Source: Gemmatimonadales bacterium
GTDB lineage: Bacteria > Gemmatimonadota > Gemmatimonadetes > Gemmatimonadales > GWC2-71-9
Assembly (NCBI GenBank): GCA_036279355.1
Contig: DASUJH010000028.1
Location: forward strand, 1-45,576
DNA: 45,576 nt
Direction of reading: 5' to 3'
Shown one piece after another: positions 1 to 45,576 of this stretch (position 1 is the first letter of the stretch; the number at the start of each line of letters is the position of its first letter). The position numbers were made by a program, and so were the translations under genes. Under the pieces are notes generated by a model. That model had not been told where the DNA came from, ran no database searches, and saw only the letters and a list, made by a program, of their open reading frames with translations.

Positions 1-2
1 CC

Positions 3-827
3 GGCGACGGCGGTCGCGTGCTCGCCGCGTATCGCGATCCGCTCGGCGGGCACTGGCAGGTGCTTGCGGCCCTCCCGATCGACCGCGTCGAGCCCACCCC
101 GTACCAGCGCGACCTTTCCGAGCCCCACGTCGCCCGCCTCGCGGACGCGATCGAGCGGCTCGACCGCTTTCTCGATCCGGTCGTCGCGGTACGCACAGCG
201 GACGGCCGCTACTGGACGCCCAACGGCAATCACCGGCTCGCCGCGCTCCGACGGCTCGGCGCCCGCGCCGTCGTCGCGCTCGTCGTGCCCGAGCCCGAGG
301 TCGCCCACCGCATCCTGCTGCTCAACACCGAGAAGGCGCACAACCTGCGCGAGCGCGCGCTCGAGGTCTCGCGCCTCGCCGAGAGCCTGGCCGCGCTCGA
401 CGACCGGCCCGAGCGGGAGTATGCCATCGAGTTTGAGGAGCCGTCGCTCCTCACCCTCGGTCTCTGTTATCAGCGGAACGGGCGCTTTGCCGGCGCCAGC
501 TACCACCCGGTCCTCAAGCGCGTCGAGCAGTTCCTCCCCAACCGCCTCTCGCGCGCGCTCGAGATTCGCGCCGAGCGGGCCGAACGACTGCTCGAGCTGG
601 ATGCCGGCGTGAGCGAGGCGATGGCGCGGCTCCGCGAGCGCGGCTTCGACAGCCCGTACCTCCGGGCGTTCGTCGTGGCACGGATCAATCCGCTCCGCTT
701 CAGGCGGGGCGCCAAAGCCGACGTGGACGAGACGATCGAGCGGATGCTCGCCGCGGCACGCCGGTTCGACGCGGGCAAAATCCGCGCGGACCAGGTGGCG
801 ACGGCCGGCGGTGCCGCGGAGGAGTGA
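3..827 (+). CDS. ParB N-terminal-domain protein, 5' end probably cut by window edge
   Basis: The frame is open to the first bases of the window, so the true start probably lies upstream; a GTG at 18 is the first internal candidate. The N-terminal half has the ParB/sulfiredoxin-like fold signature: a segment starting 'RVEPTPYQRDLSE', then 'VARLADAIERL', then the ligand-loop motif 'NGNHRLAALRRLG', in the place where ParB proteins carry their GERR-type motif. The C-terminal part is helical and charged (many Arg/Glu). There is no partner ParA and no parS site in view, so a chromosome-partition role is not supported. ParB-fold proteins of this kind can be nucleotide-dependent switches or kinases, but no specific activity can be read here. 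The next gene begins about 107 nt downstream with its own ribosome binding site. Confidence 0.7.
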   Translation, partial: GDGGRVLAAYRDPLGGHWQVLAALPIDRVEPTPYQRDLSEPHVARLADAIERLDRFLDPVVAVRTADGRYWTPNGNHRLAALRRLGARAVVALVVPEPEVAHRILLLNTEKAHNLRERALEVSRLAESLAALDDRPEREYAIEFEEPSLLTLGLCYQRNGRFAGASYHPVLKRVEQFLPNRLSRALEIRAERAERLLELDAGVSEAMARLRERGFDSPYLRAFVVARINPLRFRRGAKADVDETIERMLAAARRFDAGKIRADQVATAGGAAEE

Positions 828-924
828 GCGCGCCAGAGGCCCCGCGAGGCGAGCCTGGACCCTCGCCGCGATCCACGCGAGATTGCGGGCCACCCCACCC
901 GCAATGCCGCGGCGCCAGGTTCCC

Positions 925-929
925 GGAGG
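925..929 (+). promoter_or_regulatory. Shine-Dalgarno site deciding the hydrolase start
   Basis: GGAGG at 925-929, 5 nt before ATG 935. It supports ATG 935 over the in-frame upstream codon at 824. Confidence 0.6.
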
Positions 930-934
930 TCCGT

Positions 935-1768
935 ATGACCGCTCGCCGTCGTCGATCCCGCCAGTTCCAGCCGCTCACCGGGGCGGCATCCCACGTGCTC
1001 GTCGCCGCGATCGCGCTCGCCGTGGGTGCCGCCGGCGCGTACGGCGTGCGTACCGGCCAACGGCTCGATCCGGTGACGACGCACGGCGAGTGGGTCCACA
1101 TCAAAACCTCCAGCGGCGACTCGCTCCGCGCGTACGTCGCATATCCCGAGCGGAAGACGAAGGCGCCGGCGATGATCGTGATCCACGAGATCTTCGGCCT
1201 GAGCGACTGGGAGCCGACCGTGGCCGACCGGCTCGCCAAGAACGGCTACGTGGCGGCCGTGCCCGACCTGCTCTCGACAAAGTACGGCCGCTCGCCCGCG
1301 AGCCCCGACTCGGGCCGCAAGCTCGTGGCCGAGCTCGAGCCCGACCGGATCACGCGGGACCTCGACGCGACCTACGCCTACCTCAACGGGCGCACGGGGG
1401 TGGAGCGGGACAAGATCGGCGTCATCGGCTTCTGCTGGGGCGGGGGCCAGAGCTTCCGCTACGCGACCAACAATCCGCACCTCCGCGCCGCCGTGGTCTG
1501 CTACGGCCCGGCGCCCGACACCGCCGCCATGCGCCGCATCAAGGCGCCGGTCCTCGGCATCTACGGCGAGAACGACGCGCGCATCACCGGCGCGCTGCCC
1601 GAGGTGACCGCCGCGATGAACGCGCTGGGGAAGAGCTACACGCCGGAGGTGTTTCCCGGCACCGGCCACGGCTTTCTGAGGCCGGGCCGCCAGGGATCGG
1701 ATGGTCCGGAGGTCGAGCGCGCGTGGACGCGGATTCTCCAGTTCCTCCGCGCGAGGCTCGGCGGCTAG
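935..1768 (+). CDS. Dienelactone hydrolase family protein, exported or membrane-anchored
   Basis: An alpha/beta hydrolase of the dienelactone-hydrolase family, 277 residues from the ATG at 935. That start is preferred because GGAGG lies 5 nt upstream (925-929); the frame stays open further up, to 824. Residues about 19-38 form a hydrophobic segment after an Arg-rich start, so the enzyme is exported or N-terminally anchored. Family catalytic residues are visible: nucleophile Cys167 in 'GFCWGG', Asp214 in 'GENDAR', His245 in 'GTGHGF', and Glu85 in 'IHEIFGL', equivalent to the Glu that activates the cysteine in classic DLH. The natural substrate is unknown; this family hydrolyses lactones and small esters. 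An M1 peptidase gene follows 24 nt later on the same strand. Confidence 0.9.
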   Translation: MTARRRRSRQFQPLTGAASHVLVAAIALAVGAAGAYGVRTGQRLDPVTTHGEWVHIKTSSGDSLRAYVAYPERKTKAPAMIVIHEIFGLSDWEPTVADRLAKNGYVAAVPDLLSTKYGRSPASPDSGRKLVAELEPDRITRDLDATYAYLNGRTGVERDKIGVIGFCWGGGQSFRYATNNPHLRAAVVCYGPAPDTAAMRRIKAPVLGIYGENDARITGALPEVTAAMNALGKSYTPEVFPGTGHGFLRPGRQGSDGPEVERAWTRILQFLRARLGG

Positions 1769-1792
1769 CGGGCGCGCTCGGCACGCCCTCTC

Positions 1793-3409
1793 ATGTTTTC
1801 CATTCTTCTCCTGCAGGCCGCCGCCGCGGGCGCGGGGGCGGGCGCGGCGCTCGCCGCGGGGGCGGACACGGCGCTCCCCACGCAGGACGCCATCCACTAC
1901 GACGTGACGCTCGCACCGAGCGACAGCGGCCGATATCTCGAGGGCTCGGTCGAGACGCGCTGGCGGCTCCGCTTGCGGGGGCCGATCACGCTGGCGCTCG
2001 ACTCGGCGATGGAGGTCGTGCGCGTGCTGGAAGGCGGCCGCGCCGGGGAATTGCATCGCGTCGCGTGGCGGCGCGAGAGCGACCGCCTCGTGATCCCCGA
2101 CCAGAGCGCGCCGGGCGACACCATCACCACCCGCGTCGAATACCGCGGCGAGCCGCGCGAAGGGCTCGTCTTCCGCGGCACCGGGCGCAACCGCACCATC
2201 TTTGCGGACAACTGGCCGGACCGCGCCCACGGCTGGCTCCCGGTGCAGGACCATCCCTCCGACAAGGCCTCGGTGAGCTTTCACGTGGAGGCGCCGATTG
2301 CAGACGAGGTGATCGCGAACGGGACTCTGCGCGGCGTGGACACGCTGCCGCGGGGCCGCGCGGTGTGGAGCTACGACATGCCGCGGGACATTCCGGTGTA
2401 CACGATGGTGATCGGCATCGCCCGGTTCGCGGTGACCCCGCTGCCGGACGCCGCCTGCAAAGTCCGCTGCGTCCACCAGAGCGTGTGGACCGCGCCGGCC
2501 GACTCGGCGTTCGCGCTCGCGGGGCCGTTCCGCCGGGTTGGAGAAATCGTCGACTTCTTCTCGCGACTCATGGGACCCTTTCCGTACGCGTCGCTGGCGC
2601 ACGTCGAATCGAGCACCGAGTTCGGCGGAATGGAAAACACCACCGCGATCTTCTACAACGACAGCCTCTATCGCGCCCGCAGGCTCGGCGAGCAGACGGT
2701 GGCGCACGAGACGGCGCACCAGTGGTTCGGCGACGCGGTGACGGAGCGCGACTGGCACCACCTCTGGCTCTCGGAGGGCTTCGCCACCTATCTCGCGGCA
2801 ATGTGGGGCGAGCACGCGGCCGGCGCGGATGGGCCCGCGGTGCTCGCGGACGAGATGCGGCGCGCGGCCGGGCAGTACTTCGCGTCGTCCGTCGTGGATC
2901 GACCGATCCTCGATCCGTCGGTGCGCGATCTGCTCTCGCTGCTCAACGAGAACAACTACCAGAAGGGCGCCTGGGTGCTGCACCAGCTTCGCGGCATGAT
3001 CGGAGACTCGGCGTTCGCGGCGGGACTCCGCGGCTATTACCGCGCGTACCGCGACAGCACCGCGCTCTCGGCCGACTTCGCGCGGGTGATGGGCGAGGCC
3101 GCGGGGCGCAATCTCGACTGGTACTTCACCCAGGCGCTGACCCAGCCCGGCTATCCGGTGCTCGATGTGCGCTGGCGCTACGACGGCGGCCGGCTCGCGC
3201 TCACGATCCGGCAGACGCAGCCGGCCGAGTGGGGATTGTACCGGATGCCGGGGCTCGAGATCGTAGTCGATGGCCGGCCGATCAGGGTGGACGTGGATGG
3301 CCGCGAGACGCGGCGGGTTGTCGACGGAATCGCGCGGGCGCCGGCCGCGGTCGAGGTGGACCCGCATGCCTGGTGGCTGCTCAAGGCCACGGTTGCGCGT
3401 GAGGGGTGA
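1793..3409 (+). CDS. M1 family zinc aminopeptidase, exported
   Basis: A secreted metallo-aminopeptidase, 538 residues, shorter than the roughly 850-residue PepN type and close to the leukotriene-A4-hydrolase/ERAP core without the long helical C-terminus. A hydrophobic Ala/Gly-rich signal segment covers residues 1-23. The exopeptidase motif 'GGMEN' (278-282) binds the free N-terminus of substrates. The zinc site is H305-E306-x-x-H309 with the third ligand E328 18 residues on ('WLSEGFATY'), exactly the M1 spacing. It probably removes N-terminal amino acids from peptides in the periplasm. Its 3' end overlaps the next gene by 11 nt if that gene starts at GTG 3399, suggesting co-translation. Confidence 0.93.
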   Translation: MFSILLLQAAAAGAGAGAALAAGADTALPTQDAIHYDVTLAPSDSGRYLEGSVETRWRLRLRGPITLALDSAMEVVRVLEGGRAGELHRVAWRRESDRLVIPDQSAPGDTITTRVEYRGEPREGLVFRGTGRNRTIFADNWPDRAHGWLPVQDHPSDKASVSFHVEAPIADEVIANGTLRGVDTLPRGRAVWSYDMPRDIPVYTMVIGIARFAVTPLPDAACKVRCVHQSVWTAPADSAFALAGPFRRVGEIVDFFSRLMGPFPYASLAHVESSTEFGGMENTTAIFYNDSLYRARRLGEQTVAHETAHQWFGDAVTERDWHHLWLSEGFATYLAAMWGEHAAGADGPAVLADEMRRAAGQYFASSVVDRPILDPSVRDLLSLLNENNYQKGAWVLHQLRGMIGDSAFAAGLRGYYRAYRDSTALSADFARVMGEAAGRNLDWYFTQALTQPGYPVLDVRWRYDGGRLALTIRQTQPAEWGLYRMPGLEIVVDGRPIRVDVDGRETRRVVDGIARAPAAVEVDPHAWWLLKATVAREG

Positions 3410-4181
3410 CGCGGCGCTCGCACTGCTCGCGCTGCTGGCGGCGTGCTCCACCGGAATCTCGCCGTTCCGGGGGCGCGCCAGGATCGGGCGCGACGCCTAC
3501 GCCGTCTTTGTGGGCGACGCGCCCGGCAATCGGACCGACTTGTTCGGCGTGCGCGCGGACGGCGGCGAGGTCGTGCAGATCACCTTCAGCAACGTCGCCG
3601 AGACGGCGCCGGCGCTCTCGCCGGATGGTTCGGTCGTCGCGTTTATCCGCCAGCACTCGCTCGGCGACTCGGCGCGCGCCGACGTCTGGGTCATGAACCT
3701 GCTGAGCGGCGCCGAGCGCGAGCTGCCGCTCGGCGCGGATGCGGCGCGGCCCGAGCGCGTGGGGTGGTGGGACGACGGCCGGGTGATCTACGTGCGGGCC
3801 GGTGCCGAATTGTGGCGACTGGACGCGCCGCCCGCGCCGCCCGCCGCGCGTCCCGTGGCGCCGGCCAAGCGGGCAGCCGCCGACTCGAGTCTCGCCGTGT
3901 GGCTCGGCGCGCCGCCCTTCGCGCGGGTGGTGGCGTGCGGCGATTCGCTCTGCGCCCAGGGCGACAGCGGGCGAGCCGCGGCCTTTGCAGCAGGCCACGA
4001 CCCGGTGCGCTGGGGGCCGGACTCCGTGGGCTATGTAGTCGATGGAAGGCTGGTGATCCGGCCCGACGGCCCGGGGCACGGCCGGCCCATGGAATGGACC
4101 GGCGCCCCCGCGCACCCGCGCCAATTCACGTTTTTTCCAGGGCTTCGCTCAACCGACGCGGGGCCGCAGGCGCCGCCGTGA
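3399..4181 (+). CDS. Lipoprotein with TolB/WD40-like beta-propeller repeats
   Basis: A predicted lipoprotein of 260 residues. With the GTG at 3399 the protein begins with a short signal peptide ending in the lipobox 'LLAAC' (Cys16). The open frame extends upstream to 3270 inside the M1 gene, but that extension is Arg-rich and lacks a signal peptide; TTG 3393 is a close alternative. Residues about 30-110 contain beta-propeller blades of the TolB/PD40 type ('VVQITFSNVAETAPALSPDG', 'ADVWVMNLLSGAERELPL'), which usually form protein-binding surfaces. Only about two clear blades are seen, so the propeller is partial or divergent. The role is unknown; overlap with the peptidase gene suggests joint expression. 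Confidence 0.65.
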   Translation: MRGDAALALLALLAACSTGISPFRGRARIGRDAYAVFVGDAPGNRTDLFGVRADGGEVVQITFSNVAETAPALSPDGSVVAFIRQHSLGDSARADVWVMNLLSGAERELPLGADAARPERVGWWDDGRVIYVRAGAELWRLDAPPAPPAARPVAPAKRAAADSSLAVWLGAPPFARVVACGDSLCAQGDSGRAAAFAAGHDPVRWGPDSVGYVVDGRLVIRPDGPGHGRPMEWTGAPAHPRQFTFFPGLRSTDAGPQAPP

Positions 4182-4218
4182 TCCTGCGCGCGCATCGAGC
4201 GCGAGCGCGCCGCGCGAG

Positions 4219-4248
4219 TTGAAGCGGGTAGACGCTTCGAGGTACATT
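4219..4248 (+). promoter_or_regulatory. Candidate sigma-70-type promoter
   Basis: TTGAAG (4219-4224), 18 nt, TACATT (4243-4248). Each box matches 4 of 6 consensus positions. It lies upstream of the saccharopine-dehydrogenase-like gene and would give a 5' UTR of about 36 nt. Confidence 0.3.
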
Positions 4249-4290
4249 CCGAGGCTCCGTCCGATCCCGAACGCCACCGAGATGCGCGCC

Positions 4291-5433
4291 ATGAAGATGC
4301 TCGTCCTCGGAGCCGGCCTCCAGGGCTCCGCGTGTGCTTACGATCTGCTGCAGAACCGCGCCGTCGAGCGCGTCACGCTCGCCGACCTCCGGCTCGACCC
4401 GCTGCCGCCGTTTCTCCAGGGCGACTGGGGCGGACGGCTCTGCCGGCTCTCGCTCGACGTGACCGATCGCGCCGCGGTGCGCCGCGCGATGGCGGGTCAC
4501 GCAGGCGTGCTGAGCGCCATTCCCTACTACTACAACGGCCCCATGGCCGCAGCGGCCGTCGAGAGCGGCTGCCATTTCGCGGATCTGGGCGGCAACACCG
4601 AGATCGTCTTCGAGCAGAAGAAGCTCGACGCGGAAGCGCGCAAGAAGGATCTGTCGATCATTCCCGACTGCGGGCTCGCCCCCGGCATGGTGAACATCCT
4701 CGCGGCCGAGGGGATCCGGCGCATGGATGCCACCGAGCGGGTGAAGATCTTCGTCGGCGGCCTGCCGCAGCATCCGGAGCCTCCGCTCAATTATCAGATC
4801 GTGTACTCGCTCGAGGGCGCGCTCGACTACTACACCACGCCGTCATGGGTGCTGCGCGGCGGCCGGCGGGTGCAGGTGGACGCGCTGAGCGAAATCGAAA
4901 TGGTGGATTTTCCGGCTCCGGTCGGCCGGCTCGAGGCATTCCATACGGCGGGTGGCATCAGCACGTTGCCGTTCGCCTACGAAGGCCGGGTGGACGTGAT
5001 GGAGTACAAGACGCTGCGCTACCCGGGCCATGCGGCGATCATGCGGCCCATCCGCGAGTTGGGCCTGCTGGACAACGCGCCGATCGATGTCAAAGGCGAG
5101 CGGGTCGTACCGCGCGACGTGTTCATCGCGGCGGTGCACCCCAAGCTGTTCAAGCCGCGCGAGCGCGACGTCGTGGCGCTGCAGGTGGAAGTGACCGGCA
5201 CGAAGGACGGCCAACCATCCCGCGCGCGGTTCCGGCTGCTCGACTTCTACGACGCGGAGCAAGGGATCAGCGCCATGATGCGCACCACCGGCTATTCGCT
5301 TTCGATCACGGGCCAGATGCAGGCGGACGGCCGGATTTCCGCGCATGGCGTGCGCACGCCCGACGAGGCGGTGCCGTTCCGGGCCTACGTGGACGAGCTG
5401 GGGGCGCGCGGGGTAAAGATTGAAGAGCTCTGA
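4291..5433 (+). CDS. Saccharopine dehydrogenase family NAD(P)-dependent oxidoreductase
   Basis: A Rossmann-fold reductase of the saccharopine dehydrogenase / lysine 6-dehydrogenase-like group, 380 residues from ATG 4291. The dinucleotide-binding motif 'VLGAGLQG' opens the protein. 'HADLGGNTEIVFEQ'-type and 'DCGLAPGMVNIL' segments typical of this family follow, and the C-terminal half is the family's alpha/beta catalytic domain. The nearby ATGs at 4282 and 4297 are alternatives; 4291 is preferred because GAG at 4279-4281 is correctly spaced and the protein then starts just before the first beta strand. Substrate is not determinable; lysine-derived imines, L-lysine or homospermidine-type substrates are known in the family. 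The last 14 nt overlap the thioredoxin-like gene. Confidence 0.85.
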   Translation: MKMLVLGAGLQGSACAYDLLQNRAVERVTLADLRLDPLPPFLQGDWGGRLCRLSLDVTDRAAVRRAMAGHAGVLSAIPYYYNGPMAAAAVESGCHFADLGGNTEIVFEQKKLDAEARKKDLSIIPDCGLAPGMVNILAAEGIRRMDATERVKIFVGGLPQHPEPPLNYQIVYSLEGALDYYTTPSWVLRGGRRVQVDALSEIEMVDFPAPVGRLEAFHTAGGISTLPFAYEGRVDVMEYKTLRYPGHAAIMRPIRELGLLDNAPIDVKGERVVPRDVFIAAVHPKLFKPRERDVVALQVEVTGTKDGQPSRARFRLLDFYDAEQGISAMMRTTGYSLSITGQMQADGRISAHGVRTPDEAVPFRAYVDELGARGVKIEEL

Positions 5434-6022
5434 TGCCGGCGCGCCCGCGCTCGACTTTCCGTCGCTCTGGAACAAGGCGCTCACCTACGACGGCTTCGTG
5501 CACGCGAGCGATCTCAAGCACCGCGGCTTGTGGGAGGGGCTGCACCGACTCGCCCGCATCCCCGACTGGGCGCTCGCCGCGGTCCCTCCCGATGCGGGGC
5601 TCCGGTTGCTCGTGCTGGTCGAAGACTGGTGCGGCGACGCGTCGAACACCGTGCCGGTGCTCGCCCGTCTGGCCGAGGCCGCGCCCGGGGTCGAGCTGCG
5701 GGTGCTACGGCGCGACGAATACCCCGCGGTGATGGATCGGTATCTCACCAACGGGTCGCGCTCGATTCCGGTGGTGATTGCGCTCGACGAGCACTTCCGC
5801 GAGCGGGGACATTGGGGTCCGCGGCCCACGATGCTCCAGGCCTGGGTGATGGCGCAGCGCGCGGCCGGCGCGCCGAAGGAGTCGATTTACCCCGAGGTTC
5901 GCCGCTGGTATGCCCGCGACCACGGCGAGACCACGCTGGACCAGGTGCTCGCGGCCGCCGGGTTTCCGGCACATCCGGCCGGGCACGAAGCGCCGCCGCT
6001 TCCGCCGATCGGTCCCGCCTAG
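5420..6022 (+). CDS. Thioredoxin-fold family protein with WCGD motif
   Basis: A 200-residue protein starting at TTG 5420, inside the end of the preceding gene (14-nt overlap). Residues about 60-130 have the thioredoxin-fold pattern: 'LLVLVEDWCGDASNTVPVLARL', then 'ELRVLRRDEYP', then the cis-proline-type loop 'SRSIPVVIALD'. The active-site position reads W-C-G-D: only one cysteine, so a classical CxxC dithiol/disulfide exchange is not possible. This matches the Thioredoxin_9-like family, whose biochemical role is undefined; a monothiol or scaffold role is likely. It is translationally coupled to the reductase upstream and converges on the barrel-protein gene, with which it shares a CTAG at the stops. 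Confidence 0.78.
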   Translation: MKSSDAGAPALDFPSLWNKALTYDGFVHASDLKHRGLWEGLHRLARIPDWALAAVPPDAGLRLLVLVEDWCGDASNTVPVLARLAEAAPGVELRVLRRDEYPAVMDRYLTNGSRSIPVVIALDEHFRERGHWGPRPTMLQAWVMAQRAAGAPKESIYPEVRRWYARDHGETTLDQVLAAAGFPAHPAGHEAPPLPPIGPA

Positions 6023-7248
6023 AACATCCAGCCGTACCCAAAGGTGAATCGGGTGCCGTCGGGCCCGCGCGCGAGATTCAACGTGAACGCCATCGTGCGC
6101 AGGAAGCGCACGCCGGCGCCGAGGCCGCCGCCCACCTTCACACCGTCGGTGGTGAGGCGGAAGTCGGTATCCTCGAAGACCCGCCCGGCATCGACAAAGC
6201 CCACCAGCACCAGCGCTCCGAGCGCGCCCTCGGGCCCGAACGACTTCACCTCCTGGCGCACCTCGAAGTTGCCGAGCAGCACGCCCTTGCCCGCGAACCG
6301 GCCGCTTTCGATGGCGCGGAGCGAAAACTGGCCGCCGAGCACGCCGACGGGACGCTCCCAGGCGGGAACTTCGAACCGAGCATCGAGCGTCGGTTCGCCG
6401 AAGAGTTGGGAGCCAAGGAGGCGCGCGGCGACGACGGTGCCGCGGCGCACCGGCAGCCACCCGCGTAGCACCGCGTAGAGCCGTTCGTAGTTGCCGCCGC
6501 CGTTCGCCACCTGGCCGCCGGCTTCGAGCAGCGCGCCGCTCGTGGTGTTGTACTCGTTGTCGCGCAGGTCGAGCACGAGTGCCGCGCGCGCGGAGGCGTC
6601 GTCCTGGCGGAGCACGTCGCCGAAAGTTTCGCGGAACACCGTGGGGCCCTGATCCTGCGCCGAGAACTTGACCGATCGCACGTCGCCCTGCACGGCCAGG
6701 AGCAGCGGGCCGACGATCTGGCGGCTCACCTCGAGCTGGCCGCGATACACGGTGCGGTTCACCCGGTAGAAGAGCGGCTGGGCGTCGTTCACGGCGTCGG
6801 GATCGTTGGGCGTATCGTTGCCGAGCCCGAAAAAGCCGAACCGCGCCTCGCGCACCGCCGCGCCGAGAACCGAGAAGCGCCAGCCGCGCACGAGCCGCGG
6901 CGCGCGAAATTCGGCCCGCGCGAACTGGGTGCCGTGAAAACCGGCTGCAGCGTCGAGGGTGAGCGACGCGCTGGTGGTGACTCGTGCTTCGTACGGCGCG
7001 GCCTCGGCGTAGCGCACGCGGGCCCCGATGAGCGGGCCGTCGTTGGCGAGGCCGCTCAGAAACGGGAAGTAACTCAGGCGCCACGGCACGTCGAGATTGG
7101 TCCAGGTGGACTCAGGAGCCTCGGCCGATGCGAAAGTCGAGTCGGTCGGCGCCGGCTGCTGTGCCGGCAGCGCGGCGGGACCAAGCGCGGCGCCAAGGGC
7201 GAGCACGGCGGATGCGCGGGCGAGCGGGACGAAGCGGTGCAAGGGCAT
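6019..7248 (-). CDS. Outer-membrane beta-barrel protein, BamA/TamA surface-antigen type
   Basis: A 409-residue protein with a signal peptide (about residues 1-29, ending 'ALPAQQ') and a beta-rich body ending in aromatic 'FGYGWMF', the C-terminal Phe used for barrel insertion. Segments such as 'ALVLDLRDNEYNTTSGALLEAGGQ' and 'LVGFVDAGRVFED' are hallmarks of the D15/BamA bacterial surface-antigen domain. No POTRA repeats are present between signal peptide and barrel, so this is a barrel-only homolog rather than BamA itself. It may be a secretion or phospholipase-linked barrel, but no partner domain is seen. The gene is convergent with the thioredoxin-like gene and divergent from the nicotinate phosphoribosyltransferase. 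Confidence 0.85.
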   Translation of the reverse strand: MPLHRFVPLARASAVLALGAALGPAALPAQQPAPTDSTFASAEAPESTWTNLDVPWRLSYFPFLSGLANDGPLIGARVRYAEAAPYEARVTTSASLTLDAAAGFHGTQFARAEFRAPRLVRGWRFSVLGAAVREARFGFFGLGNDTPNDPDAVNDAQPLFYRVNRTVYRGQLEVSRQIVGPLLLAVQGDVRSVKFSAQDQGPTVFRETFGDVLRQDDASARAALVLDLRDNEYNTTSGALLEAGGQVANGGGNYERLYAVLRGWLPVRRGTVVAARLLGSQLFGEPTLDARFEVPAWERPVGVLGGQFSLRAIESGRFAGKGVLLGNFEVRQEVKSFGPEGALGALVLVGFVDAGRVFEDTDFRLTTDGVKVGGGLGAGVRFLRTMAFTLNLARGPDGTRFTFGYGWMF

Positions 7249-7284
7249 CGCGTGGGTCTCGTAATCGAAGGTGACGCGCGTCGC

Positions 7285-7313
7285 TTGCCGCGCGAATTGC
7301 TCGCCTCTAGTTT
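7285..7313 (+). promoter_or_regulatory. Weak candidate promoter in divergent region
   Basis: TTGCCG (7285-7290), 17 nt, TAGTTT (7308-7313), in the 88-nt gap between the divergent barrel gene and the phosphoribosyltransferase gene. The spacing is good; the -10 is poor. Confidence 0.25.
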
Positions 7314-7336
7314 ATCAGCCTTCCCCACCGCCACCC

Positions 7337-8395
7337 ATGGCACACCGGCCGCGACTCGATCCCGCCATCTTCAACCTGCCGGTCGAGCCGATCCGGGCCG
7401 GATACTACTCGGATCGCTACTTCGTGCGCGCGCGCGAGGTGCTGCTGGCCGACGATTATCACCCGCGCGTCACCATGCAGGTGTTCGGCAAGGCGCCCGC
7501 GTTTCTCGGCGGCGTGGACGAGGCGATCGCCATCCTCAAGCTCGGCGCGATCGAGTGGAGCGACCTGGAGGTGTGGGCGCTCTACGATGGCGATGAGGCG
7601 GCACCGTGGGAGACGGTAATGCTGATCGAAGGCCCCTATGACGCTTTCGCGCACCTCGAGACGCTCTACCTTGGCGTGATCGCGCGACGCACGCGGGTCG
7701 CCACCAACACGCGCCGCGTGGTCGAGGCCGCGGCACCGAAGGGCGTGATCTTCTTCCCGGCGCGGCACGATCATTGGCTCATGCAGGCGGGCGACGGCTA
7801 TGCGGCGGACATGGCCGGCGCCACCGGCGTCTCGACCGACGCGCAGGCGTCGTGGTGGCAAAGCCGGGGCGTCGGCACCGTGCCGCACGCGCTCATCGCC
7901 GCGTACGGCGGCGACACCGTGCTCGCGACCCGCAAGTTCTCCGAGTACGTCGGGCCCGACGTGCAGGTCGTGGCGCTGGTGGACTTCGACAACGACTGCG
8001 TGGGCACTTCGCTCGCTGTGGCCGACGCGCTCGGGCCCCGGCTCTACGGGGTGCGGCTCGACACCGGCGAGCTGATGGTGGACCGCTCGCTCTGGCACGA
8101 GCTGGGGCAGATGACGCCGACGGGGGTGAATCCCGCGCTCGTATGGAACGTGCGGCGCGCGCTCGACGCCCGCGGCCACGGTGCGGTGCGGATCGTCGCC
8201 TCGGGCGGATTCACGGTAGAGAAGATCCGGGACTTCGAACGCCAGGGCGTGCCGGTGGATGCGTACGGGGTGGGTTCGGCGCTCTTTGCCGGAACCTACG
8301 ATTTCACGGCTGATATCGTGCTCGTCGATGGAACGCCGTGCGCCAAGGCCGGCCGCGAGTACCGGCCGAACCCGCGGCTCGAGCGGGTACAATGA
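7337..8395 (+). CDS. Nicotinate phosphoribosyltransferase (short form)
   Basis: A type II phosphoribosyltransferase of 352 residues, start ATG 7337; the open frame extends to 7271 but is low-complexity Pro-rich there. It would convert nicotinate plus PRPP to nicotinate mononucleotide in the NAD salvage (Preiss-Handler) pathway. Diagnostic segments are 'AGYYSDRYFVRAREVL' at the N-terminus, 'RHDHWLMQAGDGYAA', 'GTVPHALIAAYGGDTVLATRKF', 'VVALVDFDNDCVGTSLAVA', 'YGVRLDTGELM', and 'IVASGGFTVEKIRDFERQGVPVDAYGVGSAL', where the glycine-rich loop near the end binds the PRPP phosphate. It is shorter than E. coli PncB (about 400). Quinolinate or nicotinamide PRTases share the fold, but the pattern fits nicotinate PRTase best. 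Confidence 0.87.
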   Translation: MAHRPRLDPAIFNLPVEPIRAGYYSDRYFVRAREVLLADDYHPRVTMQVFGKAPAFLGGVDEAIAILKLGAIEWSDLEVWALYDGDEAAPWETVMLIEGPYDAFAHLETLYLGVIARRTRVATNTRRVVEAAAPKGVIFFPARHDHWLMQAGDGYAADMAGATGVSTDAQASWWQSRGVGTVPHALIAAYGGDTVLATRKFSEYVGPDVQVVALVDFDNDCVGTSLAVADALGPRLYGVRLDTGELMVDRSLWHELGQMTPTGVNPALVWNVRRALDARGHGAVRIVASGGFTVEKIRDFERQGVPVDAYGVGSALFAGTYDFTADIVLVDGTPCAKAGREYRPNPRLERVQ

Positions 8396-8696
8396 TCGGC
8401 GTCGGCCGTGGTGGGCAACGCTGCATCGAGACGTGTGACCCACCGCACAGCGGCCCCTCCGGGGTCCCGTATCTTCACCCTTGGCGAGAGTAAAGGCTGG
8501 CTGGCGACATGCGAGACGTCCGAACCAGCCCTCGGCCCCCAAAGCCCTGCGGCCGGACGAGCTGACCAATCCCTTTGCTTTCGCTGTAATCCCTTCTCAA
8601 CCCCCTTCGCAACATCTATCTCGCGGGAACGGGCGCTTCGCGCCCGTTCCACCCACCTTTCCTGCAGTCCGGCGTGTGGCGCGTGGCACAATTACG
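8396..8696. other. Intergenic stretch, no recognisable gene
   Basis: About 300 bases with no convincing coding signal. Open frames cross it, but they have composition unlike real proteins of this genome. Base composition is less GC-rich than the neighbours around 8,560-8,620. It holds one strong hairpin (8626-8650) and a weak 6-bp inverted repeat (8495-8500 with 8525-8530). I see no tRNA, T-tract terminator or integrase remnant. Confidence 0.6.
8626..8650. repeat. Perfect 11-bp hairpin with 3-nt loop
   Basis: GGAACGGGCGC / GCGCCCGTTCC around a TTC loop. It is stable enough to form in either transcript. No U-tract follows on either strand, so it is not a canonical intrinsic terminator. It lies between the phosphoribosyltransferase gene and the Uma2 pseudogene, where both would be read toward it. 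Confidence 0.6.
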
Positions 8697-9219
8697 TCAG
8701 CGACGGATGTTGTCGAGGAGCGCAGGAAGGTCGAGACTGAGAGCCGGGCGCGCCCGGTCGGGGCGCCACTCGAGGCGCTCGGCGAGGATTTCGGGACGCT
8801 CGTCGCCGGCTCGCCAGCGCTCGACGACGTGCGCATCGAGATAGAGCCCGCGCTTCACGATCCGATCGGCGGGCGGAGCTCGGCGAGAGGATCTCGACGG
8901 CAAGGATCAGCCGCTCGAGGTCCCGCCAGGTTTGCGGCCGCTGCTCCGTGGTCCACGTGATCACGAAGAGATCCGGCTGGACCATGGTACGGAAGTCGAA
9001 CTCTACGTCAGGGGGTGAAAAGACGATCTCGGCACGATCGAGCCCAGCGACGTATTCACGTAACGCATCGTAGAGCGCCGCCAGCGCGCGCTGGTGGGGA
9101 AATCCAGGCGCCGGCGTCACGAGCAACTCCCCGTCGACCACTTCGTACCGCTTTCCGTCGTCGGGACGCTCGCGCACCCGCTCCGCGGTCCACTCGCCGG
9201 TGGTACGAGCCATACGCAT
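8697..9219 (-). pseudogene. Uma2-family (DUF820) restriction-endonuclease-like gene, broken
   Basis: The N-terminal part reads as a normal Uma2 protein: 'MARTTGEWTAERV', 'RYEVVDGELLVTPAPGFPHQRAL', 'VFSPPDVEF', 'VQPDLFVITW', 'LAVEILSPSSAR', carrying the PD-(D/E)xK-like Asp and Glu. At about 8868 one base is missing: adding one G restores 'SSARADRIVKRGLY' in the other frame. That frame then runs 'LYLDAHVVERW', skipping the 'xxVPEYWIV' block that intact homologs have there, an apparent in-frame loss of about 11 codons. The C-terminus ('RPEILAERLEW', 'SLDLPALL') is otherwise preserved to 8697. Start is placed at ATG 9219, 9 nt after GGAGG (9229-9233). Two independent lesions make it a pseudogene rather than a sequencing slip. 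Confidence 0.75.
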
Positions 9220-9331
9220 AAGCTGCATCCTCCAAACGCGCGGGCGCAACTCGGCATGGCACACGCTACGCTGCGCCCTGGCGCCGGCCTACAGCGGCAT
9301 TGCGCGCCCGGCATGAAACACCGCCGCCCCA

Positions 9332-9359
9332 TTGACGCCGCCCCGCCCGCTGCTACAAT
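9332..9359 (+). promoter_or_regulatory. Strong sigma-70-type promoter of the cimA leader
   Basis: TTGACG (9332-9337), 16 nt, TACAAT (9354-9359), 5 of 6 matches in each box, plus an extended -10 TG at 9351-9352. Predicted transcription start about 9366, only a few bases before the leader-peptide ATG at 9369. Confidence 0.7.
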
Positions 9360-9368
9360 TGCATGATC

Positions 9369-9449
9369 ATGCATCGCCACGCAGAGCCCATCCGGGGCTG
9401 CATCCGAATCATCCGGCCCATCCGGCTCCCCCGGGAGGCGGCGTGCTGA
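9369..9449 (+). CDS. Isoleucine-rich leader peptide of the cimA attenuator
   Basis: A 26-codon ORF from ATG 9369 to TGA 9447-9449, too short for ordinary gene calling. It contains five ATC isoleucine codons between 9390 and 9422, including an adjacent pair (9408-9413), in the pattern P-I-R, C-I-R-I-I-R, P-I-R-L. An in-frame ATG at 9363 would add a sixth Ile but lies upstream of the predicted start of transcription. There is no Shine-Dalgarno; the mRNA is predicted leaderless or nearly so. The ORF sits between a strong promoter and an intrinsic terminator, and the gene after the terminator makes an isoleucine precursor. By analogy with the thr, ilv and leu leader peptides, it would stall ribosomes when Ile-tRNA is short. 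Confidence 0.72.
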   Translation: MHRHAEPIRGCIRIIRPIRLPREAAC

Positions 9450-9496
9450 CGCGCGGGTAACCGAGCCCGCTGAGCGATGTCAGACGCGGCCTCCCG
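9432..9496 (+). promoter_or_regulatory. Antiterminator pairing of the cimA attenuator
   Basis: CGGGAGGC at 9432-9439, the last part of the leader-peptide ORF, is complementary over 8 bp to GCCTCCCG at 9489-9496, the 5' arm of the terminator. The two structures are mutually exclusive. A ribosome paused on the Ile codons (9408-9422) would leave 9432-9439 largely free and favour the antiterminator; one reaching the stop at 9447 would cover it and let the terminator fold. A small hairpin (9453-9457 with 9466-9470, GCGGG/CCCGC) lies between. Confidence 0.6.
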
Positions 9497-9518
9497 ATCG
9501 GGAGGCCGCGTTCGTTTT
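9485..9518 (+). terminator. Intrinsic terminator (attenuator) before cimA
   Basis: A perfect inverted repeat, arm CGCGGCCTCCCGA and its complement (9485-9510), followed by TTCGTTTT. It lies upstream of the coding region it would switch off, 49 nt before the cimA ATG, which is the position expected of an attenuator. Confidence 0.75.
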
Positions 9519-9566
9519 CACCCAGAAGCACGCGCCGGCCGCGGCGCACGGGAGACGAGCGCACCA

Positions 9567-11126
9567 ATGACCGCCATTCGCCTCTACGACACCACGCTGC
9601 GCGACGGCGCCCAGCGCGAGGGCCTGTCGCTCTCGGTGGGTGACAAGCTCAAGATCGCCCACCTGCTGGATGCACTCGGCGTGCACTACATCGAAGGCGG
9701 GTGGCCCGGCTCCAACCCCAAGGACGCGGCGTTCTTTCGCCGGATCGGCGAGGCGGGGCTGCGGCACGCGCGCGTGTCGGCGTTCGGAAGCACGCGGCGC
9801 GCCGGCATCCGCGCGGAGGACGATCCGAGCCTCCGCGCGCTGGTCGAGGCCGAGACCCCCGTGGTCACTCTCGTCGGCAAGAGCTCGACGCTGCACGTGG
9901 ACCGGGTGCTCGAGACCAGCCGCGACGAGAACCTGCGCATGATCGGCGACAGCGTCGCCTTCTTCAAGCAGCTCGGCCGAGAGGTGATCTACGATGCCGA
10001 GCACTTCTTCGACGGCTGGGCACTCGATGCCGAGTACGCGCTCGCTACGATCTGCGCGGCCGGAGATGCGGGGGCCGACTGGGTGGTGCTGTGCGACACC
10101 AACGGCGGCGCGCTCCCCGACACCATCGCCGACACCATTTGCCGCGTGCGCGACCGGTTCGCCACGCCGCTCGGCATCCATCCGCACAACGACGCCGGGC
10201 TCGCCGTGGCCAACGCGCTCGCCGCCGTGCGGGCCGGCTGCCGCCAGGTGCAGGGCACGATCAACGGCTACGGCGAGCGGTGCGGCAACGTGGATCTGGT
10301 GCCGGTGGTCGCGAATCTGCAGCTCAAGCTGGGCCACCCGGTGCTCGCGCCCGAGCAGTTGCGCCGGCTCTCGGAGGTGTCGCGCGTCGTCGCGGCCGTG
10401 GCGAACCTCAATCCGGATGCGCACGCGCCGTACGTCGGCCGGAGCGCGTTCGCGCACAAGGGCGGGATCCACGTAGCGGCCGTCGCCAAGCTGCCGGAGA
10501 GCTATCAGCACACCGACCCGGCGCTCGTCGGCAACGAGACGCGCATCGTAGTGAGCGAGGTGGCTGGGCGCCGGAACGTGCGGCTCCGTGCGGAGGCGCT
10601 GGGCCTCGATGCGCGCGCCGTGGAAACCGCCGTGCTCGAACGCATCAAGCAGCTCGAGCACCGCGGCTTCCAGTTCGAGGCGGCCGACGGCTCGTTCGAA
10701 ATGCTGCTGCGCCGCGCCGCGCCCGGCTACGCGCCGCCATTCGAGCTGCTCGACTTCACAGCCATCGTGGACCGCCAGGGGGGCCGCATGCCGATGGCGC
10801 GCGCCATGGTGAAGCTCCGCATCGCCGGCGAGGTGATGCACACCGCGGCCGAAGGCGAGGGGCCGGTGAACGCGCTCGACCGGGCGCTCCGGAAGGCGCT
10901 GGTGCCGCACTTTCCCGCGCTCGACGAGGTGCGCCTCGTCGACTACAAGGTCCGCATTGTGGACGATCACCTGGGCACGGCGGCGCGGCCGCGGGTCATC
11001 GTCGAGTCGGCCCGCGGCGCGGAGCGATGGAGCACGATGGGCTGCTCGGAGAACATCATCGAGGCGAGCTGGCTCGCGCTCTGGGACAGCCTCGAGCTGC
11101 CGCTGCTCAGGGCTCAATCGATGTGA
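9567..11126 (+). CDS. cimA: (R)-citramalate synthase
   Basis: A 519-residue enzyme of the DRE-TIM metallolyase (isopropylmalate/citramalate synthase) family. It condenses acetyl-CoA and pyruvate to citramalate, the first step of the pyruvate route to 2-oxobutyrate and isoleucine. Seen: 'YDTTLRDGAQREG' (catalytic Arg-Asp), 'EGGWPGSNPKD', diagnostic of the citramalate synthase branch, 'GIHPHNDAGLAVAN' (metal-binding His pair), 'GTINGYGERCGNVDL', and 'GRSAFAHKGGIHV'. The C-terminal 150 residues form the LeuA-type allosteric domain. ATG 9567 is chosen with GGAG at 9551; the in-frame ATG at 9477 is rejected because it would put the terminator inside the coding sequence. It is preceded by an Ile-rich leader-peptide attenuator, which agrees with the pathway. 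Confidence 0.93.
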   Translation: MTAIRLYDTTLRDGAQREGLSLSVGDKLKIAHLLDALGVHYIEGGWPGSNPKDAAFFRRIGEAGLRHARVSAFGSTRRAGIRAEDDPSLRALVEAETPVVTLVGKSSTLHVDRVLETSRDENLRMIGDSVAFFKQLGREVIYDAEHFFDGWALDAEYALATICAAGDAGADWVVLCDTNGGALPDTIADTICRVRDRFATPLGIHPHNDAGLAVANALAAVRAGCRQVQGTINGYGERCGNVDLVPVVANLQLKLGHPVLAPEQLRRLSEVSRVVAAVANLNPDAHAPYVGRSAFAHKGGIHVAAVAKLPESYQHTDPALVGNETRIVVSEVAGRRNVRLRAEALGLDARAVETAVLERIKQLEHRGFQFEAADGSFEMLLRRAAPGYAPPFELLDFTAIVDRQGGRMPMARAMVKLRIAGEVMHTAAEGEGPVNALDRALRKALVPHFPALDEVRLVDYKVRIVDDHLGTAARPRVIVESARGAERWSTMGCSENIIEASWLALWDSLELPLLRAQSM

Positions 11127-11203
11127 GCGTCGTCACGCCTCCGTCGCGCACCGCGGGATAGCTTGCCTTCCCGTTTTACCCTCCAGCGACGGAGCAATGC
11201 ACC

Positions 11204-12262
11204 ATGACAGCAAAGGACACCCTGGGCTCGACCACGGGCCGCACGGCGGTCGGCCTCTTCCGGAACCGGGCCGATGCCGAAGCGGCCATCCGGTATCTCA
11301 AGGACGCGGGCTTCACCGACGAGCAGATCGGCGTCGCGATGCGCGACCGCGACGAACAGCGCGACCTCATCGACCAGACCGGTGCCAACACCAGCAGTGG
11401 CGCCGCGACCGGCGCGGTGAGCGGGGGCATCGTGGGAGGCCTGATCGGACTCCTGGGCTCGCTGCTTATCCCGGGCGTCGGGCCCATTGTGGTGGGCGGC
11501 GTGCTCGCCTCGACGTTGGTGGGCATTGGGGCCGGCGCCGCGACCGGCGGAATCATCGGCGGGCTCATCGGAATGGGCGTCTCCGAGGAGGACGCCCGCT
11601 ACTTCGACGCGGGATTCCGGGAGGGCGGCGTGCTGGTTTCGGTCACCGCGCCGGCGCGGATGGGCGATGCCGTCAACATCCTGAGTGACCACGGCGCGGA
11701 CCTGGGTCCCTCACGCGTGCTCAACCGCGAGGCGGCCACGCCACGGGCCGACCAGTTTGCCCACGGCGCCGTCGCGGCCCGCGCACCCGCGACCGATCGC
11801 GAGGCGATAGAGCTGCGCCAGGAGGAGTTGGATGTCGAGAAGCGCCGGGTCGAAGCGGGCGAGGTCCATCTTCGGAAGGAAGTCGTGACCGAGCAGCGCA
11901 CGATGGACGTGCCGGTTTCCCACGAGGAGGTGGTGATCGAGCGGCGCCCCGCCACCGAGCGCACGGCGGCCAGCGGCGAGCTGGGCGAGGGAGAGGATAT
12001 CACCGTCCCACTGCTGGAAGAGGAGGTAGACGTCCGGAAGCGGCCGGTCGTGCGCGAGGAGGTCAACGTTCGCAAGCAGCAGGTGGGGGGAACCCAGCAC
12101 ATCGATGAGCCGCTCCGCCGCGAGGAGTTACGCGTGGAGAGCGAGGGCGACGTGACGATCCGGGGCGCGGGGGCCAGATCCCCGTACGGCGGCCCCGAGC
12201 GGCGCCAGCGGGCCGGGCGGAAGTACCGCGGACCGGAGCGGCGCCAGGAGGCGACGCCGTAG
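11204..12262 (+). CDS. YflT/DUF2382 (YsnF-type) general stress protein
   Basis: A 352-residue protein in three parts. Residues about 12-55 resemble the heat-induced YflT domain ('TAVGLFRNRADAEAAIRYLKDAGF'). Residues about 62-125 are a Gly/Ala-rich hydrophobic stretch ('GGIVGGLIGLLGSLLIPGVGP') that could span or associate with membranes. From about 200 the DUF2382 region carries repeats of the form 'ELRQEELDVEKRRVEAGEV', 'VPVSHEEVVIERRP', 'VPLLEEEVDVRKRPVVREEVNV'. The tail contains 'GPERRQ' twice. The start is ATG 11204, with GGAG at 11191. Homologs (YsnF, AvaK-like) are linked to general stress or PRC-barrel proteins; the biochemical role is unknown. The final eight codons are the first unit of the 24-bp tandem repeat that continues past the stop. 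Confidence 0.85.
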   Translation: MTAKDTLGSTTGRTAVGLFRNRADAEAAIRYLKDAGFTDEQIGVAMRDRDEQRDLIDQTGANTSSGAATGAVSGGIVGGLIGLLGSLLIPGVGPIVVGGVLASTLVGIGAGAATGGIIGGLIGMGVSEEDARYFDAGFREGGVLVSVTAPARMGDAVNILSDHGADLGPSRVLNREAATPRADQFAHGAVAARAPATDREAIELRQEELDVEKRRVEAGEVHLRKEVVTEQRTMDVPVSHEEVVIERRPATERTAASGELGEGEDITVPLLEEEVDVRKRPVVREEVNVRKQQVGGTQHIDEPLRREELRVESEGDVTIRGAGARSPYGGPERRQRAGRKYRGPERRQEATP

Positions 12263-12320
12263 CGGCGCCAGGAGGCGACGCCGTAGCGGCGCCAGGAGGC
12301 GACGCCGTAGCGGCGCCAGG
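12241..12320 (+). repeat. 24-bp tandem repeat, 3.3 copies, spanning a stop codon
   Basis: Units begin at 12241, 12265, 12289 and 12313 (the last only 8 nt) and are identical. The first unit forms the C-terminal codons and stop of the stress-protein gene; each unit reads R-R-Q-E-A-T-P-stop in that frame. The period is a multiple of three, so copy number can change without altering the protein. Confidence 0.9.
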
Positions 12321-12338
12321 CTACTACGCCTGCCCGGT

Positions 12339-12373
12339 GCGACGGCGCGGGACTACGATTCCTGCGCCGTCGC
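12339..12373. other. Inverted repeat between convergent stress-protein and treZ genes
   Basis: GCGACGGCGC pairs with GCGCCGTCGC over 10 bp around a 15-nt loop that contains the treZ stop codon. It is positioned to act as a terminator for either gene but has no T-tract. Confidence 0.35.
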
Positions 12374-14314
12374 CACGAGCAGCATGGCCGAGGCGCCCGC
12401 AGCGAGGAGTCCACGCGCCGCGGGCGCCGACGTGCCGCCGCCGCCATAGCGCGGATCCTCCGACGACCAGCCGAGCGCCCAGCGGAGGCCGAGCGGCGGC
12501 GCGAGGAGCGGCTCGGCGCGCGCCACGAGCGACAGGTCGACGCCGAAATTGACGACGAGCAGGCGGTCCTCCGCCCCTGCGACCGCGGCAGTGTCACCGG
12601 CGCCGCTGCCACCGAAGAAACGAAGCACGAACGCGCGCTCGCCCAGCACGGCGCCGTCCACGCCGTGCACACCCTGCGCGCGAATGGTCGCATCCTCTCG
12701 CCGGAGCCGGATCAGGTCGCGGTGGAGTGCGAGCGCGTCGGCGTGCGGCCCTGTGCCACGCCACGCCGCGTCCCGCTCGCCCCGGTCGAGCTTGCAGCGC
12801 TCGAACGTCGACGGCGCTCCGGGGTCGGCGAGCTGCGCCTGCATGGCCGGCGCGGCCAGGCTCGCGAACTGGGCGAGGAACTTTGCGCGGCCTTCGCGCA
12901 CGAGGCGCGCGAGATCGGGCGTGTGGTCCGCGAAAAAGAGAAATGGGCTTGAGGCGGCGAATTCTTCGCCCATGAAGAGCATCGGCGTGCCGGGTGCGAG
13001 CAGCACGAGCGCAGTCGCCGCGCGCCAGCAGCCGGGCTGCGCGAGCGCATGGAGCCGGAGCCCGCGCCCCGAGTGCGCGATCTGGTCGTGATTCTCGAGG
13101 AAGGTGACGAGCTGTGCCGAGGCCACGCCGCCGGCCGACGTGCCGAGCGCGGCGCGAGCGGGACGGGGTTGGCCCTGAAAGAGAATCCCATGCTTCACCG
13201 TGGAGACGAGCTCCTGGGGCGTGCCGTGGAAGTCGGCGTAGTATCCCTCGCGCCGGCCGGTGAGCGCCACGACGGCCGAATGGTGAAAGTCGTCGTTCCA
13301 CATGGCGTCGAGGCCCAGGCCGCCTTCGCGCTCGGGCCGCACCTGCCGCGCGTCGAGCGGCTCGTTCTCGGCAACCACCAGCACGCCTCGGCCGCCCGCG
13401 CACTCGCGCACCCGGCGGCCGATGGCGGCGAGGATGTGGTCATCCGATGAATCTCTGACGGCGTGCGTCGCGTCGAGCCTGAGGCCGTCCACATGGAACT
13501 CGTCCACCCAGTAGCCGGCGTTGGCGAGGAAGAACTCGCGCACCGGCCCCGAGCACGGGCCGTCGAAATTGAGCGCTTCGCCCCATTGGGTGGGCTCGCG
13601 CGCGACGTAGTGCTCGCTGTACTGGCCGAGGTAGTTGCCGTCGGGGCCGAGGTGATTGTAGACCACGTCGAGCAGCACGCCCATACGCAGCGTGTGGGCG
13701 CGGTCCACGAAGGCGCGGAAATCGTCGGGCGTGCCGTAGAGGCGGGTGGGGGCGAAGAGGTCGACGCCGTCGTACCCCCAGCCGAAGCGGCCCGGAAAGT
13801 CAGCGACGGGCATGAGCTCGACGAGCGTGATGCCGAGCTCCGCAAGCGCGCCCAGCTCGCGCGCCGCCGCGGTCCAGGTGCCCTCGGCGGTGAAGGCTCC
13901 CACGTGCAGTTCATAGATCACCTGGCCCGGCAGGCGCACGCCCTGCCAGGCGCCGTCGGTCCAGCGGAAGGCGCCGGGGTCCACCACCATCGACGGGCCG
14001 TGCGGGCCCTCGGGTTGGAAGCGCGACGCGGGATCGGGAAAGGCGTCGTCGCCGTCCAGCCGGTAGCGATAGCGTGTCTCGGGCCCGGCGTCCGCGACCC
14101 AGCCCGAGTAGTATCCATCGGCTTCGCGCCCGAGCGGAATCTCGGCGGACGCGCCGCCGTCGAGCAGCACGCTCACGCGCCCCCGGCGAGGCGCCCAAAC
14201 GCGGAAATGCACGCCGCCTCCCGGCTGCACCTCGGCGCCGATGGGGAGCCGGCGCGCGAGGACACCGGGCGCGGTGTCGCGAGGCGGCGGAGTGCCTTGA
14301 CGCGAGTTGCGCAT
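12353..14314 (-). CDS. treZ: Malto-oligosyltrehalose trehalohydrolase
   Basis: A GH13 enzyme of 653 residues that releases trehalose from maltooligosyl trehalose. Domain order is an N-terminal CBM48/E-set ('GVHFRVWAPRRGRVSVLL'), a TIM barrel, then a C-terminal beta domain. Diagnostic segments are 'VIYELHVGAFTAEGTW', 'DVVYNHLGPDGNYL', 'ALNFDGPCSGPVREF', 'VDGLRLDATHAVRD' (nucleophile Asp), 'VVAENEPLD' (acid Glu) and 'FLENHDQIAHSGRG' (transition-state Asp). ATG 14314 is preferred over 14326 because an extended -10 ends 7 nt before it. The usual partners treY and treX are not in the window. The gene is divergent from the MOSC gene, with overlapping start regions. Confidence 0.92.
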   Translation of the reverse strand: MRNSRQGTPPPRDTAPGVLARRLPIGAEVQPGGGVHFRVWAPRRGRVSVLLDGGASAEIPLGREADGYYSGWVADAGPETRYRYRLDGDDAFPDPASRFQPEGPHGPSMVVDPGAFRWTDGAWQGVRLPGQVIYELHVGAFTAEGTWTAAARELGALAELGITLVELMPVADFPGRFGWGYDGVDLFAPTRLYGTPDDFRAFVDRAHTLRMGVLLDVVYNHLGPDGNYLGQYSEHYVAREPTQWGEALNFDGPCSGPVREFFLANAGYWVDEFHVDGLRLDATHAVRDSSDDHILAAIGRRVRECAGGRGVLVVAENEPLDARQVRPEREGGLGLDAMWNDDFHHSAVVALTGRREGYYADFHGTPQELVSTVKHGILFQGQPRPARAALGTSAGGVASAQLVTFLENHDQIAHSGRGLRLHALAQPGCWRAATALVLLAPGTPMLFMGEEFAASSPFLFFADHTPDLARLVREGRAKFLAQFASLAAPAMQAQLADPGAPSTFERCKLDRGERDAAWRGTGPHADALALHRDLIRLRREDATIRAQGVHGVDGAVLGERAFVLRFFGGSGAGDTAAVAGAEDRLLVVNFGVDLSLVARAEPLLAPPLGLRWALGWSSEDPRYGGGGTSAPAARGLLAAGASAMLLVATAQES

Positions 14315-14984
14315 GGACTCAAGCATAGCAGCGTCGTTGCGGGTGGCCGAACTCTGGCGCTATCCGGTCAAGTCGATGGCGGGCCAGCGGCTCGAGCAGG
14401 TCGAGCTCGATGACAAGGGCTTCGCCGGTGACCGCATCGTGTACGTGCGCGGGCCGGCAGGCCGGGTGCTTACGGCGCGTACCCGCCCAACGCTGCTTGG
14501 GCACCGCGGCACGCTCGGCGCCGATGGCCAGCCGCTGGTGGACGGCCGCCCCTGGCGCTCGGCCGATGTCGCGGCCGACGTGGTGCGCGCGGCGGGCGAC
14601 GGCGCCACGCTCGCGTACTACGACGGCATCAGTCGATTCGATCAGCTGCCGCTGCTCGTCGCAACCGACGGCGCGATCCGCGCCCTGGGCGAGGACGGCC
14701 GCCGGCTCCGGCCCAACCTCGTGATCGGCGGTGTCGCCGGCCTCGACGAGCGGAGCTGGGAGGGACGCACGCTCCGGATCGGTGGGGCGCTCGTGGGCGC
14801 GCGCGATCTCCGCGCCCGGTGCATCATGACGACGTTCGATCCGGACACGCTCGTGCAGAACACCGAAGTGCTCGAGCGGATCCGCCGCGAGTTTGAGGGT
14901 CGGCTCGCGCTCAACTGTTTCGTGATTCGTGGCGGCACGATCGCTGTGGGAGACGAGGTGACCCTGTGCGATACCAATTCCTGA
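14313..14984 (+). CDS. MOSC-domain protein (molybdenum cofactor sulfurase C-terminal-like)
   Basis: About 223 residues. The N-terminal beta-barrel segment 'VAELWRYPVKSMAGQRLEQ' and the later 'GFAGDRIVYVRG' are typical of the MOSC_N plus MOSC arrangement. The conserved cysteine is in 'RARCIMTTFDPDT' near residue 170, the position used for persulfide or cofactor binding in YcbX/YiiM-type proteins. Such proteins are linked to Mo-cofactor-dependent reduction of N-hydroxylated compounds. The start is uncertain: ATG 14313 is listed, but TTG 14337 or GTG 14343 fit a TTGACG -35 (14297-14302) better and begin right before the conserved barrel. Nineteen nt overlap the DinB-like gene. A Mo-hydroxylase pair lies at the far end of the window but is not adjacent. 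Confidence 0.85.
   Translation: MDSSIAASLRVAELWRYPVKSMAGQRLEQVELDDKGFAGDRIVYVRGPAGRVLTARTRPTLLGHRGTLGADGQPLVDGRPWRSADVAADVVRAAGDGATLAYYDGISRFDQLPLLVATDGAIRALGEDGRRLRPNLVIGGVAGLDERSWEGRTLRIGGALVGARDLRARCIMTTFDPDTLVQNTEVLERIRREFEGRLALNCFVIRGGTIAVGDEVTLCDTNS
14322..14330 (-). promoter_or_regulatory. Extended -10 promoter of treZ, near-leaderless
   Basis: On the minus strand TGC-TATGCT occupies 14330 to 14322. Seven bases separate it from ATG 14314, so transcription would begin at or one base before the start codon. No good -35 is seen. Confidence 0.4.
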
Positions 14985-15568
14985 TCGACACCTACGCGAC
15001 CGAACGGCTCAAGGTGCTCACGATCTGGAGCACGTTCCGCGACGGCGACCTTCCGGCACGCCCGCACCCGAGCGACCGCCGCGGCCGCAGCGTGCACGAG
15101 CATCTGGTGCACCAGTGCACCAGCGAGCACGCCTGGTTTCGCGACATGCTCGACATCGATACGGGCGCGGCACCATTGCCCGCCGACGAGACACGGCTCG
15201 AATTCATCCGCCGCTACGCCGAGGATTCGGCGCGGCGGCTCGAGCGCCTGCACGCGACGGATGACCCATGGTGGGAGCGGGAGGTCCGCTTCTTCGACGC
15301 GACCCGCTCGCGCGCGTGGGTGGTGGTGCGGCGCGTCGCCCACACGGCGCATCACCGCGGTCAGCTCGTCGAGCTGCTCCGCATGCTCGGTCGGTCGGTG
15401 TACAGCACGTACGGGCCCACGGCCGACACCGGCGGCCTGGCCATGAATGGCGCGCCCACGATCTACCCGTACCCCGACGCTGCGGCGCTCGTCGCGGGCG
15501 AGGCGGCAGGCGGCCGGGCGGCGCCATTGCCCGGTCCCGGTGTGCACGCGCCGACCGAGCGGCCCTGA
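14966..15568 (+). CDS. DinB-superfamily protein (putative metal-dependent four-helix bundle)
   Basis: A 200-residue protein starting at GTG 14966, overlapping the MOSC gene by 19 nt. It has the DinB/YfiT layout: an N-terminal helix, 'SVHEHLVHQCTSEHAWF' with metal-ligand histidine, and 'VRRVAHTAHHRGQLVELLRMLG', the characteristic HxxxHRGQ helix near residue 125-135. DinB-like proteins bind a divalent metal with three His and serve as thiol-dependent transferases in some lineages, including bacillithiol and mycothiol users. Here the thiol partner and substrate are unknown. The C-terminal 40 residues are Pro/Ala-rich and probably unstructured. Confidence 0.8.
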   Translation: MRYQFLIDTYATERLKVLTIWSTFRDGDLPARPHPSDRRGRSVHEHLVHQCTSEHAWFRDMLDIDTGAAPLPADETRLEFIRRYAEDSARRLERLHATDDPWWEREVRFFDATRSRAWVVVRRVAHTAHHRGQLVELLRMLGRSVYSTYGPTADTGGLAMNGAPTIYPYPDAAALVAGEAAGGRAAPLPGPGVHAPTERP

Positions 15569-15583
15569 AGCGGGAGACAGGCC

Positions 15584-16552
15584 GTGAAAGCCATTCGCAT
15601 CCACGCCTTCGGCGGCCCGGAAGTGCTGCGGTTTGACGACGTGCCGGAGCCCACGCCCGGACCGGGGCAGGCGCTCGTCCGCCTCGAGGCGTCGGGCGTC
15701 AACTACATGGACATCTACCAGCGTGAGGGCCTCTACAAGGTTGCACTGCCCCATACGCTCGGTGCCGAGGGCGGTGGCACGGTGGAGGCCGTGGGCCCGG
15801 ACGTCACGCTGGTGAAGCGCGGCGACCGTGTGGCCTGGTCCGGTGCGGGCGGCGCGTATGCGGACTACGCCGCCGTGCCCGCGGAGCGACTCGTGCTGCT
15901 CCCGCCGGGGGTCACGGCCAAGGTGGGTGCGGCCGTCATGCTGCAAGGTCTCACCGCAGACTACCTCGTGACTTCGACGTATCCCCTCACCCCGGGCGAC
16001 CGCTGCCTGGTGCACGCCGCGGCGGGCGGCGTCGGGCTTCTGCTCTGCCAGATGGCGAAGCGCCGCGGCGCGCAGGTGATCGGGACAGTATCGACCGAGG
16101 CCAAGGCCGAGCTCGCCCGGCGCGCCGGTGCGGACGAAGTAATCCTCTACACCCGGCAGGACTTCGAGGTCGAGGTAAAGCAGATCACGGGCGGGGCGGG
16201 CGTGCAGGTGGTCTACGACTCCGTGGGGCGCACGACGTTCGCGAAGGGCCTCAATTGCCTCGCGCGCCGCGGCATGATGGTGCTCTACGGCCAATCGAGC
16301 GGCCCCGTGGCTCCGTTCGATCCACAGGTGCTCAACCAGAAAGGCTCGCTCTTTCTCACCCGGCCGAGCCTCGGGCACTACACCGCGACGCGAGAGGAAC
16401 TGCTGGCCCGCGCCGCCCGCGTGCTCGGCGCGGTGGCCGACGGGTCGCTCGACGTGCGCATCGATCGGGAATATCCGCTGGCTGAAGCGGCCGCCGCGCA
16501 AGTGGCGCTCGCCTCGCGGGCAACGACGGGCAAGCTGCTGCTGGTTCCATAG
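15584..16552 (+). CDS. NADPH:quinone oxidoreductase, zinc-free MDR family
   Basis: A 322-residue medium-chain reductase, start GTG 15584 with GGGAG 15 nt upstream. Seen: 'MKAIRIHAFGGPEVLRFDDV', 'ASGVNYMDIYQREGLY' (quinone-reductase signature, no zinc ligands), 'GAEGGGTVEAVG', 'QGLTADYLV', 'VHAAAGGVGLLLCQMAK' (NADPH-binding AAxGGVG), and 'GQSSGPVAPFDPQ'. It reduces quinones or enones by hydride transfer from NADPH in the cytosol. The gap to the DinB gene is 15 nt, so MOSC-DinB-quinone reductase looks like one operon, plausibly detoxification, though that is only context. Confidence 0.9.
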   Translation: MKAIRIHAFGGPEVLRFDDVPEPTPGPGQALVRLEASGVNYMDIYQREGLYKVALPHTLGAEGGGTVEAVGPDVTLVKRGDRVAWSGAGGAYADYAAVPAERLVLLPPGVTAKVGAAVMLQGLTADYLVTSTYPLTPGDRCLVHAAAGGVGLLLCQMAKRRGAQVIGTVSTEAKAELARRAGADEVILYTRQDFEVEVKQITGGAGVQVVYDSVGRTTFAKGLNCLARRGMMVLYGQSSGPVAPFDPQVLNQKGSLFLTRPSLGHYTATREELLARAARVLGAVADGSLDVRIDREYPLAEAAAAQVALASRATTGKLLLVP

Positions 16553-16569
16553 CGCGCCGGCGGCACCGG

Positions 16570-16598
16570 TTTACGCCCCAACGTCGCTGGTTTACCGT
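16570..16598 (+). promoter_or_regulatory. Promoter of the serine operon, leaderless
   Basis: TTTACG (16570-16575), exactly 17 nt, TACCGT (16593-16598). The start codon ATG 16605 is where transcription is expected to begin. The boxes lie within two near-repeats, GGTTTACG at 16568 and GGTTTACCG at 16589, 21 bp (two helical turns) apart. Confidence 0.5.
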
Positions 16599-16604
16599 TG
16601 TCGC

Positions 16605-17852
16605 ATGCGCCTGCATCCCTTCCGCGCCCTTCGGCCGACCCCCGCGCTGGCGGCGCAGGTGGCGGCCGTCCCCTACGACGTGGTAAGTCGGGCGGAGGCG
16701 GCGGCGCTCGCCGAAGGAAATCCCCGCAGCTTTCTGCACGTCGGCCGGTCGGACATCGATCTTCCGCCCGACACCGATCCGCACGATGCGCGGGTCTATG
16801 CGGCGGCTCGCGAGGCGCTCGATCGATTCGCCGCCGAGGGCGTGCTGGTGCGCGACGCGGCGCCGGCGCTTTTCGTGTATCGGCAGGTGATGGACGGACG
16901 CGCGCAGACCGGCATCGTGGGTTGCGTTCACATCGACGACTACGAGCGCGACGTGATCCGGAAGCACGAGCGCACCCGGAAGGACAAGGAGGACGACCGC
17001 ACCCGGCACGTGCTCACACTCAACGCGAACGCGGAGCCGGTCTTCCTGACCTATCGGCCGGTGCCCGAGATCGCGGCGCTCATGCGCACGGCCACCACGG
17101 GCGCGCCGCTCTACGACTTCGCCGCGCCCGACGGCGTGCGGCACACGGTCTGGCGGGTGGCCGATCCGGCGCCCTGGGTGCGGGAATTCGCCCGGGTGCC
17201 GCTCGCCTACGTGGCCGATGGGCATCACCGCTCGGCCAGCGCGTGGCGCGCCGGGCGGGAGCGCCGCGCCGCCGATGTGCGCGCGAGCGGTGGGGCCCCC
17301 GGCTCCGAAAGCGCCGCCGAGTACGAGTGGTTTCTCGCCGCGCTCTTTCCCTCGGACGAGCTGCGCATTCTGCCGTACAATCGCCTGGTGCGCGACCTCA
17401 ACGGGCTCTCGCCCGACGCGTTCCGGGGCCGCCTGCGGGCGCTCGGCCAGCTCGCGCCCGCCGAGAGCCCGGAGCCCGGCGCGCCCGGCAGCTTCTGCTT
17501 TTTCTTCGACGGCCGGTGGGAGCGGCTCACGCTCGATCCGAAGTCCATCGATCGCGCCGATCCGATCGCCTCACTCGACGTGAGCCTCCTGCAGGACCGC
17601 GTACTCGGGCCGATCCTCGGCATCACCGACCCGCGCACCGATCCGCGCATTGATTTCGTCGGCGGCATCCGGGGGACGGCGGAGCTCGAGCACCGGGTCC
17701 GCTCGGGCGAGATGGCCCTCGCGGTTTCGTCCCTTGCTACGACGCTCGAGCAGCTCATGGCCGTGGCCGACGCGGGTGCCGTCATGCCGCCCAAGAGCAC
17801 CTGGTTCGAGCCCAAGCTGCGCAGCGGGCTCTTCGTGCACGAACTCGGCTGA
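16605..17852 (+). CDS. DUF1015-family protein, first gene of serine operon
   Basis: A 415-residue member of DUF1015. Conserved pieces are 'PYDVVSRAEAAALAEGNPRSFLHV' at 23-46, 'RKHERTRKDKEDDRTRHV' at 119-136, and 'VADGHHRSASAWR' at 203-215. The DGHHR loop resembles the nucleotide-binding motif of the ParB/sulfiredoxin fold, the fold of the archaeal ADP-dependent serine kinase SerK and of the free serine kinase SbnI; that link is inference. It lies 15 nt before serA, which is followed by serC, while no phosphoserine phosphatase (serB) is in the cluster. A role in serine or phosphoserine metabolism is therefore plausible but unproven. The start ATG is fixed by a promoter whose predicted transcription start coincides with it. 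Confidence 0.88.
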   Translation: MRLHPFRALRPTPALAAQVAAVPYDVVSRAEAAALAEGNPRSFLHVGRSDIDLPPDTDPHDARVYAAAREALDRFAAEGVLVRDAAPALFVYRQVMDGRAQTGIVGCVHIDDYERDVIRKHERTRKDKEDDRTRHVLTLNANAEPVFLTYRPVPEIAALMRTATTGAPLYDFAAPDGVRHTVWRVADPAPWVREFARVPLAYVADGHHRSASAWRAGRERRAADVRASGGAPGSESAAEYEWFLAALFPSDELRILPYNRLVRDLNGLSPDAFRGRLRALGQLAPAESPEPGAPGSFCFFFDGRWERLTLDPKSIDRADPIASLDVSLLQDRVLGPILGITDPRTDPRIDFVGGIRGTAELEHRVRSGEMALAVSSLATTLEQLMAVADAGAVMPPKSTWFEPKLRSGLFVHELG

Positions 17853-17867
17853 TCTCACAAGGAGACC

Positions 17868-19085
17868 ATGAAAGTCCTCATCGCGGACAAGTTCGAGCGG
17901 GTCGGTATCGACGGATTGAAGGAGCTTGGCTGCACCGTGATTTCGGCGCCCGACCTCACGGCCGAGACGCTGCCCGCCGCGCTCAAGGAGCACGATCCGC
18001 AGATCCTGATCGTCCGGAGCACCAAGGTGACGAGCCAGGCCCTCAAGAGCGGTGCGAGCCTCAGCCTCGTGATCCGCGCCGGCGCGGGCATCGACACGAT
18101 CGACGTGGCCGCGGCGAGCGAGCTCGGCGTGTTCGTCTCGAATTGCCCGGGGAAGAACTCGGTGGCGGTCGCGGAGCTGGTGCTCGGCCTGCTGCTTGCC
18201 TGCGACCGCCGGATTCCCGACCAGGTGGCCGACCTGCGCGCGGGCCGGTGGAACAAGGCGGAATACTCGAAGTCACGGGGCCTGCACGGGCGGACGCTGG
18301 GGGTCGTGGGGCTGGGCCAGATCGGCCGCGAGATCGCGGCGCGCGCCCAGGCGTTCGGGATGCACGTCGCCGCGTGGTCCCGCCATCTCACGCTGGCCGA
18401 GGCCGAGCGGCTGGGCGTGCGTTACTGCCAGACGCCGCTCGAGGTGGCACGCGTGAGCGACGCGGTCTCGATCAACGTCGCCGCCAATGCCGACACCCGC
18501 AATCTGGTCAACGAGGAATTTCTCGGCGCAATGCGGCCCGGCGCCTACCTCATCAACACCTCACGCGGGAGCGTGGTGGACGAGGCGGCGCTGGCGGAGG
18601 CCGTCCGCAGCAAGGGCATCCGCGCGGGTCTCGACGTCTTCCAGAACGAGCCGGCCGGCGGCGCCGGGACGTTCGGCGGCGCCCTCGTGCGGGAGCCGGG
18701 CGTCTACGGGACGCACCACGTCGGGGCCTCGACCGAGCAAGCGCAGGTGGCCATCGCGCACGAGGTGCTCCGCATCGTGGAGGAATTTCTGGAGTCGGGC
18801 AGCGTCCCGAACTGCGTCAACCGGCTGGCGAAGAGCGCCGCGAGCCATATCCTGGCCGTGCGGCACCGGAATCGTCCCGGCGTCCTTGCCGACGTTTTCC
18901 GCCTCCTGGCCGACCGGGCGATCAACGTCGAGGAAGTCGAGAACATCATCTATCACGGTGCCCAAGCCACCTGCGCCCGCATCCACCTCGATGGCCGGCC
19001 GGACCGCGCCGCGCTCGAGGCCATCCGCAAGGGCAACGAGCATATCATTAGCGTGGAGCTGACCGAAATCGACGGCCGGAAATAG
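17868..19085 (+). CDS. serA: D-3-phosphoglycerate dehydrogenase with ACT domain
   Basis: 405 residues; oxidises 3-phosphoglycerate to 3-phosphohydroxypyruvate, the first step of serine synthesis. An AAGGAG site lies just before ATG 17868. Domains: substrate-binding lobes at 1-100 and after 290; NAD Rossmann domain with 'GVVGLGQIG' (148-153 GxGxxG), '[14 protein letters not shown]' (catalytic Arg region), and 'THHVGAST' with the catalytic His. A C-terminal ACT domain starts near residue 330 ('[28 protein letters not shown]') and would sense serine. This is the short type, without the intervening ASB domain of the about 530-residue form. It sits between DUF1015 and serC. Confidence 0.95.
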
Positions 19086-19117
19086 CCGCCGCGCCTCACC
19101 TCTCATCCCGGACGACC

Positions 19118-20221
19118 ATGAGCGACCGCATCTACAACTTCAGCGCCGGTCCCGCCATTCTGCCCGAGCCGGTGCTCCGGCAGGCGCAGCAGGATCTCTG
19201 GGACATCGGCGACAGCGGGATCGGCATCGCGGAACACAGCCACCGCGGCAAGGTGTTCGAGCGGGTGCTCGCGGAGGCAGAGCAGAACTGCCGCGACCTG
19301 GCCGGCATTCCCGACGGCTACAAGGTGCTCTTCGTGCAGGGCGGCGCCTCGCTCCAGTTCTCCATGGTGCCGATGAATCTGCTGCCGAAGGGGGCGACGG
19401 CCGACTATCTGGTGACCGGCGTCTGGTCGGAAAAGGCGGTGAAGGAGGCCAAGCGCATCGGCACGGTGCACGCCGCGGCGTCGAGCGAGGACCAGAACTT
19501 CTGCTACATCCCCTCGGCTGAACAGATCCGGTGGTCGGCCGGTCCGGCGTACGCGCACATCACGACGAACAACACGATCTACGGGACCGAGTGGGGGAGC
19601 GAGCCCGAGGTGCCGGCGGGTGTTCCGCTCGTGGCCGACACCTCGAGCGACATGTTCAGCCGACCGATCGACGTGGCAAAGTACGGTCTGATCTACGCGG
19701 GCGCGCAGAAGAACCTGGGGCCGGCGGGCGTGGTGCTCGTGATCGCGCGGGACAACGTGATCGAAGCGGGGGCCAAGGAGCTGCCGACGATGCTCCAGTA
19801 CCGCACGTACGCGGCCAACGACTCGATGTACAACACGCCGCCGACGTTCGCGATTTACGTCATGGCGCTTGTCTTCAAGTGGATCCGCGAGATGGGCGGG
19901 CTCCGCGCGATGGCGGAGCACAATGCCGAGAAGGCGAAGATCCTGTACGACTATCTCGACGTGAGCGAGTTCTTCCGCGGCACCGCTCGGCCCGACAGCC
20001 GGTCTCTCATGAACGTCTGCTTCCGCGCGCCGACCGAGGATCTCGAAGCCCGGTTCGTCACCGAGGCGGCCAAGCGCGGCATGGACGGGCTCAAGGGCCA
20101 CCGCTCGGTGGGCGGCATGCGGGCGAGCATCTACAACGCGTTCCCCAAGCAGGGCGTCTCGGCGCTGGTCAACTTCATGAAGGAGTTCGAGCGCGCCAAT
20201 CGGAGCGCCGTGACGGCGTAG
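19118..20221 (+). CDS. serC: Phosphoserine aminotransferase
   Basis: A 367-residue class-V aminotransferase that converts 3-phosphohydroxypyruvate and glutamate to O-phosphoserine with PLP. Diagnostic: '[23 protein letters not shown]' at the N-terminus, '[15 protein letters not shown]', '[17 protein letters not shown]', '[13 protein letters not shown]', '[16 protein letters not shown]', and the PLP lysine K198 in '[10 protein letters not shown]'. It ends with '[26 protein letters not shown]'. It follows serA by 32 nt with only a weak ribosome binding site. Its product needs dephosphorylation to serine, yet no serB is adjacent. Confidence 0.96.
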
Positions 20222-20415
20222 CCCGCGCTCATCCCTCACGCCGCGCCCGTGGAACCTTTGCCCCGCACGGCTCGTTTGGCACTGTGGCAGGCGGTGTGAC
20301 CTGGCGCACACCGCCGTCGCGTGGTGTTCGCGCATCTTTGCCGTCCGACTCGCCAAACAACCTGTTCGCCGACCTCCGGTCGCCGATTTGCCGACGTGCC
20401 CCGCACCGAGACGCC
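20222..20415 (+). other. serC-egtB gap with structured inverted repeats
   Basis: This 194-nt gap holds a 9-bp hairpin, GGCGGTGTG / CACACCGCC (20290-20315, loop 8 nt), enclosed by a second inverted repeat, GTTTGGC (20274-20280) with GCCAAAC (20352-20358). There is no U-tract. It could be the serC 3' end, an operator, or a structured egtB leader. I do not recognise a known riboswitch. Confidence 0.4.
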
Positions 20416-21774
20416 ATGACCGATGTCGCCCCGTTGATCGAGCATTCCACGCGTCCCGCATCCGAGCCCTCGACGCCCGCTTCGCTTGCCGCGGCGCTCG
20501 CGGCCGAGCTGGCCCCGGCGCGCGCGCATACGCTGGAGCTCGTGGCGCCGCTCTCCACGGCGGACCTTCACGAGCAGCACGATCCGCTCATGAGCCCGAT
20601 CATCTGGGACCTGGGCCACATCGCGCACTTCGAGGAGCTGTGGCTCACGCGGAACCTGGACGGCCCGATCGAGTTCGTCGAGATGCCGGGCCTCTACAAT
20701 CCCTTCGAGCACCCGCGCCGAGAGCGTGGCACGCTCGCATTGCCTGGCCTCGCCGAGGTGCGCCGCGCGATGGAGGCGATCCGCGGCCGCGTGCTCGAGC
20801 GTCTGGCGCGGGCGGACTTCTCGCGCGGACCGGCGCTGCTCACCGGCGGTTATGTCTACCGCATGGTCTTGCAGCACGAGTACCAGCACTGCGAGACGAT
20901 TCTCCAGACGTTGCAATTGAAGCGCGGCGCGCCCTACGCGCCGGCCTCCCGCTGCCGGCTGCCTGCGGGATCGCCGCCCGCCCCGGAGGGCGCAATGGTG
21001 CGCGTGCCCGGCGGCGAAATCGCGATCGGCACCGACGACCATACTGCGGCATACGACAACGAACGCCCGCGCCATCCGGTGGCGCTCGAGCCCTACTGGA
21101 TGGACGTGACGCCGGTGACCAACGGCGCCTACCTCGCGTTCATCGACGCCGGCGGCTACCGGCGGCGCGAATGGTGGAGCGACGCGGGTTGGCGCTGGCT
21201 CACCGGCGCCGCCGTGTCCGCCCCGAAGCACTGGGAAAGCTCCCACGGCGAGTGGACCACGCGCACCATGGATCTGGTGCGGCCGCTCGACCCCGCACGT
21301 CCCGTCTGTCACGTGTCGTATTGGGAGGCCGAGGCCTACGCGCGCTTTGCCGGGAAGCGGCTCCCCACGGAATCGGAATGGGAGGCCGCGGCGGCGTGGG
21401 ATCCCGCCTCCGGCACCGTGCGCCCGTATCCCTGGGGTGACGAGCCGCCGACGCCCGAGCACGCCAACCTGGGCCAGCGCGCGTTCGACACCGCGCCGGT
21501 GGGCGCGTACCCGCGCGGTCGGTCGGCCGTCGGCTGCTACGGTATGCTGGGCGACGTGTGGGAGTGGACCTCGAGCGACTTTACCGGCTACCCCGGTTTC
21601 GCGAGCTGGCCATATCGCGAATACTCGGAGGTCTTCTTCGGCGGCGAGTACAAGGTGCTGCGCGGCGGTTCGTGGGCAACGCAGCCCGGCGCCGTCCGCA
21701 ACACCTTCCGCAACTGGGACTATCCCATTCGCCGCCAGATCTTCAGCGGCTTCCGGTGCGCCCGCGATGCGTAA
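20416..21774 (+). CDS. egtB: Ergothioneine biosynthesis sulfoxide synthase
   Basis: A 452-residue non-heme iron enzyme joining trimethylhistidine (hercynine) to a cysteine-containing thiol with O2. It has an N-terminal DinB-like bundle and a C-terminal FGE-sulfatase domain. Iron ligands are visible as His68 in 'WDLGHIAHFEE' and His154/His158 in 'HEYQHCE'. FGE-type motifs include 'YWMDVTPVTNGAYLAFIDAGGY', 'PVCHVSYWEAEAYARFAGKRLPTESEWEAAA' and 'VLRGGSWATQPGAVRNTFRNW'. The frame is open much further upstream through serC, but ATG 20416 starts the family-like sequence. The stop overlaps egtD. Whether the donor is gamma-glutamylcysteine (mycobacterial type) or free cysteine cannot be decided from motifs; an egtA homolog in the operon suggests the former. 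Confidence 0.93.
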   Translation: MTDVAPLIEHSTRPASEPSTPASLAAALAAELAPARAHTLELVAPLSTADLHEQHDPLMSPIIWDLGHIAHFEELWLTRNLDGPIEFVEMPGLYNPFEHPRRERGTLALPGLAEVRRAMEAIRGRVLERLARADFSRGPALLTGGYVYRMVLQHEYQHCETILQTLQLKRGAPYAPASRCRLPAGSPPAPEGAMVRVPGGEIAIGTDDHTAAYDNERPRHPVALEPYWMDVTPVTNGAYLAFIDAGGYRRREWWSDAGWRWLTGAAVSAPKHWESSHGEWTTRTMDLVRPLDPARPVCHVSYWEAEAYARFAGKRLPTESEWEAAAAWDPASGTVRPYPWGDEPPTPEHANLGQRAFDTAPVGAYPRGRSAVGCYGMLGDVWEWTSSDFTGYPGFASWPYREYSEVFFGGEYKVLRGGSWATQPGAVRNTFRNWDYPIRRQIFSGFRCARDA

Positions 21775-22774
21775 TCCGCGCGTGAGTGGCGCCATGCCGA
21801 TCGGCGCGGCGGCGAGCGTCGCGACCGCCGCGGTCGCGCGGACTGGCAATCCGCGCATGCTGGCCGAGGTGGCCGCCGGCCTTGCCTCGCCGCAGAAGGA
21901 GCTGCCGCCGAAATACTTCTACGATCACCGCGGCTCCGAGCTGTTCGAGGAGATCACCCGCCTGCCCGAGTACTATCTCACCCGGGCCGAGCGCGCGTTG
22001 CTCGAGAGCTGGATGCCGCGCCTCGTCCCGGCGCTCGGCACCCGCACCCTCATCGAGCTCGGCGCGGGCGGCGCGGAGAAGAGCCGGGTCATTCTCGACG
22101 CCATGCGCGCGGCCGGCACGGCCGATCGCTACGTGCCGATCGATGTGAGCGCAGCATTTCTCCGGGAGACCGCCGCGGAGCTCCGGCGCGAATACCCCCA
22201 CCTCGCCGTCTCGCCCGCCGTGTCCGACATCGCCGAGGAATTGAACTTGCCGCGGGACATCGCGAGCCCGGCGCTCTTTGCGTTTCTCGGCAGCACGATC
22301 GGCAACTTCTACCCTCCTGCCGCCATCCGGCTGCTCGCGCGGGTGCGCGCGGCGCTCGGACCCTGCGACCGATTCCTCATGGGGGCCGACCTGCGCAAGA
22401 GCCCTACCGTGATCGAGGCGGCCTACAACGATGCGCGCGGCGTCACGGCCGAGTTCAACCGCAACATGCTCCGGGTGCTGAATCGTGAGCTCGGCGCCGA
22501 TTTCGACCTCGACGCCTTCGAACATCGCGCGTTCTACGATGACGAGGCGCACCGGATCGAGATGCACCTCGTGTCGATCCGGACTCAGACGGTGCGCGTG
22601 CCGGGGGTCGGTGAGGTGCGGTTTGCGCGAGGAGAGACGTTGCGCACCGAGATCAGTTGCAAGTACGACATCCCGAGCATTGCGGCGCTCTTCAATGCGG
22701 CCGGCTTGAGGCTCGAGACCTGGCGCACCGACGCCGGACGCCGGTTCGCGCTCGTTGTGGGGGCGCCCGCGTGA
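21767..22774 (+). CDS. egtD: L-histidine N-alpha-methyltransferase
   Basis: About 335 residues (start ATG 21767, 8 nt inside egtB; ATG 21794 is a possible later start). It trimethylates histidine to hercynine with SAM. Family features: 'ASPQKELPPKYFYDHRGSELFEEITRLPEYYLTRAE', the SAM loop 'LIELGAGGAEKSRVILDAM', 'YVPIDVSAAFLRETA', 'FLGSTIGNFYPPAA', 'GADLRKSPTVIEAAYND', 'EFNRNMLRVLNRELGADFD', and 'AHRIEMHLVS'. The first 20 or so residues are Ala-rich and probably disordered. It shares a GTGA stop/start with egtA, so translation is coupled. Confidence 0.94.
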   Translation: MRNPRVSGAMPIGAAASVATAAVARTGNPRMLAEVAAGLASPQKELPPKYFYDHRGSELFEEITRLPEYYLTRAERALLESWMPRLVPALGTRTLIELGAGGAEKSRVILDAMRAAGTADRYVPIDVSAAFLRETAAELRREYPHLAVSPAVSDIAEELNLPRDIASPALFAFLGSTIGNFYPPAAIRLLARVRAALGPCDRFLMGADLRKSPTVIEAAYNDARGVTAEFNRNMLRVLNRELGADFDLDAFEHRAFYDDEAHRIEMHLVSIRTQTVRVPGVGEVRFARGETLRTEISCKYDIPSIAALFNAAGLRLETWRTDAGRRFALVVGAPA

Positions 22775-24054
22775 CCGGGGCCGTGCGCCGGGCGCTCGCG
22801 GCGCATCTCCGGCATCATCTGTTCGAGCCGCCAGCCCCGCGCTCGATGCTGGCGCCGCGACGCCTCGGCGCCGAGGTGGAGTGGCTCGTGCTGGACGCGG
22901 CGAGCGGCCGCCCCTGTCCCATCGACTCCGGCGAGGGCGCCGATGGCGTTGCACCCGCCACGCTGCCGATGCTCCGCCGCTTCGGTGCGCGCCACGGCTG
23001 GACCGATCAGCGCACGCCGAAAGGCGCTCTCTGCTTTGCCGTGCGCGGCGGCGGCATGCTCACGTTCGAGCCGGGCGGCCAACTGGAGTACGCGAGCCCG
23101 CCCGCGCGCTCGCTCTCCGCGCTGGTGGAGCGGCTGCGCGGCGTCGCGGTCCCGCTCCGCGCCGCTGCGGCGGACGAAGGCATCGAGCTGCTCCCGGTCG
23201 GCATCGATCCGCGCAATCCGGCCGAGTCGGTGCCGTTGCAGCTCACCTGCGAGCGCTACCGCCGCATGGCCGGCCACTTCGCGCGCATCGGGCCCGGCGG
23301 CGCCCGGATGATGCGGCAGACGGCATCGTTTCAGGTAAGCCTCGACGTCACACCCACGCCCGGCGACGCCGCACCCGAGTGGCGCCTGCTCAACGCGCTC
23401 GCGCCGTGGGTCACCGCCATCTTTGCCAACTCGGCGCTCTACGCCGGCGAGAATACGGGGCACCGGAGCTTCCGCGCGCACTGCTGGCGTACGCTCGATC
23501 CGCGCCGCACCGGCCTTCCCTATGCGGAGGAGCGGGCCGTCGACGCCTACCTCGATTTTGCGCTCGGCGCCCCCGCGATTCTGCTGCCGACCATACGCGG
23601 CGAGTGCCAGCCGTTCGGCGAATGGCTCTGCCGTGCGGAGCCGAACGTGGAAGACTGGGAGGCGCACCTCACGACGCTCTTCCCCGACGTGCGCCCGCGC
23701 GGCCACCTCGAGATGCGCTCGTGCGACGCGCTCGACCCCGCCTGGTACGCGGCGCCGCTCGCATTCCTTGCGGGCATCGCCTACGAGCCCCGCGCGCGCG
23801 CCGCCGCGCTCGACGTCCTCCCCGCGCCCGACCTCGACCTCCTCACCCGAGCCGGCCGGTTCGGTCTGCATGACTCGACGATCGGGTCGATTGCGACCGA
23901 TCTCGTCGCCATCGCGCTCGACGGCTGCGCGGTGCTCGGCCCCCGCTTCATCCATCCGGCCCACCTCGACGAGGCGCGCACGTATTTCGACCAGTACACG
24001 CGGCGCGGCATCTCCCCGGCCGAGGATCCGGCGGAGGCGGTCGCGACGCGATAG
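22771..24054 (+). CDS. egtA: Glutamate-cysteine ligase (GCS2 family), EgtA-like
   Basis: A 427-residue ATP-dependent ligase expected to make gamma-glutamylcysteine. GTG 22771 overlaps the egtD stop by 4 nt. Seen: 'LGAEVEWLVLDAASGRPCP' (glutamate-site Glu residues), 'MLTFEPGGQLEYASPPARSL', 'MMRQTASFQVSLDV', 'ANSALYAGENTGHRSFRAHCWRTLDPRRTGLP', and 'RGHLEMRSCDALDPAW'. In actinobacteria EgtA supplies the thiol donor for EgtB, and its place here after egtB-egtD fits that. There is no egtC amidohydrolase or egtE lyase in the window, so the later steps must be encoded elsewhere or done by other enzymes. Confidence 0.88.
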   Translation: MTGAVRRALAAHLRHHLFEPPAPRSMLAPRRLGAEVEWLVLDAASGRPCPIDSGEGADGVAPATLPMLRRFGARHGWTDQRTPKGALCFAVRGGGMLTFEPGGQLEYASPPARSLSALVERLRGVAVPLRAAAADEGIELLPVGIDPRNPAESVPLQLTCERYRRMAGHFARIGPGGARMMRQTASFQVSLDVTPTPGDAAPEWRLLNALAPWVTAIFANSALYAGENTGHRSFRAHCWRTLDPRRTGLPYAEERAVDAYLDFALGAPAILLPTIRGECQPFGEWLCRAEPNVEDWEAHLTTLFPDVRPRGHLEMRSCDALDPAWYAAPLAFLAGIAYEPRARAAALDVLPAPDLDLLTRAGRFGLHDSTIGSIATDLVAIALDGCAVLGPRFIHPAHLDEARTYFDQYTRRGISPAEDPAEAVATR

Positions 24055-24085
24055 ATTTCCGGCTCAGACCGCAAAGGAATCGGGA

Positions 24086-25900
24086 ATGCGCTCGGCTTGT
24101 CCGCCGGTGTCCTCGCTCGCGCTCCCCCTCACGCTCGTCGCTGCTCTCGCCTGCTCCGCCCCCGCCGGGCAGGCGTCCCCAAGCACCGCCGCGCGGGATG
24201 CCGCACATGCGAGCGCCGCATCCGATGCGCTCGCCGCCCGCGTCGACTCCGTGGCGGACAGCTACGTGGCCGATCTGCTCACCACGTTCCCCGAGTTTGC
24301 GACCTCGCGCGGCATTCCCGGCGCGCGACACGATCGTCTGACCGACAACTCACTCGCCGCGTATGAGCGCTGGCAGCGGCGCGAGGACCGCTGGCTCGCC
24401 GAGCTCAGGGCGATAGATCCGACGCCGCTCCAGGGCCGCCCCGCGTGGGCCACGTACGCGATCCTCCGCGAGCGCCTGGAGGGCAGCGTCGAGCACCGGG
24501 TCTGTCACACGGAGCTGTGGAACCTGAACACGGCCCAAGGCTGGCAGGCGGGCTACGCGGTGCTCGCGCGCCTGCAACCGGTCGGGAGCGACAGCCTCCG
24601 CGCCCAGGCGCTCACCCGCGCCCGCGCGTTGCCGCGCCACATCGCCACCGAGGAGAGCAATCTCCGCAAGGGCGTGCACCGGGGCTACACGGCGCCCAAG
24701 GTGGTGGTGGAGGGTGTGATCCGGCAGCTCGATGCGCTGCTCGCCACGGCGCCGGATGCCTCGCCCTTCGCCTCGCCTGCCCAGCGCGATTCCACGCCGG
24801 CGTTCCGGCAGGCGATGGTCGGCATCGTCGCCGAGCAGATCGACCCCGCGCTCCGCCGTTTCCGCGACTATCTCTCCGCGGAGTATCTGCCTGCGGCCCG
24901 TTCCGCCATCGGCGTCTCCGCCAACCCTGACGGCGCTGCCTGCTACCGTGCATCGGTGCGCCAGTTCTCCACGCTCGACCTCCCCCCGGACTCCGTATTC
25001 GAGCGCGGCATGCGCAAGCTCGCCGAAATCGAGGACGAGATGCGCACCGTGGCCGAGCGGAACTTCGGCACCAGCGATCTGCCGGCGCTCCTCACGCGGC
25101 TGCGGGACGATCCCGAATTTACCTTCCGCACGCGCGAGGAGATCGTCGATTCCTCGCGCGCGGCGATCGAGCGGGCCCGCGCCGCCATCCCGAAGTGGTT
25201 CGGCATTCTCCCCAAGGCGCACGTCGTGATCGAGCAGCACCCGGAATTCCGCCAGCGGGCAGGCGCGGTGGCGCAGTACAACCCGCCGGCCCAGGACGGG
25301 AGCCGGCCGGGCATTTTCTACATCACGACCATCCATCCCGAGCACCAGAGCCGCGCGCTGCTCGAATCCACCGCGTTTCACGAGGCGATCCCCGGCCACC
25401 ACCTGCAGATCACGATCGCCCAGGAGCGGGCCGGCTCGAATCCCGTGGCGCGCTACATCTTCAACTCGGGCTTCACCGAGGGTTGGGCGCTGTACGCTGA
25501 AGGCCTGGCCGACGAGATGGGTCTCTACGGCTCGGAGCTCGGGCGGCTCGGCATGCTGAGCAGCGCGGAGTTCCGCGCCGCGCGCCTCGTGCTCGACTCC
25601 GGTATCCACACGCGCGGGTGGACGCGCGATCAGGCGATCGAGTTCCTCACCCGCCACAGCGCCGAGCCGCCGCTCCAGGTTCGCGGCGAAATCGACCGTT
25701 ACATCTCGTGGCCGGGCCAGGCCACCTCCTACATGCTCGGCAATCTCGAGATCCGCGCGCTCCGCAATGAGGCCAAGCAACGGCTCGGCAGCCGCTTCGA
25801 CATCCGCGCCTTTCACGACCAGGTGCTGGGCGGCGGCGCGCTGCCGCTCCCGCGGCTGCGCGAGAAGATAGAGCGCTGGCTGAACCAGCCGGCGACGTAA
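24086..25900 (+). CDS. DUF885 family lipoprotein, putative metallopeptidase
   Basis: A 604-residue predicted lipoprotein (signal peptide to Cys23 in 'VAALAC'). DUF885 proteins are distant M-clan metallopeptidase-like enzymes; here the signature is 'ALLESTAFHEAIPGHHLQITIAQE' with an HExxxH-like core, followed by 'SGFTEGWALYAEGLADEMG', whose Glu would complete the metal site. 'GVHRGYTAPKVVVEGVIRQLDALL' and 'EIDRYISWPGQATSYMLGNLEIRALR' are also family features. Substrates are unknown. The start is ATG 24086 preceded by AAAGGAAT. It begins 31 nt after egtA and might be cotranscribed, although a functional link to ergothioneine is not evident. Confidence 0.88.
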   Translation: MRSACPPVSSLALPLTLVAALACSAPAGQASPSTAARDAAHASAASDALAARVDSVADSYVADLLTTFPEFATSRGIPGARHDRLTDNSLAAYERWQRREDRWLAELRAIDPTPLQGRPAWATYAILRERLEGSVEHRVCHTELWNLNTAQGWQAGYAVLARLQPVGSDSLRAQALTRARALPRHIATEESNLRKGVHRGYTAPKVVVEGVIRQLDALLATAPDASPFASPAQRDSTPAFRQAMVGIVAEQIDPALRRFRDYLSAEYLPAARSAIGVSANPDGAACYRASVRQFSTLDLPPDSVFERGMRKLAEIEDEMRTVAERNFGTSDLPALLTRLRDDPEFTFRTREEIVDSSRAAIERARAAIPKWFGILPKAHVVIEQHPEFRQRAGAVAQYNPPAQDGSRPGIFYITTIHPEHQSRALLESTAFHEAIPGHHLQITIAQERAGSNPVARYIFNSGFTEGWALYAEGLADEMGLYGSELGRLGMLSSAEFRAARLVLDSGIHTRGWTRDQAIEFLTRHSAEPPLQVRGEIDRYISWPGQATSYMLGNLEIRALRNEAKQRLGSRFDIRAFHDQVLGGGALPLPRLREKIERWLNQPAT

Positions 25901-25913
25901 CCCCCACCCCATC

Positions 25914-25933
25914 GGCCCGGCTGGCGCCGGGCC
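25914..25933 (+). terminator. Hairpin after the DUF885 gene
   Basis: GGCCCGGC, loop TGGC, GCCGGGCC, 14 nt after the stop codon. The stem is strong but no T-tract follows, so termination is only probable. Confidence 0.45.
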
Positions 25934-26060
25934 TGCAACGGATGGCGCGTCAAGGGCTCTTAACGCCCCGAATGCGCCGGCGTCCTCCCGACCGTTCCAG
26001 CGATCCGATCGCGACAATCGTCGAGCCCGCGGTGCCGACCCCGATCAGGAGGGTGTGGTC

Positions 26061-27023
26061 ATGTTCGCATCTCACCGGAGAATGCCGTTCCCGCCCGCGC
26101 TCGCCCTGGCGGCCTCGCTCGCGGGCGCCATGCTGCTCGCCGGGTGCAGTTCCGACGCGACATCGCCGAGCGGCACGCCCGCGCTGAGCCAGGCCGACGC
26201 CGATGCCGCGAGCGACGTCCTCGTGGCCGACGCCGCCGACCTGTCGGACGGCGCCACGAGCACCAGCAGCGCCCCGACCGGTGCCGACTTCTCGCTCACG
26301 GCGCGCGGCGCCCTCGGGCCCTGGTGGTCGCGCCTCTGCTCGCCCGCACCGACCATCACCACGCTGAACGCCACCACCAGCTACGTCTTTGTCGAATGCG
26401 GCATCAGCAATCCCAACCGGCCGCTCGAGGCCATCGTCCGGAACGGTGAGGTCGACGTGACCGCGCAGGCCGGGAGCCGCACGGTGGCCTTCAAGGATTT
26501 CTCGAAGGAATGGATCCGGATCGCGCTCACGACCGGCAAGCCCGACACCGCATCGGCCACGCGGAACGGCACCCGCGAGACCACGAGCGACGGCACCACC
26601 CTCACCCACAAGGTGTACGGCCTCGGCGACCCGGCGTCGACCGACATGCAGACCGACTTCGTGCACGTCGACCACTCGACGTCTCAGCATCTGCGCAATT
26701 GGAACAGCAGCTTCGCCGCTGACGTCGCCGGCTCGATCGTGAACGACGAGCCGCTCCCGAGCGGCACCTGGACGATCAGCGGCACCGGCACCTGGAGCCA
26801 CACGCCGGCCGGGTCGGGTACGACCAGGAGCTGGACGTTCGTGGCGTCGACCAACGACCTGCATTACAACGCGACCTGCACCACGACCCCGCAATTCGAC
26901 GCGGGCACCCTGAGCGTGAACGCGACGAATCGGCAGAACGGCAGCACGGCGACGTTCACGATCACGTTTACCGCGTGCGGCCAGTACACCACCACCATCA
27001 CGCGGGCGCAATCGGTCGGCTGA
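26061..27023 (+). CDS. Hypothetical lipoprotein
   Basis: A 320-residue protein of no family I recognise. The signal peptide ends in the lipobox 'LLAGC' (Cys29). AGGAGGG at 26047-26053 selects ATG 26061 over the GTG at 26055. The mature part is rich in Thr, Ser, Ala and Asn and reads as beta structure ('GTWTISGTGTWSHTPAGSG', 'TLSVNATNRQNGSTATFTITFTACG'). Four further cysteines ('SRLCSPAP', 'FVECGI', 'NATCTTT', 'FTACGQ') could make two disulfides, which suits an extracytoplasmic protein. Neighbours give no clue; the genes to the right are on the other strand and convergent. Confidence 0.75.
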   Translation: MFASHRRMPFPPALALAASLAGAMLLAGCSSDATSPSGTPALSQADADAASDVLVADAADLSDGATSTSSAPTGADFSLTARGALGPWWSRLCSPAPTITTLNATTSYVFVECGISNPNRPLEAIVRNGEVDVTAQAGSRTVAFKDFSKEWIRIALTTGKPDTASATRNGTRETTSDGTTLTHKVYGLGDPASTDMQTDFVHVDHSTSQHLRNWNSSFAADVAGSIVNDEPLPSGTWTISGTGTWSHTPAGSGTTRSWTFVASTNDLHYNATCTTTPQFDAGTLSVNATNRQNGSTATFTITFTACGQYTTTITRAQSVG

Positions 27024-27040
27024 GCCCCGCGCATCTTGTC

Positions 27041-28657
27041 TTACTTCGTCCGCCTCCCGCCATCCCGGCACGCGGCCAGCAGTCGCCGCGGCGCCGGGTG
27101 GTTGGGCAGGAGCCGGTGCGCCGCCTCGGCGTGCCGGCGCACCTCGGTGCAGCGGCCCCGATCCCGCGCGGCATACCCCAGCAACATCTGCATCCGGTAG
27201 CTGCCGGGGTCCATGCGGGCGGCCCACTCGAGCGTGGAGGTCGTCCTGCCGCCGTCGAAGAGCATCATGGCGCCGAGCTGGCTCGCGCTTCGGATGAGGA
27301 GGAGGAGACCGGTGAGCGCCACGGCGCCAGCCAACCGGCGCCTGCCGCCGTCGAGCAGATCGCGCTCAAACACCGGGCGCGGCGCCGGCTGCGTCAGCGC
27401 GCCGAGCGCCATGCCTACATAGAGCGTAGGCGCGGGCAGCAGCACCACGGCATCGAACGAGCCCGCCACCGCGAGCGCCAGCAGCACGAGCAGACCGCAA
27501 AAGCTCTCGAGACCCTCGGACGTGTCTGGCGCGCGGCGCCAGCGCTGCCACGCGCCGATCGCGAGCGCCGCGCCGGTTGCCAGCAGGAACACGAGCGCGG
27601 GAAGGCCGCGCTCGGCCACGATCGCCATCCAGTCGCTGCTGGGCCACGGATTCGTGGGGATGAAGTCGCCGGGGTCGAAGGCGGGGTCGCCGGGGAAGGT
27701 GTACTTGGGGTACGCGACGGGCCAGTTGCCCGGACCCACGCCGAACAACGGGTGATCGGCCGCGATCCGAAGCGTGTTCTGGTACTGGATCAGCCGCCCG
27801 TGGCCGCTCCCCTCCTTGTAGTTCGCCACGTCGAGGAGCGAATCCAGGTAGGGCGAATCCGACCTCCACTCCAGCGTATTCGGCAGCAGTAGCGCGAGCA
27901 CGACGCCGGCGGACGCGGCGGCGCCGAGTGCCACCAGGCGGCTTCGCTGCCGCCGGTCTTGCCCGAGCCGGCCGCGCCAGTAGCCCTCCACCGCGAAGAA
28001 TGTGATGCACACCCCGGCGCCGAGCCATGCCGCGCGCGACCGCGAGAGCACCAGCACCGCCGCCACGAGCGCCATGCCGGCCGTGGCCCACGCGAGGCCC
28101 GCGCCTCTCCGTGCCGAGAGTGCGAGGAGCAGCAGCAGTGGCAGCCCGAAGGTGACGAAATGCGCGACGAAGTTCCGGTTGCCGAACGTGCCGCCCGGCG
28201 CCCGGCGCTCGGAGAAGAGCCGCGACTCGATGCCGTACGCCTGCATGAGCGCGAGCGCGGCGGCGAGTACGATGCCCGCGGCAAGCGTCGTGACCAGCGC
28301 GCGCGCATAACCCTCGCGCGCCAGGGCGCGCGACGTCCAGAACGCGAGCGCTCCCGAGAGCGAGATCCCGAACGCGCGGAACGCAAGCCAGTGATTGACC
28401 GCCAGCAGCGCGGAGGCGAGCGAGAGGGCAAGAAACCCGGCGAGCGCCGCGTCCGCGAGCGAGAGGGTGACGCGCCGGGCGTGAACCAGAAGAAGCACCG
28501 AGGCGCCGCATGCGGCGAGGTGGAGCACGAGCTCCTTGGGAACGGAGTACCGGTCGAGGTCGAAGAGCGCCCAGGGCCCCGCCGCGACGACGGCCGCAAT
28601 CGCCCCGAGCTGGAGAAGCCGGAGCGCCGGCTCAGCGCGCGCGGAAGCGGTCCCCAT
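27041..28657 (-). CDS. O-antigen ligase/polymerase-like membrane protein (Wzy_C)
   Basis: A 538-residue polytopic protein with about 10-12 hydrophobic segments. Typical Wzy_C/WaaL pieces: 'GGTFGNRNFVAHFVTFGLPLLLLL', 'LVLSRSRAAWLG', a large periplasmic loop with 'GSGHGRLIQYQNTLRIAADHPLFGVGPGNWPVAYPKY', and 'SDWMAIVAERGLPALVFLL'. The last 60 residues ('MDPGSYRMQMLLGYAARDRGRCTEVRRHAEAAHRLLPNHP') look like a TPR-type helical hairpin. Likely role: polymerising or transferring lipid-linked glycans, or O-glycosylation of proteins, at the periplasmic face. ATG 28657 is inside the upstream M48 gene (26-nt overlap); the frame extends to 28735 but overlaps more. Confidence 0.85.
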   Translation of the reverse strand: MGTASARAEPALRLLQLGAIAAVVAAGPWALFDLDRYSVPKELVLHLAACGASVLLLVHARRVTLSLADAALAGFLALSLASALLAVNHWLAFRAFGISLSGALAFWTSRALAREGYARALVTTLAAGIVLAAALALMQAYGIESRLFSERRAPGGTFGNRNFVAHFVTFGLPLLLLLALSARRGAGLAWATAGMALVAAVLVLSRSRAAWLGAGVCITFFAVEGYWRGRLGQDRRQRSRLVALGAAASAGVVLALLLPNTLEWRSDSPYLDSLLDVANYKEGSGHGRLIQYQNTLRIAADHPLFGVGPGNWPVAYPKYTFPGDPAFDPGDFIPTNPWPSSDWMAIVAERGLPALVFLLATGAALAIGAWQRWRRAPDTSEGLESFCGLLVLLALAVAGSFDAVVLLPAPTLYVGMALGALTQPAPRPVFERDLLDGGRRRLAGAVALTGLLLLIRSASQLGAMMLFDGGRTTSTLEWAARMDPGSYRMQMLLGYAARDRGRCTEVRRHAEAAHRLLPNHPAPRRLLAACRDGGRRTK

Positions 28658-29855
28658 ACTTGAGCGGCTGTCCGGTCTCCCAGGGGCGGTACGTATTGGC
28701 GAACTCGATGCGCTCGGCATCGCTCGGATGGCCATCGCGCCAGAGCAGGTCGATGAGCCCGTCGTAGGGCACGCCGAGGTTTTCCTTGTCCAGTTTCACG
28801 AAGGAACTTGCCGCAGCGTGGTTGTCCCGTGTGAGCTCGAGGCCGAACCGGTCCGCCTCGTGCTCCACGTGGCGCGAGACGAACAGCTCGAAAGGCGCGA
28901 TGCCGAGCGAGATCACGCCGCCGAGCAGAAGCAGCAGCGGCACCGAGGCCGGATCCGCCAGCGTGGTGAACCCGAAGCGCCGGTCCCAGCGCGCGATGAG
29001 GCTCCCGGACCAGCGAAAGATGAGCCAGAGCGTAAGGACGATGGCCGCCCACGCGGTGAGCAGCAGCGCCGTCACGTGCCCCAGCACGTAGTGCCCCATC
29101 TCGTGGCCGAGCACGAACAGGATTTCGTCGGGCGTGAACTTCCGCAGGATCGTGTCGTAGAGCACGATTCGCTTGGTGCCGCCGATTCCGGCGACGTACG
29201 CGTTGAGCTTTTCGGTGTCGACGCTCTTGTTTACCTCGTACACCCGGCTGCCGGTGATGCCGGCGCGGTCAGCCTCGGCCAGGATCCGTCGCTCCAGCGT
29301 CTTGTTTTCCAGCGGCCCGAACCGATTGAAGAGCGGTGCGATCCAGACCGGCGCCACCACGAACCCGATGATGAGGAGCGGCAGCGCCGCGAGCCCCGTC
29401 CAGAGCCACCAGCGCCGCGCCCGGCGCAGGATGCCGTAGGCCACGAGCCCCACGATGGCACCGATCACGCAGCCGACCCCGAGGGCCGTGATCCAATCGC
29501 GCAGCCACTTGGCGAAGGTCTGATGCGTAAGCCCGTAGGCGTGCTCGCGCACGAAGCCTTCGTAGTAGCTGAGCGGGGCCACCACGAGGCTCGTGAGCAC
29601 GAGGTAGACGATCGCGTAGACCACCACCGTGCCCGCCCAGCCTCGGCCCACCCGGCGCGCCGCGTTCCGCAATCCGGCCGACCAGCCCGTAAACAGGATG
29701 ACCGCCGGAATCGCGAGCCCGATCAGGGTGTCGAGCACCCAGAGCACGGTGCCGGTTTCGTGATATCGCACCGCGAGCGCGCTCGGCACCGGCACCGCGA
29801 CCACGCCGGAATCCGGCACCTGCTGGATCAGCGTCAACACCGCGGCGAGCGACAC
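28632..29855 (-). CDS. M48 family membrane zinc metalloprotease (Ste24-like)
   Basis: A 407-residue membrane protease. GTG 29855 is chosen: AAGGAGG lies 6 nt upstream, and the longer open frame to 30110 is not membrane-like. Several hydrophobic helices (about 37-57, 74-97, 123-143, 152-176, 263-281, 304-322) surround the zinc site H251-E252-x-x-H255 ('LGHEMGHYVLGH'). The third ligand is Glu331 in 'SRHVEHEADRFGLEL'. 'SVDTEKLNAYVAGIGGTKRIVLYDTIL' is characteristic of Ste24/CAAX-protease-type enzymes. It probably degrades damaged membrane proteins. It overlaps the O-antigen ligase-like gene and is divergent from the sulfurtransferase gene (57 nt). Confidence 0.92.
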   Translation of the reverse strand: MSLAAVLTLIQQVPDSGVVAVPVPSALAVRYHETGTVLWVLDTLIGLAIPAVILFTGWSAGLRNAARRVGRGWAGTVVVYAIVYLVLTSLVVAPLSYYEGFVREHAYGLTHQTFAKWLRDWITALGVGCVIGAIVGLVAYGILRRARRWWLWTGLAALPLLIIGFVVAPVWIAPLFNRFGPLENKTLERRILAEADRAGITGSRVYEVNKSVDTEKLNAYVAGIGGTKRIVLYDTILRKFTPDEILFVLGHEMGHYVLGHVTALLLTAWAAIVLTLWLIFRWSGSLIARWDRRFGFTTLADPASVPLLLLLGGVISLGIAPFELFVSRHVEHEADRFGLELTRDNHAAASSFVKLDKENLGVPYDGLIDLLWRDGHPSDAERIEFANTYRPWETGQPLKYGDRFRAR

Positions 29856-29901
29856 CGGTTCCTCCTTGGGCGTGTGATGGGCGGGGCCGGCCGCGCCACT
29901 G

Positions 29902-29907
29902 TATGAT
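29902..29907 (+). promoter_or_regulatory. -10 box TATGAT before the sulfurtransferase gene
   Basis: TATGAT (5 of 6) ends 5 nt before ATG 29913, so the mRNA would be leaderless. No convincing -35 was found. Confidence 0.3.
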
Positions 29908-29912
29908 TGCGC

Positions 29913-30779
29913 ATGCTCGAACGATCCCTCGTCACGACCGAGTGGCTCGCGGCCCATCTCGGCCGGCCCGACGTCCGCGTGGTGGATGGCTCGTGGTATC
30001 TGCCGAACAGCGGCCGCAACGCAGCGGCCGAATTTGCGGCCGGGCACATCCCGGGCGCGGTGTTCTTCGATCTCGACGCGTCGAGCGACCCGGCGAGCCC
30101 GCTGCCCCATATGTTGCCGGCCGCGGAAGCGTTCGCCGGGCGCATGGGCGCGCTCGGCCTCGATGATCGGAGCACGATCGTGGTCTACGATGGGTCGGGC
30201 GTAAACTTAAGCGCGCCGCGCGTCTGGTGGAGCCTTCGCGTTTTCGGCCACGCCGCCGTCGCGGTCCTCGACGGCGGCCTCGCGAAATGGCGCGCCGAGG
30301 GCCGCACGCTCGAGGCCGGCGTTCCAATCCCCGCCCGCGCGGATTTCACCGCGCGGCTCGACCCAGCGCGCGTGCGCGACCTCGCCCAGGTCCGCGCCAA
30401 CGTCGCGACCCGTCGGGAACAGCTCGTCGACATGCGTCCGGCCCCGCGCTTCGAGGGCGCGGCGCCCGACCCCCGGCCCGGCGTCCGTCCCGGCCATATC
30501 CCTAGCAGCCGGAATCTTCCGTACACCGAACTCGCTTCTGTGGACGGCACCGTTCTTGCCCCCGCGGCCCTCCGTGCCAGGATAGGGGCAGCCGGCGTCG
30601 ATCTCTCGCGGCCGATCATCGCCTCGTGCGGCTCGGCCACCAGCGCGTGCAGCTTCGTCCTCGCACTCCATCTGCTGGGCCACGATCAGGTTGCGGTATA
30701 CGACGGAAGTTGGGCCGAGTGGGGCGGCCGCGCGGATACGCCCATCGCGCTCGGACCCCCGGGTAAGGAGCCGCCGTGA
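29913..30779 (+). CDS. Thiosulfate/3-mercaptopyruvate sulfurtransferase
   Basis: A two-domain rhodanese of 288 residues. The N-terminal inactive domain includes 'VRVVDGSWYLPNSGRNAAAEFAAGHIPGAVFFDLD' and 'STIVVYDGSGVNLSAPRVWWSLRVFGH'. The C-terminal domain has 'LVDMRPAPRFEG', 'GHIPSSRNLPY' and the active loop 'IASCGSATSACSF' with catalytic Cys239. The loop CGSAT is closer to the mercaptopyruvate type (CG-S/T-G-VT) than to thiosulfate rhodaneses (CRxGVT). It transfers sulfane sulfur to a thiol or cyanide acceptor. ATG 29913 is used; TTG 29907 is a weaker alternative. The stop shares GTGA with the membrane-protein gene that follows. Confidence 0.92.
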   Translation: MLERSLVTTEWLAAHLGRPDVRVVDGSWYLPNSGRNAAAEFAAGHIPGAVFFDLDASSDPASPLPHMLPAAEAFAGRMGALGLDDRSTIVVYDGSGVNLSAPRVWWSLRVFGHAAVAVLDGGLAKWRAEGRTLEAGVPIPARADFTARLDPARVRDLAQVRANVATRREQLVDMRPAPRFEGAAPDPRPGVRPGHIPSSRNLPYTELASVDGTVLAPAALRARIGAAGVDLSRPIIASCGSATSACSFVLALHLLGHDQVAVYDGSWAEWGGRADTPIALGPPGKEPP

Positions 30780-32287
30780 GCGTCAACATCGTCACCCCGC
30801 CATCCTACCCGCCTTCCCAATCCTCCATTCTCTCCAAGTTCGGTTTCGGCTGCGCCTTCGTCTTCGCATTGCCGTTCCTCGGGGCGGGCACGGTTGCGCT
30901 CGTCCATGCCCTCGGCAATCTGCATGAAGGGGATACCAGTTCGGCGGGGCTCGTTGGGACCGTCGCCCTTGTCTCGATTGGCGTTGGGACCGCGATCCTC
31001 GCCCTTGGCCTCGCCGCGAAGCAGGATCTGGAGCGCCAGACGATGCTCCGGGCCCGGTATCCCGACCAGCCATGGCGCTGGCGCACCGACTGGACAACCG
31101 GCCGCATCGCCGAAAAGGGGGCGCGTGGGGTGTACGCGTCGTGGGCCATGGCGGTGCTCTGGAATTTGATCGCGGTGCCGGCCGTGGTGCTCGGCGCCAA
31201 ACCCGCGCTCTCGAGCGGCTATCCTGCGGCGTGGCTCGCGCTGGTGTTTCCGCTCGCCGGTGCCGTGCTCATCATCGTCGCGGCGCGGAGCTCGAGACGG
31301 CTGCACAAATTCGGTAAGTCGTACTTCGAACTGGATGCGCTACCCGGCGTAATCGGGCACGGGGTGAGCGGCACCGTGATGGCGAGCCTGCGGCTCGCGC
31401 CCGCCGATGGGTTCCATGCTACGCTGTCCTGCGTGGAGCTCGTCCCGACCGGGTCGGGCACGGATCGGACGGAGCGGGTGCTCTGGCAGGATTCGACGAT
31501 GGCTCACGGGGAACGGGGCGCGGCGGCTCCGGGCGAAGGCGTGCGGCTCAGGGTCCCCCTTGCGTTCAGGATTCCGGCAGACCTGCCGCCGAGCGACGGC
31601 GAGCAGATCGCCGCGCGCACGATCTGGCGCCTCGACGTGAGCGCGCGTGTGTCCGGAGTGGACTACCACTCGAGTTTCGAGCTGCCGGTCTTTCGCACGC
31701 CGGCCAGCGACACGCCCCTCACCGAGGCCGAGGAGCGGCTCGGTCCGGCGGCGCCGCCGTTGGCGTGTCACCAGCCGGCCGGCTCGCCCATCCGCATCGA
31801 GGAAACGCCCCGCGGTGTCGCCATTCTCTTTCCGCCGGCGCGGAATCCCGCCGTCGCCGCCGGGTTCACCGCGTTTTCCGCCGCTTGGGGCGCGGTCGTG
31901 TGGGTGCTCCTCCGGGTCGAGGCACCGATCTTCATTTCGGCGGTGTTCGCCGCCTGCGAAGTGCTGCTCGTCTACACCGCGCTCCGAAGCTGGCTTCGTG
32001 TAGTATCCGTGACGGCGGACGCCGAAGGCGTGGCGATCGCGAGCGGAATCCTGTCGCCCGGCGCCGCGAGGCACGTACATTTCGCCGAGATTCAGGACGT
32101 GGAGGTGAAGATCGGGATGCAATCGAGGCGGCGGGTGTACTACGATCTCGTGATCGCGCGGAAAGATGGCGGCGCGGTCAACGCCGGCAGCGGCATCGCC
32201 GACAAGCACGAGGCGGAGTGGCTCGCCGCGCGCCTCCGGCAGGCCACGGGATTGAAGACTGGCGCGGAGCACGCCGCCGCGGGGTAA
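30776..32287 (+). CDS. Uncharacterised membrane protein
   Basis: A 503-residue protein starting at GTG 30776, coupled to the sulfurtransferase by a 4-nt overlap. Two N-terminal hydrophobic helices (about 24-44 and 57-78), two more around 122-170, a large soluble region (about 185-350), then a hydrophobic pair around 365-405 and a soluble C-terminal domain ('VSVTADAEGVAIASGILSPGAARHVHFAEIQDVEV'). The last part resembles PH-like or DUF3592-type membrane modules in shape, but I cannot assign a family. The soluble region reads as beta-rich ('HATLSCVELVP', 'RVPLAFRIPADLPPS'). Function unknown. Confidence 0.75.
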   Translation: MSVNIVTPPSYPPSQSSILSKFGFGCAFVFALPFLGAGTVALVHALGNLHEGDTSSAGLVGTVALVSIGVGTAILALGLAAKQDLERQTMLRARYPDQPWRWRTDWTTGRIAEKGARGVYASWAMAVLWNLIAVPAVVLGAKPALSSGYPAAWLALVFPLAGAVLIIVAARSSRRLHKFGKSYFELDALPGVIGHGVSGTVMASLRLAPADGFHATLSCVELVPTGSGTDRTERVLWQDSTMAHGERGAAAPGEGVRLRVPLAFRIPADLPPSDGEQIAARTIWRLDVSARVSGVDYHSSFELPVFRTPASDTPLTEAEERLGPAAPPLACHQPAGSPIRIEETPRGVAILFPPARNPAVAAGFTAFSAAWGAVVWVLLRVEAPIFISAVFAACEVLLVYTALRSWLRVVSVTADAEGVAIASGILSPGAARHVHFAEIQDVEVKIGMQSRRRVYYDLVIARKDGGAVNAGSGIADKHEAEWLAARLRQATGLKTGAEHAAAG

Positions 32288-32295
32288 GCCGCCGC

Positions 32296-33669
32296 ATGTA
32301 CAGCCACACCGTCGGTCTCGTTCGTCATCATTTCGCTGATCTCAAGACGCTCCTCGCGCGCGCCACGCCGGCGCGCTCGGGCGACGCGCTCGCGGGGCTC
32401 GCGGCCGCGTCGGCCGAGGAGCGGGTCGCGGCACAGATGGCGCTCGCCGATCTTCCCCTCGCGACATTCCTTTCCGAGGCCGTCGTTCCCTACGAGACCG
32501 ACGACATCACCCGGCTCATCCTCGATACTCACGATGCGGCCGCCTTCAGCGCCATCGGTCACCTCACCGTGGGTGGTTTCCGCGACTGGCTGCTCTCCTA
32601 CGAGGCGGACGAGGCGGCGCTCGGCGGCATCGCACGCGGACTCACGCCCGAAATGGCCGCGGCGGTGAGCAAGCTGATGCGGCTCCAGGATCTCGTGCTG
32701 GTGGCGAGCCGCTGCCGCACGGTGACCCGCTTCCGCACCACGCTTGGCCTGGCCGGCCGCCTCTCGACCCGCTTGCAACCCAACCACCCGACCGACGATG
32801 CGCGCGGCATCGGCGCCAGCATCCTCGACGGCCTGGTGCTCGGCAGCGGCGACGCCGTGATCGGCATCAATCCGGCGGGCGACAGCCCCCGCGGCGTACG
32901 CGCGCTGCTCGAGCTGCTCGATGAATTGCGGCGGCGCTGGGAGATTCCGGTGCAGGCGTGCGTGCTGGCGCACGTGACGACGCAGCTCGAGGCGCTGGCG
33001 CACGGCGCGCCGATCGATCTCGTCTTCCAGAGCATCGCCGGCACCGAGGCGGCCAACGCCAGCTTCGGCGTGACGCTCGCACTGCTGGCTGAAGCCCGCG
33101 CCGCCGCGGAGGCGCTCGGCCGCGCGCCGGCGGGCGGCAACGTGATGTACTTCGAGACGGGGCAGGGGAGCGCCCTGTCATCCTCGGCGCACCACGGCGT
33201 GGACCAGCAGACGCTGGAGGCGCGCGCCTACGGGGTGGCGCGGCGCTACGCGCCGCTCCTCGTGAATACCGTTGTCGGTTTCATCGGCCCCGAGTACCTC
33301 TACGATGGCAAGCAAATCATCCGCGCCGGGCTCGAGGACCACTTCTGCGGCAAGCTGCTCGGCCTGCCGATGGGCTGCGACGTCTGCTACACCAATCACG
33401 CCGAGGCGGACCAGGACGACATGGACGCGCTGCTCACGCTGCTCGGCGCGGCAGGGTGCACCTACATCATGGGCGTGCCGGGCGCCGACGACGTGATGCT
33501 CCACTACCAGAGCACGTCATTTCACGACGCACTCTACCTTCGCCGCCTGCTCGGGCTGCGCCCGGCGCCCGAGTTCGAGGCGTGGCTCGGCCGCATGGGG
33601 GTAATAGATGCCGAGGGGCGAATGCTCCCAGGGGCGGAGCGGCGGTTGCTCGCGAGCGCGGGAGGCTAA
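32296..33669 (+). CDS. eutB: Ethanolamine ammonia-lyase, heavy (large) subunit
   Basis: A 457-residue TIM-barrel subunit of the coenzyme-B12-dependent enzyme that splits ethanolamine into acetaldehyde and ammonia. Length matches E. coli EutB (453). Seen: 'LADLPLATFLSEAVVPYETDDITRLI', 'TLGLAGRLSTRLQPNHPTDDARGIGAS', 'GDAVIGINPAGDS', 'YFETGQGSALSSSAHHGVDQQTLEARAYG', 'PLLVNTVVGFIGPEYLYDGKQIIRAGLEDHF', and 'GLPMGCDVCYTNHAEADQDDMD'. The C-terminus ends as in intact homologs ('APEFEAWLGRMGVIDAEGRM'). The partner eutC, needed for B12 binding and usually directly downstream, is absent; instead a truncated pseudogene on the other strand begins within a few bases of the stop. Confidence 0.95.
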   Translation: MYSHTVGLVRHHFADLKTLLARATPARSGDALAGLAAASAEERVAAQMALADLPLATFLSEAVVPYETDDITRLILDTHDAAAFSAIGHLTVGGFRDWLLSYEADEAALGGIARGLTPEMAAAVSKLMRLQDLVLVASRCRTVTRFRTTLGLAGRLSTRLQPNHPTDDARGIGASILDGLVLGSGDAVIGINPAGDSPRGVRALLELLDELRRRWEIPVQACVLAHVTTQLEALAHGAPIDLVFQSIAGTEAANASFGVTLALLAEARAAAEALGRAPAGGNVMYFETGQGSALSSSAHHGVDQQTLEARAYGVARRYAPLLVNTVVGFIGPEYLYDGKQIIRAGLEDHFCGKLLGLPMGCDVCYTNHAEADQDDMDALLTLLGAAGCTYIMGVPGADDVMLHYQSTSFHDALYLRRLLGLRPAPEFEAWLGRMGVIDAEGRMLPGAERRLLASAGG

Positions 33670-34508
33670 CCGGCCTGGACCAGCGCGTGGTCCACCATGC
33701 CCGGTCGATTGCCTTGGTGATCAGCAGGCGCAGGAGCACCTCGAGGGCAGCTCGGTGCGCCGGGCTCTCCGAAGCTTCGGCCAGCGCCCTGAACGCCCCC
33801 ATCACGTGCATGTGCGTATCAAGCGCCTTGCACGTCGCATCATCTTCGATGGCACCGGCCGCGCCATCGAGTTGCTCCCGAAACCCGAGCGCACCGTCGC
33901 CCGCGCGCTCGCGGAGCAGATCGAACGTCCGCTCCGCCCAGGCGAGCGCTTCCCGGTCGCCCGAGACCTGCGCATATTCCGTCAGCCCCGAAATTGCAAA
34001 GGCATGGCCGTACGTCCGCTTGCGCGCGTCCACCACACGTCCGCCGCGGTCGACCGCCCAGTAAAACCCGCTCCGCTCGGCGTCCCACATGCGCTCAATG
34101 AGAAAGCGCACGCCGTCTCCCGCCCGCTCCAGGCACCCGTGCATGACGAGGCCGTGGCGATGCGCGGCCGCGAGCACCCAAATCATGCGCGCCTGCATGA
34201 CCAGGTATTTGTCCGCGACTCCGAGACGGTCGCCGCGCCGGTCGAGGTGGGTGACGAAGCCCCCCATCGGCCTCATCCCAGGTGCAGCGGGTCCAGAACG
34301 GCAGGACGTCGCCGTCCAGGTGGGCCTCGCACCGTTGGAGAATCGCAAGGCGTGCTGAGTCGGCCGGCGGGCGGCTCGAGGCGGCGCGCGGGGCGGAGGC
34401 GAGGAGCGGTGTACCGGGGCGGAGGGCGCGATCGACGACGCGGTGGGCCGTGGAGCAGAGCCGTTGGAGCTGGCCCGCCCCCTGTCGGGTGAGATGGCTG
34501 AGGGTCAT
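33670..34508 (-). pseudogene. N-acylglucosamine 2-epimerase (AGE) family gene, frameshifted and 3'-truncated
   Basis: The reading starts at ATG 34508 and gives 'LQRCEAHLDGDVLPFWTRCTWDEADGG'. A run of six C on the plus strand (34260-34265) then shifts the frame; with five, it would continue 'GGFVTHLDRRGDRLGVADKYLVMQARMIWVLAAA'. The second frame continues with clear AGE features: 'FLIERMWDAERSGFYWAVD', 'DARKRTYGHAFAISGLTEYA', 'ALDTHMHVMGAFRALAEAS', 'LLRLLITKAIDRA'. It loses homology just before eutB, lacking roughly the last 150 residues of a normal (about 390) AGE barrel, including part of the active site. The frame then runs uselessly into eutB to 33467. The frameshift alone could be a sequencing error; the truncation could not. 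Confidence 0.75.
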
Positions 34509-34709
34509 TCAGGGCGTGAGCGTACGCTCAGGTAATCGTCTCGACGTTCTGGTTGCGTATTCGGGCCGGCGGGGGTACGCGATTTGCCAAAACGATGCGT
34601 TCCTTGTTCCCGCGCCGCTTACGGAAGAATGCCCGCTGATCCGTGGCAACCCTGCCACAGCCACAGGGTAGCGGGGTCGCGCCGGCCTCATCACTCGGAG
34701 GAAGGTCGC
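34509..34709. other. Regulatory-looking gap before the glycan locus
   Basis: A 201-nt gap between the AGE pseudogene and the first glycosyltransferase gene. It contains a perfect 14-bp palindrome (34517-34530), a TTGCGT/TACGCG pair 17 nt apart (34553-34558, 34576-34581; weak promoter), and two mutually exclusive hairpins near 34643-34669 (GTGGCA/TGCCAC and ACCCTG/CAGGGT). GGAGGAAGG at 34697-34705 is the ribosome binding site of the next gene. Confidence 0.45.
34517..34530. promoter_or_regulatory. Perfect palindrome, possible operator
   Basis: TGAGCGTACGCTCA, 9 nt before the AGE pseudogene start and about 180 nt upstream of the glycan locus. Its length and two-fold symmetry suit a dimeric repressor. 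Confidence 0.35.
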
Positions 34710-35771
34710 GTGTCCGAGAGTCTCACGGCCTGCGTGATCAATTTTAACGGCGAGCGTTATCTCGAGCGCTCGCTGGCAGCCGTGAAGGCGCAGGGCGACA
34801 GTATCGCCGAAATCCTCCTCGTCGACAACGCGTCGAGCGATTGCAGCCTCCGCCTCGTACGCGACCGCTTCCCTGCGGTGCGGGTGCGCGAGCGCATGCG
34901 CAACGATGGTCCGGCCGCGGCGCGGAATCATGCGTTTGAGGCCGCGGCCCACGACCGGATTCTGTTCGTCGACAACGACGTCGTCCTGGCCGAGGGGACC
35001 GCCGCAGCGCTCTCCGCCGCACTCGATGCCGCTCCGCGTGCGGCGATCGCGATGCCCAGAATTCTCTACGATGATCGGCCGGAGCTCGTCCAGTTCGACG
35101 GCGCCGAGTGCCACTTTCTGGGCGGGATGACGCTGCACCACGCAGGCTGGCCGGACGCATCGGTGCCGACGTCGACCCGCCGCATCGGCTCGCTGGTCAC
35201 CAGTTGCTTTCTGGTCGACCGGCGCCGGCTCGGCATGAAGCAGCCGTTCGACGAGAGCTTCTTCTTCAACTACGAGGACCACGACTTCGGCGTCCGCGCG
35301 CGGCTTGCCGGGCACGAGATCCTCGCCGTTTCGTCCGCGCGCGGCTATCACCTCGACGGCACGCCGGGGCTGTCCATCCGTCCGGGAGGGGCGTATGCCT
35401 CGGCCCGCGTGTACTGCCTGATCCGCAATCGCTGGCTCGTGCTCCTCAAGCACTACCAGTGGCAGACCCTGCTCCTCCTCACCCCCGCGCTCGCCGTGTA
35501 CGAGCTGGCACAGCTCGCGGCGGCGGCGGCAAAGGGATGGCTGCCCGAGTGGTGCCGAGCTGCCAGCTGGACCGTGCGGCATCTGCCTGCGGTGGCGTCG
35601 CGGCGGCGCGAAGTGCAGCAAGCCCGCTGCACCCCCGACCGCCAGTTATTGCACGGCGGCCCGCTTCCCTTTCGCGACGAGCTGCTCGCGAGCGGATTCG
35701 CCCGAGCCGCAAAGCGCGCCCTCGACCGCGGCACCGGCGCGTACTGGGACCTGGTGGCGCGGTTCGTATGA
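34710..35771 (+). CDS. Glycosyltransferase family 2
   Basis: A 353-residue GT-A fold glycosyltransferase starting at GTG 34710 behind GGAGGAAGG. The N-terminal catalytic region shows 'LTACVINFNGERYLERSLAAV', 'EILLVDNASSD', 'GPAAARNHAFEAA', the metal-binding 'LFVDNDVVL' (DxD-type), and 'FFNYEDHDFGVRARLAGHEI' (ED motif with catalytic base). The layout resembles rhamnosyltransferase-type (WbbL-like) enzymes. A hydrophobic segment around 260-285 suggests membrane association. It is the first gene of a chain with 4-nt overlaps (ATGA with the flippase) and would add a sugar to a lipid-linked glycan on the cytosolic face. Confidence 0.9.
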   Translation: MSESLTACVINFNGERYLERSLAAVKAQGDSIAEILLVDNASSDCSLRLVRDRFPAVRVRERMRNDGPAAARNHAFEAAAHDRILFVDNDVVLAEGTAAALSAALDAAPRAAIAMPRILYDDRPELVQFDGAECHFLGGMTLHHAGWPDASVPTSTRRIGSLVTSCFLVDRRRLGMKQPFDESFFFNYEDHDFGVRARLAGHEILAVSSARGYHLDGTPGLSIRPGGAYASARVYCLIRNRWLVLLKHYQWQTLLLLTPALAVYELAQLAAAAAKGWLPEWCRAASWTVRHLPAVASRRREVQQARCTPDRQLLHGGPLPFRDELLASGFARAAKRALDRGTGAYWDLVARFV

Positions 35772-37042
35772 GCGCGTCGGGAGGGGGCCGATGGCCCAAG
35801 GCGGCGGAGAATATGGGCGTGGCGTTCGGCTCGCACCTGTTCTACAAGTTCGCGAGCTACGTCACGCTCGCGCTGCTCACGCGGTATCTCGACAAGTCCG
35901 CGATGGGCGAGTTCTTCTTCGCGGCGACGCTGGCCGGCACCGCGGTGCTCTTCACCGAGCTGGGCACCCATCGCTCGCTGGTCCGCACCGCGGCGAGCGA
36001 CCCCGACCAGGCGTTGCGCGCGGTCTCGGACGTCATCTCGTTTCGCCTGCCACTGTTCGCGCTTTATTTCGCGCTCGTCAACGTCTTCATCTGGCTCACG
36101 CGGCCGGCGCTGCTGCCGGTCATGCTGCTCACCTCGGTCTACATCGCGCTGGAAGAGCTGTACCTGAGCTTCGGCTCGCTGTTCGTCGGCATCCAGCGCC
36201 TCATGCACAACGCCGTCGCCGGGGTATGCTGCCGCGTCGCGCTCGTCGGGCTGATTCTGCTCGTGATCCACGCCGACCTGGGGTTCCGCGCCATCCTGAT
36301 GGCCCACATCGCGGCAAACGCGCTGCTGGTGCTCGTCGGCTACGTGATCGTGCGGCGCCGGCTCGGCCCCGTGCGGCTGCTCTGGAGACCGGAGGTGGCG
36401 AAGCGGGTCACAGCGGGGTCGTTCGGCTTGTTCGCCGTGGGCGTGCTGGCGCTCCTGCTCGCCCGGCTGGACACTGTAATGCTCGGGTTCCTCGGCTCCT
36501 ACTCCGACGTGGCGAGCTACCAGGCGGCGTACAAGCTGCTCGAGGCGACGCGCTTTGCGATTCGTCCGCTCAATACCGTGCTCTTCCCCATGCTCGCGGC
36601 GATGGCCGCGCGGCGCGAATGGGAGGGGGTCAAGACCTACGCCGGGCGGGCGCTCGCCGGGGCCGGCTGGATCGGCGTGGGGGTGGTGCTGATCGTCGCG
36701 GTGGCGGCGGACTGGATCGTGCGGCTCGCGTTCGGCGCGCGGTACGGTGACGCCGCGCCGCTCCTGCGCGTGCTCATCCTCTCGGTGCCGCTGCTGTATG
36801 TGGACAGCATCGCGATCATGGTGTCGCAGGCGATCTGCCGCGAGCGGCAGGTTGCGAAGCGGCTCGGCCTGTGCGTGGCGCTCAATATCGCCGCCAACCT
36901 GATCGCGATTCCGCGCTGGGGGCCGATCGGCGCGGCGTGGACCACGGTCGGCTCCGAGCTACTGCTCGCGATCCTCCTGATCAGGGGCAACGCCGCGTGG
37001 CTGGCAGAGCCGCTCATCGTGCCCGGAGAAGCAGCGGCGTGA
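35768..37042 (+). CDS. Polysaccharide flippase (Wzx/MATE-like, oligosaccharide exporter)
   Basis: A 424-residue polytopic protein with about 12 transmembrane helices. It begins 'WPKAAENMGVAFGSHLFYKFASYVTLALLTRYLDKSAMGEFFFA', the typical opening of Wzx/RfbX-type exporters (polysaccharide biosynthesis protein family). 'DTVMLGFLGSYSDVASYQAAYKLLEA' and 'PLNTVLFPMLAAMAAR' are also family-like. It would move lipid-linked sugar units from cytosol to periplasm for the polymerase/ligase, possibly the protein encoded at 27041-28657. ATG 35768 overlaps the preceding stop and its own stop overlaps the next GTG, so translation is coupled on both sides. Confidence 0.9.
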   Translation: MSASGGGRWPKAAENMGVAFGSHLFYKFASYVTLALLTRYLDKSAMGEFFFAATLAGTAVLFTELGTHRSLVRTAASDPDQALRAVSDVISFRLPLFALYFALVNVFIWLTRPALLPVMLLTSVYIALEELYLSFGSLFVGIQRLMHNAVAGVCCRVALVGLILLVIHADLGFRAILMAHIAANALLVLVGYVIVRRRLGPVRLLWRPEVAKRVTAGSFGLFAVGVLALLLARLDTVMLGFLGSYSDVASYQAAYKLLEATRFAIRPLNTVLFPMLAAMAARREWEGVKTYAGRALAGAGWIGVGVVLIVAVAADWIVRLAFGARYGDAAPLLRVLILSVPLLYVDSIAIMVSQAICRERQVAKRLGLCVALNIAANLIAIPRWGPIGAAWTTVGSELLLAILLIRGNAAWLAEPLIVPGEAAA

Positions 37043-38130
37043 ATCCACTCCCGGTGGCGGCGCACACCGCCCAGCGACTCGAGTTCGCCTTCCACGGCGT
37101 GCGGGCCGCCGTCACGTCGGACGATGCCGAGTGCCTGCGGCGGGTCGAGGCGGATTTCGCGCTCTTTCTCGACCCGGGGGCGCCGGCCGGAGAGCTGCCG
37201 GACGGCGCGGTGGGCGCGGCGGGCTTGATGCCCACTATCGAGGTTCGCCTCACTGTATCGGCTCCTCCCTACGAGCGGATCCCGCCGGATGCACGCCGGC
37301 TGCTCCGGACCAAGGACGCGACGGTCTATCGTGCCGGCCACGTGCGGTTCTACGACTCGGGCCGCCTCGCGCTCGTCGCCTATGACATGAGGGCCGGCCA
37401 CGCCGACGTGTGGAGCCTCGATCGCGACCTGCTCCAGGAGAAGTGTTATCTGCTCGTCATGACCCGGGTGGGCGACGCGCTCGACCGCCGGGGCCTCCAC
37501 CGCATCCACGCCATGGGCATGGTGTATCAGGGCCGCGCACTGCTCTGCGTGCTCCCGTCGGGCGGCGGCAAGACGACGCTGGCCATGGCGCTGCTCGAGC
37601 GCGAAGGCTTTCGGCTGCTTTCAGAGGAGGTGCCGCTCGTCTGCCGCCGCGGCCGCCTGCACCCCTTTCCGGTTCGGCTCAGTGTGGTCCAGGGCACGCC
37701 CCTCACCGTGCCCGATCGCTTTCTGCAGCCGTTCCGCCGCTCCCGCCACGGGCCCAAGGTGCTGATCGACTCGCGCCACTACGCGGACCGCATCGCGGGC
37801 GATGCGGCGCCGGGCATCATCTGCATCGGGCGCCGGGTCGGCGCGGGCGAGGCGGGTCTGGTGAAGCGGTCGCGGTTCGCAGGGCTGGCCGCGCTGCTCG
37901 GCTCCTGCGTCGCGGGCCGCGGCGTGCCGCAGTTGCTGGAGTACCTGCTGCACCTCGATCTTGGCGACGTGATGCGCCACGCGCCGGTCCTTTGGTCGCG
38001 CCTCCGCGCCGCGGCGGCGCTGGCCCGCCGGAGCACCGCCTACGAACTCCGACTCGGCCCCGACTCCGAAGGCAACGCATCGCTCATCGCGACATTGCTC
38101 ACCGGTAGTGCGGTCCGGAGCTCGCCATGA
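37039..38130 (+). CDS. HPr kinase-like P-loop protein in glycan locus
   Basis: 363 residues, start GTG 37039 (4-nt overlap). The C-terminal half is HPr-kinase-C-like: the P-loop 'LLCVLPSGGGKTTLAMALLE' (GGGKT at 175-179), followed by 'GFRLLSEEVPLVCRRGRLHPFPVRL', where the acidic pair (E196-E197) is in the Walker-B-like position, and 'HGPKVLID'. The N-terminal half (1-150) has no assignable fold. Genuine HPr kinases have GxxGxGKS and an HPr partner; neither is seen, so it does not appear to be the carbon-catabolite regulator. HprK-like proteins recur in capsule, exosortase and lasso-peptide loci with unknown roles. It lies between the flippase and GT4 genes with ATGA/GTGA overlaps. Confidence 0.75.
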   Translation: MNPLPVAAHTAQRLEFAFHGVRAAVTSDDAECLRRVEADFALFLDPGAPAGELPDGAVGAAGLMPTIEVRLTVSAPPYERIPPDARRLLRTKDATVYRAGHVRFYDSGRLALVAYDMRAGHADVWSLDRDLLQEKCYLLVMTRVGDALDRRGLHRIHAMGMVYQGRALLCVLPSGGGKTTLAMALLEREGFRLLSEEVPLVCRRGRLHPFPVRLSVVQGTPLTVPDRFLQPFRRSRHGPKVLIDSRHYADRIAGDAAPGIICIGRRVGAGEAGLVKRSRFAGLAALLGSCVAGRGVPQLLEYLLHLDLGDVMRHAPVLWSRLRAAAALARRSTAYELRLGPDSEGNASLIATLLTGSAVRSSP

Positions 38131-39329
38131 GCCGCCCATACCGCATCGCGATGGTAGCCGCGTGCCCGCTGCCGTGCCCCCGCGGCACGCCCATCCGCAT
38201 CCACCGGATGGCGGAGGCGCTCGCGCGGCGGGGCCACGACGTGCACGTGGTCACCTACCATCTGGGTGTCGGTGGCGAAGCGTTGCCGTTTACGGTGCAC
38301 CGCACGCCGGGGGTGCCGGGCTATCGATCGCTTTCGCCGGGCCCGAGCTGCGGCAAGCTGCTCGTCATGGACCCGATGCTGGTCCTGGCGCTCCGGCGCC
38401 TGCTGGCCGCGATGCCGTTCGACGTGATTCACGCACATCACTACGAGGGCCTCCTCGTCGCGCGGTGCGCCCGCGGCCACCGCCAGGTACCGATCGTCTA
38501 CGATGCGCATACCTTGCTCGAGACCGAGCTGCCCTACTATGCGCTCGGCGTGCCCGATCGCCTCAAGCGGTCGGTCGGCCGCCTGCTCGACCGGCTGCTC
38601 CCCGGACGCGCGGACCATGTGATCGCGGTAAGCGAGAAGATCCGGACGATGCTGGTGGACTCGGGTGCGACGCCCGACGGCCGCGTCTCGGTAGTGCCGA
38701 ACGGTGTCGAGCTGGACGCATTCACCATGGCGGTCGAGCACCACAGCGTTGCGCGCCGCGCGGAGCCCCGCGCCGTACGCCACGGGCCCGAGCTCATCTT
38801 CACCGGCAATCTCGCGCCTTACCAGCGCATCGACCTGCTGGTGCGCTCGTTCCGCACCGTCGTGGACGCGCGGGACGACGCCCGCCTTCTCGTGGTCGGA
38901 AGTGCGTCGCTGGAGCAGTACGACCAGCTCGCCTCGGCGCTCGGCGTTCGAGACGGGATCGCGACCGTGCCGTCCGATTTTCGCGCGATTCCCGGGCAGC
39001 TCGCCGCCGCGGACGTCGCCCTCAACCCGCGCACCCACTGTGCGGGCGTGCCGCAGAAGCTGCTCAACTACATGGCGGCGGGAAGGCCGATCGTATCGTT
39101 CGCCGGCTCGGGAGCCGTGCTCGAGCACGGCCGCACCGGGTGGCTCGTCCCCGACGGCGACACCGCTGCCTTTGGCCGCGCGGTGCTCCACCTCCTCGAT
39201 GAGCCCGCCCTCGCCGAGTCGCTGGGCGCGGCGGCGCGGCGGCACGTCGCCGACAACTACAGTTGGGACCGCACCGGCGCCAATGTGGAGGCGGTTTACC
39301 AGCGGATGCTCCATGACGGCGGCGGCTGA
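38127..39329 (+). CDS. Glycosyltransferase family 4
   Basis: A 400-residue GT-B enzyme. N-terminal acceptor domain: 'RIAMVAACPLPCPRGTPIRIHRMAEALARRGHDVHVVTYHL', 'FDVIHAHHYEGLLVA'. C-terminal nucleotide-sugar domain: 'ELIFTGNLAPYQRIDLLVRSFRTV', 'ARLLVVGSASLEQYDQLA', 'AADVALNPRTHCAGVPQKLLNYMAAGRPIVSFAGSG' (the ExxxxxxxE region is replaced by 'GVPQKLLNYMAAG'), and 'HGRTGWLVPDGDTAAFGRAV'. It retains the configuration of the donor sugar. Start ATG 38127 overlaps the HprK-like stop; 17 nt at its end overlap the nucleotidyltransferase gene. Confidence 0.92.
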   Translation: MSRPYRIAMVAACPLPCPRGTPIRIHRMAEALARRGHDVHVVTYHLGVGGEALPFTVHRTPGVPGYRSLSPGPSCGKLLVMDPMLVLALRRLLAAMPFDVIHAHHYEGLLVARCARGHRQVPIVYDAHTLLETELPYYALGVPDRLKRSVGRLLDRLLPGRADHVIAVSEKIRTMLVDSGATPDGRVSVVPNGVELDAFTMAVEHHSVARRAEPRAVRHGPELIFTGNLAPYQRIDLLVRSFRTVVDARDDARLLVVGSASLEQYDQLASALGVRDGIATVPSDFRAIPGQLAAADVALNPRTHCAGVPQKLLNYMAAGRPIVSFAGSGAVLEHGRTGWLVPDGDTAAFGRAVLHLLDEPALAESLGAAARRHVADNYSWDRTGANVEAVYQRMLHDGGG

Positions 39330-40938
39330 CGCGGGACCGGCGCGCCGGGCGGTCCGGCGCTTCGTGCTGGCCACCTCCGTGCCTCCGCTGCTGCACGCGT
39401 ACCGCGGGGTCTACGGTGCGGTGACCTGGCTCGCCGTCCGCATCTTCCGCCGCTACCCCGCCGTCCGCGCGGTGTACCTCACGCGCGGAAGCGCCAAAGG
39501 CGAAATCCTGCCGCTCGTGAGCGACGTCGATTTTCTGGTGATCCACGAGGGCCTCACCGCGCGCGACCGCGCCGAGCTCATGAAGGCCTACGACGGCCTG
39601 TCCCGCGCCACACGGCTGCTCGACTCGCACATCCAGCTGCTCGACGATGCCTGGTTCCGGCGCCAGATCGAGCTCGACGATCATTTCCGGCTGCGCTTCG
39701 CGGAGGGGCGCGCCACCTGGAAGCTGGTCCACGGGCGGGACTACGTGCGCCAGCTCCCGGCGCCAGACCGCGACGCGCTCGATCCCGGCCTTCTGGCCGA
39801 GACCAAGGTCTGGTGGGGCCTGTTCGCGTGGCGCCTCTTCGGGCCCCGCCGGCACAGCGCCGAGACCGTCACCCGCAACAACGTCTGCTACAAGGCGGTG
39901 AGCGAGTGCATGAAGGCGATGGACGGCATCACGCGCCGGCGGCTCACGTTCAGTCGCGCCGACGCCCTGCGCGCGGCAAGGGACGCGCTGGCGCCGTCCG
40001 GGCGCGCGCTGGTCGAGCGGCTGGAGGCGCTCCAGGCTCGGCGGTTCCGGCCCCGCGACCCGAGGATCATCGAGGACACGACTGCGTTTCTGCTCGAGCG
40101 CCTCGACCGGTTCTACGGCGAGTTGGAGGCGCACCCGCTCGCCCGCCGCGCGACCGAAGCCCCGGTGCGTGTGGATGCGCCCGCCGGCGAGGAGCCGTTC
40201 GGGCCGGCGGCGGTCGACGATGCGCGGAGGCTGGTCGGCTCGATCGAGCGGGAGTGGGGCGGCGCGCTCATGGGCGCGCACCTCGTCACCGGCGTCCACT
40301 TCAGCCCGGACGAGCTGGTGTTGCTTCTCGCGGCCGATCCATCGCGACCACCGTCGCTCGAGCTCATGCAACGTGCGTTCGCGCTGCACCAGGCGCACGC
40401 GCCGACCGCGCGGCATCGGATTCGCCTGTTCCTGCTTCTTGCGGCGGCCGCCTTTCAGCTCGACCCCGACGACCTCGAGAAGAGCTGGCAGTCGATTCTC
40501 TGGCGGCCCGGCAACCCCGACGCCTTCGCGCTCGCTGCGATGCCCGAGCGGTGCCTCCTGGGCACGCCGCTCGCCGCATCGGCGCCTCCAGCGTGGACGG
40601 TGCTCATCCGCGACTTTCTCGCGGCCGAGGAAGTCGCGTTCGCCCACCTCCTCGCCGACCCGGCCGTGTACAAGCTCGGCAATCGGGATTTTCTCCGGGT
40701 GTTCTGGAAGACCGCGCAGATCGTGGCGATCAACCGCGCGGCCGCACCCGGCGGCGAGATCGTGTACCCGCTCACGCCGCGGGCCGTGGCGCGCGCGCTC
40801 GCCGCGCAGGCGACGCCGCTCCCGCGCGCGCTCGAGCCGCTGCTGGCCGCCATGGAGAGTGCGGGCGCGGGCGCGGAGCCGGACCTCGCCGAGCTCGTGC
40901 CCGGCGCAATCGGCTATCTCGGAGAGATCCGCACATGA
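39313..40938 (+). CDS. Pol-beta-superfamily nucleotidyltransferase, uncharacterised
   Basis: A 541-residue protein, ATG 39313 inside the GT4 gene. Residues 55-77, 'YLTRGSAKGEILPLVSDVDFLVI', form the hG[S]-x(n)-DhD signature of minimal nucleotidyltransferases (Gly59-Ser60, Asp71, Asp73). Asp104 in 'LLDSHIQLL' is a candidate for the third carboxylate. The rest is helical with no recognised domain ('KAVSECMKAMDGITRRRLTFSRADALRAA', 'HRIRLFLLLAAAAFQLDPDD'). It is far larger than stand-alone MNT antitoxins (about 100-150 residues), and no HEPN partner is adjacent. It might adenylylate or uridylylate a glycan enzyme or a small molecule; the sequence gives no substrate. It overlaps the following GT2 gene by 4 nt. 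Confidence 0.7.
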   Translation: MTAAADAGPARRAVRRFVLATSVPPLLHAYRGVYGAVTWLAVRIFRRYPAVRAVYLTRGSAKGEILPLVSDVDFLVIHEGLTARDRAELMKAYDGLSRATRLLDSHIQLLDDAWFRRQIELDDHFRLRFAEGRATWKLVHGRDYVRQLPAPDRDALDPGLLAETKVWWGLFAWRLFGPRRHSAETVTRNNVCYKAVSECMKAMDGITRRRLTFSRADALRAARDALAPSGRALVERLEALQARRFRPRDPRIIEDTTAFLLERLDRFYGELEAHPLARRATEAPVRVDAPAGEEPFGPAAVDDARRLVGSIEREWGGALMGAHLVTGVHFSPDELVLLLAADPSRPPSLELMQRAFALHQAHAPTARHRIRLFLLLAAAAFQLDPDDLEKSWQSILWRPGNPDAFALAAMPERCLLGTPLAASAPPAWTVLIRDFLAAEEVAFAHLLADPAVYKLGNRDFLRVFWKTAQIVAINRAAAPGGEIVYPLTPRAVARALAAQATPLPRALEPLLAAMESAGAGAEPDLAELVPGAIGYLGEIRT

Positions 40939-41396
40939 GTCAGCCGGAGCGGTTGCGTGTCTCCGTCGTGGTGGTAACGAAGGATCGCCCCGAGATGCTT
41001 GGGGTGCTGCTCGCGTCGCTCGTCGGCCAATCGCTCGCGCCCGACGAGGTGCTGGTGGTGGACAACAACTCCACCCGGAGCTACGCGCCGGTGTGGGAGG
41101 AGTTCCGCGCCAGGCTGCCGCTCCGGATGGTGGTCGAGCACACGCCGGGCATTCCGGCCGCCCGGAACCGCGGCATCGCCGAGGCGATCGGCGATGTGAT
41201 CCTCTTCAGCGACGACGACTGCCGAGCGGAGCCGGACTGGGTCGAGCGGATGGTGCGCCCATTTTATCTGAACCCGCACATCGGCGCGGTGGGAGGCGAA
41301 ATGCTTTCGGAGGCGCGTGCCGGCAGTCTGGTCGAGCAGTTCTGCGTCGGCGAGACGCTCATGCGGATGGGCCGGAGCGACGAGGCGGCCGGATGA
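40935..41396 (+). CDS. Glycosyltransferase family 2, N-terminal half of a split gene
   Basis: 153 residues: the nucleotide-sugar half of a GT2 enzyme. 'LRVSVVVVTKDRPEMLGVLLASLVGQSLAPDEVLVVDNNS', 'GIPAARNRGIAEAIGDVILFSDDDCRAEPDW' (metal-binding DDD at 93-95) and 'NPHIGAVGGEMLSEARAGSLVEQF' are intact. The reading stops at TGA 41394, and an ATG (41393) overlapping that stop opens the frame that encodes the acceptor half. On its own this piece lacks the acceptor-site ED motif, so it would need the second product to be active. A single-base indel near 41390 would rejoin the halves. Confidence 0.8.
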   Translation: MSQPERLRVSVVVVTKDRPEMLGVLLASLVGQSLAPDEVLVVDNNSTRSYAPVWEEFRARLPLRMVVEHTPGIPAARNRGIAEAIGDVILFSDDDCRAEPDWVERMVRPFYLNPHIGAVGGEMLSEARAGSLVEQFCVGETLMRMGRSDEAAG

Positions 41397-42199
41397 TCAT
41401 CGACATCACCAAATGCGGCTACCGTCGGGGCTACCTGCCGAAAGACGGCGTCGGCGTCTTCCACGCCTTCTTTCCGACCGCCAACGCGGCATTTCGGAAG
41501 GACGCGCTCCAGCGGGTCGGCGGGTTCGACCCGCGCTGCGCCACGGGCGAGGACATCGACCTCTGCATCCGGCTCTCCCGCGCCGACTACGAGCTCTGGT
41601 TCGAGCCCAGTGCCAGGGTCACGCACTTCCACCGCTACACGCTGCGCGGGCTCGCGCGACAGTGGTTCCATTACGGCTACGGGCACGCGTACCTGTTCCG
41701 GAAGCACGGCGCCCGGCACCGGCTCGAGTTTTATCGCTATGACCTTTCCGAGCGCAACGACAGCACGTTCGGAATCGCGCGGGTGTTGGGCGTGCCGTTT
41801 CCGGTGCCCGGCATGGTGTTCCTGAGCAGCTTTCACGCGTTCCATCTCTGCCTCGCGGTCGCGCTGGTGGGGGTGGCCATGGGCGCCGCGACGCCGGCGT
41901 GGTTCGCGGCCGGCGGGGCGCTCGCCGCTGCCGGCCGCTATGTCGTGCCGCGGTTCGAGCTCGCGCGTCCGGCGCGTTCGCTCGCGATGGCGGGCATCCG
42001 TTATCTGGCCGACGCGGCCTACGTCATGGGCGGGCTGCTCGGAGGGATGCGGCAGCGGATGATCTTCCTCGAAGCCACGTTCCGAACCCGGAAGGCCGCG
42101 CCGTCGCGCACCCCGGCGCCCCATCGGCCGGGCGGCGAAGCAGCGGACCGGGGGATGCTCGAGCCGATGTCGCTTCCGGAGGGCTCCGATGCGGGCTAG
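41393..42199 (+). CDS. Glycosyltransferase family 2, C-terminal half of a split gene
   Basis: 268 residues from ATG 41393, which overlaps the stop of the N-terminal half (ATGA). 'FHAFFPTANAAFRKDALQRVGGFDPRCATGEDIDLCIRLSRA' holds the acceptor/catalytic-base motif (G52-E53-D54), followed by 'WFHYGYGHAYLFRKHG' and two to three hydrophobic helices (about 140-175, 200-225) that anchor the enzyme in the membrane. The first residues 'MIIDITKCGYRRGYLPKDGVG' would continue naturally from the upstream half. It could be a real second chain, a frameshifted gene, or an assembly error. Confidence 0.78.
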   Translation: MIIDITKCGYRRGYLPKDGVGVFHAFFPTANAAFRKDALQRVGGFDPRCATGEDIDLCIRLSRADYELWFEPSARVTHFHRYTLRGLARQWFHYGYGHAYLFRKHGARHRLEFYRYDLSERNDSTFGIARVLGVPFPVPGMVFLSSFHAFHLCLAVALVGVAMGAATPAWFAAGGALAAAGRYVVPRFELARPARSLAMAGIRYLADAAYVMGGLLGGMRQRMIFLEATFRTRKAAPSRTPAPHRPGGEAADRGMLEPMSLPEGSDAG

Positions 42200-42205
42200 G
42201 ACGAT

Positions 42206-43204
42206 TCAGCTCGAGGGGAACCCCGCGTCCGCGCGTCGCCGTTCGAGCCGCCGCACCACTGTCTGCTCGAGCAGCAGGTCGAAGACCGCGCGATCGACCG
42301 CCTTCGCGACGTACAGAAACGGATGCCTCCTGAGCAGCGCGAAGAGCGGGGCGGGGAGCACCCGGCGGCGATGATAGCTGCGCCAGTTGTGCTCGATGTG
42401 GAGCTCGGGCGCGTCGAGCGGCAGCCGGTGTTTGCCCGCGAACCGCTCGAGGCTCGTGCGGAGCCAGGCCACGCTCCATCGAAGCAGGAAGAAGGGCACG
42501 CTCGAAGCCGGCAGTGGCGGGGGCACCGTGTGCGTCACCACGGCGCGCGGCTCCAGGTGCACCGTTCCTCCCGCGGCCTGCACCGCGAGCGCCACGTCGG
42601 CCGCTTCGAATATGGACCGGATCGACTGGTCGAATGGTCCGATGCGGTCGAGTGCGCCGCGCCGCGCCAGCATGCAGTACGGCTTGATCAGATCGGTGCG
42701 ATGGGCGGTGAGCCCGGCCGCTGCCGCTGTCGGAGCGTTGGCGAGCCGTGCCTGGTACACGAGTCGGCGGCGCCCGCCCGACTCCGCGATCGAGATGGCC
42801 GCGCCCGCCCCATGGATGCGACGCTCCGCGCCGAGGCCGATGTGGACGATGGGCCCCACGATCCAGGCGCCGGTGCGCTCGGCGCAATCGGTGAGCGCCT
42901 CGAGCCAGCCGGGCTCGGGCAGCACATCGTTCTCGATGAACGCTACGTACGGCGTCCGGGCATACCGGAGCCCGATGTTCCGGGCCTCGTTGCCGGCGAG
43001 GTACGACTTGGTCCGATGCAGCGCGAACCCGCGGCGGTCCGCCTCCGCGGCCAGGTATCGCGCCACGGGCGGCGGCGAATTGCCATCGATGTACACGAGA
43101 TCAAACGGGCACCGCGTCGTCTGGTACAGCCGGTCAAGCGATGCCCGGGTCCGGTCGAACCGCTCGCGCGGCACGACCACGACCGTCACCTCCGGTGAGA
43201 CCAT
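42206..43204 (-). CDS. Glycosyltransferase family 2 (paralog A)
   Basis: 332 residues, on the minus strand. 'VTVVVVPRERFDRTRASLDRLYQTTRCPFDLVYIDGNSPP' opens a GT-A domain; 'NEARNIGLRYARTPYVAFIENDVLPEPGWLEAL' holds the END metal-site variant of DxD; '[28 protein letters not shown]' follows near the C-terminus. It is clearly paralogous to the divergent gene at 43265, sharing the opening, the 'YLxxNEARNIGxRYAxTPYxAF' block and the '[13 protein letters not shown]' block. Its 3' end lies 6 nt from the split GT2 gene, with which it converges. The ribosome binding site is weak; ATG 43204 is chosen because it opens the family-like sequence. Confidence 0.88.
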   Translation of the reverse strand: MVSPEVTVVVVPRERFDRTRASLDRLYQTTRCPFDLVYIDGNSPPPVARYLAAEADRRGFALHRTKSYLAGNEARNIGLRYARTPYVAFIENDVLPEPGWLEALTDCAERTGAWIVGPIVHIGLGAERRIHGAGAAISIAESGGRRRLVYQARLANAPTAAAAGLTAHRTDLIKPYCMLARRGALDRIGPFDQSIRSIFEAADVALAVQAAGGTVHLEPRAVVTHTVPPPLPASSVPFFLLRWSVAWLRTSLERFAGKHRLPLDAPELHIEHNWRSYHRRRVLPAPLFALLRRHPFLYVAKAVDRAVFDLLLEQTVVRRLERRRADAGFPSS

Positions 43205-43264
43205 GGTACGCTCGAAGCGAGTTGGCGCACCCCGGCGGGCACGCCGGATGAAGGAGAGATCGCC

Positions 43265-44323
43265 ATGACTGATCCGCGCGTAACGATCATTGTGGTGCCG
43301 CGGGAACAGTTCAGCAAGGCCCGCGCCTCACTGGAGAGCATCTACGCGGCAACCGCCGTTCCCTTCGATCTGGTGTACGTCGACGGCAACTCGCCGCCCG
43401 CCCTGCGGCAGTACCTCGAGACGCAGGCGGCAGCGCGCCGCTTCACCCTGGTGCGCACCGAGCGCTATCTCACCTCGAACGAGGCGCGCAACATCGGCGC
43501 GCGTTACGCCGGCACGCCCTACATCGCCTTCGTGGACAACGACGTCTTCGTGCAGCCCGGCTGGCTCACCTCGCTCCTCCGCTGCGCCGACGAGACCGGT
43601 GCCGCCGTCGTGGGTCCGCTCTACTGCTTCGGCGCTGACGGCGCGAGCGGCGAGCCGGTCGTCGTCCACACCGCGGGGGCCGAGCTGCGCATCGTGGACG
43701 ACGGCGGCCGCCGGCTGCACGAGGTGCACCGCCAGGTAGACCGGCTCGTCGCGGATGTTCTGCCCGAGCTACGGCGCGAGCCGATCGACCTGGTCGAGTT
43801 CCACTGCATGCTGGTCCGCCGAGAACTCCTCGGCCGCACCGGCGCGCTCGACGAGCAGCTCCTCTCGTTCTACGATCACCTCGACTTCTGCATGGCGGCG
43901 CGCGAGGCGGGCGGTTCGGTGTACTTCGAGCCCGCGTCGGTCGTGACGCAACTGGTCCCGCCGCCGCTCGCCTGGATGGACGTGCCCTTTTTCCTCCTCC
44001 GCTGGAGCAACGCTTGGCTCGAGCCAAGCGCGCGCCACTTCGCCGCAAAGCACGGGCTCGCGCAGGACGACAAGGAGTTGCGAGACCACATCTGGTTCCG
44101 CAACGATCATCGCCGCCGAATGCTGGCGGGTCCACGCCGGGCGCTGCGCGCGGTCATCAGCGAGCGCATGCTGCGGCGGGTGGACAAGGTGATGGACCGG
44201 GTCGTGTTCGGCGGCGTAGTGGAGTACCTCGTCGCGCGGCCGATGCAGCGCCGCCGTGCCCGTGCGCCGGCCGCCGAGGGGACGGCCGCTGGTGTCCGGA
44301 CGCCGGCGGGAGCCACCCCATGA
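43265..44323 (+). CDS. Glycosyltransferase family 2 (paralog B)
   Basis: 352 residues, start ATG 43265 with AAGGAGAG about 5 nt upstream. It matches paralog A block by block: '[40 protein letters not shown]', '[34 protein letters not shown]' (DND metal site), '[26 protein letters not shown]'. The '[22 protein letters not shown]' segment is in the place of the ED acceptor motif. The last 30 residues are Arg/Ala-rich. The stop overlaps the ATG of the iron-sulfur subunit gene, an operon-like overlap between functionally unrelated genes. Confidence 0.88.
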
Positions 44324-44781
44324 TCGCGTGCTCGATCAATGGCGCGTCGCACGCCCTCGACGTGCCCGACGACATGCCGCTCCTCTGGGTGTTGCGTGAC
44401 GTACTAGAGCTCACCGGTACCAAGTTCGGCTGCGGCGCAGGGTACTGCGGCGCATGCACCGTGCACCTGAACGGCGTGCCGGTGCGAAGCTGTCAGCTCC
44501 CGATGCGCGGCGTCGCGGGAAAGGCAGTCACCACGATCGAGGGCCTCTCGCCCGACGGCAGCCACCCCGTGCAGCGTGCCTGGCTGGCGGAGCAGGTGCC
44601 GCAGTGCGGGTATTGCCAGTCAGGGCAGATCATGAGCGCGGCCGCCTTGCTCGGGCGCACGCCAGCGCCCACCGACGCCGAGATCGACGCGGCGATGCAG
44701 GGCAATCTCTGCCGCTGCGGCACATACCAGCGGATCCGCCGGGCAGTTCACCGGGCGGCCGGGGAGGGCTCGCGTGGCTGA
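44320..44781 (+). CDS. [2Fe-2S] small subunit of a molybdenum hydroxylase (isoquinoline 1-oxidoreductase alpha-like)
   Basis: 153 residues with two [2Fe-2S] clusters. The plant-type ferredoxin cluster uses C38, C43, C46 ('[13 protein letters not shown]') and C58. The second, helical cluster uses C96, C99 ('QCGYCQSGQ'), C131 and C133 ('[14 protein letters not shown]'). This is the electron-transfer subunit of xanthine-dehydrogenase-family enzymes. It lacks an FAD subunit gene next to it, and the partner has the IorB organisation, so electrons probably leave to a cytochrome or other periplasmic acceptor. ATG 44320 overlaps the GT2 stop; its own end overlaps the large-subunit gene by 8 nt. Confidence 0.93.
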
Positions 44782-45576
44782 CGCGCCGCAGGGCACCTCT
44801 TCGATCTCGCGGCGAGACCTCCTCAAGGCGGGCCTCGCCGCCGGCGTCGGTCTCACCATCGCCGTGTACCTCGACGGGTGCGGGCAGGCCATCGACGCCG
44901 ATCCGCCACGCACCGGCGCCCCGTTCGCGCCCGATGCATGGATCCGCCTCACGCCGGACGGAATCGTCATGGTCGTGGTGGACCGCTCCGAAATGGGCCA
45001 GGGCGTCACCACGTCGCTTCCGATGCTGGTCGCCGAGGAACTCGATGCCGACTGGTCGATGGTGCGGTTCGACTCCGCGCCAGCCGGTCCGGCATACATC
45101 AATCCGCTCGCCGGCGACCAGCGCACCGGCGGGAGCAACAGCGTCCGCGCCGCATGGCTCCCGCTTCGCACGGCGGCGGCCAAGGCGCGCGCAATGCTCG
45201 TCCTCGCGGCGGCACGCGAATGGGGCGTGCCGCCGGACCAGTGTCGCACCGAACGCGGCCGCGTGTTCCACCCGCCCACCGGCCGCTCGGCTGGGTACGG
45301 GGAGCTGGCAACCAGCGCCGGTGCGTTGGCGGAGCCCGCCACCGTCACGCTCAAGCACCCGCGCGATTTCCGCCTGATCGGGCAGTCGCTGCCGCGGCTC
45401 GATCTTCCCGACAAGGTCACCGGCCGCGCGATATTCGGCATCGATGTGAAAGTGCCGGGGATGCTCGTCGCGGTGGTCGAACGCTGTCCCGTGTTCGGCG
45501 GCAAGGTGCGTCGCGTGGACGACTCGGCAGCGCGCACGGTACCCGGTGTGCGCCACGTGGTGCGGATCGATTCGGG
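44774..45576 (+). CDS. Molybdopterin-binding large subunit of a Mo hydroxylase (IorB-like), 3' end cut by window
   Basis: The frame runs from GTG 44774 to the end of the window (267 codons) without a stop; family members are about 700-750 residues, so only the first third is present. A twin-arginine signal '[22 protein letters not shown]' marks export of the folded, cofactor-loaded enzyme. '[42 protein letters not shown]' is the family's first conserved block, followed by '[28 protein letters not shown]' and '[26 protein letters not shown]'. The enzyme would hydroxylate an aldehyde or N-heterocycle in the periplasm. The electron-transfer subunit is encoded directly upstream (8-nt overlap). 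Confidence 0.92.

Follow-up and report, generated by a model that had tools for sequence, protein, structure and literature searches.

The DUF1015 protein encoded directly upstream of serA and serC in the window (the whole stretch of DNA analyzed here, 45,576 nucleotides from a Gemmatimonadales bacterium) is a strong candidate for the enzyme that serine biosynthesis lacks here, because it has the fold and the active-site motifs of SerK and SbnI and because members of its widespread family are encoded together with serA and serC in many bacteria without SerB, this one included. The protein probably is a distant homolog of SerK that takes over the SerB reaction, the dephosphorylation of phosphoserine to serine; that it acts on or binds serine or phosphoserine in some way is highly likely. 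The substrate, the direction of the reaction, the phosphate acceptor and the roles of the catalytic residues are given below as we infer them.

The DUF1015-serA-serC unit

The unit consists of three genes:

16605..17852, forward strand: DUF1015 (PF06245) protein, 415 amino acids, type A (Pfam E 1.2e-96; model pLDDT 96.5; SerK Z 12.8, SbnI Z 11.9)
17868..19085, forward strand: serA, D-3-phosphoglycerate dehydrogenase with a C-terminal ACT domain (Pfam, NCBIfam)
19118..20221, forward strand: serC, phosphoserine aminotransferase (NCBIfam, TIGR01364 above the cut-off)

The first protein scores 323.9 bits with the PF06245 model (cut-off 25.8 bits; profile positions 1–325), and SerA carries the pair of 2-Hacid_dh domains, NAD-binding and catalytic, in addition to the ACT domain. 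The preliminary description had placed DUF1015 15 nt from serA, with serC following; these coordinates are exact, the gaps being 15 nt between DUF1015 and serA, with AAGGAG just 5' of the serA ATG, and 32 nt between serA and serC. The unit is also conserved: all three genes stand together in nine of ten genomes of the same family, and in the tenth only serA is missing from between the other two. The flanking genes, an oxidoreductase gene upstream and egtB and egtD downstream, are not kept beside the serine genes in the same ten relatives. Since DUF1015, serA and serC are the only genes that remain adjacent, their grouping is not due to chance. No RNA elements were found in the window, and no promoter-like sites between 16300 and 20800.

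The egtB and egtD genes (ergothioneine biosynthesis, both above the NCBIfam cut-offs) lie at 20416-22774, directly 3' of serC. At locus L139 (genome G034) serC comes directly after DUF1015, serA being missing from between them.

Search for a known phosphoserine phosphatase

The whole genome (3.25 Mb, 97.5% complete), which has a single copy of DUF1015, was searched for known phosphoserine phosphatases, and none was found above the family thresholds. The best TIGR00338 (serB) scores in the genome were 19 bits and came from fragments of large frames only; there was no TIGR02137 (ThrH) match at E 1e-5, and neither of the two His_Phos_1 proteins encoded in the genome (L018 and L019) came near the cut-off for the PspA-type metal-independent enzyme (iPSP). 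The lack of serB, which the preliminary description had reported for the operon, thus extends to the genome.

Both histidine phosphatases were ruled out on family scores. L018 scores 78.9 versus the PspA cut-off of 350; its nearest family is MSMEG_4193, and it has Phe at the His position of the EIDHG motif of H. thermophilus PspA. Three small HAD-IA proteins, L010, L011 and L012, were rejected on the same grounds, as their best matches are to the PpaX/phosphoglycolate, phosphonatase-like and beta-phosphoglucomutase types, respectively. The DUF1015 protein itself has neither a HAD domain with DxDST..EGI[DE] nor a PF00300 histidine phosphatase match, PF06245 being its sole Pfam match. A moonlighting phosphatase, not recognizable from sequence, could still be encoded in the genome.

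Fold and conserved motifs of DUF1015

The ColabFold model of the protein, built from 81 type-A sequences (the window protein and 80 from named genomes), has a mean pLDDT of 96.5 and a pTM of 0.92. Foldseek found nine PDB matches at E <= 0.001, every one of them SerK or SbnI. In VIA-align 2 comparisons the Z-scores were 11.2–12.8 for SerK, the best match covering 217 of 240 residues, and 10.9–11.9 for SbnI; taken together, 209–222 of 232–254 residues of this fold are covered (Z 10.9–12.8). No other structure reaches Z 4, the next one being a ParB N-domain at Z 3.3; other folds appeared at background level in the structure searches. The SerK-like region spans approximately residues 88–415 in most alignment rows, with residues 1–87 forming an N-terminal extension. 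The TM-scores are modest (0.32–0.38 by query length), which indicates distant homology with insertions and not near identity.

At the sequence level, phmmer and hmmsearch runs with DUF1015 against PDB sequences, the ordinary means of finding a homolog, did not find SerK. As the two are connected only by hhalign and by the fold, we classify DUF1015 as a distant homolog and not as SerK. On the SerK side hhalign used the PDB sequences 1VK1 and 5X0B; the P. furiosus SerK sequence agrees with 1VK1 over its full length apart from two positions. The comparison gave 59.5% (E 9e-5) with the 81 type-A sequences and 89.1% (E 2.2e-6) with 13 mixed sequences, and the maxima for 200 column-shuffled SerK profiles were 24.4 and 20.5, versus 39.4 and 49.8 for the real ones. 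The alignment pairs DGHHR with DGHHR and PPKST with SPKTT. Approximately 35 residues of DUF1015 are invariant across phyla, and the main motifs of the window protein are the following:

16671..16679, forward strand: P23-Y24-D25 (P and D in 81 of 81 type-A and 13 of 13 mixed sequences; Y in 80 and 12)
16965..16970, forward strand: H121-E122 (invariant in 81 of 81 type-A and 13 of 13 mixed sequences)
17217..17231, forward strand: D205-G-H-H-R209, phosphate-binding loop of the ParB/SerK fold (invariant; aligned by hhalign to SerK DGHHR 69-73)
17787..17816, forward strand: P395-P-K-S-T-W-F-E-P-K404, C-terminal motif (aligned by hhalign to SerK SPKTT 219-223)

The three motifs of SerK and SbnI, HE, DGHHR and PK[ST]T, are all invariant in DUF1015; within the C-terminal motif the invariant residues are K397, T399, F401, P403 and K404. 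E122 is the proposed counterpart of the catalytic Glu30 of SerK, going by the motif, the order of motifs and the aligned ranges; Glu30 lies within KPHE, as read from the PDB sequences of the wild type, E30Q and E30A. P23-Y24-D25 may correspond to PKYDIP near the N-terminus of SerK, a match made only by eye. Around the HE motif, type A follows the pattern K-H-E-x-T-R-x-x-K-E-x-D-R with few exceptions, and type B follows P-H-E-x-T-H-x-x-x-K-x-D-R; the window protein belongs to type A. The DGHHR loop noticed earlier was thus located at residues 205–209, and the ParB-like fold of SerK and SbnI, to which it had been likened, was borne out by the model, to which no further solved structure came close.

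Distribution of DUF1015 and SerB

Among 121 genomes of the phylum, DUF1015 was found in 46 and a serB-like match at E 1e-10 in 45, with an overlap of four. The SerB signature DxD[ST]T..EG, looked for in every serB-like match, is present in 38 of the 121 genomes, none of them among the 46 with DUF1015 (Fisher p 1e-10 for exclusion, with ancestry ignored). Families f1, f2, f4 and f5 each include genomes of both kinds, but no genome combines the two. The four overlapping genomes, all of family f9, have ThrH in place of SerB; the ThrH family has known phosphoserine activity, and the exclusion is therefore strict for SerB and not for every phosphatase. The weak serB matches of this family proved to be ThrH and a fusion of a glycosyltransferase with a HAD protein. 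The apparent fusion of a glycosyltransferase-like protein with a HAD phosphatase, L049 (genome G005), reaches 115 bits against the serB model and lacks the SerB signature.

It counts against the exclusion argument that 37 of the 75 phylum genomes without DUF1015 do not have the SerB signature either. None of 50 genomes from other phyla with type-A DUF1015 has SerB above the cut-off, nine having weak matches without the signature. Among the named controls, Bacteroides ihuae and Methanosarcina acetivorans have matches to the DUF1015 as well as the serB family, and Thermotoga maritima has a DUF1015 match and no serB match at E 1e-10. The anti-correlation was not seen in 299 genomes of a clostridial phylum, where SerB is nearly absent: 100 genomes of this sample have serC, and 67 of these have DUF1015, three have a SerB-like HAD protein of at least 80 bits and 31 have neither.

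Gene neighborhoods across phyla

In 38 of 80 type-A loci from Planctomycetes, Verrucomicrobia, Acidobacteria, clostridia, Spirochaetes, Bacteroidetes, Thermotogae and others, serA and/or serC lie at most 1.5 kb from DUF1015, in varying orders. The order DUF1015-serA-serC was also observed in Phycisphaerae, Acidobacteriota and Anaerolineae, and the order serC-serA-DUF1015 in clostridia. The serC_1 gene is present in 13 of the 121 phylum genomes, and 11 of these 13 are exactly the 11 type-A genomes; since the three genes seem to travel together as a cassette, linkage in addition to function lies behind this count.

Type B accounts for the other 35 of the 46 DUF1015 genomes of the phylum (for example, L145-L170); these genes are mostly away from serA and serC, yet the genomes lack the SerB signature. 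No pattern was found in the neighbors of type-B genes. The exception in location is family f9, where type-B DUF1015 adjoins serA (L141-L144, genomes G001, G003, G005 and G007). The same four genomes encode ThrH, and DUF1015 can therefore coexist with a known phosphoserine phosphatase.

Relation to known systems

SerK converts serine and ADP to phosphoserine and AMP, and its gene can adjoin serA in archaea (PMC5120207). DUF1015 shares with SerK (TK0378, PDB 5X0B-5X0K; P. furiosus, 1VK1) the fold over nearly all of SerK, the DGHHR, PK[ST]T and HE motifs and, for SerK in some archaea, the linkage to serA. It differs from SerK in its length of approximately 415 amino acids, the N-terminal extension, the insertions, additional invariant basic residues after HE, its occurrence in many bacterial phyla and an identity of only ~15% across the aligned residues. 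SbnI, the serine kinase of staphyloferrin B synthesis (PDB 5UJE, 6NR6), is the second-best fold match (Z 11.9), but its context is siderophore synthesis, whereas that of DUF1015 is serine biosynthesis. The reaction proposed for DUF1015 would be that of SerB and ThrH, HAD proteins of an unrelated fold, of which SerB never occurs together with DUF1015 in the phylum, while ThrH does in four genomes. It would equally be the reaction of the PspA-type histidine phosphatases (iPSP), an unrelated family with no member above the cut-off in this genome.

A 2025 survey lists "DU1015" among the domains occurring with the ParB-CTPase fold (PMC12704722). We found no function for DUF1015 (COG4198, PF06245), and no link of it to SerK or serine synthesis, in the open-access literature; the family itself is already known. 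SerA and SerC without any of four phosphatase types have been described in 450 gut genomes (PMC9026213), Roseburia and many Firmicutes likewise lack a known phosphoserine phosphatase (PMC7478625), and genetics failed to reveal the Desulfovibrio enzyme (PMC5764234). Genomes without a recognized phosphatase risk being labelled serine auxotrophs. If our reading is true, DUF1015 fills this published gap, a large family obtains a function, and the SerK fold extends to a widespread bacterial enzyme.

Proposed reaction and alternative explanations

In the proposed reaction, the SerK-type pocket of DUF1015 would take up the phosphoserine made by SerA and SerC; DGHHR and the conserved lysine of PK[ST]T would hold its phosphate, and E122 would play the part of SerK Glu30, acting on the oxygen of the serine. 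The most likely phosphate acceptor would be water, making the protein a phosphatase on the SerK scaffold. Hydrolysis of a phosphomonoester yields far less energy than hydrolysis of ADP or ATP, and a nucleotide-linked kinase running in reverse is unfavorable in the cell by roughly 18 kJ/mol; water is the simplest acceptor and phosphate, which forms pyrophosphate, is borderline. Simple dephosphorylation is preferred because a reverse kinase regenerating the nucleotide is thermodynamically unlikely in the biosynthetic direction. The earlier suggestion that DUF1015 interconverts serine and phosphoserine using ADP/ATP, or senses phosphoserine, stands in part: the link to phosphoserine is well supported, since the genome has no serB, thrH or iPSP and the SerK/SbnI fold is predicted, while the ADP/ATP chemistry is unlikely for biosynthesis. 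It is improbable that DUF1015 is a further, independent class of enzyme conserving the phosphoryl group (phosphoserine + Pi -> serine + PPi, or transfer to a nucleotide); here the kinase fold would work in the biosynthetic direction and the acceptor would be bound by the conserved basic cluster that follows HE.

SerK and SbnI make phosphoserine, the reverse of the reaction that we propose. As the main alternative, DUF1015 could be a true free serine kinase (using ADP, ATP or PPi) that routes serine into 3-phosphoglycerate with SerC and SerA running in reverse, or provides phosphoserine for cysteine synthesis; we consider this unlikely. The forward kinase reaction is thermodynamically easy, the fold and the catalytic-site motifs are common to two kinases, and SerB would be absent because it would create a futile cycle. 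Moreover, serK adjoins serA and an aminotransferase gene in some Desulfurococcales, which its discoverers read as serine assimilation (PMC5120207). However, a kinase would leave no route from phosphoserine to serine although serA and serC are kept, and the host of SerK itself has serB (PMC5120207). A further argument comes from clostridia, where a T-box leader lies directly 5' of aminotransferase-serA-DUF1015 in L065, L072 and L092 and directly 5' of serA-DUF1015 in L120. The specifier in these four leaders, read by eye, is UCC with a purine as the next base. A UCC T-box for serine is among those predicted in clostridia, and serA of Paenibacillus is induced through a serine T-box upon serine starvation (PMC8002221). 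Because serine-type T-box leaders switch genes on at serine shortage, their presence before four serA-DUF1015 operons argues for synthesis and has the wrong sign for assimilation. No T-box was detected at most of the scanned clostridial loci, or in four further Clostridium loci with lax thresholds.

It is also quite unlikely that the phosphatase is another unrecognized or moonlighting protein, such as one of the HAD-IA proteins L010-L012 or the histidine phosphatase L018, with DUF1015 having some other role in serine metabolism. The genome does encode three small HAD proteins and one PspA-like histidine phosphatase, and YsaA of B. subtilis, a HAD protein, has phosphoserine phosphatase activity according to the passage of PMC8002221 that cites it; yet none of these four candidates lies inside the serine operon, and their family scores point to other types or, for L018, fall far short of the cut-off. 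The least probable reading makes DUF1015 a non-catalytic sensor of phosphoserine or serine, or a scaffold, that regulates SerA and SerC. ParB-fold proteins can serve as ligand-binding switches, and SbnI is also a transcriptional regulator, going by the title of its PDB entry, but DUF1015 has no DNA-binding domain in Pfam scans, its catalytic-type Glu is conserved across phyla along with the other invariant positions, and the pathway would stay open.

Riboswitches were observed near some members of the family. COG4198, which corresponds to the DUF1015 family, was reported behind glycine riboswitches in a metagenome survey (PMC2211319). At the clostridial locus L121 DUF1015 has a glycine riboswitch (2771-2867) ~3 kb to its 5' side, in front of a different gene, and at the clostridial locus L087 a THF riboswitch (1979-2075) lies just downstream of DUF1015.
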